64,000 bases of DNA, taken from positions 868,001 through 932,000 of the forward strand of contig NZ_CP041235.1 of the NCBI RefSeq assembly GCF_014905115.1, in the 5' to 3' direction. A program made the translations under genes and the position numbers. Below are positions 1 through 64,000 of this stretch, in pieces. Origin of the DNA: Sulfurimonas sediminis (GTDB taxonomy: Bacteria > Campylobacterota > Campylobacteria > Campylobacterales > Sulfurimonadaceae). Positions within the stretch are counted from its first letter, which is position 1. Each line of letters opens with the position of its first letter. The notes under the pieces were generated by a model that saw only the letters and a list, made by a program, of their open reading frames with translations, was not told the DNA's origin and did not search any database.

Positions 1-164
1 TTTCGACCGAGTGAGTTGACTAAAACATCTCTTTCATCTTCTGTTCTTGCCAGAGTATACAGCAGCGTCTGCCCGCCTTGCACAAAGGTCATAAAGACGA
101 AAAGTGCTCCTAATAGACTGATTAAAAACCACCAGTATTGTTGTAAAGTGAATAAATCAAACAT
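1..164 (-). CDS. cydB: Cytochrome bd oxidase subunit II, N-terminal part
   Basis: Partial gene running off the window's left edge; only the first 54 or so residues are present. The protein starts MFDLFTLQQYWWFLIS, followed by a hydrophobic helix and a GGQTLL segment, as in CydB. CydB is the membrane partner of CydA in the cytochrome bd quinol:O2 oxidoreductase of the inner membrane. Its ATG directly follows the cydA stop codon with no gap, so the two are translated as one unit. Identification rests on the short N-terminus and its position after cydA. Confidence 0.85.
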   Translation of the reverse strand, partial: MFDLFTLQQYWWFLISLLGALFVFMTFVQGGQTLLYTLARTEDERDVLVNSLGR

Positions 165-1694
165 TTAATGTCCCTCCGGCCCGATTTTTATCTGTTTTAA
201 CATGATTTTTACTTCGGCTATTAAGAGCGCTGTAAAAAGCACCGCAAAGAGCCAAAAAGTAATCATAACGCTTGTTGAAGCAATATTGGAAGCTGCCATG
301 CCTACAGGAAGCAAATCCTGAATAGCCCAGGGCTGACGACCCGCTTCGGCAACTATCCATCCGGCTTCCTGTGCGACATACCCCATCGGAATGGTTGCTA
401 CTGCAAGGTAGAGCAGCCATTTTTTGTTGTGCATTTCGTTGGTCATGGAATAATAAAGCGTCACCATAAAAAGAAGCAAAAACCATGTGCCAAGTCCTAC
501 CATTGTATGAAAACTGTAAAAGCTGAGTGCTACATCAGGCACGGCATCTTCAGGTTTGTTCAGGTAACCGTAGCCCATATAGGCCTGATTTGCTTCAAAA
601 GTCTTGAGTGCTTTTTCAGCCTCAGCCTGATTGCCTTCTTTTTTGAACTTTTTATAGGCACCTAAAGCGGCTACGGCAATTTTTCCTTTTTGCATTTTTT
701 CAGGGACGGACATAATGCCGTATTTTTCGCTTCCCTGCATCAGATTGTCTATACCCGGTACAAAAGCATTCAGGTCATGGTATCCCAGAAAAGAGAGCGC
801 ACCGGGAATTTCAAAACTGAAAAGAAAAGGGTTTAGATCATCACCTATCTCTTTTGCGGTATCAAGTACGCCAAAGGCGACAATTCCTGCACGTTTTTCA
901 CCGTCATACAAACCTTCCATAGCGGCAAGTTTCATAGGCTGATTCAGTGCTACCTGATGCGCTGATTCATCTCCTGTTGTTAAGAGAAACAAAGAAGTTA
1001 TGAGCCCAAAACTTGAAGCCACGATAATACTGCGTCGTGCAAACTGTGTATCTCTTTTTTTAAGCAGATACCAGGCGCTGATTCCTATAACAAAGAGTGA
1101 GGCAAGGACATAACCGCTGCTTATGGTATGTAGAAACTTGCTGACCGCATTCGGGTTGAAAAAGACTTCCCAAAAGTTCAGCATTTCATTTCTTGCTGTA
1201 TCGGGATTGAATTTCATGCCCACAGGATGCTGCATCCAGCCGTTTGCAACTAAAATCCAAAGAGCCGAGAGGTTTGAACCGATGGCAACAAGCCATGTTG
1301 AGAGTAGGTGCATTCTTTTGCTGACCTTGTCCCAGCCAAAAAACATAACGGCAAAAAAGGTGGATTCCATAAAAAACGCCATCAGCCCTTCAATAGCAAG
1401 CGGTGCTCCAAAAATATCGCCGACAATCCAGGAGTAGTTTGACCAGTTGGTTCCAAACTCAAACTCCATAATGATTCCTGTTGCCAGTCCTATGGCAAAG
1501 TTAATGGCCAAGAGTCCCATCCAGTATTTTGTAGTTTGTTTCCATTTCTTATCACCGGTTTTGACATAGATTGTCTCCATAATGGCGATAATAAATGTCA
1601 AGCCCAGGGTAAGCGGTACAAAAAGCCAGTGATAGAGTGCAGTAAGAGCAAATTGCGCCCGTGACCAGTCAACAAGCACGTCAGTGTGTTCCAT
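165..1694 (-). CDS. cydA: Cytochrome bd oxidase subunit I
   Basis: Membrane quinol oxidase subunit carrying the haems b558, b595 and d; reduces O2 with high affinity. I start it at the ATG giving MEHTDVLVDWSRAQFALTAL (509 residues), preceded by AAAGGAAAA; an upstream in-frame extension lies inside the preceding gene and is rejected. His22 in 'ALYHWLF' matches the conserved N-terminal haem ligand, and 'NGWMQHPVGM' near residue 185 carries the second conserved His. Length is typical of a CydA with a short Q-loop. One base separates it from the DUF4492 gene upstream, and cydB follows directly. Confidence 0.95.
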   Translation of the reverse strand: MEHTDVLVDWSRAQFALTALYHWLFVPLTLGLTFIIAIMETIYVKTGDKKWKQTTKYWMGLLAINFAIGLATGIIMEFEFGTNWSNYSWIVGDIFGAPLAIEGLMAFFMESTFFAVMFFGWDKVSKRMHLLSTWLVAIGSNLSALWILVANGWMQHPVGMKFNPDTARNEMLNFWEVFFNPNAVSKFLHTISSGYVLASLFVIGISAWYLLKKRDTQFARRSIIVASSFGLITSLFLLTTGDESAHQVALNQPMKLAAMEGLYDGEKRAGIVAFGVLDTAKEIGDDLNPFLFSFEIPGALSFLGYHDLNAFVPGIDNLMQGSEKYGIMSVPEKMQKGKIAVAALGAYKKFKKEGNQAEAEKALKTFEANQAYMGYGYLNKPEDAVPDVALSFYSFHTMVGLGTWFLLLFMVTLYYSMTNEMHNKKWLLYLAVATIPMGYVAQEAGWIVAEAGRQPWAIQDLLPVGMAASNIASTSVMITFWLFAVLFTALLIAEVKIMLKQIKIGPEGH

Positions 1695-1695
1695 A

Positions 1696-1923
1696 TTATT
1701 TTTCCTTTGTGAGTTGTTGTAAAATATATTGACTTCTTTGTGCATCAGTTTCGAAGTTTTCTTGCAATATATTTGGGAAGAACAGCCATTTGACAATGGC
1801 AAACATAACAAATAGTTTTACAGCTATGAGAATCCAAAGTGTTTTACCCACTCTCATATTTACAAAACCATCATAGTACAGGTAGAAAACGGATCGAAAA
1901 AAGTTTGTGATATGTGTTTTCAT
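1696..1923 (-). CDS. DUF4492 small membrane protein of the cytochrome bd operon
   Basis: A 75-residue protein with an amphipathic N-terminus (MKTHITNFFRSVFYLYYDGF) and one strong transmembrane helix (about residues 30-50, 'LWILIAVKLFVMFAIVKWLF'), then a charged tail. The sequence matches my memory of the DUF4492 family, found just upstream of cydAB in Campylobacterota and Bacteroidota. It precedes cydA by a single base, so it is probably the first gene of the cyd operon. A role as an accessory or assembly subunit, comparable to CydX though unrelated in sequence, is inference from position. Confidence 0.8.
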   Translation of the reverse strand: MKTHITNFFRSVFYLYYDGFVNMRVGKTLWILIAVKLFVMFAIVKWLFFPNILQENFETDAQRSQYILQQLTKEK

Positions 1924-1940
1924 GGAAGAATATTATTCCA
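1923..1940. promoter_or_regulatory. 18-bp imperfect palindrome at the start of the cyd operon
   Basis: TGGAAGAATATTATTCCA is an 18-bp palindrome with one mismatched base pair. It overlaps the DUF4492 start codon (minus strand) and fills the place of a ribosome binding site. Such a site could be an operator for a redox or oxygen regulator, or an RNA hairpin that controls initiation. The rest of the roughly 80-bp gap to position 2005 is AT-rich and must hold the cyd promoter. No regulator can be assigned. Confidence 0.35.
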
Positions 1941-2004
1941 ATCACTATTAACAATTAATAAATATATATTATTAATTTTATCAGCTTACATAATAATAAG
2001 TCAT

Positions 2005-4254
2005 TTAGAGGAGTTTTTTAAATTCTTTCAGAGGCACAGGTTTGGATATCAGATAGCCTTGATAATAGTCACATCCGTTTTCCTCTATAAAGTGAGCGTG
2101 CTCGACTGTTTCCACCCCTTCGGCTATGACTGAAAAATCAAACTGTTTTGCAACATCAATAATAATTTTTACAAGCTTTTTGTCATTTTCATTCTCAAGC
2201 ATATCCCGCACAAAACTTTGGTCTATTTTGAGATAATCAAACGGCAGATTTTTCAGATAGGAGAGCGAAGAGTAGCCTGTGCCAAAATCATCCATGGAAA
2301 ATGCAAAGCCGTGTGCTTTGATATGCAACATTTTGTCTATTGTGTCATTTAGATTATTAAGCATGATAGATTCTGTAAGCTCAAGCTTTATAGAGTGCGG
2401 GTCAACATTGTATTTTTTTGCATTTGTAAGCAAAAGTTCTTCAAAATTATCTTGAGAAAATTGTTTCAAGCTGATATTTACAGCAATGTTTTCAAGCGTA
2501 TCTTCGAGTTCTTTATACAGTGCAAAGGCGCTCTCTATCACCCAACTGCCTATGTTGATGATAAGGCTGGACTGTTCTGCATACTCTATAAAAGCATCTG
2601 GAAACAGAAGCCCTTTTGTCGGGTGATTCCATCGTATCAATGCTTCGGCAGAGACTATTTTATTTGTTTTGGTCTCTACAATAGGTTGCAGGTAGAGTTC
2701 AAACTGTTTTTCCTGTATGGCAATTTTGAGTTCATTGTGTAAAAGCAGTTGCTCCTGTATCTGTCTGCTCATGGTACTGTCATAAAAAGAGGTTTTGTTT
2801 TTTCCTCCTTTTTTTGATTCATACATGGCGATATCTGCATGTTTGAGTATGGTGGTAGTATCAAGTTCTTCGGGCGTGAGTATTTTTATGCCTATACTGA
2901 GTGATATATAGAGTGTTTCATTTCCTTTGTGTATCGGTTTTTTGAGGGTTGTATGAATTTTTTCCGATAAGTACAGAGCTGTTTCATGTATCTTTGCAAG
3001 ATCTGCATCGGTTTGCGAAAGAAGAATGACAAACTCATCACCGCCCAATCTGGCAAAAATATCTTCTGCTCTGAGAACCTTTTTGGTTCTTTGTGCAAAT
3101 ATCTGCAATACAGAATCACCGACATCATGCCCGATAGAATCATTAATATTTTTAAAGTCATCCAGATCAATGAAAAGCAGGGCACCATACTCTTTTGAAC
3201 GGTGCAGTTTTTTCATAAACTGCTCTAAATAGTTGCGAAAAGAGGCTCTGTTGGTTAAACCGGTCAGAGAATCATAAAAAGCCTGATACTCCAGTTTTTT
3301 TTGATTCTGTATCTCTGTTGTGATGTTTTCGAGCATACCCAGTCCGGCAATGATATTGCCTTGGGTATCGTACATGGGAATTGCATGAAGGCGTATCCAT
3401 AAATCCAAATCAGTGAGTGTTGTATGGTAAGTGCCCTCATAGGCTGCCTTTTCATTTTTGAATACTTTTTGCAGGGGTTCTATGATAGACTTGTCTTTGA
3501 GTGTTTTCATGTCAAGGTTGAAAACTTTTTCCTGAGGAACCTGTATAATTTTTGTAAATGCTTTGTTAACCTGGGTCAGTACAAGGTCTTTGTTGTAGGT
3601 AAAAATACCGATAGGAAGTTCTTTGAAAATTGATTCAAAATTGTTTTTTGAAACTTCGAGTGCTTTTTTTGTCGCCAAAATTTTATATTTGCTTATTAAT
3701 GTAGTGATAATGTTTTTATTATATTTTGCCGAAAAAAGCGAGAGCATAATCAAAAACAAAATGATAAGATAACTCAGTGCATTAAAAGCATTCGATTTAT
3801 GTGTCAAAAGAGTGTAAATAAGTGGAAGCAGCAGGACAAACAGATAACTGATACTCAGTTTTTTAAAATAAGAGAGTGTAATGACAGCACCGGCTGAAGT
3901 TCCGGAAATAATGATAATAATAAATGTCTGATGCACATGGTCAGCAACTGTAAATAAAAACAAAAAACCTGCACTGGTGAACAGAGCCGAAAAAAGGGTG
4001 GAAAAACTAAAAATTGTTTGTGCTTTTTGAAGGCTTGTTTTATTATGCAAAAACTGTTTTACACAGTAGCTTCTGATGATGAGAACAGCATAAAGAGAGA
4101 GCAACCAAAAAGCAAGCGGAACTCTCAGTGCTGTCTCTTGCCAAAAAAGAGCGGCAACTACGGTAACTATGAAGAGCAATGAAAGAGAAGAGGCATAAGA
4201 GTCCAATGCCATCAGTCGCATCAGTTCATATTTGATTTGGTTCTCTTTTTTCAT
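2005..4254 (-). CDS. Membrane PAS-GGDEF-EAL cyclic-di-GMP protein
   Basis: 749 residues. Residues 1-180 are hydrophobic with about 6-7 membrane helices (MASE-like input region, exact family not recognised). A PAS domain follows (about 205-310), then GGDEF (325-490, motif RLGGDEF at 402-408, so the cyclase site is intact), then EAL (510-749). The EAL motif is present (AEALIRW near 535), as are the metal and catalytic motifs ELTES, DDFGTGYSS, KIDQSF and AEGVET. It may therefore make or degrade c-di-GMP, or switch between the two. It is the last gene of the murJ-cysS-methyltransferase run, 6 bp after the previous stop. No clear ribosome binding site precedes the chosen ATG. Confidence 0.9.
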   Translation of the reverse strand: MKKENQIKYELMRLMALDSYASSLSLLFIVTVVAALFWQETALRVPLAFWLLSLYAVLIIRSYCVKQFLHNKTSLQKAQTIFSFSTLFSALFTSAGFLFLFTVADHVHQTFIIIIISGTSAGAVITLSYFKKLSISYLFVLLLPLIYTLLTHKSNAFNALSYLIILFLIMLSLFSAKYNKNIITTLISKYKILATKKALEVSKNNFESIFKELPIGIFTYNKDLVLTQVNKAFTKIIQVPQEKVFNLDMKTLKDKSIIEPLQKVFKNEKAAYEGTYHTTLTDLDLWIRLHAIPMYDTQGNIIAGLGMLENITTEIQNQKKLEYQAFYDSLTGLTNRASFRNYLEQFMKKLHRSKEYGALLFIDLDDFKNINDSIGHDVGDSVLQIFAQRTKKVLRAEDIFARLGGDEFVILLSQTDADLAKIHETALYLSEKIHTTLKKPIHKGNETLYISLSIGIKILTPEELDTTTILKHADIAMYESKKGGKNKTSFYDSTMSRQIQEQLLLHNELKIAIQEKQFELYLQPIVETKTNKIVSAEALIRWNHPTKGLLFPDAFIEYAEQSSLIINIGSWVIESAFALYKELEDTLENIAVNISLKQFSQDNFEELLLTNAKKYNVDPHSIKLELTESIMLNNLNDTIDKMLHIKAHGFAFSMDDFGTGYSSLSYLKNLPFDYLKIDQSFVRDMLENENDKKLVKIIIDVAKQFDFSVIAEGVETVEHAHFIEENGCDYYQGYLISKPVPLKEFKKLL

Positions 4255-4260
4255 AATTGA

Positions 4261-5175
4261 TTATACAGCAACTCTTGTAAAAACAAGATTTTTCAAACTT
4301 TTTTCTTCATCATTGCTTGCAAATTCAGGAAGGTTTTTGAGCCGTTTTTCAAATCTAAAACCCGGTGCGAATTTTTCTATCATATCTATAATAAAACTGC
4401 TTTGAAGTTCCGGAGAGTTCAGAGAGGCCAAAAGTATGCAGTTTTGGCTTGCAAGCTGAGGGAGTTTTTTGATGAGTTTTTCATAATCTTTTGTTGCCTC
4501 GAAACTGCCTCTTTGAAAGCTTGGCGGGTCGATGATAATCATATCGTAAGGACCTTTTCTTTTGAGTGAAGAGAATGATTTGAGTATGTTATATGAGAGA
4601 AAGCTCACACCTTTTGGGTCAAGATTGTTTAAAGCATGATTTGCCATGCCTGTTTTGAGGGCACTTTTGCTCATATCGACATTAACAACACTTTTGGCTC
4701 CGCCGAGCTTTGCCGCAACGCTAAAAGCACAGGTATAAGAAAAAAGGTTTAATATATGTTTGTCTTTGGCATTTTCTCTGACAAAGGCACGCCCGTTCTT
4801 CATATCGGGAAAATAACCGCTGTTTTTGTTGGAGAGGAGGTTGAGTTTGAGTTTCATACCGTTTTCTGTTACATGTAAATCCTGTGGGATTTCTCCTGTA
4901 ATCACTTCACTCGGTGCATCTTTGAGGTATCGTCTTTGTACTACAAGTGTTGTGTATCGCGTGTTACATGTAAAGGCTTTGAGCATCTCCAAAAGTTCTG
5001 TTTCATTCTTTTTTTCAAAATATAAGGCAACACTTAAAACAGTGTCAATGGAGTCTACTGTAAGATACTTCCACTCCTCATAAAGTCCGCCACGACCGTG
5101 AAAAAGGCGTTTAAACTCTTCATTACATGTAAGTGCGTTTTTTTCAAGATGCTGTTGGAGTTCTGTAAGTGTCAT
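4261..5175 (-). CDS. Class I SAM-dependent methyltransferase, RlmI/RlmK-like
   Basis: 304 residues. The N-terminal part contains 'HGRGGLYEEW', and the catalytic part has a SAM-binding motif in 'HILNLFSYTCAFSVAA', an acidic strand 'SVVNVDMS', and the motif IV 'IIIDPPSFQRGSFEATKDY'. This pattern is that of 23S rRNA cytosine-C5 methyltransferases of the RlmI/RlmK (Methyltrans_SAM) group. Substrate cannot be fixed from sequence. The ATG directly abuts the cysS stop codon. The gene holds three exact copies of TTACATGTAA within 264 bp (4869, 4964, 5123), the densest cluster in the window. Confidence 0.8.
   Translation of the reverse strand: MTLTELQQHLEKNALTCNEEFKRLFHGRGGLYEEWKYLTVDSIDTVLSVALYFEKKNETELLEMLKAFTCNTRYTTLVVQRRYLKDAPSEVITGEIPQDLHVTENGMKLKLNLLSNKNSGYFPDMKNGRAFVRENAKDKHILNLFSYTCAFSVAAKLGGAKSVVNVDMSKSALKTGMANHALNNLDPKGVSFLSYNILKSFSSLKRKGPYDMIIIDPPSFQRGSFEATKDYEKLIKKLPQLASQNCILLASLNSPELQSSFIIDMIEKFAPGFRFEKRLKNLPEFASNDEEKSLKNLVFTRVAV
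4869..5132. repeat. Cluster of three TTACATGTAA palindromes (window-wide motif)
   Basis: Exact 10-bp palindromes at 4869-4878, 4964-4973 and 5123-5132. Further exact copies: 13686, 21018, 22291, 29071, 29838, 54564, 54944, 58805 and 63660 (first base of each), 12 in all. One-mismatch copies: 10040, 11805, 24621, 17350, 25507, 30237 and 50570. All exact copies are inside genes, and they are read in at least two frames (Leu-His-Val in some, x-Thr-Cys-Asn/Lys in others), so selection seems to act on DNA rather than on protein. Function unknown. Confidence 0.7.
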
Positions 5176-6576
5176 TTATACTTTTTCCCAAAAAGTTCCC
5201 TGCGGGGTATCCATAAGATTGACACCAAGGCTGAGGATTTCATCCCGGATTTTGTCTGAGAGTGCGAAATTTTTTTCTTTTTTTGCGCTGTCTCTTTGTT
5301 CTATGAGGGTATTTATTTTCTCTTTTGTAGTCTCATCTATGCCAAACTGAAAATACTCAAAAGGATTTTGTATGCCAAACCCCAAAAGTTTTTCTATGTA
5401 TGCCAGGTTTGCCAGAGTTTCACGCTTGAGGAGTTTGTGTTTGCCTGCAGTATCGAGTGTTTCGTTGGCTTTACTTATCATCTCATCTATGAGAGCGAGT
5501 GCCGTGGAGACATTCATATCATCATTGAGAGATTTTAAAAGCTCTTTTTTAAAGGGTGTTTCATCATTACATGCAGGCAAACCAAAAAGACGCTTTTTAA
5601 GTCTGTAGAGTTTGTCAAGGCGTTTTTTTGCACTCTCTAAATCCTGTGTGTTAAAGTTAAAATTACTTCGGTAATGCGTGCTTAAAAGATAGAACCGTAA
5701 AACCTCTCCGTCATACTCTTTGAGGGCATCTTTGAGAAAAAAGCTGTTGCCTAGTGATTTACTCATTTTTTCGCCATCAATGTTGACAAAACCGTTGTGC
5801 ATCCAGTAGTTGGCAAGTTCGTGTTTTGTAGCACATCGTGTCTGTGCCGCTTCGTTTTCATGGTGGGGAAAAAGCAGGTCGGCTCCGCCTCCGTGGATAT
5901 CTATGGCAAAAGGCGTATCTTTGTATGCCAGATGTTTTTCTATCATGGCAGAACACTCCAGATGCCAGCCGGGACGACCTGCACCAAAAGGAGAAGAAAA
6001 GGTAACACTGTTGTCTTTGACACTTTTCCACAGGGCAAAATCGGCATGATTTTTTTTGTAGCTTGAACTCGCGACTCGCTCCTGCTTGTCTTCTTCGTTT
6101 TGGCTGTGGTGTGAAAGTGTCAGATACTCACTGTCGCTCGCCGTATCAAAATAGACATCGCCATCAGGTGTAGTGTAGGCATGCCCTTTGTCTATGAGCT
6201 TTTGTATCAAATCAACCATCGCTTCAAGGTTTTGTGTTGCTTTTGGTTCCAGGGTCGGTCTTTTTACACCGAGTGCTTCCATCTCTTTGTGGTAGGCTTC
6301 GGTGTAAAAGTCTGTAATCTCCTGTATATCTTTTTTCTGCTCTATCGCTTTTTTGATGATTTTGTCATCTATATCGGTAATGTTGCGTGCATAGGTGACT
6401 TCATATCCGTTTGCTTCCAAAACACGCGTCAGCAAGTCAAACACAAGGGCTGATTTTGCATGTCCGAGGTGGGCATCATCATAAACAGTAGGACCACAGA
6501 CATAAAGGGTGACTTTGCCCTCTTTAAGCGGAATGAATTTTCGTTTTGTTTTTTGTACAGAATCAAATATATGCAC
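5176..6576 (-). CDS. cysS: Cysteinyl-tRNA synthetase
   Basis: 466 residues, usual length. Class I synthetase with the HIGH-type motif in 'CGPTVYDDAHLGHAKS' (the Cys is a zinc ligand), a zinc-site 'HLECSAM', the 'HGGGADLLFPHHENEAAQ' stretch containing further zinc ligands, and the KMSKS loop 'GEKMSKSLGNSF'. Charges tRNA-Cys in the cytosol. Its start overlaps the end of murJ by 14 bp, a murJ-cysS pairing also known in Campylobacter. The methyltransferase follows with no gap. Confidence 0.97.
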   Translation of the reverse strand: MHIFDSVQKTKRKFIPLKEGKVTLYVCGPTVYDDAHLGHAKSALVFDLLTRVLEANGYEVTYARNITDIDDKIIKKAIEQKKDIQEITDFYTEAYHKEMEALGVKRPTLEPKATQNLEAMVDLIQKLIDKGHAYTTPDGDVYFDTASDSEYLTLSHHSQNEEDKQERVASSSYKKNHADFALWKSVKDNSVTFSSPFGAGRPGWHLECSAMIEKHLAYKDTPFAIDIHGGGADLLFPHHENEAAQTRCATKHELANYWMHNGFVNIDGEKMSKSLGNSFFLKDALKEYDGEVLRFYLLSTHYRSNFNFNTQDLESAKKRLDKLYRLKKRLFGLPACNDETPFKKELLKSLNDDMNVSTALALIDEMISKANETLDTAGKHKLLKRETLANLAYIEKLLGFGIQNPFEYFQFGIDETTKEKINTLIEQRDSAKKEKNFALSDKIRDEILSLGVNLMDTPQGTFWEKV

Positions 6577-7969
6577 GGAGAACTTCCTTTAAATAGAATA
6601 GTAATGCGATAAGGACAACAGAACTTACAGCCAGATAGATGAGATTTTTTGAACGAAGTATAGCAAAAAAGTTTTTTATCCCAAACACTTTGAGGGTAAA
6701 AAAGAGACTGACATAGCCGCCGATGGTGCTTGCAAGTGCCAAACCTGCCACGCCAAAAGGACCGATAAAAGCCAGGGCAAAAGTAATGTAGACGACAAGA
6801 GAAATCGTCGCTATTTTTGCGGCTTTTGCCTGCATCTCTTTTGCATAGAGCCACAGAACAAAAAGTTTTTGTATGCCAAAAGGTAAAAGTCCGAGCATAT
6901 ACATCTGCAGTACGGTACTTGTGTTGGCGGTATCCTGGGTGTCAAAGGCACCTCGCTCAAACAAAAGCCAGATGATTTCATGCGAGAAAATAATGCCTCC
7001 GACAGTGCTGCATGTAAGCAAAAATGCCAAAAACCAAAAAGCTTTTTGCAGGTTTGCAAGCGCTTTTGCTTCATCATTGTTTTTTAGATAGCGTGCAATT
7101 CTTGGAAAAAGCGCAACAGATGTGGCAATGGCAAAAAGTGCCAGAGGCAGTTGAAAAACACGGTTGGCATAGTAAAGATAGGAGATGGAACCGGTGACCA
7201 AAAAAGAAGCTAAAAAAGTGTCCAAAAAAGCAGAAACCTGTGCGGTAGAGTTTCCCCAGACCGCCGGAAAGAAATTTGTGCGAAATTTTTTCGTATCCTC
7301 TTTGATATTTTTAGATTTAGCTCCAAAGTACTTTATACCGCCAAGAAGCAGTTTTGCCAGTCCGAGTTTATATATGGCCAGGAGATGGACGCCGAGCTGT
7401 AAAATTCCGCCAAGTACAACCCCGTAACTCAAATAGTAAACAATCTCACTCTGGCTTTTGTCATGTGAGAGGTACAAAGCGGCAATGAGTGAAAGATTGA
7501 GCAGGGCTGTTGCAAATGCCGAGGTTGCAAAATGGTGTTTGTACTGCAGCATAGCACTCAAAAATGTGACAAAAAATATAAGAGGCAGATACCAGAAGTT
7601 GATGGCAACATAGGGAGCGGCGATGGCAATGGTGTCGGCATCAAAACCTGTGGCAATCGCTTTTGTAAAAAGTTGGGGTATAAGATTGACAAGAAGAGTG
7701 AGTATAAGTATGACTGAAGAGAAAACAAGGAGTATATTGATGCTAAACAGAGCCTTGTGTCTGCTGCGTGTAAATGCAGGTATAAAAACCTGACTGAAAG
7801 CCCCCTCTGCAAAAATTCTGCGAAAAAGATTGGGGAGCTTAAAGGCGATGAAAAATATATCGCTGTATATGTTTGCACCAAGTGCGGATGCGGTTAAAAG
7901 GTCTCTGAAAAATCCCAATACACGGGAGGTGAGAATTCCAAAACTGTTGGTGAAAATTGCTTTAAACAT
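6563..7969 (-). CDS. murJ: Lipid II flippase MurJ (MviN family)
   Basis: Polytopic inner-membrane protein that moves lipid II across the membrane for peptidoglycan synthesis. I place the start at MFKAIFTNSFGILTSRVLGF (468 residues); the longer in-frame form would add 15 atypical residues. N-terminal motifs 'RVLGFFRDLLTA', 'NLFRRIFAEGAFSQVFIPAF' and the repeated helices through the C-terminus fit the MviN/MurJ family (about 14 helices expected). First gene of the minus-strand operon; the roughly 100 bp to position 8070 must hold divergent promoters for this operon and the fapA-like gene. Confidence 0.95.
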   Translation of the reverse strand: MFKAIFTNSFGILTSRVLGFFRDLLTASALGANIYSDIFFIAFKLPNLFRRIFAEGAFSQVFIPAFTRSRHKALFSINILLVFSSVILILTLLVNLIPQLFTKAIATGFDADTIAIAAPYVAINFWYLPLIFFVTFLSAMLQYKHHFATSAFATALLNLSLIAALYLSHDKSQSEIVYYLSYGVVLGGILQLGVHLLAIYKLGLAKLLLGGIKYFGAKSKNIKEDTKKFRTNFFPAVWGNSTAQVSAFLDTFLASFLVTGSISYLYYANRVFQLPLALFAIATSVALFPRIARYLKNNDEAKALANLQKAFWFLAFLLTCSTVGGIIFSHEIIWLLFERGAFDTQDTANTSTVLQMYMLGLLPFGIQKLFVLWLYAKEMQAKAAKIATISLVVYITFALAFIGPFGVAGLALASTIGGYVSLFFTLKVFGIKNFFAILRSKNLIYLAVSSVVLIALLFYLKEVLRAYI

Positions 7970-8069
7970 GGGCTTCTTTGTCGATATAATATAAGTTTTA
8001 CATAATTTTAACAAACCTTTGGTTAAAATCTTTCATAAAAAAAATTAAAAAAAGTATGGTAATTTCATT

Positions 8070-9989
8070 ATGGCATTATTTGGTTCTGATAAAAAGACTA
8101 AAACAGTGAGAAAAGTTCGTCCGACTGTCGTACGAACGCAAAATGTTGCAAAAGAGATTTTTAACATTGCAAAATCATATGATATAAAACCGGAATTGCT
8201 GGATTTTAACATACTTGATATTCAGACCTATACGAGAATAAAAAAAGACAAAGAAGAGAGTGAATGGGAAGAAGTAACACCCGAAGCCCTGCGTGAACTC
8301 AACAATGAAGAGAGCTTTTTAAACCCTGATTTTCAGATTAAACAGACATATGAGGTGGAAATTTTTTCCAAAAGGCTGGATGAAGATGAACTGTGTAAAA
8401 ATTTTAAAACAGCAGTTGGTGCCAATGCTACAAAATGCAAAGTATATTTGAGTATTGCAGCGGGATCAAGTGTTGATTATTTTCCGAGATTCGAAGACAG
8501 TTTTCTGGATCTTATCAATAAGAAAAAAATACGGGCAGGAATTCTTGTACATATTTTTGATGAGATGCTTCCTGATGTGGTTTCAAAAATTTCTGCACGG
8601 GTCAGAGTGGCGCAGCACCTGGAATTTTTGCAAAATGAAACACATTTAATAGCAGAAGGAATTGAGCCGACACCTACAACAAATGATGCTTTGATACTCT
8701 ATTTTGAAAAAAATAAAGAGCTTGATGAAAACGAGAGAATTGATTATGCGTCAAGAGGGTTTATACAAAGTGTTAAAAAAGATGAACTGCTTATAGAATA
8801 TATCAAACCAAAACCCGGAAAACCCGGGCGTAACTGTCGTGGTGAATATATAAAACCTGCTGAGCCTGTTGTCAAACATGAACCGACTTTTAAAGTTGAC
8901 AGTACGATACGGGTCGTTGAAGATGCAAAATCAATAAAATATATTGCCAATGAAAATGGTTATATTGCTTTTGAAAATGATACTTATGTGATAAAAAATG
9001 AAGTTGATGTAGGAGAAGTCAGTTTCAAAACGACAGGATCTATCAAAAGCGGTGTGGACTCTGATGTAGAGATGTCTGTAAAAGAGACAGATGCCATCAA
9101 GGATGCTGTTGGAACAGGGATGACTGTTGAGGTAAGTAAAATAAAAATTGAAGGAAATGTCGGCTCCAATGCAAAAGTTATAGCAAAAGAGGCTACTGTA
9201 AACGGACAGACACATAAAACTGCTGTGATCAAAGCAGACAACTTGGAAATAAATGTTCATAAGGGGAAAGCCTATGGGAAAAATATCCGGGTTACGAGAC
9301 TCGAACATGGTGAAATTGACGGTGAGCAGGTAAAGGTTGCGCAAGCTTTAGGTGGTATAATTCGAGGCCGGGAAATAGATATAGAAATTTGTACTTCTCA
9401 TGTCAAAGCAATTGCAACAAAACGCATTGAAATTCAAAAACTTCAGGGCAGTGAAAACATTTTTACGATTGATCCTTTGTTGCAAAAAGAAGCCAAAGAA
9501 AGCCTGGACGAGAATCAGCAAAAAATAGAAAAACTGGAGCTGCAGCTCAAAGAGTTACGAGAAGAATTAAAAAAACAGATGCATTCGCTCAAAGAAGCAA
9601 CACCTGCTTTTATAGAGATTAAAAAAAGACTTTTACATTACAAAAAAAACGGAGTGAAAATGCCTGCTTCTTTTGTAAAAAAATACAAACAGTTTCAGGT
9701 CATGCAGGAAAATGTAAAGAATTTAAAGAGCGAAGTTTCAATGGCACAGGATGCGTTAAACCTTTTAACGACAAAAACTTCCTCTTTTCAAGAAAATATT
9801 TTTGATGCAAGGGTTATAAACAGAGACAGGTGGATAGGGTATAATGAGATTAGATTTAAACTAGTCGATCCTCCTATGGAACTGGTTTATAAACCTATGG
9901 AAGGTTCTAGTGAACAGGTTTTTGGACTTGTTGAAGTGGATGAAGGCGAATATGCTATCCGCCCTATAAATGAAGAGGAAATAGAATAA
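8070..9989 (+). CDS. FapA/DUF342-family polymerisation-related protein
   Basis: 639 residues with no membrane helix or signal peptide. The middle (about 200-470) shows the glycine-rich, repeating beta pattern of DUF342/FapA ('[21 protein letters not shown]', '[21 protein letters not shown]', '[16 protein letters not shown]'), and a long coiled coil follows (about 480-580, rich in K/E/L/Q). FapA of Vibrio affects flagellar placement or assembly; the role in Campylobacterota is less clear. The start ATG has only a weak ribosome binding site. It lies 2 bp before ruvA and heads a long plus-strand run. Confidence 0.8.
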
Positions 9990-9991
9990 AT

Positions 9992-10561
9992 ATGATAGTA
10001 GGTTTACACGGAAAAATTGAATATAAAGAACCGACATATCTACATGTAAATGTGCAGGGAATTGTCTATGAGGTTTTTATCTCTTTACACACATTTTCTG
10101 CTTTGCCAAAAGAAAATGTTTCTTTATTTGCAACACATATTATTCGCGAAGATGCACAGTTGCTTTTTGGGTTTATTGATATGGCAGAGAAAAAAATGTT
10201 TTCTCGTCTGATCAAAATCAACGGTGTCGGTCCTAAGGTTGCTATGGCAATCTGTTCTACCTATACACCTTCGCAGTTTGCTGCCATTATAAATAACAAA
10301 GATGTCAACGGTGTCAAAAAGGTACCTGGAATAGGGCCTAAAAGTGCCGGACGAATTTTAGTGGAACTCAACGGTTTTGATGCTGAAATACTCGGTGACA
10401 ATGCAACACCACAGGCCTCACAGTCATTTAATGAAGCCAGTGAAGCACTCGAAGCTTTAGGGTTTAAAAAAGATAAAATATCAAAAGCATTGAGTGCATG
10501 TGAAGGAAATGATACTGCTTCACTTGTAAAAGAAGCGCTCAAACAACTCCAAACAATTTAA
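9992..10561 (+). CDS. ruvA: Holliday junction branch migration protein RuvA
   Basis: 189 residues, usual length. N-terminal OB-fold ([20 protein letters not shown]), then helix-hairpin-helix segments ('[15 protein letters not shown]', '[19 protein letters not shown]'), then a small C-terminal domain that contacts RuvB ('[21 protein letters not shown]'). Binds four-way junctions as tetramers and loads the RuvB motor. It begins 2 bp after the fapA-like stop, and ddl follows after 12 bp. Confidence 0.97.
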
Positions 10562-10573
10562 AGGAAAATTATA

Positions 10574-11611
10574 TTGAAATTAACAATTTTATTTGGCGGT
10601 GCAAGTTTCGAGCATGAAATAAGCATTGTCAGCGCTATAACATTAAAAGAGAAATTAGCGGGTTTTGATTTGAAATTTGTATTTTGTGACAGTGATCATA
10701 CTTTTTATCTCATAGAACCTGCAAAAATGAAAGCAGTCACTTTTTCAAAAGGTGCCTATAAAAAGATGCCTCTACTTACACTTGCACAGGGTTCTTTCGT
10801 ACAAAAGAGCATGTTTTCAAAAATTCAACATAACAATATTGTGTTAAACCTAATTCACGGAGCAGATGGAGAAGATGGAACAATAGCCGCACTGTTTGAT
10901 TTTTACTCTGTAAAATACATCGGTCCGCGTGTGGATGCCTGTATATTCTCTTATGATAAGCGTTATACGAAATATTTGTGTGAAGCCATAGGTGTAAAGT
11001 ATGTTAAATATGAAATTATTCACAAAAATGAACATTGCAATATAACGATACCGTATCCTTTCATAGTTAAACCTGCTTCTCTTGGCAGTTCAATCGGTGT
11101 AAGTGTCGTCAAAGATGAAAGTGAACTTGATTATGCACTTGATGTTGCTTTTGAATTTGATGATACACTCATTGTAGAGCCGTTTTTGGAGGGTGTCAAA
11201 GAGTATAATCTGGCAGGATATTATGCAAACGGTACTATGCACTACTCCATTGTCGAAGAACCGAAAAAAGAAGAGTTTTTAGACTTTGAGAAAAAGTATA
11301 TGGATTTTTCAAGAAGTGAGCAGGTGCTTCAGGCGGATGTCAGTGAAGAGTTGACACTGCGTTTAAAAACAAATTTTGAGAAAGTTTATCAAGGTTTGTT
11401 TGAGGGTGCTTTGATACGCTGTGACTTTTTTGTTTTCAATAATGAGGTACTGCTTAATGAGATCAATCCTATACCGGGTTCTATGGCAAATTATCTTTTT
11501 GAAGATTTTACAGCTTCTCTTGAAGAGTTAGCCTCCTCTTTACCCCATTCAAAGCGTCCAAAAGTGACTTATGATTATATTCACTCTATCTCTCAGGCCA
11601 AAGGCAAATAG
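10574..11611 (+). CDS. ddl: D-alanine--D-alanine ligase
   Basis: 345 residues. ATP-grasp enzyme that makes D-Ala-D-Ala for peptidoglycan. Visible motifs: N-terminal 'LFGGASFEHEISIVSA', 'HGADGEDGTIAALFDFYSVKYIGP', 'YPFIVKPASLGSSIGVSVV', and the metal site 'EINPIPGSMANY'. The only suitable start is TTG at 10574, behind AAGGAAA. The next gene begins directly after its stop. Product feeds murF two genes downstream. Confidence 0.97.
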   Translation: MKLTILFGGASFEHEISIVSAITLKEKLAGFDLKFVFCDSDHTFYLIEPAKMKAVTFSKGAYKKMPLLTLAQGSFVQKSMFSKIQHNNIVLNLIHGADGEDGTIAALFDFYSVKYIGPRVDACIFSYDKRYTKYLCEAIGVKYVKYEIIHKNEHCNITIPYPFIVKPASLGSSIGVSVVKDESELDYALDVAFEFDDTLIVEPFLEGVKEYNLAGYYANGTMHYSIVEEPKKEEFLDFEKKYMDFSRSEQVLQADVSEELTLRLKTNFEKVYQGLFEGALIRCDFFVFNNEVLLNEINPIPGSMANYLFEDFTASLEELASSLPHSKRPKVTYDYIHSISQAKGK

Positions 11612-12346
11612 ATGGCAGTGAAGTCAATACAGTATAATCAGCATACTTTTGACATCAGTTATGAAATAGTGAATCCTCATGCCAAGATAGACCTCATAGT
11701 TTTACATGGCTGGGGAAGTAATAAAAATCTGATGAAACAGACATTTTCTTCCTATATGGACACTTTTCGCCATATCTATATAGATTTGCCGGGTTTTGGC
11801 AACTCTACATGTAATGCTGTTTTGACAACTGCTGATGTGGCAAGAATTGTAGAACTGTTGATGATTCACATGAACGCTTCAAAAGATATTGTACTGGGGC
11901 ACTCTTTTGGCGGAAAAGTTGCTTTGTTGCTGGAGCCCAAACTGCTTGTTTTGGTTGCAAGTGCCGGTATTTATATACCAAAGCCTTTCAAAGTACAGGC
12001 AAAAATAGCACTTTTTAAGACATTGAAAGTTCTTGGTTTGTCCAAATTCCGTTCGCTCTTTGTGGCAGAGGATGCCAAGCAACTCAGTGAATACATGTAT
12101 CAGACTTTTAAAAATGTGGTCAATGAAGATTTTAGTGATGGATTCTCAAGATTTGAAGAAAAAGCACTTCTTTTTTGGGGTAAAGAGGACAGTGCCACAC
12201 CACTTGATTCGGGAAGAAAAATCCAAGAGCTTATCAATGATTCTGCTTTGGAAGTATATAATGGCGATCATTATTTTTTTATGAAAAATGCAGAGGATAT
12301 TTCCAGAAAAATTCAAACTGCATTTTTAGAAACAATGCAACACTGA
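11612..12346 (+). CDS. Alpha/beta hydrolase of the ddl-murF cluster
   Basis: 244 residues. Alpha/beta-hydrolase fold: oxyanion region 'VLHGWGSNKN', 'YIDLPGFGNS', nucleophile elbow 'GHSFGGKVALL' (Ser), late acid/His region 'YNGDHYFFMKNAEDI' (His). Cytosolic, no signal peptide. The ATG directly follows the ddl stop. A hydrolase sits between ddl and murF in Helicobacter as well, so a link to cell-wall metabolism is plausible but unproven. Confidence 0.85.
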   Translation: MAVKSIQYNQHTFDISYEIVNPHAKIDLIVLHGWGSNKNLMKQTFSSYMDTFRHIYIDLPGFGNSTCNAVLTTADVARIVELLMIHMNASKDIVLGHSFGGKVALLLEPKLLVLVASAGIYIPKPFKVQAKIALFKTLKVLGLSKFRSLFVAEDAKQLSEYMYQTFKNVVNEDFSDGFSRFEEKALLFWGKEDSATPLDSGRKIQELINDSALEVYNGDHYFFMKNAEDISRKIQTAFLETMQH

Positions 12347-12359
12347 AAGGGAGAATGCA

Positions 12360-13805
12360 ATGCAAGAGTATGAAACACTGCTGGCCTTTGTCACCAATGT
12401 TCTTTTTGTCACACTTTTAGGCTGGTATCTTATTACAAACCTGCAGTGGTATGATTATAAAATTGAGAGGGTAATTTTCAAACATCACAAACCGCACTGG
12501 CATATTTTATATTTTATTATTCCTTTTATTGCCTATTACACAACAGGTAAATTTTTTATTATATTTTTTATATTTGCCTTTGTTCCGAGTATCATTATCT
12601 GGTATAAAAAGCTTGATAAAAAGCTGGTTTTGACTTGGCGTGTAAAAAGATTTTTGATTCTTCTGGTTTCTTTGACACTCTTTCAGGATGTTCTTTGCAC
12701 ACTCAAAGAGGGCTGTGCAACATACGGTGTTTTTATGCCTTTGGCGATTGCCTATATCGGCAGTTATATTATAGAAAAATTTCTTTTTAAAGTTTATATG
12801 AAAGAGGCAAAGAAAAAGCTGCAATCTATGAAAGATTTAGAGATTGTCTGTATTACCGGCAGTTACGGCAAAACAAGTATCAAAAACTTTACAGCCAAGA
12901 TTCTCTCGCATAAATTTAAAGTCTATGCAACACCAAGAAGTGTCAACACTTTAGGCGGAATTGTTGCGGATATCAACAATAATCTTCCTGAAGATACACA
13001 GATATATGTATGTGAAGCAGGTGCAAGAGAGCGTGGAGACATTTATGCGATTACAACTTTTCTGGAACCACAGAGAGTTGTGGTTGGGCGTGTTGGTGAG
13101 GCACATATAGAGTATTTTAAATCTTTGAAAAATATTATCGCTACAAAACTCGAAATTATTAAATCACCAAGGTTGCAACAGGCGTTTATTCATACCTCTG
13201 TGACAGATGAACCGCATGAAATGGTAACTTTTTTCGGTGATGAGATAAAAAATGTACAGGCAACGCTTGAAGGGACTGATTTTGAACTTGAATTAGATGG
13301 CAGAACTTTACAACTGCATACAGATATTTTGGGTGCTTTTCAGACGATGAATATTGCCGTAGCGGTAAGAATAGCAAAAAGTTTTGGAATGAGTGATGAA
13401 GAGATAGTCGAAACTGTCAAAAACCTTGAACCGGTTGAGCATAGACTCCAACTCATAAAAGCCGGTGGAAAAATTATCCTCGATGACGGATATAACGGAA
13501 ATATTGACGGTATGCTTGAGGGTATTCGTTTGTGCTCACTTCATGAGGGCAGAAAAGTAATGGTCACACCGGGACTTGTTGAGAGTACGGATGCGTTGAA
13601 TCTGCAACTGATTGAAGCAATCAACAAAGTCTTTGACATTGTGATTGTCACAGGCGCTTTAAATGCAGATCTTTTTGACAGGCATTTACATGTAAAGAAC
13701 AAAATAATACTCAAAGACAAAGCATCAATGGTAGACATTTTGGCAACTCAGACAAAATCAGGCGACATCATACTCTTTGCCAATGATGCTCCGAATTTTA
13801 TATAG
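12360..13805 (+). CDS. murF: UDP-MurNAc-tripeptide--D-Ala-D-Ala ligase with membrane N-terminus
   Basis: 481 residues. The first 140 or so residues hold about five hydrophobic helices, an extension seen in Campylobacterota MurF but absent from E. coli MurF. The Mur ligase core follows: P-loop 'ITGSYGKTSIKNFTAKIL', 'VCEAGARERGDIYAIT', 'EPVEHRLQLI' and 'ILDDGYNGNIDGMLEGI'. Adds D-Ala-D-Ala to the UDP-MurNAc-tripeptide. The position after ddl and the hydrolase supports MurF over other Mur ligases. One TTACATGTAA lies inside (13686). Confidence 0.88.
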   Translation: MQEYETLLAFVTNVLFVTLLGWYLITNLQWYDYKIERVIFKHHKPHWHILYFIIPFIAYYTTGKFFIIFFIFAFVPSIIIWYKKLDKKLVLTWRVKRFLILLVSLTLFQDVLCTLKEGCATYGVFMPLAIAYIGSYIIEKFLFKVYMKEAKKKLQSMKDLEIVCITGSYGKTSIKNFTAKILSHKFKVYATPRSVNTLGGIVADINNNLPEDTQIYVCEAGARERGDIYAITTFLEPQRVVVGRVGEAHIEYFKSLKNIIATKLEIIKSPRLQQAFIHTSVTDEPHEMVTFFGDEIKNVQATLEGTDFELELDGRTLQLHTDILGAFQTMNIAVAVRIAKSFGMSDEEIVETVKNLEPVEHRLQLIKAGGKIILDDGYNGNIDGMLEGIRLCSLHEGRKVMVTPGLVESTDALNLQLIEAINKVFDIVIVTGALNADLFDRHLHVKNKIILKDKASMVDILATQTKSGDIILFANDAPNFI

Positions 13806-13808
13806 ATT

Positions 13809-14273
13809 ATGAAATATATTTCTTATCTGACTGCTGTTGTTTTGGCTTTACTGGTTGTTTTGGTTGTTTTTGATGCAACGGGACGTTACCTTTTTTCTCA
13901 TGGTTCTACGGCACTGCAGGAGTTGGAATGGCACTTTTTTGATGTGGTGATTTTGCTCAGCATTGCCTTTACGCTGCGTCATAATGCCCATGTGCGCGTT
14001 GATATTTTTTATGAAAAATTTTCACCAAAAACGCAGGCCCTTATAAATATTATCTCCACACTTTTTTTTGTTCTGCCACTCTCTTTTTTAATAATATACA
14101 TTAGCATAGATTTTGTAACAATGAGTTTTGAACAACTCGAAGCCTCTTCGGATCCGGGTGGGCTGAAATACCGATGGATCGTCAAAGCCTTAATGCCGCT
14201 TGCCTTCGTCTTTTTGGCATTGCAGGCATTCAAAGAACTTGTCAGTGACATTAAAAAATGGAAATCGCTATGA
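13809..14273 (+). CDS. TRAP transporter small membrane subunit (DctQ family)
   Basis: 154 residues with four membrane helices. 'FDATGRYLFSHGSTALQELEWHFFDVVILLSIAFTLRHNAHVRVDIFYEK' is broken across helices 1-3 in the way of DctQ proteins (conserved ELEWH, HVRVDI). It is the small permease of a sodium-driven TRAP importer for organic acids. It starts 3 bp after murF and overlaps the large subunit by 16 bp. No periplasmic DctP-type binding protein is present in the window. Confidence 0.88.
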   Translation: MKYISYLTAVVLALLVVLVVFDATGRYLFSHGSTALQELEWHFFDVVILLSIAFTLRHNAHVRVDIFYEKFSPKTQALINIISTLFFVLPLSFLIIYISIDFVTMSFEQLEASSDPGGLKYRWIVKALMPLAFVFLALQAFKELVSDIKKWKSL

Positions 14274-15553
14274 TTGCACTTCTTATGTTTGGTGTGGCTC
14301 TTGCACTTTTGCTTTTAGGAATTCCTGTTGCCTTTGCATTTGGCGGTGTGGCAATGTTTTTTGCTTTTTTTATTCCTTCTTTGGGATTTGATGTTTTTAA
14401 CATACTGCCTTTTAGAATTTACGGTATTATGAGCAACACAACACTGATGGCAGTGCCACTTTTTATTATGATGGGACTTATCTTGGAAAAATCAGGAATG
14501 GCGGAAAAACTGCTGCTTTCTATGAGCTCACTTTTTAAAAATATCCGTGGAGGTTTGGGTGTGAGCGTTGTGCTTGTGGGTGCCATTTTGGCGGCTTCTA
14601 CTGGCATAGTTTCAGCTTCTGTTGTAATGATGAGTGTCATTGCTCTTCCTTTGATGCTTGGTGCGGGGTATAACAAAGGTCTTGCTTCTGGCACTATTGC
14701 TGCGAGTGGAACACTCGGACAGATTATACCGCCTTCGATTATTCTTATCGTTTTGGGTGATGTGATGAGTGTCAGTGTCGGTGATTTGTTCAAAGGTGCG
14801 GTTCTACCGGGACTGACACTTGTTTCGCTCTATGCAGCCTATATTCTCATTCGTGCTTTTATGAACAAAGAAGATGCCCCGGCACTGATAAGCGATGAAA
14901 AAACAACATTGATGGATGTTGTATCTGCCATTATCCCACCGCTTTTGTTGATGTTTGCCGTGCTTGGAAGTATATTTGCAGGTATCGCTTCTCCGACAGA
15001 ATCAGCGGCTTTTGGCGTACTCGGAGGCGTCATTTTATCGGCATATAATAAAACACTTAAGTTTGCAATGATAAAATATGCGCTGTTTGAGACGATGAAG
15101 CTCAGCGGTATGATTTTTATGATTTTAATCGGTGCAACAACTTTTAGTCTTGTTTTTAACGAACTCGGCGGAACTGATTTGATTCTGGAGTTTTTTTCAC
15201 AGGATATCGGTGATGTCTGGGTCTTTATAGCTGTGGCAATGCTGAGTATTTTTATACTCGGATTTTTTATAGATTTTATAGAAATAAGTTTCATCATTGT
15301 ACCTATTTTGGTCCCTGTTATGGCTGCATTCGGTATAGACCCCATTTGGTTTGGCGTGTTGATAGCTATGAATCTGCAGGCATCCTTTTTGACGCCGCCC
15401 TTTGGACTTTCGCTTTTCTTTTTAAAAGGCGCCGCAGGCAACAGTGTGACAACGATGGACATCTACAAAGGAATTATCCCTTTTATCGCTTTGCAGTTGT
15501 TGGGACTGGGACTGGTTGTGGCTTTTCCTGATTTGGTTTTTGCATTTTTGTAA
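14258..15553 (+). CDS. TRAP transporter large permease (DctM family)
   Basis: 431 residues, about 12 helices. Family signatures: 'LLLLGIPVAFAFGGVAMFFAF' near the N-terminus, 'AASGTLGQIIPPSIILIVLGD', and the TRAP motif 'GIASPTESAAFGVLGG'. It is the transport channel paired with the DctQ protein just upstream. Substrate cannot be told without the binding protein. Followed by intergenic repeats and an IS110-family element that separates it from the HIT gene. Confidence 0.92.
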   Translation: MEIAMIALLMFGVALALLLLGIPVAFAFGGVAMFFAFFIPSLGFDVFNILPFRIYGIMSNTTLMAVPLFIMMGLILEKSGMAEKLLLSMSSLFKNIRGGLGVSVVLVGAILAASTGIVSASVVMMSVIALPLMLGAGYNKGLASGTIAASGTLGQIIPPSIILIVLGDVMSVSVGDLFKGAVLPGLTLVSLYAAYILIRAFMNKEDAPALISDEKTTLMDVVSAIIPPLLLMFAVLGSIFAGIASPTESAAFGVLGGVILSAYNKTLKFAMIKYALFETMKLSGMIFMILIGATTFSLVFNELGGTDLILEFFSQDIGDVWVFIAVAMLSIFILGFFIDFIEISFIIVPILVPVMAAFGIDPIWFGVLIAMNLQASFLTPPFGLSLFFLKGAAGNSVTTMDIYKGIIPFIALQLLGLGLVVAFPDLVFAFL

Positions 15554-15567
15554 TGCTGTCGCCATCA

Positions 15568-15730
15568 GTCGGCACTACAGAAAAAAATTTAGTTTTTCTC
15601 ACAAGTCATGCTTTAGCATAGAAAGTACCGATTCCGGGTGAGTCTGTACGGTTTTTGGAACCCGTACTTCAGTGCGGGCTGAGAGTGGCAAGAAAGTAGC
15701 GATAGTCGGCACTGAAGTACCGATTCCGGA
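15568..15730. repeat. Nested palindromic intergenic repeat, copy 1
   Basis: Three arms of one repeat family. 15568-15639 is GTCGGCACT...AAGTACCGATTCCGGG, interrupted after GGCACT by about 45 AT-rich bases. 15657-15680 is GGAACCCGTACTTCAGTGCG and onward. 15704-15730 is the inverse, GTCGGCACTGAAGTACCGAT and onward. Arms two and three form a long hairpin with a loop containing GAGAGTGGCA, and each arm can fold alone (CCCG-N10-CGGG; TCGG-N10-CCGA). It lies behind the dctM stop. It resembles REP/BIME-type extragenic palindromes. About 70 AT-rich bases to the IS110 gene show nothing else certain. Confidence 0.75.
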
Positions 15731-15804
15731 TGAGTTTATAGTTTATAATTTTTAAAGGAGTCAACTATAAAGAAACCTAACTAAAAAAACATAAATTTTA
15801 CGTT

Positions 15805-17001
15805 TCATTTAGAAACACCACAAACTAAATTTTCATCAAATTTAGTTTTATTCTTTAAAAGTACAAATATTGTTTTTAAAAGCTTATTGGCTACAGCTAT
15901 TACAGCTTGTTTGAATTTTTTACCTTCACTGCGTTTTTTGTCGTAGTAGGCTTTAAATTTTTCACAGCTTCGTATAACACCTGTTGCCATTTGCCAAATA
16001 GTTCGACGAAGGTTGGCATTACCTCTTTTTGAGATTTTGCCTCTATAGTTGACTGAAGTACCACTCTGTCTCACAGATGGATCAATTCCAATAAAAGCAC
16101 AAAGTTGCTTGACGGATTTGAACTTATCAACAGAGGATACTTCAACCATAAAGTTTTTAGAAGTTACTGTACCGATGCCCGGTATTGATTGTAATATTTC
16201 AATATCATCATTAATATCAGTATCTTCTAAAGAGTTTTGCAGCTCTTCATCAAGAAAAGATAGTTCGTCTTGAACAGTTATTAATCTTCTAATTTTAGAA
16301 GTTAAAACCTTTTCAAGATACTTATCAGATACAGCAATAGAGTTCTTGGCAAGAAATAATATCTCCCCAGCAGAGATTCTAACTTTATTGCCACTGGTAC
16401 TATCGAGTAGTTTTTGAATTTTCTGTTTCTTCAAGTTCCTAATAGCCTTACGGCTAGGAGCTTGTAGAAGCAGATTTAAAATGCTTTTTGTAAATATGTT
16501 TGTGTTCTTTAACAATTCAGGAAATAATTGAGTCAAGTTAGCTTTTATTTCAGTCTTTAACCTTGCTACTTCTTTAGAGAGCGATTCTCGCTCTCTAATG
16601 AGTGGTCTGATGTTCTCAATAGCATCAGTCGTAGCAAGATGTAAAGATTGATACGATTTTAAACTAAACAGTGCAATAGAAGTTGCATCTTTTTTATCGT
16701 TTTTAGTCTTTCTCAAGGTAGTTGAACCAATAAAACTCTTTATGAGTATGGGATTTATCACTACACTTTTAAAACTATGTTCTAATAAAAAAGACAATAG
16801 GGGTAAATGATATATCCCTGTCGCTTCCATTGACACAAGAAGCTCTTCTTTGGAGTAGCTGGATAAGTGCTTTAACAAAGCATTAAATCCTTCTATATCC
16901 ATTGAAAGCTTCTCTTGCAGTTTAACTTCACCACTGCTTTCAAGCAAAGTAATGTCAAAGCTGTCTTTACTTACATCTATTCCACAGAATTGTTGATACA
17001 T
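15805..17001 (-). CDS. IS110-family transposase (DEDD recombinase)
   Basis: 398 residues from the ATG (MYQQFCGIDVSKDSFDITLL); the AAAGGTG ribosome site fits this start better than the GTG nine bases upstream. The N-terminal RuvC-like DEDD domain shows 'GIDVSK' (first Asp), 'VSMEATGIYH' (Glu) and 'KTKNDKKDATSIAL' (Asp residues). A coiled middle region follows, then the C-terminal Transposase_20 domain 'LQSIPGIGTVTSKNFMVEV' and 'GIDPSVRQSGTSVNYRG', which in this family carries the catalytic Ser. No frameshift, so it looks functional. Confidence 0.95.
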   Translation of the reverse strand: MYQQFCGIDVSKDSFDITLLESSGEVKLQEKLSMDIEGFNALLKHLSSYSKEELLVSMEATGIYHLPLLSFLLEHSFKSVVINPILIKSFIGSTTLRKTKNDKKDATSIALFSLKSYQSLHLATTDAIENIRPLIRERESLSKEVARLKTEIKANLTQLFPELLKNTNIFTKSILNLLLQAPSRKAIRNLKKQKIQKLLDSTSGNKVRISAGEILFLAKNSIAVSDKYLEKVLTSKIRRLITVQDELSFLDEELQNSLEDTDINDDIEILQSIPGIGTVTSKNFMVEVSSVDKFKSVKQLCAFIGIDPSVRQSGTSVNYRGKISKRGNANLRRTIWQMATGVIRSCEKFKAYYDKKRSEGKKFKQAVIAVANKLLKTIFVLLKNKTKFDENLVCGVSK

Positions 17002-17024
17002 CACAAACACCTTTACAAGTTATT

Positions 17025-17212
17025 TTACATGTGAACAGATAAGCAATCTTGCTTTTATCCTATCTCCATAATGACAGAGGCTCGAAGCCTAATCAACCTA
17101 TTGGGATTACAAGCAAGTGATAGACTCCTTGGAGATTTAATAAAACTTCATTAAAAGTTCTATCATTGATCTAGAAAAAATGTGATCATCTTGCTTATCT
17201 CTTCACATGTAA
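17025..17212 (-). ncRNA. Candidate IS110 bridge RNA region
   Basis: Non-coding DNA directly upstream of the recombinase. It is bounded by an inverted repeat: TTACATGTGAACAGATAAGC at 17025 and its near-perfect complement ending at 17212 (22 bp, 1 mismatch). Inside are several stems: AGGCTCGAAGCCT (17078-17090), TAATC/GATTA (17090-17108), CTCCTTGGAG (17125-17134) and AACTT/AAGTT (about 17144-17159). IS110-type elements encode a bridge RNA in this position that pairs with donor and target DNA. The assignment is inference from position and fold; guide loops were not identified, and the exact limits and strand are uncertain. Confidence 0.4.
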
Positions 17213-17241
17213 TTATATTAAATTTATTAGTAGGAGAAGCA

Positions 17242-17739
17242 ATGCAAGATATTTTATATGCCCCCTGGCGGGATGAATATGTTACACAGGAGAAAATAAA
17301 AGGGTGTGTTTTTTGCCACATCAGTACACATCCGCAGGAGGATGCGTCTTTACATGTACTCTACAGAAATGAATACTGTTTTATGGTGATGAACAAATAC
17401 CCCTATACTCCGGGGCATTTTATGATTATTCCCCATATGCATACGGACAGACTTGAAGAGCTGCCGAGTGAAGTTTGGCTGAACATGTCAAAACTCGCAC
17501 AGCAGAGTGTCAAATTACTTAAAGAGGGATTGGGTGCCAACGGCGTGAATATCGGGATGAATTTGGGCAAAGCAGCGGGTGCCGGAATAGCCGAGCATAT
17601 TCATATGCACCTTGTTCCAAGATGGGAGCGAGATACGAACTTTATCACTGCTGTTGCGCATACAAGAGTTTATTCGACAGATTTTGAAAAGATTTACAAG
17701 AAAATAAAAAGTTTCATTCCAAAGTATATAAACATTTAA
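17242..17739 (+). CDS. HIT-family nucleotide hydrolase
   Basis: 165 residues starting MQDILYAPWRDEYV behind TAGGAG; an in-frame extension to 17182 would run into the IS110 flank and is rejected. The histidine triad is 'AEHIHMHLVPRW', and 'GCVFCHI' gives a CxxC near the N-terminus. Likely hydrolyses dinucleoside polyphosphates or AMP conjugates. A HIT gene follows murF in Helicobacter, so the IS110 insertion probably broke this old neighbourhood. The last 30 bp before the next gene hold a good AAGGA-type site. Confidence 0.92.
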   Translation: MQDILYAPWRDEYVTQEKIKGCVFCHISTHPQEDASLHVLYRNEYCFMVMNKYPYTPGHFMIIPHMHTDRLEELPSEVWLNMSKLAQQSVKLLKEGLGANGVNIGMNLGKAAGAGIAEHIHMHLVPRWERDTNFITAVAHTRVYSTDFEKIYKKIKSFIPKYINI

Positions 17740-17779
17740 TAAATTTGATGTATACTAAAAGAAAAAGTAAGGATTGAAA

Positions 17780-17992
17780 ATGTCAGATGCAGTTATACAG
17801 GAATTGGCAGAGAGAAAAGCCGAAATAGAAAAAGAGTTGGAATTACTGTTTAAAATGAATATAAAAATAACAGACTGGGATGTTCCCGAAGCGGATGATA
17901 CAGAGGCGGCAGATATTATTTTAAATATTATGGAAAAAAAGATTCAACAGCTTAGAGAAGATGTAAAAGCAGGAAAATACGAAAACTATTAA
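17780..17992 (+). CDS. Small acidic helical protein, function unknown
   Basis: 70 residues from the ATG (MSDAVIQELAERKAEIEKEL), chosen over a TTG six bases upstream because AGTAAGG is then well spaced. Almost fully alpha-helical by composition, with a conserved-looking 'ITDWDVPEADDTEAADIIL' in the middle. No known domain recognised. It is tightly spaced with the next small gene (16 bp) and the GGDEF/EAL gene, so it is probably co-transcribed. Confidence 0.7.
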   Translation: MSDAVIQELAERKAEIEKELELLFKMNIKITDWDVPEADDTEAADIILNIMEKKIQQLREDVKAGKYENY

Positions 17993-18008
17993 AACAAGGA
18001 AAAAAGAA

Positions 18009-18221
18009 ATGAGCGCACATAAACACAAAGAACATTTAGAAAAAATCAAAGATGCAGTTGTCAAAAGTGACAAGCTGGATGAGAGCCAGAAAAGTGACAG
18101 TGTCAAAAGAATCGAAGAGTGGATAGAAGAGGATAAGGCATTTGGAACACTCATGGAAGAGTTGTTGAATATCAGTGAATATTTTGAAGTTTTATTTGCA
18201 GAGTTAGGCTTGAGTAAATAA
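18009..18221 (+). CDS. Small charged helical protein, function unknown
   Basis: 70 residues, MSAHKHKEHLEKIKDAVVKS..., behind AAGGAAAAAAGAA. Rich in Lys and Glu, predicted helical, with a more hydrophobic C-terminal part ('LLNISEYFEVLFAELGL'). It looks like a soluble helical bundle or adaptor. It lies 6 bp before the GGDEF/EAL gene. Not recognised as any named family. Confidence 0.7.
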   Translation: MSAHKHKEHLEKIKDAVVKSDKLDESQKSDSVKRIEEWIEEDKAFGTLMEELLNISEYFEVLFAELGLSK

Positions 18222-18227
18222 TTTTTT

Positions 18228-20558
18228 ATGACGCAGTTTTTAAGAATCATTGTCATAGCTGTATTGTTAATTACAGTTTTTTTAACAGGCAGCTATCTTT
18301 ATGTGACCAATAAAGTAGAGACTTTGAAAAATGAAAAGTATTTTGAAGTCAGCAGAGATATGAAAAATAAACTGCAGAGTCTGATTAAAGAAAAATCGGA
18401 GGCGATTTTGCTGGTGACTTTGGCACTCTCAGCAAATCAAAATATAAAAGATGCGTTGAAACAGAAAAATCACAGCAGTCTTGAGATTGATAATTTAATT
18501 ACAACTCTGCAGCGCTACTCCTCTTTAAAAAATATCTGGATACAGTTTATTTCGCCTGAGGGAAGAAGTATCTACAGAAGCTGGAGCGACAAAAGCGGTG
18601 ATGAACTCTCTTTTGCGCGACAAGATGTCAAACAGCTTATCAATAACCCAAAAGTCATTTCTACCATCAGTACCGGAAAATTTGATATGACTTTTAAAGC
18701 AATGGTGCCAATCTATGAGAAAGGCAAGTTCATAGGGATAGTTGAAACCATCGCTAAATTCTACTCCATAAGTGAAAAAATGAAACGCAGTGGCAATGAT
18801 CTGCTGATCGTTGTTGACAAGAGTTATAAAAAGCAGTTGAGTGAAGCCTACTCCAATACTTTTGTAGAAAATTATTATATAGTCAATCCCTTTAAAAGCG
18901 ATAAACTGCTTGAAATAGTCAAAAGTTCGTCAATTACAAAATACCTTGATATTCCTGCCTATATAGTAGACAAAGAACATTCTCTGTTGATTACAACCTT
19001 GCGGTTGCCGGACTTAAATGCAAAACCCATGGGCTATTTTATCATTGCAAAAGATTTGAGACTGATTGATCTTTCAGACATACAACAGGCAAAAAACAGT
19101 ATTTTGGAAGTAACACTGCTCATTTTTTTATTGATTATAGTCTTTTTATATTATGTTTACAATGTGAATTACAAACGCTTTATAGAAGAGCAAAATGAAA
19201 TACTCGAACAGAGTGTAGAGGAAAAAACAAAAGAGCTGGAGTTGCAGTCAAACATTTTACGCTTTATTGCGCATCATGACCATTTGACACAACTGCCAAA
19301 CAAAGTGTTACTTTTAGACAGGATCGAAGAGGCTATAAAACACTACAAATCAACCGGCGAACAGTTGAGTATATTTTTCTTAGACTTAGACAGCTTTAAA
19401 GATGTCAATGATACCTACGGGCACGAAGTAGGCGATGAATTGCTGTTGGAAATTACCAAAAGGTTACAAAAGTGTATAAAAAATGATGATACTTTGGCAA
19501 GACTTGGCGGAGATGAGTTTGCCATATTGCACAGAAATACAACTCATTTCAGTATGATAAATCTGATTGAATCTATCTTAATTCAGATGAAAAAACCGTT
19601 TAATATAAAAAATATAGAAATATATACTACATTCAGTATTGGTGTAGCCCTGTATCCTCAAGATGCCAAAAAAGCGAGCCAGCTTTTGCGGAATGCCGAA
19701 ACTGCTATGTATAAAGCAAAAGACAGCGGTAAAAACACCTATCAGTTTTATGAGAAAAAAATGACAGAGATGGCACTGCAGAAAATTCAACTCGATGCAG
19801 ATATACGCAAAGCCTTGAAAAACAGAGAGTTTGTAAGTTACTTTCAACCGAAAATAGATGCAAGAAACGGAAAGATTGTAGGATTAGAAGCATTGATTCG
19901 TTGGATACACCCGCAAAAAGGTTTGATTAACCCGAATGATTTTATCCCGTTTTGTGAAGAAACAGGTTTGATTCTCGAAATTGACAAATACATGTTGACG
20001 CACGCAATAAAACAGATACTCAAATGGCAGCAAAAGGGTCTTGAATTTGGAAAAGTTTCTGTAAATGTGTCTACGAAAAAGATAGAAAGCAGTAATTATA
20101 TTGAGGAACTTTCTTATACTGTTGAGAGTTTGCAGTTTGATACAGCTCTTTTGGAACTTGAAATTCTTGAAGGTCAGATTATGAAAGATCCTCAAAAATC
20201 TATTGATATTTTAAATAAAATACAAAACTTGGGTATTTCCGTTTCTATAGATGATTTTGGCACAGGATATTCATCATTGTCCTATCTGAAAAAACTGCCG
20301 GTAAACAAAATCAAGATAGACCGTAGTTTTATTATAGATGTTCCAAAAAACAAAGATGATGTTGCAATTGTCAAAACAATTATATCTTTGGCAAAAAATT
20401 TAGGCTTGCAAATAATAGCAGAAGGTGTTGAGACAAAAGAACAACTCGACTTTTTAGTGCAAGAGGGATGTTATGATATTCAAGGGTATTATTTCTCCAA
20501 GCCGTTACCCGTAGATGAATGTGAAGCATTTATAATTTCTAAAAACAGAGGAGTATAG
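18228..20558 (+). CDS. Periplasmic-sensor GGDEF-EAL protein
   Basis: 776 residues. Membrane helix 1 at about 6-27, a periplasmic sensor region at 28-290 (Cache-like: 'NIWIQFISPEGRSIYRSW', 'MVPIYEKGKFIGIVET'), membrane helix 2 at about 293-313, then a coiled linker. GGDEF spans about 345-510 with RLGGDEF at 425-431, and EAL about 525-776 with 'LEALIRW' at 553, 'SVNVSTKKIE', 'LEILEGQ', 'DDFGTGYSS', 'KIDRSF' and 'AEGVET'. Both catalytic motifs are intact, so it could make or break c-di-GMP in response to a periplasmic signal. The ligand is unknown. Confidence 0.92.
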   Translation: MTQFLRIIVIAVLLITVFLTGSYLYVTNKVETLKNEKYFEVSRDMKNKLQSLIKEKSEAILLVTLALSANQNIKDALKQKNHSSLEIDNLITTLQRYSSLKNIWIQFISPEGRSIYRSWSDKSGDELSFARQDVKQLINNPKVISTISTGKFDMTFKAMVPIYEKGKFIGIVETIAKFYSISEKMKRSGNDLLIVVDKSYKKQLSEAYSNTFVENYYIVNPFKSDKLLEIVKSSSITKYLDIPAYIVDKEHSLLITTLRLPDLNAKPMGYFIIAKDLRLIDLSDIQQAKNSILEVTLLIFLLIIVFLYYVYNVNYKRFIEEQNEILEQSVEEKTKELELQSNILRFIAHHDHLTQLPNKVLLLDRIEEAIKHYKSTGEQLSIFFLDLDSFKDVNDTYGHEVGDELLLEITKRLQKCIKNDDTLARLGGDEFAILHRNTTHFSMINLIESILIQMKKPFNIKNIEIYTTFSIGVALYPQDAKKASQLLRNAETAMYKAKDSGKNTYQFYEKKMTEMALQKIQLDADIRKALKNREFVSYFQPKIDARNGKIVGLEALIRWIHPQKGLINPNDFIPFCEETGLILEIDKYMLTHAIKQILKWQQKGLEFGKVSVNVSTKKIESSNYIEELSYTVESLQFDTALLELEILEGQIMKDPQKSIDILNKIQNLGISVSIDDFGTGYSSLSYLKKLPVNKIKIDRSFIIDVPKNKDDVAIVKTIISLAKNLGLQIIAEGVETKEQLDFLVQEGCYDIQGYYFSKPLPVDECEAFIISKNRGV

Positions 20559-20565
20559 TATTAGT

Positions 20566-20886
20566 ATGCAAATGATTGTAGACTCTTTGAGACACAAGGG
20601 TAAAATATTTAAAAAGATGCAGGAAATCTCTCCTAAAGAGTTGAGAATAAGAAACAGAATAAAAATTTACAAAGCAACTGATATTCGCGGATATTTTTGG
20701 GCAATTTTTGCTGTGAGTCAAAAGAGCAGAATATTGATGAAAGATGTGCATAAATTTGAAGAGATTTATGCAAAGCTGACACTCTACTGTGAACACAATT
20801 TTAAACACAAGATTTTGTTTATAGATGCACCCTTATGCTCAAAAGCCCAAAAAGCTTTTAAAGAAGCAGGATGGAAAATCCAATAA
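20566..20886 (+). CDS. Conserved-looking protein upstream of coaX, function unknown
   Basis: 106 residues, basic N-terminal half, then 'DIRGYFWAIFAVSQKSRILMKD' and 'HKILFIDAPLCSKAQKAFKEAGWKI'. The last segment resembles a strand-turn-helix with Cys. No signal peptide or membrane helix. Its TAA overlaps the coaX ATG (TAATG), implying coupled translation. No family recognised. Confidence 0.7.
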   Translation: MQMIVDSLRHKGKIFKKMQEISPKELRIRNRIKIYKATDIRGYFWAIFAVSQKSRILMKDVHKFEEIYAKLTLYCEHNFKHKILFIDAPLCSKAQKAFKEAGWKIQ

Positions 20887-21509
20887 TGCTTTTGTGTGAT
20901 ATAGGCAATACTTCCTATCATTTTTGTAATGAAAACAGAGAATACAAAGAGAGTGTAAAAAGTTTCGACCCCTCATCTGTCAAAGAAAAGGTATATTATA
21001 TCTGTGTCAATAAAGCCTTACATGTAAAGCTACACTCTTTGTCAAACTGGATAGATTTATCTGAATATATTGATAAAAAAAAATATTATCAGACTATGGG
21101 AATAGACAGAATATTTGCAGTAGAAGCAATCAATGAGGGTGTTATTATTGATGCGGGGAGTGCTGTGACTGTTGATGTTGTTAAAAATAACGAGTTTGTG
21201 GGCGGTTTTATCTATCCTGGTATTCAGGCAATGCGAAAAACCTATGAGAATATTTCTCCTGCGCTGGCATATTCATTTAACTTTGAGTGTGACTTGGATA
21301 TAATGCCAAAAAATTCACAAGATGCCATAAGTTACGGATATTTAAAAACACTCTACAGTGAAGTAATGTCCCATAATCTGCCGGTTATTTTGACAGGCGG
21401 CGATGCCTTGGAATTTAAAAAGATATTTAGAGATGCAAAAGTCGATGAAAAACTGATTTTCAACTCTATGAAAAAGATTATATTACAGAATGAGGATAGA
21501 CTATGCTAA
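20886..21509 (+). CDS. coaX: Type III pantothenate kinase
   Basis: 207 residues from the ATG overlapping the previous stop (MLLCDIGNTSYHFCNENREY); a start 15 bp upstream is also open. Motifs: 'DIGNTS' (phosphate binding), 'MGIDRIFAVEA', 'IIDAGSAVTVDVV' and 'GGFIYPGIQAM'. First enzyme of coenzyme A synthesis, of the acetate/sugar kinase-like superfamily that needs a monovalent cation. It overlaps hisG by 7 bp. One exact TTACATGTAA at 21018. Confidence 0.92.
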   Translation: MLLCDIGNTSYHFCNENREYKESVKSFDPSSVKEKVYYICVNKALHVKLHSLSNWIDLSEYIDKKKYYQTMGIDRIFAVEAINEGVIIDAGSAVTVDVVKNNEFVGGFIYPGIQAMRKTYENISPALAYSFNFECDLDIMPKNSQDAISYGYLKTLYSEVMSHNLPVILTGGDALEFKKIFRDAKVDEKLIFNSMKKIILQNEDRLC

Positions 21510-22126
21510 CAGTTGCACTGCCAAAAGGTCGTATAGCCAAAGAAACTTTGGAAATTTTTGAAACTATTTTTGGTGACAGTTTTAAATTTGATGACAGAAA
21601 ACTAATTCTAGAGACCCCGAAATTTCGTTTTTTACTTGTGCGAAATCAAGACGTGGCAACCTATGTGTACCATCAGGCAGCTGATATTGGGGTTGTCGGG
21701 CTTGATACACTGGAAGAGCAGGGGCTTGATGTTGTTCGTCTGCTTGATTTGCGTCGTGGCATCTGTAAAGTGGCGATAGGCATGAGAAAGGGTGAGAAGT
21801 TTGATTTGACAAAACCTGAGCTCAAAGTAGCTTCTAAAATGGTCAACATTACAAAGCGTTACTTTGAAGAGAGAGCTGTGAGTGTAGAAATCATAAAACT
21901 TTACGGTTCTATAGAACTTGCTCCGTTAATCGGTCTTGCCGATATGATAGTTGATATTGTTGAAACGGGAACGACTATGAAACAAAACGGTTTGGAAGTT
22001 GTGCAGGACATTATGACAAGTTCGACCTATCTCATTGCAAACAAGAACAGTTATATTGCCAAAAAAGATGAAGTTTTGGATATTTACGAAAAAATCAATG
22101 AAGTGATAAAAGCAGAAAATGACTAA
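21503..22126 (+). CDS. hisG: ATP phosphoribosyltransferase, short form
   Basis: 207 residues, the length of the short HisG that lacks the C-terminal regulatory domain and needs HisZ as partner. N-terminus 'MLTVALPKGRIAKETLEIF', and the PRPP-binding loop region 'DMIVDIVETGTTMKQNGLEV'. First step of histidine synthesis. It overlaps coaX upstream and the methyltransferase downstream by a few bases each. hisZ is not in this window. Confidence 0.95.
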   Translation: MLTVALPKGRIAKETLEIFETIFGDSFKFDDRKLILETPKFRFLLVRNQDVATYVYHQAADIGVVGLDTLEEQGLDVVRLLDLRRGICKVAIGMRKGEKFDLTKPELKVASKMVNITKRYFEERAVSVEIIKLYGSIELAPLIGLADMIVDIVETGTTMKQNGLEVVQDIMTSSTYLIANKNSYIAKKDEVLDIYEKINEVIKAEND

Positions 22127-22808
22127 TCTTGATCTTTATGCCAAGGCAGAACATCTTTTAGGCATAGAAGAGGCTACAGAAGCACTCTATGATTTATACC
22201 GCTCGGAACTGGATGAATACAGTGTAAAAACACTGCTGGATGTCGGATGCGGTCGTGGCGGATTCATGCAGCGAATGAGTAGCGACGGTGTTACATGTAA
22301 AGGCATTGATTTGAGTGCCGTAATGGTTGCCGAGTGTAAAGAACAGGGATTTGACGCCGAGTGCATTGACATAAAAGAGGTTGATGGCAAATTTGATGCC
22401 ATTGTGAGTATTTTTGATGTTTTGAATTTTATGGACAATGAGACTCTTCTTTCTTTTTTAGAATCGGTTGCGGACAAACTCAATGATGAGGGTGTGTTTA
22501 TTGCTGATATCAATACGCTTTACGGTTTCAGGGATGTGGCAGAAGGGACGATGAGCAGTGAAAACGAGAAAGAGTTTTTAAGTGTCGATGCCATATTTCA
22601 AAACAATGAACTGCATACAAAATTCACACTTTTTGAAAAAAAGGAAGATGGAAGTTACGTAAAACACCAGGATACAATTGTGCAGTATTTTCACAAAATA
22701 CAGACATTTCAAAAACTCTCAAAACTCAAACTTGTGGAAAAACAGACTTTTTCTCTTTATGATACAGAAGACAAAACACTGCTTATCTTTAAAAAAAGAA
22801 CAGAGTAG
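22119..22808 (+). CDS. Class I SAM-dependent methyltransferase
   Basis: 229 residues. SAM-binding motif I 'TLLDVGCGRGGFMQRM', motif II 'CKGIDLSAVMVAECK', and motif III/IV 'FDAIVSIFDVLNFMDN' fit a Methyltransf_25-type small-molecule methyltransferase. Substrate unknown. It overlaps the hisG end by 8 bp and ends the long plus-strand run. One exact TTACATGTAA at 22291. Confidence 0.85.
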   Translation: MTNLDLYAKAEHLLGIEEATEALYDLYRSELDEYSVKTLLDVGCGRGGFMQRMSSDGVTCKGIDLSAVMVAECKEQGFDAECIDIKEVDGKFDAIVSIFDVLNFMDNETLLSFLESVADKLNDEGVFIADINTLYGFRDVAEGTMSSENEKEFLSVDAIFQNNELHTKFTLFEKKEDGSYVKHQDTIVQYFHKIQTFQKLSKLKLVEKQTFSLYDTEDKTLLIFKKRTE

Positions 22809-22817
22809 TAAAGAATT

Positions 22818-23135
22818 GGAATTCGGACTTCTGTCCGGGCTGAGAAGGGAAAGGATGTAACAACAGTCGGCACTAAAGTACCGATTCCGGTATATTTCGC
22901 AATCCGGACTTCTGTCTCGATGCTTTAGGTTAGGAAAAAGTATACTGTTTTTCTGGAACCCATCCTTTAGTGTCACTTCCATTAAGTTAAGAAACTTTAA
23001 TGCTTTTTCGGAACCGGTACTTCAGTGCCGGCCGGGAGTGGCATGACTATTACAACAGCCGGCACTGAAGTCCGGGTTCCAAATAAATGCTTAACTTAAT
23101 GGCATTGATCCTTTAGGATGGGCTGAGAGTGAAAA
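22818..23135. repeat. Nested palindromic intergenic repeat, copy 2 (largest cluster)
   Basis: About six arms of the family seen at 15.6 kb. Best pair: 23010-23032 (GGAACCGGTACTTCAGTGCC...) and 23058-23080 (GCCGGCACTGAAGTCCGGGT...), about 21 of 23 bases complementary. Around this pair are a perfect inverted repeat CCATTAAGTTAAG (22979-22991) and CTTAACTTAATGG (23090-23102), and outside that CCCATCCTTTAG / CTTTAGGATGGG. A second pair lies at 22818-22842 and 22866-22890. Loops contain variants of GAGAGTGGCA and end in AACA. The gap of about 400 bp between the methyltransferase and the HicA-like gene is almost wholly this structure. Confidence 0.8.
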
Positions 23136-23170
23136 ATGCAAACTAGGTAGCAAAAGTTTCTCTGTCTGCA

Positions 23171-23179
23171 TGTTATAAT
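23171..23179 (+). promoter_or_regulatory. Extended -10 promoter element
   Basis: TGTTATAAT matches an extended -10 (TGnTATAAT), 34 bp before the HicA-like start. No good -35 is seen, as is usual in Campylobacterota promoters. It likely drives the HicA-like gene. Confidence 0.5.
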
Positions 23180-23213
23180 TACACTGTAAATAAAAAAATA
23201 AAAGGATTTACCC

Positions 23214-23474
23214 ATGAGTAAACACAAAGCAAAAATAGAAAAAGTATTTGAGCATCCGCTTTCATCTAATATTGATTATAAAAAACTAATACATGCCCTA
23301 GAACATTATGGTGCAAAAACAGAGATGACAAAAAATCATCATGTAAAGATATTTTTAAATGACAAAGAGTATGTTATGCCTCTTCCTCATCAAGATACAA
23401 ACATTTCAAAAGAGATAGTGGTAGAACTGCGTCATTTTTTAGAGAGTGTAGGGCTGACTCCAGAGAAACTGTAA
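23214..23474 (+). CDS. Orphan HicA-like small protein
   Basis: 86 residues: 'MSKHKAKIEKVFEHPLSSNI', then a beta-hairpin with 'TKNHHVKIFLNDKEYVMPLPHQ', then a helix 'IVVELRHFLESVGLTPEKL'. The dsRBD-like layout and the His-His before a beta strand resemble HicA mRNA-interferase-like proteins, the longer stand-alone kind often annotated as HicA toxin. No HicB antitoxin gene lies beside it. Toxin activity is uncertain. It has its own extended -10 and AAAAGGA ribosome site and is convergent with lysS. Confidence 0.65.
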   Translation: MSKHKAKIEKVFEHPLSSNIDYKKLIHALEHYGAKTEMTKNHHVKIFLNDKEYVMPLPHQDTNISKEIVVELRHFLESVGLTPEKL

Positions 23475-23502
23475 TCAGCAGAGGGGAGGGAAAAGAGTAC
23501 TC

Positions 23503-25017
23503 TTACTCTTCCTCTTCTTTTGTGTTTTCTTCCTGTACAGGCTTCATAGCAGGGAACAGTAAAACATCTCTTATGCTGTGCTCATTTGTCAGCAACATTA
23601 CAAGTCTGTCTATTCCTATACCTTGGCCCGCCGTCGGTGCCATTCCATAGCTGAGCGCTTCAACAAAATCACTGTCCATTTCATGGGCTTCATCATCTCC
23701 GCTCTCTTTTGCAGCCATCTGTCCCTCAAAACGTGCGAGTTGGTCTATTGGGTCATTTAACTCACTGAAGGCATTGGCAATTTCACGGCCTGCTATAAAG
23801 AGTTCAAATCTCTCTGTAATTTCAGGATGCGCATCACTTCTGCGGGCTAGCGGAGAAATTTCAACCGGATACTCTGTTATAAAAGTAGGGTCAATAAGTT
23901 TTTTCTCAACAAACTCGTCAAAAAGTTCGCCCTGAAGCTGTCCTAAATTCATTCCGGGTTTTACTGTAATACCTTTTTCATTAAGGTAAGCAATGATTTT
24001 TTCTTTGTCTTTTACAACATCGGCAGGAACGCCGCCAATCGTTGTTAAAGACTCTATAAGAGGAATCTCTTGAAAATTGTCAAAATTTATTTCTAAGTCA
24101 CCATACGGAAGAAGTGTCGGCAAGTCTAAATGTTCAAAAAGGTACTGGAAGTACTCTTTTGTGATTTCGATTAAATCTTTGTATGTTTTGTATGCCCAGT
24201 AAAACTCTATAGAGGTAAATTCAGGGTTATGCGTTGCATCCATCCCCTCATTTCTAAAGTTACGGTTGATTTCAAAAACGGCTTCAAAACCGCCGACAAT
24301 CAGTCTTTTAAGGTAAAGCTCCGGTGCAATTCTGAGGTATCTGTCAACACCGAGTGCATTATGATGTGTCACAAAAGGTTTGGCATTGGCCCCGCCGGCA
24401 ATAGGGTGCATCATAGGTGTTTCAACTTCCAAAAAGCCTTTGTCCTCAAAGAAACGGCGTGTCAAAGAGATAACGCGGGAACGGATTTGAAAAGTTTTTC
24501 TTACTTCCGCATTCATAATCAGATCAAGATAGCGTTTTCTGTAACGAATCTCTTTGTCCGTAATACCGTGAAACTTTTCAGGAAGCGGTGAGATGGCTTT
24601 TGTCAGGAGTTTGAAACTGTCTACATGTAAAGAGAGTTCTCCCTGTCCTGTTACAAAAGGAAAACCGCCGACTTCAATGATGTCTCCGACTTCTATATTT
24701 TTTTTAAACATAGTGTTGTAAAAACCCTCAGGAAGATTGTCACGAGTGATGTAAACCTGTAACATACCGCTTTCGTCTTCAATCTTTACAAAACTCGCTT
24801 TTCCCATAATGCGAAGAAATTTTATTCGCCCGCTTACAATATAGTGACGCTTTTCGTCACGTTTGTTTTCCATCTCGGCTACATCAGAGTTGACATTCAA
24901 ATATTTTTCGATAGTTGTATTTCTTTGTGAATCATTTGCATAAGGGTTGTACCCTGCATCTTTCAATGCATTTGCTTTTTCTATTCTTTGCTGTATGTAT
25001 TTATTTTCAAAAATCAA
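23503..25017 (-). CDS. lysS: Lysyl-tRNA synthetase, class II
   Basis: 504 residues from a TTG ([20 protein letters not shown]) preceded by AGAAGGAAAA at good spacing. The longer reading from 25074 would overlap fur and add a lysine-rich tail with no support. OB-fold anticodon domain at the N-terminus ('[20 protein letters not shown]'), class II motif 2 '[21 protein letters not shown]', and motif 3 '[11 protein letters not shown]'. Cytosolic. Convergent with the HicA-like gene and immediately downstream of fur. Confidence 0.93.
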
Positions 25018-25033
25018 TAGTTTTCCTTCTTTC

Positions 25034-25519
25034 TTAGTTGTTTTCTTTTTCTTGACACTCTTTACAAATGCCATATATCTGCATAGAGTGGTCAGTCATT
25101 TTAAATCCGAGTTTTTTTGTGATTACATGTTGGCGTTTTTCTATCTCTTCATCTACAAATTCAGTGATTTTTCCACACTCTGTACAGATGAGATGGTCGT
25201 GATGTATTTTTACTCCAAGTTCGTATTTTTTTCCCTGTGCTCCAAATGAAAGTGAGGTGACAACATGGGAGTCTTCAAGAAGCGAAAGTGTTCTGTAAAC
25301 AGTCGCTATACCTGTTTTTAGTTCCGGATATTTGGTTTGCAGGAGATGATGTAAATCTTCAGGAGTCAGGTGCTCATCCGAATTGTACAGAGTTTCCAGT
25401 ATCACTTCACGCTGAATTGTAAATTTGAGATTATTTTTTTTTAACAATTTTTTGAAGTCATTCAGCAGTTCTTCATATTCCATGGTTTTATTGTTGAAGT
25501 TGGTAGTTACATGTATCAT
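25034..25519 (-). CDS. fur: Ferric uptake regulator family repressor
   Basis: 161 residues. Winged-helix DNA-binding part ('[20 protein letters not shown]', '[15 protein letters not shown]') and a metal-binding dimer part with '[16 protein letters not shown]' and a C-terminal CKEC. The layout matches Campylobacter/Helicobacter Fur; PerR or Zur cannot be fully excluded. A second in-frame ATG (MEYEEL) lies 12 codons in. The gene sits between cvpA (2 bp) and lysS. It likely senses Fe2+ and could control the TonB receptor at 60-62 kb. Confidence 0.9.
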
Positions 25520-25521
25520 AA

Positions 25522-26139
25522 TTATTTCTCTCTTATTTGATTTTTAATAGTGTCAATTTGCTGCAAGGCTGCTGCTGAAATGTTCTCTTCTACTTTTTGT
25601 TGCAGATCCGCACTGCCCTGTGAAATTGTTGTATTGATATCATTTGATATATCTGTAGGATCTATTTTCATAATATATTTTCCTGTTTCGACTAAAACAG
25701 GGAAGAGTACACTTGTTTTGAGTGTAGAATCAAGTGTCGTTCTGATTGCCTGGACATTATAAACCGCATAAGCAATAACTGCGGCAATAAGAAAAAACTT
25801 GCTTGAGCCTACGATAAATCCCAAAATTTTGTCTATCGGACCAAGACCGCTTAGAGAACTTAACTTTTTAAATGCAAATCCTATAAGAACCATGACCAGC
25901 CAAAAAAGTGCCAGTGTTGCCAGAAAACCTGTAAAACTTATAGCCGATTCGTTTGAAAATTTAAATATCGTATCACTCAGATACAGTCCGACATCATCAC
26001 CAAATCTCGATGCTACAAATATACCGCCTATGATACCAATGAGTCCGAAAATTTCTTTAAAAAACCCGTTGAGTATTCCTTTTAAACCCAGGAGCAGAAT
26101 GACAACTCCTACAATAATGTCAAAATAGTTAAATTCCAT
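25522..26139 (-). CDS. cvpA: CvpA family membrane protein
   Basis: 205 residues with four membrane helices in the first 150 ('FDIIVGVVILLLGLKGILNG', 'EIFGLIGIIGGIFVASRFG', 'FLATLALFWLVMVLIGFAF', 'SSKFFLIAAVIAYAVY') and a charged helical tail. This is the usual CvpA pattern. Precise role unknown in this phylum. Its start overlaps the diguanylate cyclase stop by 11 bp. Confidence 0.85.
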   Translation of the reverse strand: MEFNYFDIIVGVVILLLGLKGILNGFFKEIFGLIGIIGGIFVASRFGDDVGLYLSDTIFKFSNESAISFTGFLATLALFWLVMVLIGFAFKKLSSLSGLGPIDKILGFIVGSSKFFLIAAVIAYAVYNVQAIRTTLDSTLKTSVLFPVLVETGKYIMKIDPTDISNDINTTISQGSADLQQKVEENISAAALQQIDTIKNQIREK

Positions 26140-27052
26140 TTTTCACTTCCACATGCATTTGATTTTTTCCGTTTTGTTTGGATTTGTACAGTGCCTTGTC
26201 AGCTCTGTCTATAAGTGTTTCCGCTGTATCGCCGGGATAGTACATTGTCGCACCCAGGCTCATTGTTACTTTCAATGATTTTCCCTGATAAAAGAGTTGA
26301 TTTGAACTGATAAGCGTTAAAATTCTTTTTGCGATTTTTTGGCAGGTTTTTGCATCTATTCTGTTGAGTATGATTAAGAACTCTTCGCCACCGTAACGAA
26401 AAACTTTATCGCCGTCACGCAATGTCTTTCTTAAGAGTCTGGCAACAAAAATCAGTATTTTATCACCTGCAACATGTCCGTATTTGTCATTGATATGTTT
26501 AAAATCATCTATATCCAGAAGAAGTATGTGCAGTTCATACTCCAGCTCTTTTTTTGCACAGAGTTTTTGAAGGTATGTGTCAAGTGCCCGTCTGTTGAAT
26601 ATTTTTGTCAAAGAATCCAGGTTTGAACTCTCTTCAAGTTTTTTTACCTGTGTACTTAACTCTGATATGACTTGATTTGCGCGTTGCACCTCTTTTTCCA
26701 TGTGATTTTGAATCTCATCAAACTTTTCTTTTATTGAAGGCATATCTATGAGCTGATTTTTATAGCTGTGAATAGTCTCTCCATGAATTTGAGTCAGTTT
26801 GGCAAATTTGTTGTTTGTATGTTGATATGATGAAAGTGTTTTATTTGCAATTTCTTTATAAGTGTTGGTGAATGCCAGTTTTGCATGTTCTACTGAGTCT
26901 ATATCTCCGTCATTTATATTTTGTATAGTCATCACAGCATCTTGCAAATAGGTGACAACCTGTTCTTTGTTAGGCTCCTGTTGTGTGTCAATATTTTCAA
27001 GCAGCTCATGATACATTTGAGTTACTAATGATTTCAAGTCACTTTTTGTCAT
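26129..27052 (-). CDS. Soluble diguanylate cyclase (GGDEF)
   Basis: 307 residues from the ATG behind GGAGATTT (MTKSDLKSLVTQ); an eight-residue longer form is open but unsupported. The N-terminal 1-140 is all helical with a coiled coil leading into the GGDEF domain (about 143-307). Active-site loop 'YGGEEFLIIL' (220-225), and 'LLLDIDDFKHINDKYGH' binds substrate and metal. No membrane helix. First gene of a run into cvpA-fur-lysS. The 120 bp to the next start hold divergent promoters; GATAAAAT at about 27136 may serve the DAHP synthase. Confidence 0.9.
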   Translation of the reverse strand: MTKSDLKSLVTQMYHELLENIDTQQEPNKEQVVTYLQDAVMTIQNINDGDIDSVEHAKLAFTNTYKEIANKTLSSYQHTNNKFAKLTQIHGETIHSYKNQLIDMPSIKEKFDEIQNHMEKEVQRANQVISELSTQVKKLEESSNLDSLTKIFNRRALDTYLQKLCAKKELEYELHILLLDIDDFKHINDKYGHVAGDKILIFVARLLRKTLRDGDKVFRYGGEEFLIILNRIDAKTCQKIAKRILTLISSNQLFYQGKSLKVTMSLGATMYYPGDTAETLIDRADKALYKSKQNGKNQMHVEVKNGI

Positions 27053-27172
27053 AAATCTCCAAATAAAAATATTCACAATTATACTAATTTAAGCATAAAA
27101 AAAGCTTTTCTCATAGCAATTTTAGCTATTTTTTGATAAAATTCCAAAAACAATAATATATAAGGTCTGATA

Positions 27173-28522
27173 ATGAGCACTTGGAGCCCGTCTAGCTGGA
27201 GAGAAAAACCGATATTACAACAACCGACATATCCTGATAAAGCAAAACTTGAAGCTGTTTTAAAAGAGTTGAAAAGCTACCCGCCGTTGGTATTTGCAGG
27301 AGAAGCACGTTCACTCAAAGAACAGTTGGCCAATGTGTCACAGGGCAAGGCTTTTTTACTGCAAGGTGGTGACTGTGCCGAGAGTTTCAGTGAATTCCAT
27401 GCCGACAATATTCGCGATACTTTTAAAGCCCTGATGCAAATGGCGGTTGTCATGACCTATGCCGGAGGACTTCCTGTTGTAAAAGTAGGGCGTCTAGGCG
27501 GTCAGTTTGCAAAACCGCGTTCCTCGGATACGGAAACAAAAGGGGATATTACCCTTGATTCTTACCGTGGAGATATTATAAACGGTATAGACTTTGATGA
27601 AAAGTCCCGTACACCGGATCCTGAACGTATGATAAGAGCCTATAACCAGGCTACGGCTACACAAAACCTGCTCCGTGCTTTTGCATCAGGCGGATTGGCT
27701 GATTTGCATCAGGTAAGCAAATGGAACCTTGACTTTGCCCATAAAAGTGAAGTGGGTGAGAAGTACGAAGCATTGGCAGAAGATATAGAAAAATCATTAA
27801 AGTTTATGGAAGCCTGCGGTGTAACATCCAGAACATACAGAACATTGCGTGAAACAGACTTTTTTACTTCACATGAAGCACTGCTTTTACCGTATGAAGA
27901 GGCTTTTACAAGACAAGATTCTCTTACCGGTGACTGGTACAATACTGCAGCACACATGGTATGGATAGGGGATAGAACACGCCAGCTTGACGGTGCGCAT
28001 GTTGAGTATATGAAAGGTATTAAAAACCCTATAGGTATTAAAGCAGGACCTACTATGGACCCGGATGATCTGGTACGGTTGGCTCAGGCGGTAAATCCTG
28101 AAAATGAAGCAGGGCGCTTAAATATTATCGTAAGAATGGGTGCAAACAAAGTCGGCGAGCATATGCCGGCATTGATTCGTGCTGTTGAGAGAGAGGGACT
28201 CAAAGTTGTCTGGTCATGTGATCCTATGCACGGAAATACCATCAAGTCATCAAACAACTATAAAACGCGTCCGGTTGATGCAATTTTGACAGAAATGAAA
28301 CAGTTCTTTCAGGTGCATAAGGCTGAGGGTACATTTGCCGGCGGTGTTCACTTGGAAATGACAGGGAAAAATGTTACAGAGTGTATTGGTGGTTCATTTA
28401 CTGTAACAGAAGAGGATTTAAGTTCTCGTTATCATACACATTGTGACCCGCGTTTAAATGCAGACCAGTCATTAGAGTTGGCATTTTTAATCGCTGATTC
28501 TTTACAGGATGCGAATAAATAA
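27173..28522 (+). CDS. Class II DAHP synthase
   Basis: 449 residues. 3-deoxy-D-arabino-heptulosonate-7-phosphate synthase of the plant/Mycobacterium type; first step of the shikimate pathway, joining PEP and erythrose-4-phosphate. Recognised by '[19 protein letters not shown]', '[14 protein letters not shown]', '[19 protein letters not shown]', '[11 protein letters not shown]' and '[15 protein letters not shown]'. Start ATG behind AAGGTCTG. It ends just before a repeat cluster. Confidence 0.95.
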
Positions 28523-28546
28523 GGAGCTTTTTCTTAAGTCAAGAGA

Positions 28547-28697
28547 GTCGGCACTTAAAGTACCGATTCCGAGAGAATATGCAATTTTTTTGGAACCCGT
28601 ACTTTTAACGCTAAAGCGTAACTTAGAAAAAAACTAAATTTTTTTCTGTAGTGCGGGCGAGAGTGGCAGGGAAGTTGAAACAGTCGGCACTAATCCT
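28547..28697. repeat. Nested palindromic intergenic repeat, copy 3
   Basis: Family members: 28547-28571 (GTCGGCACTTAAAGTACCGA...), then GGAACCCGTACTT (28592-28604) separated from AGTGCGGGC (28650-28658) by about 45 inserted bases, and a shortened GTCGGCACT arm at about 28683. The loop 28659-28682 again holds GAGAGTGGCA and ends AACA. The inserted bases contain CGCTAAAGCG and AGAAAAAAACTAAATTTTTT, matching in reverse complement the insert in copy 1. The 215-bp gap between two convergent genes is almost entirely repeat. Confidence 0.75.
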
Positions 28698-28738
28698 TTA
28701 TGGGGTTTGTGTTTTTAAAAATTAAGGGCTGGCTTTTA

Positions 28739-29095
28739 TCATACCTGAAAGATATTCTCTTTTTTTACAGGTATAAATTCTGCTCCGTAGCAGAGTCTTT
28801 GTTGCAAACCTCCACGCGCTGTCAAATCAACTACTACACCCAAATTTTTTGTTTCTATGCTCCTTGCTATCGTCTCATAAATTTCAAAAGCGATATCTTC
28901 GGCCGTAAATTTTTTGTCTCTGAGTGAGGTCAGGTATTTTTTAAAATCACGCAAATCAAATGTCTCACCGCTGCTGGTAAAGTTGATGTAAACACTGCCT
29001 CTGTAGGGCTGTCCGCTGTGTGCCAGAAACAGAAGTTCACGAGACATATATTGTATGTTTGTATTTTCTTTTACATGTAAAGGTGTTAATTGCAT
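28739..29095 (-). CDS. Unknown protein downstream of queF
   Basis: 118 residues. 'GQPYRGSVYINFTSSGETFDLRDFKKYLTSLR' (in two parts) and 'IETKNLGVVVDLTARGGLQQR' suggest beta-helix-helix-beta order like one half of a T-fold (tunnel-fold) protein such as QueF or FolE2, but no catalytic motif is clear. It begins 1 bp after the queF stop, so it is co-transcribed, which makes a role near queuosine or pterin metabolism possible. Function otherwise unknown. Confidence 0.65.
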   Translation of the reverse strand: MQLTPLHVKENTNIQYMSRELLFLAHSGQPYRGSVYINFTSSGETFDLRDFKKYLTSLRDKKFTAEDIAFEIYETIARSIETKNLGVVVDLTARGGLQQRLCYGAEFIPVKKENIFQV

Positions 29096-29096
29096 A

Positions 29097-29594
29097 TTAT
29101 CCTACTCTTTGCGGGTTGAGATTTCTGTTGAAAAACCTATGCTTTTCCAGCTCTTTGTATTTTGCTTCCCCTTTTGCATAACTGAAAGTCGGATGGATGC
29201 TGATGTTGCCTCTTGGATAAAAAAGACCAATGACTTCAAGATATTTTGGCTGCATGAGTGCAACTAAATCTTTGCCTATTTTGTTCACAACATCTTCATG
29301 AAACTCACCGCTGTTAATAAAGCTCAAAAGATAGAGTTTGAGTGATTTGCTCTCAACCATTTTCACCTCAGGAATATAGTTGATGATGAGCGTGCCAAAA
29401 TCCGGCTGATTTGTTTTAGGACAAAGTGATGTGAATTCGTCTGCATTGAGTGTCACCCAGTAGTCCATCTCAGGATGGACATTCTCAAAGGTCTCAAGCA
29501 ATTCAGGGGCATATTCATATCTGTACTCTGTATGTCCGGCTCCAAGCTGGGCTACTTCTTTTGCTCGTTTTGCTTTATACTCTTTTTCATCCAT
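29097..29594 (-). CDS. queF: NADPH-dependent 7-cyano-7-deazaguanine reductase
   Basis: 165 residues, single-domain (type I) QueF. Catalytic Cys in 'FTSLCPKTNQPDFGT', and the QueF motif 'ESKSLKLYLLSFINSGEFHED' (in two parts), which binds NADPH and substrate. Converts preQ0 to preQ1 in queuosine tRNA modification. It overlaps the ABC-F gene by 8 bp and is followed at 1 bp by an unknown protein. Confidence 0.93.
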   Translation of the reverse strand: MDEKEYKAKRAKEVAQLGAGHTEYRYEYAPELLETFENVHPEMDYWVTLNADEFTSLCPKTNQPDFGTLIINYIPEVKMVESKSLKLYLLSFINSGEFHEDVVNKIGKDLVALMQPKYLEVIGLFYPRGNISIHPTFSYAKGEAKYKELEKHRFFNRNLNPQRVG

Positions 29595-31533
29595 TGTTAA
29601 TCTCTTCTTCTTTTTCCTGAATTGTTAAAAGCTCTTCAACTTTTTGCTCATACAATGCTTCCATATCTGCCAACTCTTTGGCAAGTTTGCTCAGACCTAT
29701 CTCTTCATAACATTTCGGGTCTGAGAGGCAGTTGTTCTTTTCATCTATTTTAGCTTCAAGTTCTTCTATCTCGGCCGGGAGTTTTTCCAAAGCTATTTTT
29801 TCTTTAAAAGTAAGTTTGAGTGTTTTTGGTTTGGGCTTTACATGTAAAGGTGTTTTTTGCTCTTTGGTTGCTTCTTTTTCCATATCATGAAGTTCTTGCA
29901 CCTCTTTTTCAAGTTCCAAATACTCAGAATACTGCTGATGCGACTCTTCTATGGTTTTGTCAGGTTTAAAAATAAAAAGCTTTTTTGCAATTTTATCGAC
30001 AAAATATCTGTCATGCGAAACAATGATAACAGCCCCTGCAAAATTTGTCAACTGCTCTTCTAAAATATTAATGGTAGGAATATCCAGATCATTTGTCGGT
30101 TCATCCAAAATGAGGATGTCAACATCCTGTGTAAAGAGAAGGGCAAGGGCAACACGGTTTTTCTCGCCGCCACTGAGAACGCCTATCTTTTTGTCTAAAA
30201 ATTCACGCGGAAAGAGAAAGTTTTTAAGGTAGCCGTATACATGTAAATCACTGCCGCGTACATTGACACGGTCCCCACCGTGGGGACAAAAAGTCTCTAT
30301 AAGGTTTTTGTCGTCATCAAGCATCTCTCTGTGCTGGTCAAAATAGCCGACTTTGAATTCTCCGCGTTTTATCTTGCCGCTTGTCGGTTCTATGCGTCCA
30401 AGCAGCGCTTTTAGCAGTGTTGATTTTCCACTGCCGTTTGGGCCGACAATGGCGATGACATCTTTTTGCAGTATACGTGTTGTAAAACCGTGTAACAGCT
30501 CTTTGTCACCGAGTTTGAGCCCCAGATCTTTGACTTCAAAAAGCATTTTTTGTTTGTTGACGCTTTTGTCACGGTTAAAGTGTTTTGCCTCGCGTTGCAG
30601 TTCTACAGACATTTTTCTGATTTTGGCAGGATTTGTTTTTGCTTCTTCTCGCAGTTGCATCAAGCGCTCTTTGCGCCCTTCATTTCGTTTGAGCCTTGCA
30701 CGCACTCCTCTTGCAAACCACTCATTTTCTCTTTTGAGTATGCCGAGCAGATTGTCATGCTGTTTTTGCAGGGTTCTGAGATATTCCTCTTTTTGTGTAA
30801 GGTAGTCATTATATCCGCCTTTGTACTCACGTAGGGCACAATCTTCTACTTCAACCGATTTGGTGGCAATTCTGTCTATGAAATAACGGTCATGGGAGAT
30901 GAAAACAAGGGTAAATTTCTCTTTTAAAATCAACTCTTCAAGAAATTCGACCATATAAACATCCAGGTGGTTCGTCGGTTCATCAAGCAAAAGCACATCC
31001 GGTTTTTGCAGTAGCAGTGAAGCAAGTGCCACACGCCGCTGTTCGCCTCCGCTGAGGAGCATAACAGGCTTGTGTTCATAAGGTTTGAGCTGAAAATGCT
31101 GAATGATACGTTCTATCTTGTCATCCAGATTCCAGGCATTGTGGTGGTCAATGTAGCGTGAGAGTTTTTCATACTCTTCTAAGAGCAGTTTGTTTTCAAA
31201 ATCTTCGCTTAAAAGCAGTGAGAGTTCATTGTATCGCTCTTTTGCGGCATTGAGCTCTTGAAGACCTGCTTCTACAGCTTGGCGGACACTGTGTCCTTCT
31301 TCAAATGCCGGACGCTGATCGAGCATTTTGATTTCCAAATCATTTTTGATGATACGGCGTCCGCCATCCGGGGAGAGTGTCCCGTTGAGTATTTTCATCA
31401 AAGTTGACTTGCCACTGCCGTTTTTTCCAATGATGACTATACGCTCGCCTGCATCCACATGAAAGTCAACCTCAGTGAGAATTTTTTGTGCCGAATAGTG
31501 TTTGCTGATTTTTTGTAGATCAATTAATGCCAT
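29587..31533 (-). CDS. ABC-F family ATPase (Uup-like)
   Basis: 648 residues with two ATPase domains: Walker A 'GKNGSGKSTLMK' and 'GPNGSGKSTLLK', signatures 'LSGGEQRRVALA' and 'LSGGEKNRVALA', Walker B 'LLLDEPTNHLD' and 'LILDEPTNDLD'. A basic inter-domain linker and a C-terminal coiled coil (about 560-648) fit the Uup subgroup. No membrane domain: a cytosolic ribosome- or DNA-associated factor. One exact TTACATGTAA at 29838 in the linker to the C-terminal coil. Confidence 0.9.
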   Translation of the reverse strand: MALIDLQKISKHYSAQKILTEVDFHVDAGERIVIIGKNGSGKSTLMKILNGTLSPDGGRRIIKNDLEIKMLDQRPAFEEGHSVRQAVEAGLQELNAAKERYNELSLLLSEDFENKLLLEEYEKLSRYIDHHNAWNLDDKIERIIQHFQLKPYEHKPVMLLSGGEQRRVALASLLLQKPDVLLLDEPTNHLDVYMVEFLEELILKEKFTLVFISHDRYFIDRIATKSVEVEDCALREYKGGYNDYLTQKEEYLRTLQKQHDNLLGILKRENEWFARGVRARLKRNEGRKERLMQLREEAKTNPAKIRKMSVELQREAKHFNRDKSVNKQKMLFEVKDLGLKLGDKELLHGFTTRILQKDVIAIVGPNGSGKSTLLKALLGRIEPTSGKIKRGEFKVGYFDQHREMLDDDKNLIETFCPHGGDRVNVRGSDLHVYGYLKNFLFPREFLDKKIGVLSGGEKNRVALALLFTQDVDILILDEPTNDLDIPTINILEEQLTNFAGAVIIVSHDRYFVDKIAKKLFIFKPDKTIEESHQQYSEYLELEKEVQELHDMEKEATKEQKTPLHVKPKPKTLKLTFKEKIALEKLPAEIEELEAKIDEKNNCLSDPKCYEEIGLSKLAKELADMEALYEQKVEELLTIQEKEEEINNG

Positions 31534-31632
31534 AAGTAGTTTACTTTTTAAAGAGATAATAGCATTTTGGTCATTAATAAGGGCTTATTTATTTTAATAG
31601 ATTATAATCGTGTATATAATAGGAGCAGAATC

Positions 31633-32085
31633 ATGTTACAGGTAATAGCTGAAATAAGAAAAAACGAACATCAGTATATGGAAATGCTTAAAGAAGAAGG
31701 CAAGGAGTTTTTTTACAGAAAAGAGCGATATGGTACTGAGTTTTCCTTTATTGCTATATATTGTGAATGTAAAATTGCAATAGACTTTAACGAATTAAAA
31801 AAGAGATTAAGAAGTACTGACAAATTGATAACCCTCAATGATAAACTGCACTGTATCATTCTTGATTCTGTTGATGAAGAACATTATATTAAAGTGGCTG
31901 AAAACATAAACTACAATCTTTTACACTTAAATACGAACAATGATTATTACCTGGGTACGGTACATTCCAAAGAGTATGAGGTCAAAGAGTGTTCAAATAT
32001 GATATATGAACTGTTCTGCAGATTGGAAGATGCTTTAGAGAATAATTTAAAAAATATTGTTGTATATCAAGACTTCGTTATTTAA
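31633..32085 (+). CDS. Small protein with possible degenerate GGDEF-like fold
   Basis: 150 residues from the ATG behind AGGAGCAG (MLQVIAEIRKNEHQYMEMLK); an upstream extension is rejected. The order 'RYGTEFSFIAIYC' - helix - 'LKKRLRSTDKLITLNDKLHCIILD' - helix - 'YYLGTVHSKEY' - helix resembles a GGDEF domain without its GGDEF loop. Comparable degenerate domains serve as sensors or scaffolds. This resemblance is by eye only. It stands alone, divergent from the ABC-F gene. Confidence 0.6.
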   Translation: MLQVIAEIRKNEHQYMEMLKEEGKEFFYRKERYGTEFSFIAIYCECKIAIDFNELKKRLRSTDKLITLNDKLHCIILDSVDEEHYIKVAENINYNLLHLNTNNDYYLGTVHSKEYEVKECSNMIYELFCRLEDALENNLKNIVVYQDFVI

Positions 32086-32111
32086 ATTATAATATTATAT
32101 GAACTCATTTA

Positions 32112-32277
32112 AACCCGAATTATGCAATAGAAAACAATAAGTAGGTTCTATGCTTGTGCCCAAGGGATGTTTAGAAAATTGTTGTGCCAACCTTTTTGGT
32201 CGGTCAATAATTTTATGAATGTGTCTTGGGTGTAATGAAAGAGACTTTCTTAAGTTTTCTATTGCATAATCCGGGTT
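32112..32277. mobile_element. MITE-like element with 24-bp inverted ends
   Basis: AACCCGAATTATGCAATAGA... (32112-32135) and its inverse (32254-32277) match at 23 of 24 bases and bound 166 bp with no open reading frame. The inside has a weaker stem, CCAACC-TTTTT-GGTCGG (about 32188-32204). Size, long inverted ends and lack of coding capacity fit a miniature inverted-repeat element; a structured transcript is an alternative. The outer flanks are AT-rich (TTTAA/TTAAA) and may hide a short target duplication. No related transposase lies in the window; its ends do not match the ISAs1-like element at 45 kb. Confidence 0.6.
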
Positions 32278-32289
32278 AAAGGATTTTAT

Positions 32290-32736
32290 TTGGGTTTATT
32301 TATACATATTCATCTTATTGCTGCCATTGCCTGGATAGGCGGTTCTATCTTTATGTTTATTTTAGGTGTTACACTGCTTGATAAAGAAAAACAACAACAG
32401 GTTTACCCGGTAATAGGGCCTATTTTCGGTTATTTTGAATTGGTTTCCATTGTTATTTTACTGTTGACTGGTACTGTGATGATTGTTGATAATGGTTTGT
32501 ATCATATGCTTTTGACGCATGATGACAATATTATCGTCCAGGAGTTACGCAAAAAACTCATAATTGTAGCTGTTATAATCGTGGCAACAATAGTTCATTT
32601 TTTCATTGCATTTCGTACAAACGGGAAAGAGCGAACGAAAATACAAAATATTTTGTCACGCGGAACTTCACTACTCATATTTTTTTTAAATCTGTTTGTT
32701 CTGCATTATGCAATTATGATTCGCGCGATGCTTTAA
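32290..32736 (+). CDS. Four-helix membrane protein, CopD-like
   Basis: 148 residues starting at TTG behind AAAGGA. Four membrane helices; helix 1 'FIHIHLIAAIAWIGGSIFMF' has the His-and-WIGG pattern of CopD-like or related membrane proteins, and the last helix carries another His. A metal or haem role is possible but unproven. It overlaps the convergent 99-residue gene by 4 bp. The MITE-like element ends 12 bp before its start and may have displaced its original promoter. Confidence 0.65.
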   Translation: MGLFIHIHLIAAIAWIGGSIFMFILGVTLLDKEKQQQVYPVIGPIFGYFELVSIVILLLTGTVMIVDNGLYHMLLTHDDNIIVQELRKKLIIVAVIIVATIVHFFIAFRTNGKERTKIQNILSRGTSLLIFFLNLFVLHYAIMIRAML

Positions 32737-33032
32737 GGACATAACTTTTTTGCCGTAAACCATTTTGCTATCCCTTCATCATTATAGTGATATTCTCTTT
32801 GAGAGGGAGGGATGACACTGTTTCTCATTTTAGCTCTTACAATGCCAACAACTATAAAGGTAATCAACAAAGTAGCTCCTGCGATAAAATAATCATACAT
32901 GTACCAGGCGATGAACGCAGCCAATACTGGAGTAAACTGTAAAAAATATTTCAGTAACAAAGCGATGATTTGACATTTTTTTGTCTCTAGAACAGGAGTA
33001 GGTTCTATTAAATCTATATAATCATTTTTCAT
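32733..33032 (-). CDS. Small two-helix membrane protein, function unknown
   Basis: 99 residues: a cytosolic N-terminus with Cys, two membrane helices ('FLQFTPVLAAFIAWYMYDYF', 'IAGATLLITFIVVGIVRA'), and a polar tail 'PPSQREYHYNDEGIAKWFTA' that looks conserved. No family recognised. Divergent from htpG; the 128 bp between them must hold both promoters. Confidence 0.65.
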   Translation of the reverse strand: MKNDYIDLIEPTPVLETKKCQIIALLLKYFLQFTPVLAAFIAWYMYDYFIAGATLLITFIVVGIVRAKMRNSVIPPSQREYHYNDEGIAKWFTAKKLCP

Positions 33033-33160
33033 ACAGTTATTATAGCAAAATAAAAATAGTATAAACTTGAGTTAAATTGACTAAAGAATATTGATAAAAC
33101 TTGCAACTATTAACTTTTTTTGGTAAAATACAGTCAAATTTTAAAAAAAGGATTACTATT

Positions 33161-35053
33161 ATGGCTAAACATCAATTTCAAACAGAAGCAAATCAAATTT
33201 TACAACTTATGATTCATTCACTTTACTCCAACAAGGAGATTTTCCTTCGTGAACTTATTTCCAATGCATCCGATGCACTTGACAAACTCAATATGCTCGT
33301 TTTAACAAATGAAGCATACAAGGGTATAAAGTTTGATCCGAGAATAGATATAAAAAGAGACAAAGAGAAAAAACTTTTAACTATTGCTGATACCGGAATA
33401 GGTATGAATGAGGTAGATTTATTAAATAACCTCGGAACAATTGCAAAATCAGGAACAAAAGCATTTTTAGAAAACATGACAGGTGATCAAAAAGTAGATT
33501 CTCACTTAATCGGTCAGTTTGGTGTCGGTTTTTATGCTGCGTTCATGGTGGCTGATACAGTTGAAGTCATTTCAAAAAAAGCAGGAGAAGATCAGGCTTA
33601 CAAATGGATGAGTACCGGAAATGGTGAATTTGAAGTAGAAGCAACAACAAAAGAGGGACACGGAACAGAAATTATTCTTCACTTAAAAGAGGGTGAAGAA
33701 GAGTTTTTGGAAGAGTATCGCATAGAGGCTATTGTCAAAAAATACTCTAACCATATTCCATTCCCTATTTTTATGGATAAAGAGAAGCATATTCCGGCTG
33801 TTACTGATGATGAGGGCAAAGAGACAGAGCCTGCACGCACTGAAATAGAAAATGTACAAATTAACTCTGCAAATGCACTCTGGACGATTTCTAAAAATGA
33901 ATTAAAAGATGAAGATTATAAAGCTTTTTATGAAACACTTGCACATTCAAACGAAGAACCGCTAAAATGGATGCATCATAAAGCAGAGGGGGCTATAGAG
34001 TATACGACACTCTTCTACATCCCAAGCAAGGCACCGATGGATATTTACAGAGTTGATTATCAGCCTGGTATCAAACTCTATATTAACCGTGTCTTTATTA
34101 CAGATGATGACAAAGAGCTGATGCCTACATACTTGCGTTTCTTACGCGGTGTGATTGATTCAAAAGATTTACCGTTAAATGTAAGTCGTGAAATTTTACA
34201 GTCAAATCCAGTGATGGCAAAAATCAAAAATGCTTCGGTGAAAAAAGTGCTTTCCGAGCTTGCAAAAATGATGAAAAAAGAGCCTGAAAAATATGACACA
34301 TTCTATAAAGAGTTTGGAAATGTACTCAAAGAGGGACTCTATAATGACTTTGCAAATCGCGAAAAAATCTTAGAGTTGTTGAAATTTCACACACTCAACT
34401 CTGATGAAATGACAACTATAGAAGAGTTTGTGAAAAATGTCGACGAAGAGAAAAAAGAGATCTATTACCTTGCGAACAAAGGCTCTGTTGACATGCTCAA
34501 GCACTCTCCTGTGTTAGAGAAGTTTAAAGCACGCGGTATAGATGTATTGCTTCTCAATGAAGAGGTAGATACTATTATATTCCCGATGGTGACAGAATAT
34601 AAAGAGTATAAACTTATTCCTGTATCAGATGCAAAATTTGAAGAGAGTGAAGAAGAGAAAAAGGCAAAAGAAGAACTTGAAAAAGAGTTTGAAGGCCTTG
34701 CAAAAGAGTTTAAAGAGACACTGGGTGAAGCTATAAAAGAAGTTGAAGTGACAACGGAGTTGACAGAATCTCCTGTTGCTCTGAAAATAGACAAAGAAGA
34801 TCCTTCTTACATGATGGCACAGATGATGAAACAGATGGGTCAGGGCGGTGAAGTACCTGAGCCAGCACCAATTTTACAAATCAATCCTAAGCATGAACTG
34901 ATTGCAAAATTAAAAGATTCTAGTGATCAGAATCTGATTGAAGATGCAGCGCATGTCTTGTTTGATCAGGCAAAACTCTTTGATGGCAGAGAACTTGATG
35001 ATACTGCAGATTTTGCAATGAGACTCAACAGAATTATAGTAAAAGCATTATAA
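33161..35053 (+). CDS. htpG: Chaperone HtpG (Hsp90)
   Basis: 630 residues from the ATG behind AAAAGGATTAC (MAKHQFQTEANQILQLMIHS). ATPase domain motifs 'ELISNASDALDKL', 'IADTGIGMNEVDL', 'LGTIAKSGTKAFLENM' and 'IGQFGVGFYAAFMVAD'; the middle domain has 'LPLNVSREILQSNPVMAKI'. Homodimeric cytosolic chaperone. Full length, no oddities. Single-gene unit with a following hairpin. Confidence 0.97.
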   Translation: MAKHQFQTEANQILQLMIHSLYSNKEIFLRELISNASDALDKLNMLVLTNEAYKGIKFDPRIDIKRDKEKKLLTIADTGIGMNEVDLLNNLGTIAKSGTKAFLENMTGDQKVDSHLIGQFGVGFYAAFMVADTVEVISKKAGEDQAYKWMSTGNGEFEVEATTKEGHGTEIILHLKEGEEEFLEEYRIEAIVKKYSNHIPFPIFMDKEKHIPAVTDDEGKETEPARTEIENVQINSANALWTISKNELKDEDYKAFYETLAHSNEEPLKWMHHKAEGAIEYTTLFYIPSKAPMDIYRVDYQPGIKLYINRVFITDDDKELMPTYLRFLRGVIDSKDLPLNVSREILQSNPVMAKIKNASVKKVLSELAKMMKKEPEKYDTFYKEFGNVLKEGLYNDFANREKILELLKFHTLNSDEMTTIEEFVKNVDEEKKEIYYLANKGSVDMLKHSPVLEKFKARGIDVLLLNEEVDTIIFPMVTEYKEYKLIPVSDAKFEESEEEKKAKEELEKEFEGLAKEFKETLGEAIKEVEVTTELTESPVALKIDKEDPSYMMAQMMKQMGQGGEVPEPAPILQINPKHELIAKLKDSSDQNLIEDAAHVLFDQAKLFDGRELDDTADFAMRLNRIIVKAL

Positions 35054-35060
35054 CTTTTTT

Positions 35061-35087
35061 GGATGAGTGCAATCGTAGCACTCCTCC
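35061..35087 (+). terminator. Probable htpG terminator hairpin
   Basis: GGATGAGTGC and GCACTCCTCC form a 10-bp stem with one mismatch around a 7-base loop, 8 bp after the htpG stop. A T-rich stretch follows only after about 15 bases, so strength is uncertain. Confidence 0.55.
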
Positions 35088-35145
35088 AAACTCTCCTCTT
35101 TTATTTTTCTTTTTTATCTGTTTCACACAAATTATATGATATCTT

Positions 35146-35661
35146 ATGATTATGTTAAAAAAATTAAAATTCTTTTTAAAACCATCGGACAGACAATCTG
35201 TTGATCAGCTGCTGCATGAAGCCAAACGGGTATGCACTTTACTTGGAAGAGGTGTGTTGCGTGATCTGGAAATTGACGGTTACCGGTATGATATTTCGAT
35301 TGCTGTACGCGAATTAGGATTAGACACAGAGCTGGTTTCCCAACTGGTTGATGATTATGTTGCTCAGGTCATTAAGGCAATTGTGCAGTTTGAGAGTTAT
35401 TTGGCGGCACTTCAGGATTCACAGGACAATCATGACAATTTGGATTACACCCCATTGAGAGAATTGGCACATAAAAATCTCGGTGTTGCAAGAAATTTAC
35501 GCATAAAAGATGCAGAAATACTTCTTTATGAGTTAATGAAAAAAGACAACCTGGACTATTTACTTGCCTGTTTGGAGGCTTTAAAGGTTTGTGCCATCAA
35601 ACTGAGTCCAAAGTGTGCCTATGATACACTCAAGCTTATTGAAGTGAAAAGTACTTTATAA
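35146..35661 (+). CDS. Unknown helical protein
   Basis: 171 residues, predicted mostly helical, no membrane segment. The N-terminal third has 'LGRGVLRDLEIDGYRYDISI', and the rest is helical repeats with two Cys near the C-terminus ('ALKVCAIKLSPKCAYDTLKL'). A second ATG (MLKKLK) lies two codons in. No known family recognised. Stands alone between htpG and a convergent pair of small membrane genes. Confidence 0.6.
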   Translation: MIMLKKLKFFLKPSDRQSVDQLLHEAKRVCTLLGRGVLRDLEIDGYRYDISIAVRELGLDTELVSQLVDDYVAQVIKAIVQFESYLAALQDSQDNHDNLDYTPLRELAHKNLGVARNLRIKDAEILLYELMKKDNLDYLLACLEALKVCAIKLSPKCAYDTLKLIEVKSTL

Positions 35662-35669
35662 ATAAACAG

Positions 35670-35840
35670 TTATCTGTTTTTTAAGGAATGAGAAATCTGT
35701 TCAAGTTTTCCTTTTGGTTTGATAGATATTTTTTCTTCTTTTTTGTGTATAGGAAGAGCAAAAGCCAAAAGTATAAATATAAATGAGAAAACAATTGCGC
35801 TTAAAGCAGTAAGGACAAGTTTAAGCTTAAAATCTTTCAT
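35670..35840 (-). CDS. Small single-helix membrane protein
   Basis: 56 residues, read directly from the sequence: MKDFKLKLVLTALSAIVFSF..., one membrane helix (about 8-28), then a basic tail (HKKEEKISIKPKGKLEQISH) ending SLKNR. A strong AAAGGA site sits 6 bases before the ATG, and the gene follows the 101-residue gene by 9 bp, so they form an operon. Function unknown; topology suggests a short membrane-anchored subunit. Confidence 0.6.
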   Translation of the reverse strand: MKDFKLKLVLTALSAIVFSFIFILLAFALPIHKKEEKISIKPKGKLEQISHSLKNR

Positions 35841-35849
35841 ACTGTTCCT

Positions 35850-36155
35850 TTAGGAGTTCTCTTTTTGCTCATTCGTCATATAAATCCAAAACTCTTTATG
35901 TGTATATCCTTTATTGAGAAAAAAGAGTTGTAAAATTGTTACTCTGTAAAGAGTAACAAGCATTTTTGCATAAGGAATAAAAAGACTTAAGCGTATGAGT
36001 AATGGCTGCTCTTTGTCACCTTTGGATTCTATCATCTCTTTCATGCCGATATTGTTACTTAAATATACTCCAAACATAATTGAAAATACAAAATTCAAGA
36101 TAAGACCAAAAATTACATAGGCCATAAAGTTCTGCTCGTACATACCTGCTATCAT
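35850..36155 (-). CDS. Small membrane protein, function unknown
   Basis: 101 residues. One clear helix ('FMAYVIFGLILNFVFSIMFGVYL'), a charged segment, and a second hydrophobic part ('LIRLSLFIPYAKMLVTLYRVTILQLFFL'). AGGATG precedes the first ATG; a second ATG lies four codons in. Co-oriented with the 56-residue gene. No known family recognised. Confidence 0.6.
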   Translation of the reverse strand: MIAGMYEQNFMAYVIFGLILNFVFSIMFGVYLSNNIGMKEMIESKGDKEQPLLIRLSLFIPYAKMLVTLYRVTILQLFFLNKGYTHKEFWIYMTNEQKENS

Positions 36156-36270
36156 CTGAAAAACATCCTAATATTTTATCTGTTAAAACATTTTAGCTAA
36201 AAATTATTAGTGTTTAGTTTAAGTGATGAAATTAAGTCACCAAAAAGTAACAATTGTGCAGTAATTTAAA

Positions 36271-36317
36271 AATAAAGTTTTTTCAACAACTTTATTTAAA
36301 CATCTTTATACTATACT
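36271..36317 (+). promoter_or_regulatory. Promoter region of the oad operon
   Basis: AATAAAGTT and AACTTTATT (36271-36296) form a 9-bp stem with an 8-base loop, followed by two overlapping TATACT hexamers (36307-36312, 36312-36317) as -10 candidates. oadG starts 33 bp later behind AAAGGG. The hairpin may be an operator or a terminator for leftward transcripts. The rest of 36156-36270 is AT-rich with nothing else clear. Confidence 0.45.
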
Positions 36318-36349
36318 AAGCCCACAAATTATGAATAAAGGGTAATTTA

Positions 36350-36592
36350 ATGGAAGCAAACCTCATTATGGAGGGAGTTAAATTTATGTTTTTAGGAATG
36401 GGAACCGTGTTCGTGTTTCTAATTATAATGATTCTTTCAGTCAATCTGATGTCATTGATAATACATAAATTTTTTCCTGAACCACAGGCAGCTGAAGAGA
36501 CTGTTTCTGGGAATGCAACACAGCAACAACAAGACAAAAAAAAGATAATTGCAGCGATAACAGCTGCAATTGCACACCATAAACAAGGTTAA
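36350..36592 (+). CDS. oadG: Oxaloacetate decarboxylase gamma subunit
   Basis: 80 residues. One N-terminal membrane helix ('GMGTVFVFLIIMILSVNLMS'), then a polar Gln- and Ala-rich stretch and a short helix ending in 'AAIAHHKQG'. Matches OadG, which anchors the alpha subunit to the beta subunit. Eight base pairs before oadA. Confidence 0.88.
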   Translation: MEANLIMEGVKFMFLGMGTVFVFLIIMILSVNLMSLIIHKFFPEPQAAEETVSGNATQQQQDKKKIIAAITAAIAHHKQG

Positions 36593-36600
36593 GGATTATA

Positions 36601-38412
36601 ATGGCTAAGAAATTTATAGATGTAATGGATACAACTTTCAGGGATGGTTTCCAGTCAGTATTTGGTGGACGTGTATTGATGGAAGATTTTTTTCCGGCAG
36701 TAGAGGCCGCAAAAATGGCAGGTATTAACCACTTTGAATTTGGCGGGGGAGCAAGATTTCAATCATTATACTTTTATTTGAGAGAAGATGCATTTGAAAT
36801 GATGGACAGGTTCCGTAAAATTGTAGGTCCGGATGCAAATCTGCAGACACTTGCTCGGGGAGTAAATACTGTAATGCTCGATACCGGTTCAAAAGAACTG
36901 ATAGACCTGCATGCAAAAATGTTTAAAAAACACGGAACAACGACAATCCGTAACTTTGATGCACTGAATGATGTGGAAAACCTGAAGTATTCAGCGGAAA
37001 GAATCAAACATCACGGCTTGAAACATGAAGCGGTTGTAACTATGATGGACTTACCACCGGGGTGCCATGGTGCTCATAATGTTGAGTTTTATGAAAAAAC
37101 ACTTCGTGATATTTTGGACAGCGGTCTTCCGTTTGACAGTATCTGTTTTAAAGATGCAAGCGGGACATCAAATCCTCAAAAAGTTTTTGAGACTATTACG
37201 ATGGCAAGAAAACTTTTAGGAGATGACACGCATATTCGCCTTCATACACATGAAACTGCCGGTGTTTCTGTAGCAGCATATATGGCTGCGCTTGAGGCTG
37301 GAATTGATGGTATAGATATGGCAGCAGCTCCTGTGAGTGGTGGAACATCTCAGCCTGATATTTTAACAATGTTGCATGCAACAAAAGGGATGAATTACGA
37401 TCTTGGCGGACTTGAAATTGGTAAAATTCTTACTTATGAAAAAGAGTTACAGTCATGCCTTAGTGACTATTTTATGCCACCTGAAGCGACAATGGTTTCT
37501 CCTATTATTCCGTTTTCGCCAATGCCTGGCGGTGCTTTGACTGCAAACACTCAGATGATGCGTGATAACGGCATCATGGATAAATTTCCGGATGTAATTG
37601 CTGCAATGCAGGAAGTTGTAGAAAAAGGTGGTTATGGTACTTCTGTGACACCGGTTTCTCAGTTTTATTTCCAGCAGGCACTCAACAATGTAATGCAGGG
37701 GCCATGGAAAGCTATTGCTCCCGGTTATGGAAAAATGGTTTTAGGATACTTTGGAAAAACTCCGGTAGAACCAGATCCGGAAATTGTTAAAATTGCTTCA
37801 GAGCAGTTGAAACTTGAGCCGACAACAAAAAAAGCACTTGATTTGGCAGATGCAGATCCTGCAAAATCTTTAGAGAACTGGATTAACAGACTCAAAGAAG
37901 AAGGTATAGAAATAACAGAAGAAAATATTTTTATAGCAGCTGCATGTCAAGAGAAAGGAATCACTTTCCTTAAAGGTGAAGGTGAATTAAACGTTCGTAA
38001 AATATCAGAAATGAAAAAAGAAACAGAAAAAGATTGTGAAGGAAGTTCAATGGGTAGTGGAAATTATACAGTAGTAGTAGATGGTCAAAAGTTTAGTGTT
38101 CAGGTAGCAGAGGGTGATGCGGATATTCAGGTAACAGCAGTAAATGGTGAGAGTGCTGCTCCATCAACAACTACAGCAGCACCTACGGTGTCAGGGAATG
38201 ATGTAGAAATTAAAGCACTTCTTCCAGGTAATGTTTGGAAAATTGTTGCAAATCCAGGTCAGAGTGTTAACGAAGGTGATGTAATCATGATTTTAGAATC
38301 TATGAAAATGGAAATAGATGTTGTAGCACCTCGTGGTGGTGTTATTAAGTCTATTAATGTAGCTACAAATGATAAAGTTGTAGAAGGTCAAGTCGTAGCA
38401 GTATTAGGATAA
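36601..38412 (+). CDS. oadA: Oxaloacetate decarboxylase alpha subunit (biotin-dependent)
   Basis: 603 residues. N-terminal carboxyltransferase TIM barrel ('[18 protein letters not shown]', metal site '[10 protein letters not shown]'), a conserved linker domain, an Ala/Thr/Pro-rich hinge (about 510-530), and a C-terminal biotinyl domain with '[11 protein letters not shown]'; Lys569 is the predicted biotin site. Similar proteins act as pyruvate carboxylase subunit B, but the flanking oadG and oadB point to the sodium-pumping decarboxylase. Confidence 0.95.
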
Positions 38413-38416
38413 GCGA

Positions 38417-39745
38417 ATGAAAAAAATTGTACTTAAGTTTTTAGCTCTTATAATGCTTTTTGCATTCTCAAATGCGATGGCATCGGAGCATGCAACAGTT
38501 GCTGAAGAAGCACGAACAACACATAAAGAAGAGAACTATCATCCAAAACCTATGAGTGAAATGATTGTTAATTTTCTAAAATCAACAGGAATTGTCGCTC
38601 TTGTAAGTCCAAGAGAGGATGAGATGAGTGCGACAGGACAAAAGATGAGTGATTTTCATAAAGGTCTTGGCCGTGTGATTATGATTCTTATCGTCTTTTT
38701 ACTTTTTTATCTTGGAGTCGCAAAAGGGTTTGAACCATTGTTACTCTTACCAATTGCCTTTGGCGGATTATTGGCAAATATTCCTATTGCCGGTATTGCA
38801 GGAGAGCATGGTTTCCTTGGTGTAATTTACAATATGGGACTTTCAAATGAGCTTTTTCCTATTATCATCTTTATGGGTGTTGGGGCAATGACTGATTTTG
38901 GTCCACTGCTCTCGAACCCTAAAACTGCACTACTTGGTGGAGCAGCTCAGTTTGGTATTTTCGGGACGCTTGTTGGAGCAGTTGCTCTTGCACATTTTGG
39001 TTTTGTTGACTTTACTCTGCAGCAGGCTTCTGCAATTTCAATAATTGGTGGAGCAGATGGTCCGACTTCTATTTTTATTGCAACAAAACTTGCACCAGAA
39101 CTTTTAGGGGCGATTGCGGTTGCTTCATATAGTTATATGGCTATGGTGCCAATTATTCAGCCTCCAATTATGAAGGCTTTGACAAATGAAAAAGAGAGAA
39201 AGATTAAAATGACAACATTGCGTCATGTTTCTCGCTTGGAAAAACTTGTATTTCCAATACTTGTTTTGATGCTGGCAATTTTAGTTCTACCAGAGTCTAC
39301 GCCATTAATTGGTGCATTTATGTTTGGTAACTTCTTAAAAGAATCAGGTGTTGTAGAGCGTTTAAATGATACATTGCAAAATGCTCTTATCAACATTACA
39401 ACGATTTTCTTAGGGCTTGGTGTTGGTTCAAAACTTGCAGCTGATCAATTTCTTGTACCTGAAACAATGTTTATTATGGTTTTAGGAATTGTTGCATTTT
39501 CTGTGGGTACTGCAGCAGGTGTATTAATGGCGAAATTTATGAATCTTTTCCCTGGAAACAAGATAAATCCTCTTATTGGTTCAGCGGGTGTTTCTGCTGT
39601 TCCTATGGCAGCGCGTGTATCAAATAAAGTCGGTATGGAATATGACCGCACTAATATGCTTCTAATGCATGCGATGGGTCCAAATGTGGCGGGAGTTATA
39701 GGTTCAGCTGTAGCAGCTGGTGTATTGATCTCTTTATTCCAATAA
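38417..39745 (+). CDS. oadB: Oxaloacetate decarboxylase beta subunit (sodium pump)
   Basis: 442 residues. N-terminal signal-like helix ([20 protein letters not shown]) and polar stretch, then about ten membrane helices. OadB signatures: '[24 protein letters not shown]' (in two parts), '[20 protein letters not shown]' and the C-terminal '[12 protein letters not shown]'-like '[18 protein letters not shown]'. It couples decarboxylation of carboxybiotin to Na+ export. Starts 4 bp after oadA. The signal-like start before the first conserved helix is longer than in the classic Klebsiella protein. Confidence 0.94.
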
Positions 39746-40104
39746 TAATTAATCGGCACGAAATTCAAAGCACCCCATTTACGCTTTAGCGACAGGGATG
39801 TCGGCATTTAGTGCCAGAAGCGACGCAATTGCGTCGTTATCTCCTCATCGATGCAAATACTTCAAATTCCAATATTTTTTTCATAAAGAATTCATAGTTC
39901 AAATAATTATTTATTATTTATTAAATTTGAAAATTATGCTGTTACAACTTGAAACAACAGCTAAGAATATTTATGCATAAGCATGAAATAGGGTTGCTAT
40001 ATTCAATAATATTCGCATAATTGTATCGAACAATTATATTTTTGAATATTCACTATGTAGAATAAAAATATAATAAATTGTAACTAATTAAATCAGGCGA
40101 ATAA
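39746..40104. other. 359-bp non-coding gap rich in short palindromes
   Basis: No convincing gene. Contains a degenerate relic of the intergenic repeat family (about 39755-39817, with ACGCTTTAGCG and GTCGGCA...GTGCC), a perfect 16-bp palindrome CGACGCAATTGCGTCG (39821-39836), stems GCTGTT/AACAGC (39938-39961), ATGC/GCAT (about 39973-39984) and AATTGT/ACAATT (40019-40035), and the palindrome TGAATATTCA (40043-40052). Terminator of oadB and promoter/operator of the response-regulator gene should both be here. Confidence 0.5.
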
Positions 40105-40809
40105 GTGACAAATACAGAATTATTATCTATAACAAAAAAACTTACTGTTTTATATGCAGAAGATGACTTGGAGATGAGAAAAAGTACAACTGCTTTATTG
40201 AAAAATTTTTTCTCTCATATTTATACTGCATTTGACGGTAGAGAAGCCCTGGAAATATATAATAACAATCTTGCGAATATTGATCTTGTGATTACAGATA
40301 TCTTGATGCCACACTTAAACGGCATAGAACTTACAAAAGAAATATTATCTATAAATAAAGAACAAAAATTTATAGTTATATCTGCTTATAATGAAACAAG
40401 CTATTTTATTGAACTAATTAATACCGGAGCTGTTATAGGGTTTTTGCAAAAACCTATTAAACGTCAAGAATTATTGAATATTTTAACGACTGCATCTCTC
40501 TTTTATAAAGAGGAATATGAAACTACTATCCCACTGAAAGATGGATTTTTATGGAATAAAGAGCTTAAGAGACTTTTTTTAGAAGGTAAAGAGATTCCAT
40601 TGAGTGCCAATGAAACTAAACTTTTAGATCTGTTTTTAAGCTATCCTAACACTGTCTTTTCTGCTATTGATTTGCACATTTATCTTTTTGAAGACACTAA
40701 AGAGTTTTCGGAAGATTCTATAAAAAGCTTTATTAAACGTCTCAGAAAAAAGATCCCTTTATCCTCAATACAAACACACAAAGATTTAGGTTATTCTCTG
40801 AGTATCTAG
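40105..40809 (+). CDS. OmpR-type response regulator
   Basis: 234 residues from a GTG behind CAGGCGA. Receiver domain 1-125 with 'LYAEDD', phospho-acceptor Asp65 in 'ITDILMPHLNG', and 'LQKPIKRQELL' near residue 115. The C-terminal winged helix (about 140-234; 'NETKLLDLFLSYPNTVFSAI', 'IKSFIKRLRKKIPLSSIQTH') is of the OmpR/PhoB type. Binds DNA, most likely the direct repeats directly behind its own gene. No kinase is adjacent; the nearest is at 46988. Confidence 0.92.
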   Translation: MTNTELLSITKKLTVLYAEDDLEMRKSTTALLKNFFSHIYTAFDGREALEIYNNNLANIDLVITDILMPHLNGIELTKEILSINKEQKFIVISAYNETSYFIELINTGAVIGFLQKPIKRQELLNILTTASLFYKEEYETTIPLKDGFLWNKELKRLFLEGKEIPLSANETKLLDLFLSYPNTVFSAIDLHIYLFEDTKEFSEDSIKSFIKRLRKKIPLSSIQTHKDLGYSLSI

Positions 40810-40812
40810 TTT

Positions 40813-40846
40813 TTGACACCTTCTTGACACTTCTCAATAATATAAT
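40813..40846 (+). promoter_or_regulatory. Direct-repeat box and -10 element of the signalling operon
   Basis: TTGACAC (40813-40819), four bases, TTGACAC (40824-40830): two identical 7-mers at an 11-bp period, the layout OmpR/PhoB-family regulators bind. TATAAT lies at 40841-40846, so the box covers the -35 area, as at class II activated promoters. The PAS gene starts 33 bp after the -10. That the regulator encoded just upstream binds here is inference. Confidence 0.6.
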
Positions 40847-40878
40847 TTGTCTAATAAAATTTTTTATTAGGATATTTT

Positions 40879-41364
40879 ATGGAAATTCAAATGAAGCAAG
40901 ATGAACTCATTGTCTCAAAAACAGACACAAAAGGGCGAATTACCTATGGTAATTTCTATTTTATTTCAATATCTGGCTATTCAGAACAAGAGTTACTCAA
41001 TGCTCCGCATAATATTTTGCGTCATCCCGATATGCCTCGTGTTATCTTTAAACTTTTGTGGGATCGCATTCAAGCCAAAAAGTATATCAATGCTTATGTA
41101 AAGAACCTTACAAAAAATGGAGACTATTATTGGGTTTTTGCAAATGTGACTGCATCTTTAGACGTGCATGGAAACATTATTGGCTACTATTCAGTTAGAA
41201 GAGCTCCATCAGTAAGAGGTATAAATATAATTGAAAAACTCTATAAAGAGTTGCGTCAAGCTGAAGCGAGTGGTGGAATAAGTGCTTCATTGAAAATATT
41301 GGAAAAACAATTACAACAAGAGGGGCAGAACTATGATGAATTTATTCTCAATCTTCAAAAATAA
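40879..41364 (+). CDS. Aer-type PAS sensor protein
   Basis: 161 residues, soluble. PAS domain (about 10-115) with the Aer/CetB hallmarks '[21 protein letters not shown]', '[20 protein letters not shown]' and '[17 protein letters not shown]'. Aer PAS domains bind FAD and sense redox state; some relatives bind haem. A helical tail follows (120-161). It overlaps the next gene, a soluble chemoreceptor, by 32 bp, echoing the split CetA/CetB energy-taxis pair of Campylobacter. Confidence 0.88.
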
Positions 41365-42628
41365 AAAAAGAAAAAGTGATGAAGCACTACTGGATCAGGT
41401 AAACAGTGTAATGGCAGACGCGGCAAACGGTAACCTTGAAAAAAGAGTTACCAATATTTCGCAAGATTCCAAATACTATAATATGGCATGGAATTATAAT
41501 AATTTACTAGACCAGGTTGAAGCATTCATGCGTGACAGTGAAACTGCTATAAAGCTTGCAACCAATGGTGATAACAGTATCGTGATGTTTCAAGATGGAT
41601 TTAAAGGTATATTTGCCCGTTCGGTTGAGCCGATAAATAAATCATTAGAGGGCATTAAGTCAGGAATACAGTTAAGAACACAGGGAAATCTTTCGAAAAA
41701 ATTTAATGAAATCGGAGGCGGAAGTGTTGGCGGTGTTTTACAGGTTAAAAAAGATATAGAGTTTGGTAATGAGATATCCAAGACAATTTTACAAACATCA
41801 AAAGATACCAGCAAAGCATCACAGGATAGTATCCAATCGATAGAATCTGTTCAAAATAATTTTGAAAAACTTGATGAAAGCATAACTGAAACAGTGAAAG
41901 GGATTGATGCCCTCAATCAACAGTCATTAGAAATTTCTACCATTGTTGAATTGATTCAAGATATAGCAGAACAGACAAACCTGCTCGCACTCAATGCTGC
42001 GATAGAAGCTGCACGTGCCGGTGAACATGGTAGAGGTTTTGCCGTTGTTGCCGATGAAGTAAGAAAACTTGCAGAAAGAACACAAAAAGCTACGACAGAG
42101 ATATCTATGACTATTTCAACTTTAAAACAGGAAACCAATGAAATATCAGAAGAATCTGAGACAATGTACGAATTGGCAAAAGAGTCTCAAAAATATCTGG
42201 AGAGTTTATATACGACACTGCAAAGTTTTAACAGATCTGCAAAAGAAACTGCCGATAATGCAAATCATATTAACAATATTTTTCTTATATCCGTTGCCAA
42301 AATTGATCATATTGTTTTTAAATCAAAAGCGTATTCGACACTTTTAAGTCAGAATATTTCGGAACCGTTAGCAGATCATCTTTCATGCCGTTTTGGAAAA
42401 TGGTATCTTAATGACGGTAAAGAGCAGTTCGGCAAAACAAAAGTGTATAACAAACTTGATGCTCATCACAAAGTAGTCCATGACTCTGCCATAAAAAACA
42501 TGAAGTTTGCCAAGAGTAAAACAGCACTTTTCCCAGAAAACACAGAAGAGATTATTAAAAATTTTACCGTTATGGAAAATGCAAGTAACGAGCTTTTTCA
42601 TTTACTTGATTTAATGATAGAGGAGTAA
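41333..42628 (+). CDS. Soluble chemoreceptor with C-terminal CZB domain
   Basis: 431 residues without membrane helices. The N-terminal 20-150 resembles HAMP-like helices ('NGNLEKRV', 'QGNLSKKF'). The signalling hairpin tip is '[20 protein letters not shown]' followed by '[19 protein letters not shown]'. The C-terminal part (about 325-431) is a chemoreceptor zinc-binding domain: His in '[14 protein letters not shown]', '[11 protein letters not shown]', and paired His in '[12 protein letters not shown]'. CZB domains sense zinc or hypochlorous acid through a Cys-zinc switch. It probably takes redox input from the PAS protein upstream. Confidence 0.9.
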
Positions 42629-42632
42629 AAGA

Positions 42633-44312
42633 GTGCCACTGCAGGAGTTGCAAAATTACGCAAAAGAACTTCACTTGCTTTTTGTCGAAGATGATGTAGA
42701 TGCGCGAACAAGTACATCGGAAATGTTGAAAAATATTTTTACCCATATTACAGTTGTTACAAACGGACAGGAAGGGATAGAAAAATTTCAAAATGAAAAA
42801 TTTCATATAATTATTACAGATATCAATATGCCTGTAATGAACGGTCTTGATATGATAGAAAAAATTCGCCAACAAGATATAAAAATCCCAATCTTCATAT
42901 TATCTGCCTATAATGATGCAGAATATATTTTACGAGCGATTCAACTTGGGATAGACGGATTTATTATAAAACCGCTTATCTATCAACAGTTTCTTACAGT
43001 TTTAAAAAAAGCATTGGAAAAGATTCATCTAGAGACACTTGCTAAAAATTATCAAGAACAGCTTGAAATAGAAATTAAAAAACAAACGCAGGAGTTGAGG
43101 CATAAGTTATATTTTGATGATTTAACCGGTTTGTGCAACCGCTATGCTCTGTTTGAAGATTTAAAAAAAATTACTGTACCAATTCTTTTTATTATAGATA
43201 TCAATGGATTTAAATCTATTAATGAAATTTATGGCGCAGAGACTGGTTCTTTTGTATTACAAGAGTTTGCACATTTTCTACAACACTTTACTGCAGCTGA
43301 AAATTATAAAACATATAGAATTTCGGCAGATGAATTTGTTGTTTTGGATGACTGTAAATATATTGATTTTGAAAAATATGAAATTTTTCTACAAGACTTC
43401 TTTAGAGAGTTTGCATCTTTTCGGGTTGTAACTGAGCAGGATATAATTTCGATAGAAGTTACTGTAGGGATGTCAACTTCACAATATAATTCGTACGAAT
43501 ATGCAACAATTGCATTGGAGTATGCTAAAAAACATAAAAAACAGTATATGATGTATTCCAATACTATTGATAACCGATCTGCAAAACAGGATATTCTTAT
43601 CTGGAAAGATAAGATTAAAAATGCAATTGAGAATAATGATATTGTTACAGTTTACCAAGGTATCGTCAATCAGGAAGAAAAAGCAGTCAAGTATGAAGCT
43701 CTCATGCGACTTCGTGATGAAGATGGCACACTGATCTCTCCTTACTATTTTTTGGATATTGCAATAAAAACAGGACTCTACCCTCAACTCTCTTCGTATG
43801 TAATATTTACGAATCTGAAAAAGATAAAAGAGATACAAATACCTATTGGCATTAATTTTACAGTCAATGATATTAAAAACAAACTTTTTATTGATGAGAT
43901 TGAGGATTATATTAAAAAGAATCCTGATGTCGGTTCGTTGGTGGTAATGGAGATTACTGAGAGTCAGAGTATGGAAAATTTTGATGATATAAGAATATTT
44001 ATTGATCGTTTTAGGAAATATGGTGTAAAATTTGCCATTGATGACTTTGGTAGCGGATTCTCAAATTTTGAAAATATTTTAAATATAGCACCAGACTATA
44101 TTAAAATAGATGGTTCACTTATAAAAGATATTGATAAAAATGAAAAATCTTTTATTCTGGTAGAAGCGATAGTGGAATTTTCTCATAAACTCAATATAAA
44201 AGTGATTGCTGAGTTTGTACATTCTAAAAAGATTTTTGAAATATTAAAATCTTTTCAAGTGGATGACTATCAAGGTTTTTATTTTTATGAACCAAATGAA
44301 AAAATAATTTAG
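42633..44312 (+). CDS. REC-GGDEF(degenerate)-EAL phosphodiesterase
   Basis: 559 residues from a GTG. Receiver 1-125 (phospho-acceptor Asp63 in 'ITDINMPVMNG'), coiled linker, a GGDEF domain (about 158-315) whose motif is SADEF (231-235) and so probably inactive as cyclase, and EAL (about 325-559) with 'KYEALMRLR', 'GINFTVNDI', 'VMEITESQ', 'IDDFGSGFSNFE' and 'IKIDGSLI'. The late motif reads AEFVH instead of AEGVE, but the acidic metal ligands are kept. Predicted c-di-GMP phosphodiesterase controlled by phosphorylation. Confidence 0.9.
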   Translation: MPLQELQNYAKELHLLFVEDDVDARTSTSEMLKNIFTHITVVTNGQEGIEKFQNEKFHIIITDINMPVMNGLDMIEKIRQQDIKIPIFILSAYNDAEYILRAIQLGIDGFIIKPLIYQQFLTVLKKALEKIHLETLAKNYQEQLEIEIKKQTQELRHKLYFDDLTGLCNRYALFEDLKKITVPILFIIDINGFKSINEIYGAETGSFVLQEFAHFLQHFTAAENYKTYRISADEFVVLDDCKYIDFEKYEIFLQDFFREFASFRVVTEQDIISIEVTVGMSTSQYNSYEYATIALEYAKKHKKQYMMYSNTIDNRSAKQDILIWKDKIKNAIENNDIVTVYQGIVNQEEKAVKYEALMRLRDEDGTLISPYYFLDIAIKTGLYPQLSSYVIFTNLKKIKEIQIPIGINFTVNDIKNKLFIDEIEDYIKKNPDVGSLVVMEITESQSMENFDDIRIFIDRFRKYGVKFAIDDFGSGFSNFENILNIAPDYIKIDGSLIKDIDKNEKSFILVEAIVEFSHKLNIKVIAEFVHSKKIFEILKSFQVDDYQGFYFYEPNEKII

Positions 44313-44320
44313 GAGAAAAA

Positions 44321-44746
44321 ATGGATAAAAAAATGGCACTAAGCAAGAAGCAAATCGGACTTGAAACTTCTATGGTTGCAAACAAATTAACAGATGAGTG
44401 TATTTATGTAAGCCTATTTGGACTGTTGGATTCAGCTCGTATAGAAGATGTCTCAAAAAAAATAACCAAAATCAGTGAATCAGACAAAATTGTCTGTGTT
44501 ATATTGGATTTATACAATGTTGATGCAATTGATACAGCAGTTGCCGGATATATAAACAGGTTGGGAAATATACTTAAATTGATGGGTATTGAACCTATCA
44601 TATGTGGCATTAAAGCAGAGTTGGCCGAGAAGATGGTAAAAACAGATATTCAGTTTAGCGGAATACAGATAATTAGAAATTTACAGGATGCACTGCTTGT
44701 GAGTTTTAAAGTTACAGGGTATAAACTTATAAAAACAGAAAAATAG
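44321..44746 (+). CDS. STAS-domain protein (anti-sigma antagonist-like)
   Basis: 141 residues. STAS fold with 'IYVSLFGLLDSARIEDVSKK', 'IVCVILDLYNVDAIDTAVAGYINRL' (in two parts) and 'GIEPIICGIKAELAEKMV', closest by eye to the RsbS/RsbR group. The phosphorylation site would be Thr in 'DAIDTAVA'. Proteins like this are switched by an RsbT-type kinase, which is what the next gene encodes (8 bp away). Confidence 0.85.
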   Translation: MDKKMALSKKQIGLETSMVANKLTDECIYVSLFGLLDSARIEDVSKKITKISESDKIVCVILDLYNVDAIDTAVAGYINRLGNILKLMGIEPIICGIKAELAEKMVKTDIQFSGIQIIRNLQDALLVSFKVTGYKLIKTEK

Positions 44747-44753
44747 TTGTATT

Positions 44754-45410
44754 ATGTCACTTGTTTTCCATATTTTAGATGAGATTGAAGCATATCAATG
44801 TGCAAGACAAATAAACGAAATAGCGAAAGAGTTTGGTTTTTCTCAGTTTGATGCAGGTATGTTTTCAATTGCAGTTACAGAGATTGTTATTAATAGTATC
44901 CGCTATGCAAAGGATGTAAAAGTAAGTTGCAGATATACGCAAAACAACAAAGGACTGGAAGTTTATATTGAGGACAAAGGCAAAGGTATAAAAAACATTC
45001 AACACTCGTTACAAGACGGCAATTCTTCTACAAAAGACAGTCTGGGGTTTGGGCTTGGTGCTGCAAAAAGATCAGTTGATGAGTTTTTGATCGAAAAAAG
45101 TGATGCAAGCGGAACATCAATTGTTCTTAGAAAATATATTGATGAGCCTAGGTATGAATACTCTCCGATTTCTGTTAAAAAGGAAGCAAATCAGTTTAAC
45201 AGTGATGCATATTTTATTAAACATTATGATGGTGATAAAAGCTTATTTGCTATTATTGACGGTAGTGGAGACGATCTGCCGGCATATAAAACCGTACAAA
45301 GTGTAAAAGGACTTCTGTTGGAAGAGTACAGGTTGCCCTTAGAAGACATTGTAAGGTATATTAATCCACCACAATCCTCTAAAAACTCAATTTTAATATT
45401 TGAGCGATAG
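44754..45410 (+). pseudogene. RsbT-like kinase/SpoIIE-type phosphatase gene, 5' part
   Basis: Residues 1-130 form a GHKL ATPase of the anti-sigma kinase type: 'FSIAVTEIVINSIRYAKD' (N box), 'IEDKGKGIKNIQ' (D-x-G-x-G) and 'GFGLGAAKRSVDEF'. Residues about 138-204 begin a PP2C-like RsbX/SpoIIE phosphatase ('SDAYFIKHYDGDKSLFAIID', 'GSGDDLPAYKTVQSVK'). At 45366 the gene enters an insertion sequence and the frame ends with 15 foreign residues from the element. The ATPase part is intact and may still be made; the phosphatase is cut in two. Rejoining with 46631-47001 gives one open frame of 327 residues. Confidence 0.88.
45358..45366. repeat. Target-site duplication, left copy
   Basis: ATATTAATC, identical to 46622-46630, flanking the ISAs1-like element on the left. 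Removal of the element and one copy restores the host reading frame. Confidence 0.9.
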
Positions 45411-46621
45411 AGTCATCCAAATCCCATCTATTGTTGATGAGTTGTTCTTGTATAGATTTTGCACCATTAAGGTGTAAAATATTCAAAATCATACTTCTAA
45501 GAATAGTCATTAAAAATGGATTTAAATGACAATTATGAGCATCTTCTAAAAGTGAATTATCTTTGTATTGATGCATGGTTTCCACTTTCCAATGGTGTAA
45601 AATTTTATTGTGAAAGAATTCTGCACTTTCATGAAAATTTGCAATACAGAATTGAATTCTAGTGCTATTAGTAATCTCGCCAGTTTTATGATTTGTTGAC
45701 TCTACTTTTTTTATAACTTTTATTATTGAGCGAATATGAGTTATGCCATTATGATAAAAAGTAGTTGGTTGATATACAAACACCTTCCTATTAATCCATT
45801 CATTAGATTGTTGGACAGGTTTAGCCTTGTAAATATTTGTCGGTTTTATATCTCTTGAAATTTCATCTATTTTATCAAGTAAGGTTTTTTGATTATCTTT
45901 TACCTTGGCAATATATTTTGAACCACTATTTTCGATAGCATCAAGAGTTTTTTTGGGTATTCATTGCATCAAAAGTAAAGATAAATTCATCTCCCAATTC
46001 CCCTATCATAGCCTGAAGGGCAGGTATTTCATTCGACTTCTCTGCTATTTGTTGATGAGCAATTATTACCCCTATCTCAGATAAAACAGCACCAACTACT
46101 TCTATTGATCTCTTATCTTTGTATTTGCTGCCATTCATAACCTTGCCATCTACGCTCAGGTGCTTTCCTCTTGTATCGACATAGGTTCTTATCCATTTCC
46201 TAAAAACAACTTCAACTTCTTGGCTATCAACTTTCGCTAACACATCAGAAACCAAACTTTTCTTTGGTGTTAATATAAACTCTACACCTAATAATCTTTT
46301 AACTTGTTCTTTTTGAATATGCTTCTCTATCCAAATAGATATTTGCTTATAGTCAGTTGCTCCCATCAATCCAGCCAATACTGAAAGATATAAAATATGT
46401 TCTAGTCGGTGTCTTTTACCTTGAGGTTTCCGATAGTCTGTCACCTCTGAAAACAATTTTAAAAGTTGATTTGATTGGGCTTGATCTGCATACCCTCTTA
46501 TAGAACGCTTTTTCGCTAATTTTTCTCTTGTTTTTGTTGCCATATGTAATCACTTTAGTTTTTTAGAGTTTAAGCAATTATTGTTCTTCTTTTAAATTCC
46601 TGTTTTTTTAGGATTGGGGTG
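45367..46621 (-). mobile_element. ISAs1-family insertion sequence, complete ends
   Basis: 1255 bp. The left end CACCACAATCCTCTAAAAAC matches the right end read inwards, CACCCCAATCCTAAAAAAAC, at 17 of 20 bases. Flanked by the 9-bp direct repeat ATATTAATC. Carries one transposase gene on the minus strand, disabled by a frameshift. Sits inside the kinase/phosphatase gene in opposite orientation to it. Size, inverted ends and duplication length fit the ISAs1 family. Confidence 0.93.
45379..46543 (-). pseudogene. ISAs1-family transposase, frameshifted
   Basis: N-terminal 200-residue frame (46543-45941) with 'YRKPQGKRHRLEHILYLSVL', 'LSVDGKVMNGSKYKDKRSIE' (first Asp) and 'FTFDAMNTQK' (second Asp). 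Translation breaks at a run of seven A (45948-45954 as T on the plus strand). The other frame goes on 'TLDAIENSGSKYIAKVKDNQ' to the C-terminal 'HHWKVETMHQYKDNSLLEDA', holding the catalytic Glu. Dropping one A gives 387 residues, normal for the family. So the gene is inactive unless slippage repairs it. The stop codon lies within the left inverted repeat. Confidence 0.9.
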
Positions 46622-46630
46622 ATATTAATC
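46622..46630. repeat. Target-site duplication, right copy
   Basis: ATATTAATC, identical to 45358-45366, adjoining the right end of the ISAs1-like element. The host gene continues in frame from here. Confidence 0.9.
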
Positions 46631-47001
46631 TTATGCTTTCCAATAATGATGATTTTGAAGATATCACTCTTGTGCTGTTGCGTTTATTACCTGATAAACT
46701 CGAGTATATGATTTTGGGAAATGGTTTTATTGTCTCTTATCCTGAGATGAAGTTTCAAGCATATAGGCAAGCTTCCTGCCTGAAGTTGCCTGAAGATTTA
46801 TCAGTACAACAAGAGCTGCTTCCTGAGCAGTTTTGTATTGTACTGGCAAGTGACGGTATTGAGTATAATGATTTTTTAAATAAAGAGGTTTTTAATTTAT
46901 CAACTTTAGAGTTGGCAACAGATATTTTCAATAAATATAATGTCGATGATGCTTCAACCGTAATAGCTATAAAGAGGGAAAAGAGCGATGTCAGAAACTA
47001 A
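46631..47001 (+). pseudogene. Kinase/phosphatase gene, 3' part
   Basis: C-terminal half of the RsbX/SpoIIE-like phosphatase cut off by the insertion: 'DFEDITLVLLRLLPDKLEYM', 'ILGNGFIVSYPEMKF', 'FCIVLASDGIEYNDFL' (metal-binding Asp-Gly) and the final 'VDDASTVIAIKRE' (Asp-Asp). In the joined protein these would meet the first metal Asp (IIDGSG) of the 5' part. An ATG at 46633 could restart translation, but the fragment lacks part of the active site. It overlaps the histidine kinase start by 14 bp. Confidence 0.88.
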
Positions 47002-48154
47002 GCAGTCTCTTGCACTGCATCAATATTTAAGTGGCATAATAACAAATATACCCTACGGGATTCTTACTGTTTCTGAAAATTCAGAAATTAGCATGCTCAA
47101 CAGTAATATATTAGAAATTTTGGAAATCAACGAAGAAAATTTACATGATTATATAGATAAAAATTACAAAAAACTTTTTTTTGAGGTTCCAAAAATTATT
47201 GATATCTATGTGGAGAAAATGATTCAGAAAAATCAACTAAGCGTTGACATAGAACAGTTTCCTTTTAAAAATAAAATTCTGAATATCAAAATGAGAGCGA
47301 TGCTTGATGGGACGATTTTTATTATAGAAGATATTACGCAAAGGGTTCAGCAAGAAAAGAAACTCAGAGAGCTAAACAAAACACTGGAAGAGCGGATTCA
47401 ACAAGAAGTAGTGAAAAACAGAAAACAGGATCAGCAACTCCAACAACAATCCCGTTTGGCACAAATGGGAGAGATGATCTCAATGATTGCACATCAGTGG
47501 AGACAGCCTCTTGGTGCCATTGCCAGTACATCTGTTAACTTATCTATGAAAATAGAGCTGGAATCTTATAATTTGAATAATTTACAAGAGCAAGAAGCGT
47601 GTCAAAATTATTTTTTACAACAGCTAAATGTTATTGAAAATCTTGTTCAAAATCTTACAAATACCATTGATGATTTCAGAAATTTTTATAAACCAAACAA
47701 ACAGTCAATTTTATGCACTTTTGAAGAAGTTATTGATAAATCATTAAATATCATTTATGCATCCTTGAAAAATAATAATATTCAAGTGAATTTTAATTAC
47801 ATTCGCTTAGAAAAAATAAAAATGTATGACAGCGAAATTATGCAGGTTATTCTGAATATTTTAAAAAATGCACAGGATAATTTTCGGGAAAAAAATATTT
47901 CAAACCCTTGTATTGATATAACACTAAAGGATAAAATACTCTCAATCTGTGATAATGGAGGGGGAATTTCAGAAAATATCATACAAAATATCTTTGATCC
48001 TTATTTTTCTACTAAGAGTGAAAAAAATGGTACAGGACTTGGGCTCTATATGTCTAAAATAATTGTTGAAGAACATCATAACGGAAAACTTACTGTTAAA
48101 AACAGTGATGATGGGGTTTGTTTTACGCTAGATTTAAGAGAAAAGACTAACTGA
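46988..48154 (+). CDS. Soluble PAS histidine kinase
   Basis: 388 residues, no membrane helix. A small PAS-like domain (about 10-115, 'NIPYGILTVSENSEISMLNS'), a coiled coil (120-155), and a HisKA-like helix with His169 in 'MIAHQWRQPLGAIAST'. The ATPase domain has 'VILNILKNAQDNF' (N box), 'SICDNGGGISENI' (G1) and 'KNGTGLGLYMSKIIVEEH' (G2). Likely kinase for the receivers at 40105 and/or 42633. The insertion upstream may reduce its transcription. Confidence 0.92.
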   Translation: MSETKQSLALHQYLSGIITNIPYGILTVSENSEISMLNSNILEILEINEENLHDYIDKNYKKLFFEVPKIIDIYVEKMIQKNQLSVDIEQFPFKNKILNIKMRAMLDGTIFIIEDITQRVQQEKKLRELNKTLEERIQQEVVKNRKQDQQLQQQSRLAQMGEMISMIAHQWRQPLGAIASTSVNLSMKIELESYNLNNLQEQEACQNYFLQQLNVIENLVQNLTNTIDDFRNFYKPNKQSILCTFEEVIDKSLNIIYASLKNNNIQVNFNYIRLEKIKMYDSEIMQVILNILKNAQDNFREKNISNPCIDITLKDKILSICDNGGGISENIIQNIFDPYFSTKSEKNGTGLGLYMSKIIVEEHHNGKLTVKNSDDGVCFTLDLREKTN

Positions 48155-48170
48155 ATAACCTGCACTGTTT

Positions 48171-49112
48171 TTATGATTCCATTACTGAAACAATCAGCGG
48201 GATGACATTATGACTTTTTGTTTTATCTATAAAACCGCTTGCGCCTAAATCTTCTGCTTCTCTTTTGTTGTTGTCTCCTGTCATAGAACTGTTGACTATG
48301 ATTGGAATATCTCTTGTCACAAGATTGGCTTTAAGGTTTTGAATAACAGTAAATCCGGACATTTCAGGCATTTCTATATCGGTAATAATTGCCGGTATCT
48401 CCTTCGCTGATTCACCGAGGGTTTTAATGTACTCAATCAGTTTTTTACCATTGTCAAAAAGTTTGATATTGATATTTGCTTTTTGAAAAAGCTGTATTAG
48501 GTGTCGCTGTGCGGTTTTTGAATCTTCTGCAATGAGGACTGTTCCGTATTTCAGTTTATCGGGAATGGTAATATCTTTTAAAAATTCTATATCTTTGTCT
48601 ACATTAACAAGTGCCTGCGGCAAGACATCTGCAAGAAGTTTTTCATAGTCCAGGATAAGGCAGAGGCTTCCATCTTCAAGCCTGGTGTCATTCATAACAA
48701 CCCCGTCTTCTTTGAGTCTGTAACTGTCCGGTGCGTGCATCTCATTCCAGTTTTTTTTGATTACTCTGTAGGCGGACATAATTCTCAGCCCAATAATAAT
48801 ACCGTTAAAGTCACAAATTAAAATTTTGGAATGAGAAATTTCATTTTCATTTAATGTCACATCCAGCCATGCAGGAAGATTTAAAATGGGTATTTGCATG
48901 TTTCGAAGAACGATTGTCCCCTCAAGCAAGGGATGTGCAGAGGGTATCTGTGTCAAAAAATGATTTTTAGATTCGACCACTTCTCGGGTTTTAAAAATAT
49001 TGATAGCATAAAATGCTGAGTCCCTCTTTTCACTTACCCTAAAGACCAACAGTTGTAATTCATTGTTTTTTGCCAGATTTGTGGCAGCATCGACATTGTC
49101 TAATACAGACAT
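48171..49112 (-). CDS. cheV: Chemotaxis scaffold CheV (CheW-REC)
   Basis: 313 residues. N-terminal CheW-like domain (about 15-165; 'AINIFKTREVVE', 'PILNLPAWLDV', 'DGSLCLILDYEKLLADV') and C-terminal receiver (about 185-313) with 'LIAEDSKTA', phospho-acceptor in 'IITDIEMPEMSG' and 'GFIDKTKSHNV'. Links receptors to CheA and tunes gain. Convergent with the kinase gene (16 bp between the ends), so it probably belongs to the same functional island but not the same transcript. Confidence 0.93.
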   Translation of the reverse strand: MSVLDNVDAATNLAKNNELQLLVFRVSEKRDSAFYAINIFKTREVVESKNHFLTQIPSAHPLLEGTIVLRNMQIPILNLPAWLDVTLNENEISHSKILICDFNGIIIGLRIMSAYRVIKKNWNEMHAPDSYRLKEDGVVMNDTRLEDGSLCLILDYEKLLADVLPQALVNVDKDIEFLKDITIPDKLKYGTVLIAEDSKTAQRHLIQLFQKANINIKLFDNGKKLIEYIKTLGESAKEIPAIITDIEMPEMSGFTVIQNLKANLVTRDIPIIVNSSMTGDNNKREAEDLGASGFIDKTKSHNVIPLIVSVMES

Positions 49113-49202
49113 ATAATACCTTTAATTTTAAATAGGTATTAATAGTAGCGAAAATAAAATGAATTTGGCTTGAATATTAGTAATGAAATGTTAAAATGGC
49201 AC

Positions 49203-49208
49203 TATAAT
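49203..49208 (+). promoter_or_regulatory. Candidate -10 element for the efflux adaptor operon
   Basis: TATAAT 20 bp before the TTG start of the adaptor gene, in the divergent cheV/adaptor gap. No -35 is clear. AGGAAAG is the ribosome site. Confidence 0.45.
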
Positions 49209-49227
49209 ATCACTCAGGAAAGAATTT

Positions 49228-50037
49228 TTGAAAATAATAGTAACATTTCTTTTTATCACGACCCTTTTGTTTTCCAACGTATACTATTCAAAAGTAGAAC
49301 CTTATGAAATAAGGACAATCGCATCAAATGTCTCGGGCAAAGTGCTTTACACGGATGACAATATGATTGGGAAAAAACTCACATCAAAAGTTTTTATAAA
49401 AATTGATTCAGAACTTGATGAAGATGAATTAAAAGCTGTTGAAAAAAAGCTCTCTTATCAAAAAAATACCTTGCTTTTAAATGAAAAAATACTGCAAAAT
49501 CTACAACAACTTGTAGAAAAAAAGCGAGAAAATTATCAAAAAATCAAGCATTTAAAGATAAAATCCCGTATAGAAAAAGACAAAGAGTTTTATGATCTGC
49601 TGAGCAGTGAAAATTCCTCTCTTGCAACACAAAAAGAGATAAACAGTCTAAAAACCACTATAGCTGATTTGGAGTTAAGACGAAAACAGCTTGTAAAAAT
49701 TATAAAAGACAAAAACATCATTGCCAAAGGCTTTGTATTGTATGAAATCTCTGTCAAAGCGGGTCAAACGGTAGGAATCTCTACACCTTTGGCAAAAATT
49801 GCAGATACCTCTAAGGCTCTGTTGAGTGTTTATTTGGATAAAAATGATTTAAAAGGTGTGAAGAAAAAAGTGATATATATTAACGGAAAAGAGACACCGT
49901 ATAAAGTCTCACGTGTTTCTTATATTGCAGATACAAAAAATATTTCAAAATACAAAGCGCAAATTATTATTGATGCGCAAAAAGTATTTTCCGGATTGGT
50001 AAAAATTGAAATCAAAGCGAGTAATAATGAAAAGTAG
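49228..50037 (+). CDS. Periplasmic adaptor (HlyD/membrane-fusion-like)
   Basis: 269 residues from a TTG. Signal peptide about 1-17 (MKIIVTFLFITTLLFSNVYY). A beta strand pair 'IRTIASNVSGKVLYTDDNMI', a long coiled-coil hairpin (about 65-160), then the lipoyl-like return 'NIIAKGFVLYEISVKAGQTV', and a beta barrel. Connects an inner-membrane pump to an outer-membrane TolC channel. Its pump partner may be the RND protein at 55-58 kb. It overlaps the molybdopterin gene by 11 bp. Confidence 0.8.
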   Translation: MKIIVTFLFITTLLFSNVYYSKVEPYEIRTIASNVSGKVLYTDDNMIGKKLTSKVFIKIDSELDEDELKAVEKKLSYQKNTLLLNEKILQNLQQLVEKKRENYQKIKHLKIKSRIEKDKEFYDLLSSENSSLATQKEINSLKTTIADLELRRKQLVKIIKDKNIIAKGFVLYEISVKAGQTVGISTPLAKIADTSKALLSVYLDKNDLKGVKKKVIYINGKETPYKVSRVSYIADTKNISKYKAQIIIDAQKVFSGLVKIEIKASNNEK

Positions 50038-51769
50038 TCTTACGGCCTGTCCTCTTGACTGTTATGACGCCTGCGGTTTAGTGTATGATGAAAAAAAACT
50101 CAAACCTCTTAAAATCGGACATACAAACGGATTTTTATGTCCCCATCTCAACCATTATGACAAATTTGAAAGAATAGAAAAACCACGGTTTCAGGGAAAA
50201 GAAATTACGATGGAAGAAGCACTTTTGAAACTCAAAGAGTTGCTTGCAGTTGAGTTTAAAAGTGATGTCCTGCATTACAGAGGCAGCGGAAATTTTGCTT
50301 TGATGCAGGAAGTGACAGACCATTTTTTTGCGAATTTTGGGGCAACGCTTACGGATGGAAGCTTGTGTGACGGAGCGGGAGAAGCCGGAATTATAGAAGG
50401 CAGAGGCAGCAACAAAAATATGCCTTTGAGCGAAATTGAAAAATCAGATGTGATTATATTTTGGGGAAGAAATCCGCATACGACTTCTTCTCACATATTA
50501 CCGCTTATAAAAGACAAAACCATTATAGTAATAGACCCTGTTAAAACCAAGATTGCCCAGATGGCCGATTTACATGTACAGATAAAACCGCATACAGATA
50601 TATATCTGGCATTGCTTTTAGCACGGTTTGTATACATCAATGACAGTTTGAATGAAGCGTTTATTGAAAAATATGCAAGTGAATTTGAGGAGTATTACGA
50701 ACTCACTCAGGGTGTACGCATTAAAGCAACACTTGAAGATATTGGTGTAACTTTGGGTGATATTGGCGATATTTTACACATGACTATAGACAAAAAGGTT
50801 GCTATTGTCTGCGGTGTCGGGATTCAAAAATACAGAGACGGGGCGGATGTGATGCGCAGTATTGATGCTTTTGCCGTCTCCCTTGGCTTTTTTGGAAAAG
50901 AGGGCTGCGGTGTGGCATATCTTGGAAATTCCAAAGAGGGAATGAGCTCTCCGTTTGAAACAAAAGCCAAGCGAGTCTCCAAGGTCAATACTGATTTTGA
51001 TGCGTTTGAAACCGTATTTATCCAAGGTGCGAATCCTCTTGCACAGATGCCAGACAGTTTGAGAGTCAAAAATGCTTTGCAAAAAAAACAAAATATAGTT
51101 TATTTCGGTTTGTACGAGAATGAAACCAGTGCAATGGCAGACTTGGTGATTCCTGCAAAAACCTTCCTGGAAAAGAATGATATACGCACCTCCTATGCCC
51201 ATAACGGACTGATGGTGATGCATAAGCAGATTGAGAGTACCATCGGTATCAGTGAGTATGATTTGGCAGCGTATCTGTGTCAGGCATTTGATATAGAACT
51301 TAAAGCAGAAGAAGAGTACCTGCAGTATTTTAAGAATTTTGGTGTGAAAAAAATAAACGGATGTTTTGAGGTTGAAAACAGAGAAGCAGTTCCGTATCAA
51401 AATGGCTTTGATACAGCTGACGGTGAATTTGTTTTTCTTGAAGAGTTTGAAACACAGCAGAGTGAGGCTGAGGATGAGTTTAATCTCATAACACCCAAGA
51501 GTTCCAGAAGTTTAAATTCTCAGTTTCACAGAGAAAAACATCTCTATATACATCCTTCTCATGGTTATAAAGACGGTGAGGAGATTGAGATAAGTTCACA
51601 GAACGGCAGTGTTGTTTTGGAAGTTAAAAATGACAACAGACTGCGTGAAGATACAGTGCTTATATACAGCGGCACACCGGGTGTTAACAATCTGACATCC
51701 TCAAAGCACTCTTATGAGGGTAAATGTGCTGTTTTTCAAGAAAATAAAGTTAAAATTGCTAAAAAATAA
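50027..51769 (+). CDS. Cytosolic molybdopterin oxidoreductase with 4Fe-4S site
   Basis: 580 residues from the ATG MKSSLTACPLDCYDACGLVY. The N-terminal Cys motif CPLDCYDAC plus 'GFLCPH' is a 4Fe-4S site. The molybdopterin domains have 'HYRGSGNFALMQEV', 'GAGEAGIIEGRGS', 'IIFWGRNPHTTSSHILP', 'FIQGANPLAQMPDS' and 'KTFLEKNDIRTSYAHNGLM'; a short molydopterin-binding C-terminal domain ends in 'YSGTPGVNNLTSSKHSYEG'. No twin-arginine signal, so it acts in the cytosol. DMSO-reductase superfamily; substrate unknown, formate-like reactions are only one option. Confidence 0.88.
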   Translation: MKSSLTACPLDCYDACGLVYDEKKLKPLKIGHTNGFLCPHLNHYDKFERIEKPRFQGKEITMEEALLKLKELLAVEFKSDVLHYRGSGNFALMQEVTDHFFANFGATLTDGSLCDGAGEAGIIEGRGSNKNMPLSEIEKSDVIIFWGRNPHTTSSHILPLIKDKTIIVIDPVKTKIAQMADLHVQIKPHTDIYLALLLARFVYINDSLNEAFIEKYASEFEEYYELTQGVRIKATLEDIGVTLGDIGDILHMTIDKKVAIVCGVGIQKYRDGADVMRSIDAFAVSLGFFGKEGCGVAYLGNSKEGMSSPFETKAKRVSKVNTDFDAFETVFIQGANPLAQMPDSLRVKNALQKKQNIVYFGLYENETSAMADLVIPAKTFLEKNDIRTSYAHNGLMVMHKQIESTIGISEYDLAAYLCQAFDIELKAEEEYLQYFKNFGVKKINGCFEVENREAVPYQNGFDTADGEFVFLEEFETQQSEAEDEFNLITPKSSRSLNSQFHREKHLYIHPSHGYKDGEEIEISSQNGSVVLEVKNDNRLREDTVLIYSGTPGVNNLTSSKHSYEGKCAVFQENKVKIAKK

Positions 51770-51783
51770 AGAGAGTAGACAAA

Positions 51784-52965
51784 ATGAATATTAAAGAAAT
51801 GGATAAAAAATATGTTTTACCGACATATGCACGGGCAGATATAGAGTTTGTAAAAGGAAAAAACGCTACTCTCTTTGACAGTGAGGGGAAAAAGTATATA
51901 GATTTTACTTCGGGTATCGGTGTTGTTTCAGTCGGTCATGCCAATGAAAGAGTGAGCAAAGCTTTGTGCGAACAGCTGGCAAGTGTGACACATACATCGA
52001 ATCTTTACTATATAGCACCTCAGGCACAGGCCGCTCAAAAAGTTGTTGGGACAAGCGGGTATGATATGCAGTGCTTTTTTGCAAACAGTGGTGCAGAAGC
52101 AAATGAAGGGGCTATAAAAATTGCCAGAAAACACGGGGAGCGTGACGGAGAGATAAAAAGATATAAAATTATCACACTCAACCACTCTTTTCACGGACGA
52201 ACCATTACAACAGTCAAGGCAACAGGACAGGAGGCGATGCATAACTATTTCGGACCTTTTCCGGACGGCTTTGTTTATGCAGACGGTATAGACGAAATAG
52301 AACCACTGTTGGACGACCATACGGCGGCTGTAATGATAGAACTGATTCAGGGTGAGGGCGGAGTAGAGCCGCAAGACAAAGAAAAAGTACAGGCACTGGC
52401 AAAGCTTTTAAAAGAGCGTGAAATTCCTTTGATTGTTGATGAAGTACAAACCGGTGCCTATAGAATCGGTGAATTTACGGCATCGCAGGCTTATGAAATC
52501 TCCCCTGAGATTATCACCCTGGCAAAAGGCATCGGCGGAGGTGTTCCTGTAGGAATAGTGATGACAACACTTAAAAATGTTCTCAGCGCAGGAGACCACG
52601 GATCGACATTTGGCGGGAACTATTTGAGCAGCCGTGCTGTATGTGAAGTGGTAGATATACTCAATGAAAAAAAACAAAGCGGTGATTTGGAAATAACCTC
52701 TTTGATGTTCAATCAGTCTTTGGAAAAATTTTACAATGCCAACAAAGATATTTTTACACAAAAAGTGGGGATTGGCATGATGTGCGGTTTGCGTGTCAAA
52801 GATGCAGATACACTGACAAATATTATAAACCTGGCAAAAGAAAATGGTGTCATCGTGCTTAAAGCAGGAAGAAACACATTAAGATTTTTACCACCGCTGA
52901 CAATTACAAAAGAGGAAATTGATGAAGGCTTCAGTGCTCTTAACTCTGCTATGTCTCAGTTGTAG
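51784..52965 (+). CDS. argD: Acetylornithine aminotransferase
   Basis: 393 residues. Class III PLP aminotransferase: 'FTSGIGVVSVGHANERV', 'FFANSGAEANEGAIKIAR', 'HSFHGRTITTVKATGQ', 'LIVDEVQTGAYRIGEF' and the PLP lysine in 'ITLAKGIGGGVPVGIV'. Works in arginine (and possibly lysine) synthesis. It sits 14 bp after the molybdopterin gene, and its 3' end overlaps the TolC-like gene by 44 bp. Confidence 0.94.
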   Translation: MNIKEMDKKYVLPTYARADIEFVKGKNATLFDSEGKKYIDFTSGIGVVSVGHANERVSKALCEQLASVTHTSNLYYIAPQAQAAQKVVGTSGYDMQCFFANSGAEANEGAIKIARKHGERDGEIKRYKIITLNHSFHGRTITTVKATGQEAMHNYFGPFPDGFVYADGIDEIEPLLDDHTAAVMIELIQGEGGVEPQDKEKVQALAKLLKEREIPLIVDEVQTGAYRIGEFTASQAYEISPEIITLAKGIGGGVPVGIVMTTLKNVLSAGDHGSTFGGNYLSSRAVCEVVDILNEKKQSGDLEITSLMFNQSLEKFYNANKDIFTQKVGIGMMCGLRVKDADTLTNIINLAKENGVIVLKAGRNTLRFLPPLTITKEEIDEGFSALNSAMSQL

Positions 52966-54157
52966 TTTTTCTCTTTTTGGAGCTGATGACAATGCTGATC
53001 TGGAGAAATTTATATCTTCTTACAAGCAGTTGCAGTTTCAGTATGATTATGAAAAAAATGAAGCGGAGAGTTCCAAACTGCGTGACTCATGGATAGTTCC
53101 TGTTCAGATCAATTACAGTTATTCCAAAAACAATGCTTTTGGTGTTGGGCAGTCAAACCAAAATGCCGCTATTCGCATAAATCAGCCAATTTTTCAAAGC
53201 GGAGGGATCTATTACGGCATAAAATTTGCCAGTGCGAGTAAATATTATACGAAATACTCTATTGATGTGGCAAAACGCAAAATGATTAAAGATACTATTG
53301 CTGTTTTGATGCAGATAAAACAGACAGAGTTCAAAGAGCAAAAGCAAAAACTACAAATTAAAAACAGTGAAATAAATTTGGAACAAAAAAAAGAGGAGTA
53401 TTTCAGCGGACAGCTTGATTCAGGGTTTTTAGATGATGCTGTGATTCAAAAAAATACAGCCTTATCTGTTTTGTACGATATTCAGGCTGCAAAAGAAAAA
53501 CTGGTGAGCTCCTTTCACGCTTTAAGTGATTTGGATTATACAAAAGTCGCTATTCCGAGATTGGAACTTTTACAACATGACGAGTTTTTACAACATAATA
53601 TAGTGCTGCAAATGAATAAAGCCCAGACAGAGAAAAACAGATACAATAAAAATGTTACTCTTGCAAAGTATCTTCCTAAAGTAAATCTTACAGCAGGATA
53701 CAACTGGAAGCTCACGACAAATCAGGCTTTTCAGGTAGGTTCGTCAATTGTCAGTAATTCAAATGAGTTAAATTATTATGATTATGGCATTGCCATTTCA
53801 ATTCCACTTGATATTAATACATTCAGAGATATAGAATCTGCAAAAGTAGACTACTTAAAGGCAAAAATTGTGCTAAAAGACAAACAAAGAGAATTGAACT
53901 CTTTGTATGAACAGGTCATGCACAATATAGAAAACTATAATAAAAAGATAGCGTTGAGTAATGAAAATATCATATTATATACGAAGCTTTTGGAAGATAC
54001 AAAAAAACTTTTTAAGGCTGGGTATAAGACAAAATATGATATGCAAAGACTTGCAAATTCTTTGCAGATACAAAATATAGATACAAAAATATATGAGCTG
54101 GACAAGCAGTTGGAACTTTTGAATCTGTATGAAATGTATATCAGCAATGAAAAATAA
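52922..54157 (+). CDS. TolC-family outer membrane efflux protein
   Basis: 411 residues from the ATG behind AGAGGAAATTG. Signal peptide about 1-20 (MKASVLLTLLCLSCSFSLFG). Two long helical hairpin repeats and strands ('WIVPVQINYSYSKNNAFGVG', 'AIRINQPIFQSGGIYYGIKF', 'LPKVNLTAGYNWKL') fit TolC. Forms a trimeric outer-membrane channel. Probably serves with the adaptor at 49228 and an RND pump. The gene begins inside the 3' end of argD. Confidence 0.87.
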   Translation: MKASVLLTLLCLSCSFSLFGADDNADLEKFISSYKQLQFQYDYEKNEAESSKLRDSWIVPVQINYSYSKNNAFGVGQSNQNAAIRINQPIFQSGGIYYGIKFASASKYYTKYSIDVAKRKMIKDTIAVLMQIKQTEFKEQKQKLQIKNSEINLEQKKEEYFSGQLDSGFLDDAVIQKNTALSVLYDIQAAKEKLVSSFHALSDLDYTKVAIPRLELLQHDEFLQHNIVLQMNKAQTEKNRYNKNVTLAKYLPKVNLTAGYNWKLTTNQAFQVGSSIVSNSNELNYYDYGIAISIPLDINTFRDIESAKVDYLKAKIVLKDKQRELNSLYEQVMHNIENYNKKIALSNENIILYTKLLEDTKKLFKAGYKTKYDMQRLANSLQIQNIDTKIYELDKQLELLNLYEMYISNEK

Positions 54158-54169
54158 ACGGGAAAAAGA

Positions 54170-55165
54170 ATGAGTCAAAAATTTAGTGAATATATGGCAG
54201 AGTGGCTCTATGGTGAAAACGGCTATTATGCAACATATAAAAATATAGGCAAAGAGGGTGATTTTTATACGGCAGTCAGTACAAGCAAGTTTTTTGGCGG
54301 TACCATTGCCAAGCATATTATTGCGCTTATTGATGAAGGTTTTTTGCAAAAAGATGCAGTAATATGTGAAATAGGGGCGCATCACGGGTACTTTTTGGCA
54401 GATGTGTGTGAGTTTCTTTATACTCTGCGACCGGAACTTTTGTCAAGTTTTGAGTTTGTCATCATAGAACGCTTTGATGATTTGCAAAAACATCAAAGAG
54501 AATATTTTTCAGAGAGTTTTGGTGATGCTGTTGCGTTGACGCACTATAAATCATTAAGTGAGCTTACATGTAACAATGCCTTTTTTATAGCCAATGAAAT
54601 ATTTGACGCATTTCCCTGTGAACTTTATTTTAAAGGTAAAAGTGCGCAAGTTGAAAACCATGAAGTACTGTTTGATGTAAAAGATGAGTGGGTGGAACAA
54701 AAGGCAAAAAAATACCATAAAGACAGAGGCGAAATAGCACGAGGATATGAAGAATTTGCAAAAGAGATGGGTAAAAGTGCTGAAAAATTTGAGTTTATGA
54801 GTTTTGATTACGGTGAAATGCAAGCCCGTCCTGATTTTTCACTCAGAATTTATACAAAGCATGAAGTGCATCCGTTCTTCGAAGAGGGTTTAAACAGAGC
54901 AGAACTCTTTGCAAAAAGCGATATAACCTATGATGTCACCTTCTTACATGTAAAGGATGCCTATGAGGAAGCCGGTGTGGAGTTTGTGGAATTTAAAGCA
55001 CAAATGGTCGCACTCGTTGATATGGGGATCTTAGAGCTTTTGGAAATGTTAAAAGAGCATGTTGACGAAAAAATATACAAACAGGAACTTGAAAAAGTAA
55101 AGATGCTCATCATGCCAAATTTTTTGGGTGAGCGTTTTAAAATGATACGTTTTAGAAAAGACTAA
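54170..55165 (+). CDS. MidA/NDUFAF7-like SAM methyltransferase
   Basis: 331 residues. 'MAEWLYGENGYYATYKNIGK', 'EGDFYTAVSTSKFFGGTIAK', the SAM site 'VICEIGAHHGYFLADVCEFL', 'FEFVIIERFDDLQKHQ', and the conserved 'IANEIFDAFPCELY' mark the DUF185 group, whose mitochondrial member methylates an arginine of complex I subunit NDUFS2. A role in complex I assembly is inference from the family. Two exact TTACATGTAA copies (54564, 54944). Its end overlaps the convergent RND gene by 4 bp. Confidence 0.88.
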   Translation: MSQKFSEYMAEWLYGENGYYATYKNIGKEGDFYTAVSTSKFFGGTIAKHIIALIDEGFLQKDAVICEIGAHHGYFLADVCEFLYTLRPELLSSFEFVIIERFDDLQKHQREYFSESFGDAVALTHYKSLSELTCNNAFFIANEIFDAFPCELYFKGKSAQVENHEVLFDVKDEWVEQKAKKYHKDRGEIARGYEEFAKEMGKSAEKFEFMSFDYGEMQARPDFSLRIYTKHEVHPFFEEGLNRAELFAKSDITYDVTFLHVKDAYEEAGVEFVEFKAQMVALVDMGILELLEMLKEHVDEKIYKQELEKVKMLIMPNFLGERFKMIRFRKD

Positions 55166-58100
55166 GCTAAAAGTCTTTTACCCGATGAAAACAGATAAAG
55201 TGTTGGAAGGTAAATAAGATTTAAAATTGTTCCCCATAGCAATCCAAATCCCATACTCACTGCCAAAGGTTGAAATACGGCAGTTTCAGCAGTTGCAAAA
55301 AACATGAGAGACGATAATCCGACAATAGTAGTCAGTGAAGTAATAATTATGGGTCGTAATCTGCGTGAAGCAAGTACAAATATTTCATTTTCTGATTTTG
55401 CTTTACGTATGGTATCCATCATAATTATACCATCATTCACAATGACTCCTGCAAGTCCGAGTGCTCCAATTAAAGAGGGAAGCGAAATATTAAGATGCAT
55501 AAAAAAATGTCCAAGATAAACACCAAGCAGCGAAAATGGAATAACACTCATTATAATTAAGGTTTCTTTAAAAGAATTAAACAGATACAAAATTGCTATA
55601 AATATTAATATTATTGCTAGTAGAGATGCAAATATCATTTCTGTCTGCATCACTCTTTTTTGTTCTCTCTCACCTTTGAATTTGAGTTTTATTTTATATT
55701 TTTTTTGTATTTCTTGTAAAATTGGTGTTAATTGGTCAAGTGCTTCACTTGCAGTTACAACAGAAGCATCTACATTGGCAAAAATATAAAAAGTTGTTTC
55801 TCCATTCTCTTTTATCAGGCGTTCCAAAGAAGCAACTTTTGTAAAAGTACATATATCTTTCAGTAAGACAATACTCTTGTCTTTAAGTGGAATTTCTAAA
55901 TTTTTAAAGTTTTGAAGGGTGTCTTCATAATTAACAGACTTGATTTTTATATCTAAAAGTTCATTACCGTCAAAGAGTGTACCAACTTTTTTACTGAGGT
56001 ATAAATTTGAAACATACTCTCCAAGATATTTTTGTGTTATGCCAAGTTGTTTTCCATAGTTGTTTATGGCAAGTGTGATTTCATCTCTACCTAAATTTAC
56101 ATTGTCACCAAAATATTTGATGCCATTGATTTGACTAAAAGCATATTCTATTGCTTGTACTGCCTGTATTGCTCTTTTATGATTATGACTTATAACACCT
56201 ATGCGAATATCTGCTTTTGTATGCCCCATACTTTTTTCAACAACGGCAAGGTCATAGAGTTTAAAATGCTCTTTATACTTTTTTTCTTTTAAAAATAAGC
56301 GCAGTTTTTTTGCTATATCTTTTGATGCATATTCACGAATTCGTCCTTTGGAATCATAATAAAAACTGAGATATGGGGTAATGTATTTTTCTACAAAATT
56401 TTGTTGTTTTGTTTTATAAAGTTCTAAAGAGACATATCCGACATAGGGATACATTTCGGCTACTCCTGTTGCAGTCCTTCTGTATCCGGCAGTTGAACTA
56501 ATATCTTTGACAAAAAAAAGATTTTGTTTGTCAAGTATATCTTTTTCAATTGTTTGAACAATTTTCAATGAATCTTCGAGTGTTGTATTTGTATTTGCTT
56601 TAAATGTTATATTTATAGTTGCACTGTCAAAAGATTGAAAAAGTTGAAATCTTGAATGTTGTACAAAATATAATAGTAGCAGTGGTATAAAAATCATAAA
56701 AAGAGTTAAAAATGTTTTTTGGTACGCAAAAACAGTATGTAAAATTTTTTGATATATTTTTTGTGCTTTATGCCATGAAAGTGTTTTTGATTTTGTACCG
56801 AGTATATGAGAGGCGTGAATAGGTAAAAAGATGAAAGACTCAAGCAGTGATGCAATAACAAGTGCTGAAAAAGCAATAGGAATAAGTGCTACAATCTCTC
56901 CAAGTTTTCCACTCAACATAAGAAGCGGTATAAAAGAAAATATGGTTGTTACAGAAGCAATTGTAACAGGTTTTGCAACTTCTTTTGTTCCAAGAAGAGC
57001 CGCTTTTTTCGCTGAGTAGCCTTTTTCAATGTATTGCTGGATATTTTCGCTCACGACAATAGCATCATCAACTATAATGCCTATAGCAATCAAAACACCG
57101 ACGAGTGAGTTTATGTTTATGCTGTAACCAGTGAGATAAAAATAGATAGTACCTATGATAAAAGATGTTGGAATTCCTAATGCTATAACCAGGGCAATAC
57201 GGAAGTTAATAAGAACGCTGGTTAAAAGAGTAATTAATAAAATTCCCAGTAAAATATTCGATACAACAGTGTTAAGTCTGTCTTTTATAAGCACGGTTTT
57301 ATCCATTTTAATGTTAAAAGCAACATCTTTGATGGTTTGTTTTGCTATGAAATTTTTAATCTCATTTGCAATACTGATAGCATCTCCTTTAGGGTTTTGT
57401 GATATGGCAAGCGTAATGGAGTTTTGTGCATTTACGCTTGCTAATGTAGAGGCATCTTCATATTTTTTAGTGACTTTTGCTATCTCTTTGAGTATAATTT
57501 GTTGATTGTCGATAGTAATAATTGTATTTTCTATGTTTGAAGAGAAATGTGGCAGGTTTTTTGTTGTAATAAAGAATTGTTCTTGTGCATTGCTTATTTT
57601 GCCCAAAGGATAGATGTAAGAGAGTTCAGAAAAAACTTTGACAATATTATCAAGGGAAAGTCCATAGGCATCGACTTTTTTCTCATCAATTAAAACTTCA
57701 TAATAAAGCTTAGAGTTACCGAAAATGGTAACATCCGAAATATCTTTCATGGAAGTGATTTTTACTTTTATCTCCTTCGCCAATGTTTTTAGTTTTGCAC
57801 GAGAAACCTTAGAAGATATTATAGAGAGGTGCATTATGCTTCTAGAGTGTGCAACACTGCGAATAGTGGGCGTAATCATATCGGCAGGAAGATTGACTCT
57901 GACGAGAGCTAAGGCATCTTGTGTACTGGCAATAACTTTTGTCTTATCTGCATTTTTTTCAAGTTCTAAGACAATGCTGAATTTTCCGGGAGAAACGATT
58001 GCATTGACATTTTGCACACCAATGATGTTTTTTACTTCGTTTTCTATTGGAATTACTACCATATTATTGAGTGTATCGACAGAAGTTCCGCTGTAACTTC

Positions 58101-58251
58101 CTCTAATAGCAATAGAATTTGGTTCGATAACAGGAGAAATTTCTTTTGGAATTTTTGAATAGGAGTAGATACCAAGAGCAAAGAGTAGAAAAAATAAAGT
58201 GTAGTTTATTTTATAGTTTTCTAAAAAAAATCTGAGTATCTTTTTAAACAT
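55162..58251 (-). CDS. RND efflux pump permease
   Basis: 1029 residues. Twelve helices in the usual 1+5 / 1+5 layout with two large periplasmic loops. The helix-4 proton site is in 'IAIGIIVDDAIVVSENIQQY' (Asp-Asp). Helix 1 (TLFFLLFALGIYSYSKIPKE) and 'YSGTSVDTLNNMVVIPIENE' are typical of AcrB/MexB-like pumps. No adaptor in its own operon; the upstream gene is a polyferredoxin (2 bp away) and, before it, a TonB receptor. Confidence 0.93.
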   Translation of the reverse strand: MFKKILRFFLENYKINYTLFFLLFALGIYSYSKIPKEISPVIEPNSIAIRGSYSGTSVDTLNNMVVIPIENEVKNIIGVQNVNAIVSPGKFSIVLELEKNADKTKVIASTQDALALVRVNLPADMITPTIRSVAHSRSIMHLSIISSKVSRAKLKTLAKEIKVKITSMKDISDVTIFGNSKLYYEVLIDEKKVDAYGLSLDNIVKVFSELSYIYPLGKISNAQEQFFITTKNLPHFSSNIENTIITIDNQQIILKEIAKVTKKYEDASTLASVNAQNSITLAISQNPKGDAISIANEIKNFIAKQTIKDVAFNIKMDKTVLIKDRLNTVVSNILLGILLITLLTSVLINFRIALVIALGIPTSFIIGTIYFYLTGYSININSLVGVLIAIGIIVDDAIVVSENIQQYIEKGYSAKKAALLGTKEVAKPVTIASVTTIFSFIPLLMLSGKLGEIVALIPIAFSALVIASLLESFIFLPIHASHILGTKSKTLSWHKAQKIYQKILHTVFAYQKTFLTLFMIFIPLLLLYFVQHSRFQLFQSFDSATINITFKANTNTTLEDSLKIVQTIEKDILDKQNLFFVKDISSTAGYRRTATGVAEMYPYVGYVSLELYKTKQQNFVEKYITPYLSFYYDSKGRIREYASKDIAKKLRLFLKEKKYKEHFKLYDLAVVEKSMGHTKADIRIGVISHNHKRAIQAVQAIEYAFSQINGIKYFGDNVNLGRDEITLAINNYGKQLGITQKYLGEYVSNLYLSKKVGTLFDGNELLDIKIKSVNYEDTLQNFKNLEIPLKDKSIVLLKDICTFTKVASLERLIKENGETTFYIFANVDASVVTASEALDQLTPILQEIQKKYKIKLKFKGEREQKRVMQTEMIFASLLAIILIFIAILYLFNSFKETLIIMSVIPFSLLGVYLGHFFMHLNISLPSLIGALGLAGVIVNDGIIMMDTIRKAKSENEIFVLASRRLRPIIITSLTTIVGLSSLMFFATAETAVFQPLAVSMGFGLLWGTILNLIYLPTLYLFSSGKRLLA

Positions 58252-58253
58252 AG

Positions 58254-59702
58254 TTATCCTGCATTTTTTATACGGTGGACCGGAACACTTTTGTGTTGTG
58301 CGTGCATACCATGAGAACTTTTAGCTCTTCCGTATGTATCTAGTATATAGGCTCTGTAAATATTAACCGATAAGAAAAAGATTATAAGAGAAGCAGCAAA
58401 GGGAAATGCCAATATTTTTTTAACTTTTGGAGCATTAATCAATTGTATTCTTTTATATAAAATTAGAAGTGCCCAAATTATAGCTATCCATTTTAATACT
58501 CCAAAAATCATGAGCCAACTTTCTCCATGTTTGGCAAGTGGTGTGATGTTTATAACACCAAAACCAAAGCCCAATGCAAATCCTTCTATTATTCTATCAT
58601 ATCCTCGCACAAAAAAAGTTTCCAGTGTATGTGCGAGAGAACCGAGAATAAAAAGGGGTGCATATGCGTATCCTAAGTTGTAAAACACTTTTTTGAAATC
58701 TTGTTTGAGGATGTTTGAAGCTATAAACATTCCTACAATTGCAGTTATAACTGTAAAAAGTAGTGCATATAAGAATGCAAAGAGTCCAACTAAATCTACT
58801 GTGCTTACATGTAAAAAAGAATTTACAAAGTGTGCTGTTTTGGTCCAGATCATATCATTGGCTGCATTACTTCTATTGATACCGTGATGAAAAGACATAG
58901 ATATAGGAATAACTGCAAGTATAAGTATATAGGTCCAAATCTCTGCAGGTAAAACCTGAAATTTTTTAAAAAGGCTTTGAGAAGGTTTGACAATTTTAAA
59001 ACTCACTGCTTCACAAGCCTCACTACACTCCATACAAAGTGTACAGTCTGTCATGGAATTACGCTTATCAAATGTAAATGGTTTTAAGTTTGATGGGCAT
59101 GCCGTAACACATTCAAATGTTCTACATTCATTGCAGGCTGATTTGTATGTTCCTAGCCAGGTAAAAGAGAGTTTTGCATAGGCTCGCGTTAGTGTACCGA
59201 TAGGACAGATGTATGTGCAGTAACTCATCTCTTTATAGACAAAATAGGTAATAATAGCGATAAATGTCATAATACTAAATATCAACGCTGTTGCAAAGGG
59301 TGTTTTATAAACTCCAGGAAACATATAGTAAATACCCCACCAACCGACAACTAGAAGCACAATACCTATATATCTGTTTTGCATCCACTGAGGCATTTTC
59401 TTTTGTAAACCGAATTTTGTTATGTATTTTCCTAAAAATCCATGTGGACATATACCACAAAAAACCCTTCCAAGAGTAGGCAGCGTAATGACCATAAAAA
59501 ATGACCAGAAAATCCCCCAAAACAGCGCAGGAGTAAAACTGTTTTCTTTGCCGGTATGGACAAATCCAAAGTATATAGCATAGAAGAAAAGTGCTGTAAC
59601 TATCACTCGCAGTAGCATTAAAAACTTTGAATTTTTAAATAAAAATCCAAAGATAGGCATCCCGAAAATATCATTTTTATCTCGTGTGATCTGTTTTAGC
59701 AT
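58254..59702 (-). CDS. Membrane polyferredoxin (NapH/CcoG/NosR-like)
   Basis: 482 residues. About nine membrane helices and four Cys clusters: 'VFCGICPHGFLGKYI', 'YCTYICPIGTLTRAY', 'CNECRTFECVTACPS' and 'CTLCMECSEACEAV', enough for two 4Fe-4S centres plus two CxxxCP motifs as in NapH/NosR. The long C-terminal part adds further helices, and the tail is His-rich ('SSHGMHAQHKSVPVHRI'), a possible metal site. It likely passes electrons across the membrane. Between a TonB receptor and an RND pump, it may reduce a metal or cofactor during uptake. Exact TTACATGTAA at 58805. Confidence 0.85.
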   Translation of the reverse strand: MLKQITRDKNDIFGMPIFGFLFKNSKFLMLLRVIVTALFFYAIYFGFVHTGKENSFTPALFWGIFWSFFMVITLPTLGRVFCGICPHGFLGKYITKFGLQKKMPQWMQNRYIGIVLLVVGWWGIYYMFPGVYKTPFATALIFSIMTFIAIITYFVYKEMSYCTYICPIGTLTRAYAKLSFTWLGTYKSACNECRTFECVTACPSNLKPFTFDKRNSMTDCTLCMECSEACEAVSFKIVKPSQSLFKKFQVLPAEIWTYILILAVIPISMSFHHGINRSNAANDMIWTKTAHFVNSFLHVSTVDLVGLFAFLYALLFTVITAIVGMFIASNILKQDFKKVFYNLGYAYAPLFILGSLAHTLETFFVRGYDRIIEGFALGFGFGVINITPLAKHGESWLMIFGVLKWIAIIWALLILYKRIQLINAPKVKKILAFPFAASLIIFFLSVNIYRAYILDTYGRAKSSHGMHAQHKSVPVHRIKNAG

Positions 59703-59721
59703 TTTCTTTCCCTTGTTTAGT

Positions 59722-61905
59722 TTAAAATTTTGCAGATAATCCTGCTAAAAATGTTCTTCCTGGATTAACGGTTAGTCCCATATCTCTTACATCATACAAA
59801 CCATCATCATTTCTGTCTCCAGTAACACGAGGCATCATATAATACTGTTCATCAAAAAGGTTTTCAATTTTTGCAAACATTTCTATAGGAAAATGAGATA
59901 TTTTTGTATTGTATTTGAGACGTAAATTTACAACTGCATAACCATTGACTTTAATTTGATTCATTTCATCTGCATATTGTGAAGATCTGTAAGTTACATC
60001 TGCTGTAATGAGTAAAGGTTTTAGAACTCTATAATTTCCTTCAAGGTATACAGTATGCTTTGAAGTTCTTGGAATAGTATTTCCTGTAAGATTGTATACG
60101 CCTGCAACATAATCTCTATCTGTTATCTGATCACGCAAAATAAGGTTATACTCATCGTATCTTGTGTATTTTGAGTCTAAATAAGTATAGTTGAGAGTGA
60201 AATAAACCATTTGTTTTTTATCACTTAAGATGCTGAGTTCTACTCCTCGGTTACGCACATCAGCCATGTTATCATAAAAAACATCAACACCTCTTGTGGA
60301 AGCGTAGTTTCCACTGCTTCTTCCTATGACATCTTTTCTGTCGAGTTGGTACACTGATAAATTATAAGAGAACAGATTTGTTTTGAGTCTGTATCCTATT
60401 TCATAATTGTATGTTTTTTCAGTTTTTATATTTGTATTGTTTGTATATGTACCACTGTATGTTGAGGTAATAAGATCGCCTGCATACATTTGTGACAAGG
60501 TTGGAACTCTAAAGCCTGTTGAAGCATTGGCATAAAAAGAGGACTTTTTGTCTAATTTGTATGTTGCACCTGCTCTGTAGGAGATTTCATTAAAAGTAGT
60601 TTCTCGATTGTACGCAGTTAAATTGTTTGTATAGTCATAAGCAATATTGTCATATCTTACATTAAAAGTTGTAGTGAGTTTTTGTGTAAAAGCATATTTT
60701 AATTCTGCATAAACGGCGCTGATATTTTCTTTTGAAGTTGTATCGCTGGCAACTTCTCCGATTGGATGTAATACGCCAGCACGATCGGTAGAGTTTACTC
60801 TATATTTACTGTTTTTATCCTCTTTGTTACGAGCTATGTCAATTCCAAGCATAGTGGCTGCAAAAGTTCCATCAATTCGGTATTCGGATTTTACTCCTTT
60901 TTGGAGTGTATTTGCATAACTGTCATAAAGATGGTCATCTCTTAAGCCGTCACGATTAGAATCAAAGGCGGCACTTTGGTTGGTAGTTGTATCATCATAT
61001 TGATAAACTTGAAGCATAAGATTTGAGCCATTATCAAAATCTTTGGAGTATGTAATGAAAAGTTTTGTTAAGTCAATATCATAATCCGTGGCATATCCAA
61101 CTTCTCCATAACTTTTTTTGTTGACATCTGCATTATAAGTATATGTTTGTGTTGTTGGATCATATGTTGCATAGGTTATTGAACCTGTATCATTTTCATA
61201 TCTTTTTGTCTTGTCAAAACCAAAAGTTACATCACTTGTATCATCAACATAATACTGAAATTTACCGTTAATTGACTTTGTCCAGTAATCAGAGTCTTGC
61301 CAGTATCCGTCACTCTTTTTGTAATTTGCCTGTAAATATGTAGCAAAATTTTCTGTTGCATAGTTATAAGAGGCTATATATTTTTGGTAACCATAGCTTC
61401 CTTGTTCTGTTGCTACAACCCCTTCATTTTTTCCTTTTGCTCTTTTAGTAGTAATGATAATTGCCCCCGCAAGTGCATCATTTCCATACAGATAAGAAGC
61501 TCCTCCTTTAATAACTTTAATAGATTCAATATTGTCCATATCAATATTGATGCTTCCTGCGCGCTCTTGAACAGGAACCCCATCTATAACTATGGCAACA
61601 CCGGGCTTTTCACCCATGTACATCTCGGCACCGATACCTCTTATATGTATCTTGTTAGAATCATTTTCATTTTTTCGTACAGTAACACCTGGGATAGTAT
61701 TTAAAACATCAGCAATATTTTGTGCATGAAATTCTTCGACTTCAGTTCCACTCATTGTATATGTGTTTGAAACTTCAGTAGTATTATCTTGATATTTGTC
61801 ATCAATTGTGGAAGATTGTATTTCGATGGTATCCAGATTTATGCTTGCTGCAGATGCATTTATGGCAAGTGCACATATTAGGGAAATATAAACATCTCTT
61901 TTCAT
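59722..61905 (-). CDS. TonB-dependent outer membrane receptor
   Basis: 727 residues from the second of two close ATGs (MKRDVYISLICALAINASAA), where AAAGG is well spaced. A signal peptide, then a TonB-box-like stretch ('INLDTIEIQSSTID'), a plug domain (about 45-155; 'IADVLNTIPGVTVRKNENDS', 'IHIRGIGAEMYMG', 'IKVIKGGASYLYGNDALAGA'), and a 22-strand barrel ending in 'GRTFLAGLSAKF' with the terminal Phe. Imports a siderophore, cobalamin or metal complex; ligand unknown. First gene of the receptor-polyferredoxin-RND operon. The 80-bp leader is AT-rich; a Fur site could not be confirmed. Confidence 0.93.
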   Translation of the reverse strand: MKRDVYISLICALAINASAASINLDTIEIQSSTIDDKYQDNTTEVSNTYTMSGTEVEEFHAQNIADVLNTIPGVTVRKNENDSNKIHIRGIGAEMYMGEKPGVAIVIDGVPVQERAGSINIDMDNIESIKVIKGGASYLYGNDALAGAIIITTKRAKGKNEGVVATEQGSYGYQKYIASYNYATENFATYLQANYKKSDGYWQDSDYWTKSINGKFQYYVDDTSDVTFGFDKTKRYENDTGSITYATYDPTTQTYTYNADVNKKSYGEVGYATDYDIDLTKLFITYSKDFDNGSNLMLQVYQYDDTTTNQSAAFDSNRDGLRDDHLYDSYANTLQKGVKSEYRIDGTFAATMLGIDIARNKEDKNSKYRVNSTDRAGVLHPIGEVASDTTSKENISAVYAELKYAFTQKLTTTFNVRYDNIAYDYTNNLTAYNRETTFNEISYRAGATYKLDKKSSFYANASTGFRVPTLSQMYAGDLITSTYSGTYTNNTNIKTEKTYNYEIGYRLKTNLFSYNLSVYQLDRKDVIGRSSGNYASTRGVDVFYDNMADVRNRGVELSILSDKKQMVYFTLNYTYLDSKYTRYDEYNLILRDQITDRDYVAGVYNLTGNTIPRTSKHTVYLEGNYRVLKPLLITADVTYRSSQYADEMNQIKVNGYAVVNLRLKYNTKISHFPIEMFAKIENLFDEQYYMMPRVTGDRNDDGLYDVRDMGLTVNPGRTFLAGLSAKF

Positions 61906-61986
61906 TTTCATCCTTTTTTTTCGTTAAAGGCATATAGTATAAAAAGAGTGTTACAAAAGTATTAAGTTTTAAATATTAAGCTTTAA

Positions 61987-63084
61987 TTAAAGGGAACCTA
62001 TCATCTTCATTAACTCTTCGGGTCTGTTGGAGTTTTTAATGGCATTTTCTTTTGAGATAATATTTTTTTGAAGCAGTTCTATGAGCTGTTGTGTCTGTGT
62101 TGTCATATGCGTCTCTTGCTGGTTTAACTGCATTTGAGAATAAATCTGGTGCACTTTGTCCTCTCGTATTTGATTTTGGATTGCCGGATTTGTAATAAGT
62201 ATCTCTTGTGTGGCCACTTTACCGCCGCCTATTCTTGGAATAAGTGTCTGTGCAATAACCGCTACCAAAGAAGAGGAGAGTTGTGCCCGAATTTGGGCCT
62301 GTTCTTCCCCGTCAAATACATCAATGATACGGTTAATTGTTCCGGGAGCCGAGTTTGTGTGCAGGGTTCCAAAAACCAGGTGACCGGTTTCGGCTGCTGT
62401 AAGTGCTGCTCCGATGGTTTCAGCATCACGCATCTCCCCGATAAGGATGATATCAGGGTCTTGTCTTAGTGAATATTTGAGTGCTGTGGCAAATGATTCT
62501 GTACTGTTTCCAACATCGCGTTGGGAAAAAAGAGATTTGATGTTTTTATGAACGAATTCCACAGGGTCTTCAATGGTGATAATATGACGGCGTTCTGTCA
62601 TATTTATCTCATGTAACATGGAAGCAAGTGTTGTTGATTTACCTGAACCTGTCGGACCGGTTACCAAAATAAGTCCTTTTTCTTTTTTTACCAGTTCTTT
62701 GAAAATAGGTGGATTTCCATATTCATCAAGTGTTGGAATGTCTATAGGAATCATACGAAATGCACAGGCAATTCCATGAATGGTTCTGTAAAAGTTTGCA
62801 CGAAAACGACCAACATCTTTGAGTTCAAATGAGAAATCCAGTTCATTGCGCTCTTCAAAAACTTTCTTTTGTTTGTCTTCAATGAGAGAATAGGCCATCT
62901 CTTCAATATCATTGGCGGTAAGCACAGGAAGATTTAAAGCGCGTAACTCTTTGTCTATTCTGATTTGCGGTTCACTGCCCACAACAAGGTGTAAATCCGA
63001 AGATTTAAATGCCAAGACACTTTTTAACAGCTTTTTGATATCTAAGCGTTGCGTAGAACTCTCTGTTTTTGCTTCTTCATTCAT
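61987..63084 (-). CDS. pilT: Type IV pilus retraction ATPase PilT
   Basis: 365 residues. N-terminal PAS-like part ('LLKSVLAFKSSDLHLVVGSE', 'IRIDKELRAL'), Walker A 'VTGPTGSGKSTTLASML', Asp box 'TIEDPVEFVHKNIKSLFSQR', Walker B 'DPDIILIGEMRDAETI', His box 'TAAETGHLVFGTLHTNSA', and the C-terminal 'AIKNSNRPEELMKMIGSL'. Hexameric motor at the pilus base. It overlaps the Spx/ArsC-like gene by 4 bp. Confidence 0.94.
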   Translation of the reverse strand: MNEEAKTESSTQRLDIKKLLKSVLAFKSSDLHLVVGSEPQIRIDKELRALNLPVLTANDIEEMAYSLIEDKQKKVFEERNELDFSFELKDVGRFRANFYRTIHGIACAFRMIPIDIPTLDEYGNPPIFKELVKKEKGLILVTGPTGSGKSTTLASMLHEINMTERRHIITIEDPVEFVHKNIKSLFSQRDVGNSTESFATALKYSLRQDPDIILIGEMRDAETIGAALTAAETGHLVFGTLHTNSAPGTINRIIDVFDGEEQAQIRAQLSSSLVAVIAQTLIPRIGGGKVATQEILITNPAIQNQIREDKVHQIYSQMQLNQQETHMTTQTQQLIELLQKNIISKENAIKNSNRPEELMKMIGSL

Positions 63085-63422
63085 AAAAAACTCCTTTGGT
63101 ATTGTTCTTCATTGAAACCGACAAGAACATCATCGTTGTACTCTACGACAGGACGCTTAATCAGCAGGTTTTCTGTGCAGAGCCACTCTTGTTGCTGTTG
63201 CGCATCCAGGTTCAGTTCTTTGAGTTTGAGATTTCTGTATGTTGTACTTCTGGTATTAAAGAGGGGTTTGATGCCGACTTTTGATACCCAGTAGTCTATT
63301 TTCTCACATGGAAGTTTTTGTGTTTTAAAGTCAAAAAGCTCATATGCAAGATCATGCTTTTTAAAAAAAGAGAGTGCCTTTTTGACGCTGTCACAGTTCT
63401 TAATGCCATAAACTTTTATCAT
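63081..63422 (-). CDS. ArsC/Spx-family thioredoxin-fold protein
   Basis: 113 residues from MIKVYGIKNCDSVKKALSFF; a longer frame reaching into gatC is rejected. Thioredoxin-like fold with a single N-terminal Cys ('NCDSVKKA', C-x-x-S), 'FDFKTQKL' and a C-terminal 'LIKRPVVEYNDDVLVGFNEE'. This is the YffB/Spx/ArsC pattern; a true arsenate reductase would need further Cys or glutaredoxin, so function is open. Sits between gatC and pilT. Confidence 0.85.
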   Translation of the reverse strand: MIKVYGIKNCDSVKKALSFFKKHDLAYELFDFKTQKLPCEKIDYWVSKVGIKPLFNTRSTTYRNLKLKELNLDAQQQQEWLCTENLLIKRPVVEYNDDVLVGFNEEQYQRSFL

Positions 63423-63426
63423 GGAA

Positions 63427-63717
63427 CTACTCAATAATTTTAGGAACGATGAAAAAATCATCTGCACTTTTTGGAGCGTGCTTTAAAATTTCCTGGCTGA
63501 TGGTAATATCACACTGGGGAATGTCTTCGCGTAAAGGTGTTGCTCTGTCATCCATAGCAAAAGTACTGTCCACTTCACTTGTATCCAACTCACTTAAATT
63601 CTCTACAAAACTTACTATTTCTGAGAGTTGCGATATAATTTCTTCACGTTTATCATCGCTTACATGTAAATAGGAAAGTTTTTCCAGTCGTGTTAATAGT
63701 GTGTCATCTACTTGCAT
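63427..63717 (-). CDS. gatC: Asp/Glu-tRNA amidotransferase subunit C
   Basis: 96 residues from MQVDDTLLTRLEKLSYLHVS behind AGGACAG; a longer in-frame reading overlaps the divergent gene and is rejected. Helical N-terminus and the 'ELDTSEVDSTFAMDDRATPL' linker followed by 'REDIPQCDITISQEILKHAP' are typical GatC. Stabilises GatAB, which amidates misacylated tRNAs. gatA and gatB are not in the window. Exact TTACATGTAA at 63660. Confidence 0.93.
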   Translation of the reverse strand: MQVDDTLLTRLEKLSYLHVSDDKREEIISQLSEIVSFVENLSELDTSEVDSTFAMDDRATPLREDIPQCDITISQEILKHAPKSADDFFIVPKIIE

Positions 63718-63835
63718 TGTCTGTCCTGTATAATAGTTTATTTTGATTTTATCATATATTTGATAAAACTTTAACTTATTTATGGGTAATATTAGAAACT
63801 TTATAAAACAATCGAATAGATATAAGGAAGAATTT

Positions 63836-64000
63836 TTGAGTTTAAAAGAAAATATTGAAATGGTAAAAGAAGAGCTGACATCAGAAGAAAAGTTTTTTGA
63901 AAAAGCAGTGGTTACAGAGAAATTTATAAAAAAATATAAAAAGTTGATGATAGGTTCCGTTGTGGCAATTACACTGTTTGTAGCCGGTGACATTGCATAC
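63836..64000 (+). CDS. Start of a membrane-anchored protein, cut by the window end
   Basis: 55 residues are visible from a TTG behind AAGGAAG (MSLKENIEMVKEELTSEEKF); an ATG 18 codons upstream (63782) is also open in frame. A charged helical start precedes one membrane helix ('LMIGSVVAITLFVAGDIAY'), after which the window ends. Divergent from gatC. Family unknown. Confidence 0.65.
   Translation, partial: MSLKENIEMVKEELTSEEKFFEKAVVTEKFIKKYKKLMIGSVVAITLFVAGDIAY

Follow-up and report, generated by a model that had tools for sequence, protein, structure and literature searches.

The closest described systems are OmpR-family regulators that act at direct repeats, summarized here as far as the cited reports were available in part. 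In E. coli, PhoB uses tandem direct repeats with an 11-bp period, placed so that a TAN3T −10 element follows 10 bp downstream (PMC1906773), and the Pho box is composed of two 7-bp repeats separated by a 4-bp spacer (PMC4563254). PhoP of M. tuberculosis binds as a tandem dimer to 7-bp repeats with a strict 4-bp spacer, its residue Glu215 contacting bases (PMC4832192), and the site of Helicobacter pylori HP1043 (HsrA) consists of two hexamers with a 5-bp spacer, also with an 11-bp period (PMC5253667). For the OmpR-family regulator RR2 of Sulfurospirillum (tetrachloroethene respiration), the direct-repeat site can overlap the −35 region (PMC7755780). As to possible target genes, a small PAS protein is paired with a separate chemoreceptor in CetA/CetB of Campylobacter jejuni (PMC2628428) and in magnetospirillum CetA2/CetB2 (PMC12442639).

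The locus studied here lies in the window, by which we mean the whole 64,000-nucleotide stretch of Sulfurimonas sediminis DNA that was analyzed. An earlier note had described two TTGACAC motifs 4 bp apart, a TATAAT 10 bp later and an OmpR-type regulator gene just upstream; both the motifs and the gene were confirmed at the following positions:

40105..40809, + strand: response regulator with receiver and winged-helix domains (OmpR/PhoB type), GTG start, proposed activator (Pfam)
40813..40819, + strand: first half-site TTGACAC, read from the sequence, conserved in relatives
40824..40830, + strand: second half-site TTGACAC, 4 bp past the first, read from the sequence, conserved
40841..40846, + strand: −10 hexamer TATAAT, 10 bp past the second half-site; TAnnnT at the same offset in 14 of 27 sites

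The box reads TTGACAC-CTTC-TTGACAC over 40813-40830 (spacer CTTC, 40820-40823), and the 10-bp interval between its second half-site and the TATAAT is TTCTCAATAA (40831-40840). Upstream of the box, the regulator stop codon TAG (40807-40809) lies 3 bp away; downstream, the next gene begins at 40879. The regulator belongs to the OmpR/PhoB family by its receiver and its Trans_reg_C winged helix, both above the Pfam cut-off (Response_reg 4.9e-20, Trans_reg_C 4.1e-12), and its full-length PDB match is 1kgs, over residues 14-219. Read from the sequence only, the protein carries DD at 20-21, TDIL at 64 and QKP at 115, which may be the residues of a phospho-acceptor site.

In the window as well as in relatives, the box is a head-to-tail direct repeat with an 11-bp period, the hallmark of OmpR/PhoB-type DNA sites, and in the window a TAnnnT −10 follows about 10 bp behind it, as in activated promoters of the Pho-box type. 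The layout of an OmpR/PhoB-family activator site, as the earlier note had called it, is supported by a geometry equal to that given for PhoB in the available part of PMC1906773. From the comparative evidence, we consider it very probable that this is a PhoB-like activator box for the upstream regulator, which would bind it as a tandem dimer in the −35 place and drive a PAS-chemoreceptor-EAL-STAS-kinase operon. A tandem dimer replacing the −35 contact of sigma70 appears to be the best reading because the box shares the geometry of the PhoB, PhoP and HP1043 sites.

Chance could account for the repeat as such, since four perfect 7-mer repeats with an 11-bp period occur in the window. The exact TTGACACN4TTGACAC is present as a single copy in the window and is unique in the whole genome (2,320,257 bases); with up to 3 mismatches, 12 matches were found in the window against 7.7 expected, and with up to 2 mismatches, 30 matches in the genome against 21 for the reversed control. 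Although such a repeat is not rare, chance as the sole explanation was ruled out, because the box, its place and its distance to the −10 are all conserved.

Conservation was assessed in a set of 149 related genomes, the window's own included, of which 141 contained regulator matches at E 1e-15 or better. The best named match, an Arcobacteraceae MAG at 33%, suggests that these genomes are Campylobacterota. The sole close ortholog of the regulator was found in G011 (92% identical), the next six being 42-47% identical. In G011, substitutions are found in the 4-bp spacer, in the interval of 10 bp and in the leader, yet neither the half-sites nor the TATAAT have changed; a perfect box is also found directly behind the regulators of G036 (44%) and G017 (42%). 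The box is kept in these orthologous loci, the check proposed in the earlier note, and the loss of the box with both genes retained, which it had named as counter-evidence, was not seen in G011. In G036 and G017, the gene behind the box encodes not a PAS protein but a REC-GGDEF-EAL protein, which shares 50-54% identity with the product of the third gene in the window operon. That REC-GGDEF-EAL gene is headed by the box in G079 and G006 too, a few kb away from the regulator, and G025 has a 2-mismatch form on the same contig as the regulator; within the 12 kb examined in G130 (42%-identical regulator), no box was found. When relatives were picked by similarity to the window regulator alone, the box lay within 1.5 kb in three of the seven best (G011, G036, G017) and in none of 22 further loci, three of which (L022, L023, L025 and the like) are as near as 38-41%. 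The gene order regulator-box-PAS-MCP-EAL-STAS-HATPase was observed only in the window and G011. The same order of regulator, PAS and MCP genes occurs without the box in G114 (L029), whose regulator is about 35% identical to that of the window and has a different recognition helix.

A rival explanation is a plain constitutive sigma70 promoter, with the first TTGACA as its −35 element, a 17-bp spacing to AATAAT (40836-40841) and a coincidental second TTGACAC. The TTGACA/AATAAT pair matches 11 of 12 consensus positions and is the best in 39700-41400, a region with 12 promoter-like sites against 8.7 in shuffles. However, both half-sites are kept in G011, G036 and G017, the hexamer at the 17-bp spacing is not, and TATAAT-like hexamers are located 10 (in some sites 11) bp past the second half-site, which makes a plain promoter very unlikely.

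The pattern TGACAC-N5-TGACAC-N10-TAnnnT was detected at 14 sites in 13 of the 149 relatives and, across the order, at 33 sites spread over 29 of 398 genomes, against 2 reversed-control sites in each search; the two genome sets overlap. Eight of the 33 order-wide sites were judged unrelated and 25 were kept: seven of the eight (G298, G152 twice, G235, G338, G362, G380) belong to a common longer repeated element, and the remaining one (G452) lies inside an ORF. In family f20 (loci L078 and L080-L084), the pattern matches share a longer element, GTTTAAGGTTTGGAATATCG...GGTGGTACCTGAGGC, which in several cases stands directly behind an integrase-like ORF and may represent an attachment or RNA-end sequence rather than a promoter. 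Without the −10 demand, TGACAC-N5-TGACAC gave 25 sites in 21 of the 149 genomes against 9 control sites, a notable background. In a list of 27 sites (25 sites plus those of G006 and G079), 14 have TAnnnT at an offset of exactly 10; elsewhere between 0 and 25, each offset has 0-4 sites except offset 12, whose count of 8 is read as overlap with the same A/T-rich stretch. All 14 offset-10 sites lie outside ORFs of at least 120 aa, and 3 of the 13 other sites lie inside. The −10 is at 11 bp rather than 10 in G111, G154 and G226, the interval before it is poorly conserved among 18 aligned sites, and the first gene starts 21-36 bp past it in 24 of the 35 sites with a gene found (37 examined). An exact box in G007 was set aside as chance, since it runs antisense within an ORF and lacks a −10 at 10 bp.

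The presence of this −10 also separates the box from a sigma54 promoter, whose consensus is TTGGCAC-N4-TTGCW, with GG and GC at the −24/−12 steps. The first half and the spacing are similar by eye. In the window, however, GA takes the place of both GG and GC, the box repeats its first half-site in full, and a −10 of sigma70 type stands at a fixed distance behind it, so that a sigma54 promoter is hardly conceivable here. The sites of the relatives were searched with GA fixed and have no bearing on this point.

A link between the box and the adjoining regulator, as the activator-box reading proposes, emerged from the recognition helix. The position that defines the helix class is Lys207 in the window regulator, which aligns by hand with Glu215 of M. 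tuberculosis PhoP. We examined 55 regulators, obtained by profile searches with G111 and G015b added for their boxes, counting a box when it had at most 1 mismatch and a −10 at 9-12 bp within the fetched flanks. Boxes were found for 12 of the 23 regulators of Lys/Arg type, none of the 28 of Thr type and none of the 4 others, the reversed-core control giving 0 of 55; with up to 2 mismatches, the counts were 13/23, 1/28 and 0/4, with one control match among the Thr type. Fisher's p for 12/23 was 3e-6, a value that ignores kinship and comes from a sample partly chosen for boxes. Without G111 and G015b, the box was present in 10 of 21 Lys/Arg regulators versus 0 of 32 of the rest, and without the added loci and the 8 seeds, in 4 of 13 versus 0 of 32 (p 0.005, kinship ignored). 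On the tree, the box-bearing regulators fall into at least two separated groups, with only 2 independent pairs, too few to show anything by themselves. A ratio of 6/7 top genomes versus 7/142 is largely circular, because all 8 profile seeds came from box-bearing loci. The 11 Lys/Arg-type regulators without a box in the flanks searched include those of G079 and G006, with boxes farther off. The box lies 4-25 bp behind the regulator stop at nine loci (G036, G180, G226, G000, G011, G092, G111, G167, G017), overlaps the end of the regulator reading frame in G154, stands between divergent genes in G374 and heads the operon containing the regulator in G015. Changing Lys207 should alter DNA specificity.

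Two variant elements were noted beside these classes. Behind a related regulator in G446 (L202, 1175, reverse strand), a 2-mismatch form, TGATAC-N5-TGATAC-N10-TACAAT, heads a long outer-membrane-efflux-like gene followed by an ABC-type exporter (by eye), possibly a shifted specificity. Loci L152, L153 and L165 of G062, G070 and G074, three genomes with Thr-type regulators, have in common TGACACATAAGTGACAC, near the middle of the locus, outside long ORFs and without a −10 at 10 bp.

Control of the operon by the adjacent regulator, as suggested in the earlier note, is thus supported by the conserved box and the helix-class link. The alternative that another regulator of the same taste binds the box, the adjoining regulator being a positional accident, could draw on genomes and gene neighbourhoods that have the box but showed no such regulator close to it. 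Its repeated adjacency to regulators of one helix class, in several families and with differing downstream genes, makes such an accident highly improbable. Still, boxes without such a regulator nearby, before unrelated-looking genes, speak against the activator-box reading, and the same box may serve other regulators too.

The genes behind the box vary between genomes, with chemoreceptors and GGDEF/EAL proteins frequent among their products. Among the 14 sites of the 149 relatives, a PAS gene followed by a chemoreceptor gene was found in G000, G011, at the second G017 site and in G084, where the next gene carries CheW domains; a REC-GGDEF-EAL gene comes first at the first G017 site and in G036, G006 and G079, and a GGDEF gene in G015 and G086. 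In G087, the box precedes the gene of a NIT-HAMP protein, which the locus end truncates; in G001, a receiver comes first and a HATPase-CheX protein second; in G035, a lipoprotein gene is followed by genes whose products have PelD_GGDEF and DUF3492 domains, the DUF3492 protein presumably being PelF. At the G009 locus, no first gene was found. Beside other regulators of the Lys/Arg class, the genes encode an EAL protein then a CZB receptor (G154, G167), an EAL protein (G111), a HAMP-MCP receptor (G226) or a PAS protein then a CZB receptor (G374). Seven of the 25 kept order-wide sites head a receptor (G420, called by its Cache domain; G425, by likeness to G420; G325), a PAS-receptor pair (G000, G374) or an EAL gene (G167, G418), and others head FixG-like, oxidoreductase-like, LemA-like or lipoprotein-like genes, or one that lies behind a kinase and encodes a small protein. 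It is quite possible, and we propose it tentatively, that the Lys/Arg-helix OmpR class reads TGACAC-N5-TGACAC order-wide and forms an undescribed motile-to-sessile switch of chemoreceptors, c-di-GMP enzymes and matrix genes, the regulon being reshuffled between species and the regulator-box pair kept.

Two families of loci show the box in other surroundings. In family f7 (L068, L070, L071, L091; box at 1501), it separates a long kinase-like ORF from a gene whose product of 70-73 aa (MGDxKKVSGKELAHAIGKTPPAITYMKKQN...) is conserved in the four loci. In family f6 (g57; L085-L090), the box with TATAAT heads LemA-like, lipoprotein-like and other genes, and another regulator may use it there, because the top regulator matches of several f6 genomes are of Thr or other helix type. 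Searches for further targets with up to 2 mismatches showed no enrichment in the window's genome (7 sites, 7 control) or in G011 (9 sites, 6 control), and no second convincing target was found in the window's genome at this threshold; the six other sites there comprise four inside ORFs of at least 100 aa and two outside. Outside ORFs at locus L124 (position 1501; G000:C1:77805-77837), TTACACAGCTTTTACAC with a −10-like hexamer at 10 bp heads the gene of a small unknown protein; it is present in the window's genome and G011, and is possibly the box of another OmpR-type regulator.

In the window, the following genes lie behind the box:

40879..41364, + strand: PAS protein of 161 aa, CetB-like layout (Pfam PAS_3 7.6e-12)
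41333..42628, + strand: chemoreceptor with MCP signalling and CZB domains (Pfam MCPsignal 3.5e-37, CZB 6.8e-13)
42633..44312, + strand: REC-GGDEF-EAL protein (Pfam EAL 1.6e-58, Response_reg 1.7e-24, GGDEF 1.4e-12)
44321..44746, + strand: STAS protein (Pfam STAS 2.1e-13)
44754..45410, + strand: piece of a HATPase gene interrupted by an insertion (Pfam HATPase_c_2 3.3e-11; DNA matching G011 stops at 45364)
46633..47001, + strand: downstream piece of the interrupted HATPase gene (no Pfam match; comparison with G011)
46988..48154, + strand: histidine kinase, candidate partner of the regulator (Pfam HATPase_c 4.7e-19)

The kinase has relatives in the G036 cluster (61% identity, 269 aa) and the G079 cluster (53%, 232 aa) and directly upstream of the G130 regulator (42%, 248 aa), a resemblance that suggests a partner kinase and a feedback loop. 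The insertion (45365-46617, 1253 bp) has no counterpart in G011, where the HATPase gene is intact; about 10 bp that occur once in G011 stand on either side of it. Of its two minus-strand ORFs (45379-45783 and 45941-46543), one has a DDE_Tnp_1-associated domain, and the transposase itself therefore looks split; lying upstream of the kinase gene, the insertion could weaken kinase expression in the window's genome.

A different role for the regulator, as a repressor at the box, or an operon mainly read through from the regulator gene, would fit the location of the box 3 bp past the regulator stop codon and the outcome of a search of the + strand of 39700-41400, in which no terminator-like site was found. 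We regard both as decidedly unlikely, given that the box also heads genes away from any regulator; activation is favoured because the box position is fixed relative to the −10, as in PhoB-activated promoters. We therefore infer an activator box at which a tandem dimer of the phosphorylated regulator would occupy both TTGACAC half-sites in head-to-tail fashion, on one helix face. The box would occupy the −35 position, 10 bp before the −10, from which the regulator would recruit sigma70 RNA polymerase to a putative start site. Transcription of the operon would yield the PAS protein, the CZB chemoreceptor, the REC-GGDEF-EAL, STAS and HATPase proteins and the kinase at the operon end, probably the partner of the regulator, closing a positive feedback.

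The locus offers a concrete and directly testable regulator-box pair in bacteria for which few described binding sites of two-component regulators were found, and it would place a chemoreceptor pair and a c-di-GMP protein under one switch, joining genes for the steering of movement with a signal molecule linked to surface settling. In literature searches covering few subscription journals, the box was not found among reports on Sulfurimonas regulators or Campylobacterota OmpR-family sites, nothing was found on TGACAC with response regulators of Epsilonproteobacteria, and a TTGACAC direct repeat with a response regulator was met for Halomonas PhoB only, in a source available in part. The kind of system is well known, and the pairing of regulator class and box appears to be new.

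Compared with E. coli PhoB and the Pho box, the repeat period and the −10 distance are equal, whereas the half-site here is TTGACAC, that of PhoB being CTGTCAT-like, and the regulator belongs to a different subfamily. The Pho regulon comprises phosphate uptake genes, in contrast to the receptors and c-di-GMP proteins of the window operon; membership in the Pho regulon proper was rejected on the half-site and these downstream genes. M. tuberculosis PhoP, whose chains match the profile of the window regulator's DNA-binding domain weakly, shares the repeat geometry but differs in its half-site (TCACAGC versus TTGACAC) and in recognition-helix residues. HP1043 is an orphan-type OmpR-family regulator with a like geometry, but with TTTAAG, a poorly kept second repeat and different targets, and RR2 of Sulfurospirillum, from the same phylum, has the site CTATW-N17-CTATW, unlike the window box in spacing and targets, both as described in the available parts of the reports. 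The pairing of a small PAS protein with a separate chemoreceptor is the same as in CetA/CetB and CetA2/CetB2, but in the window the receptor has a CZB domain and the next gene encodes an EAL protein.
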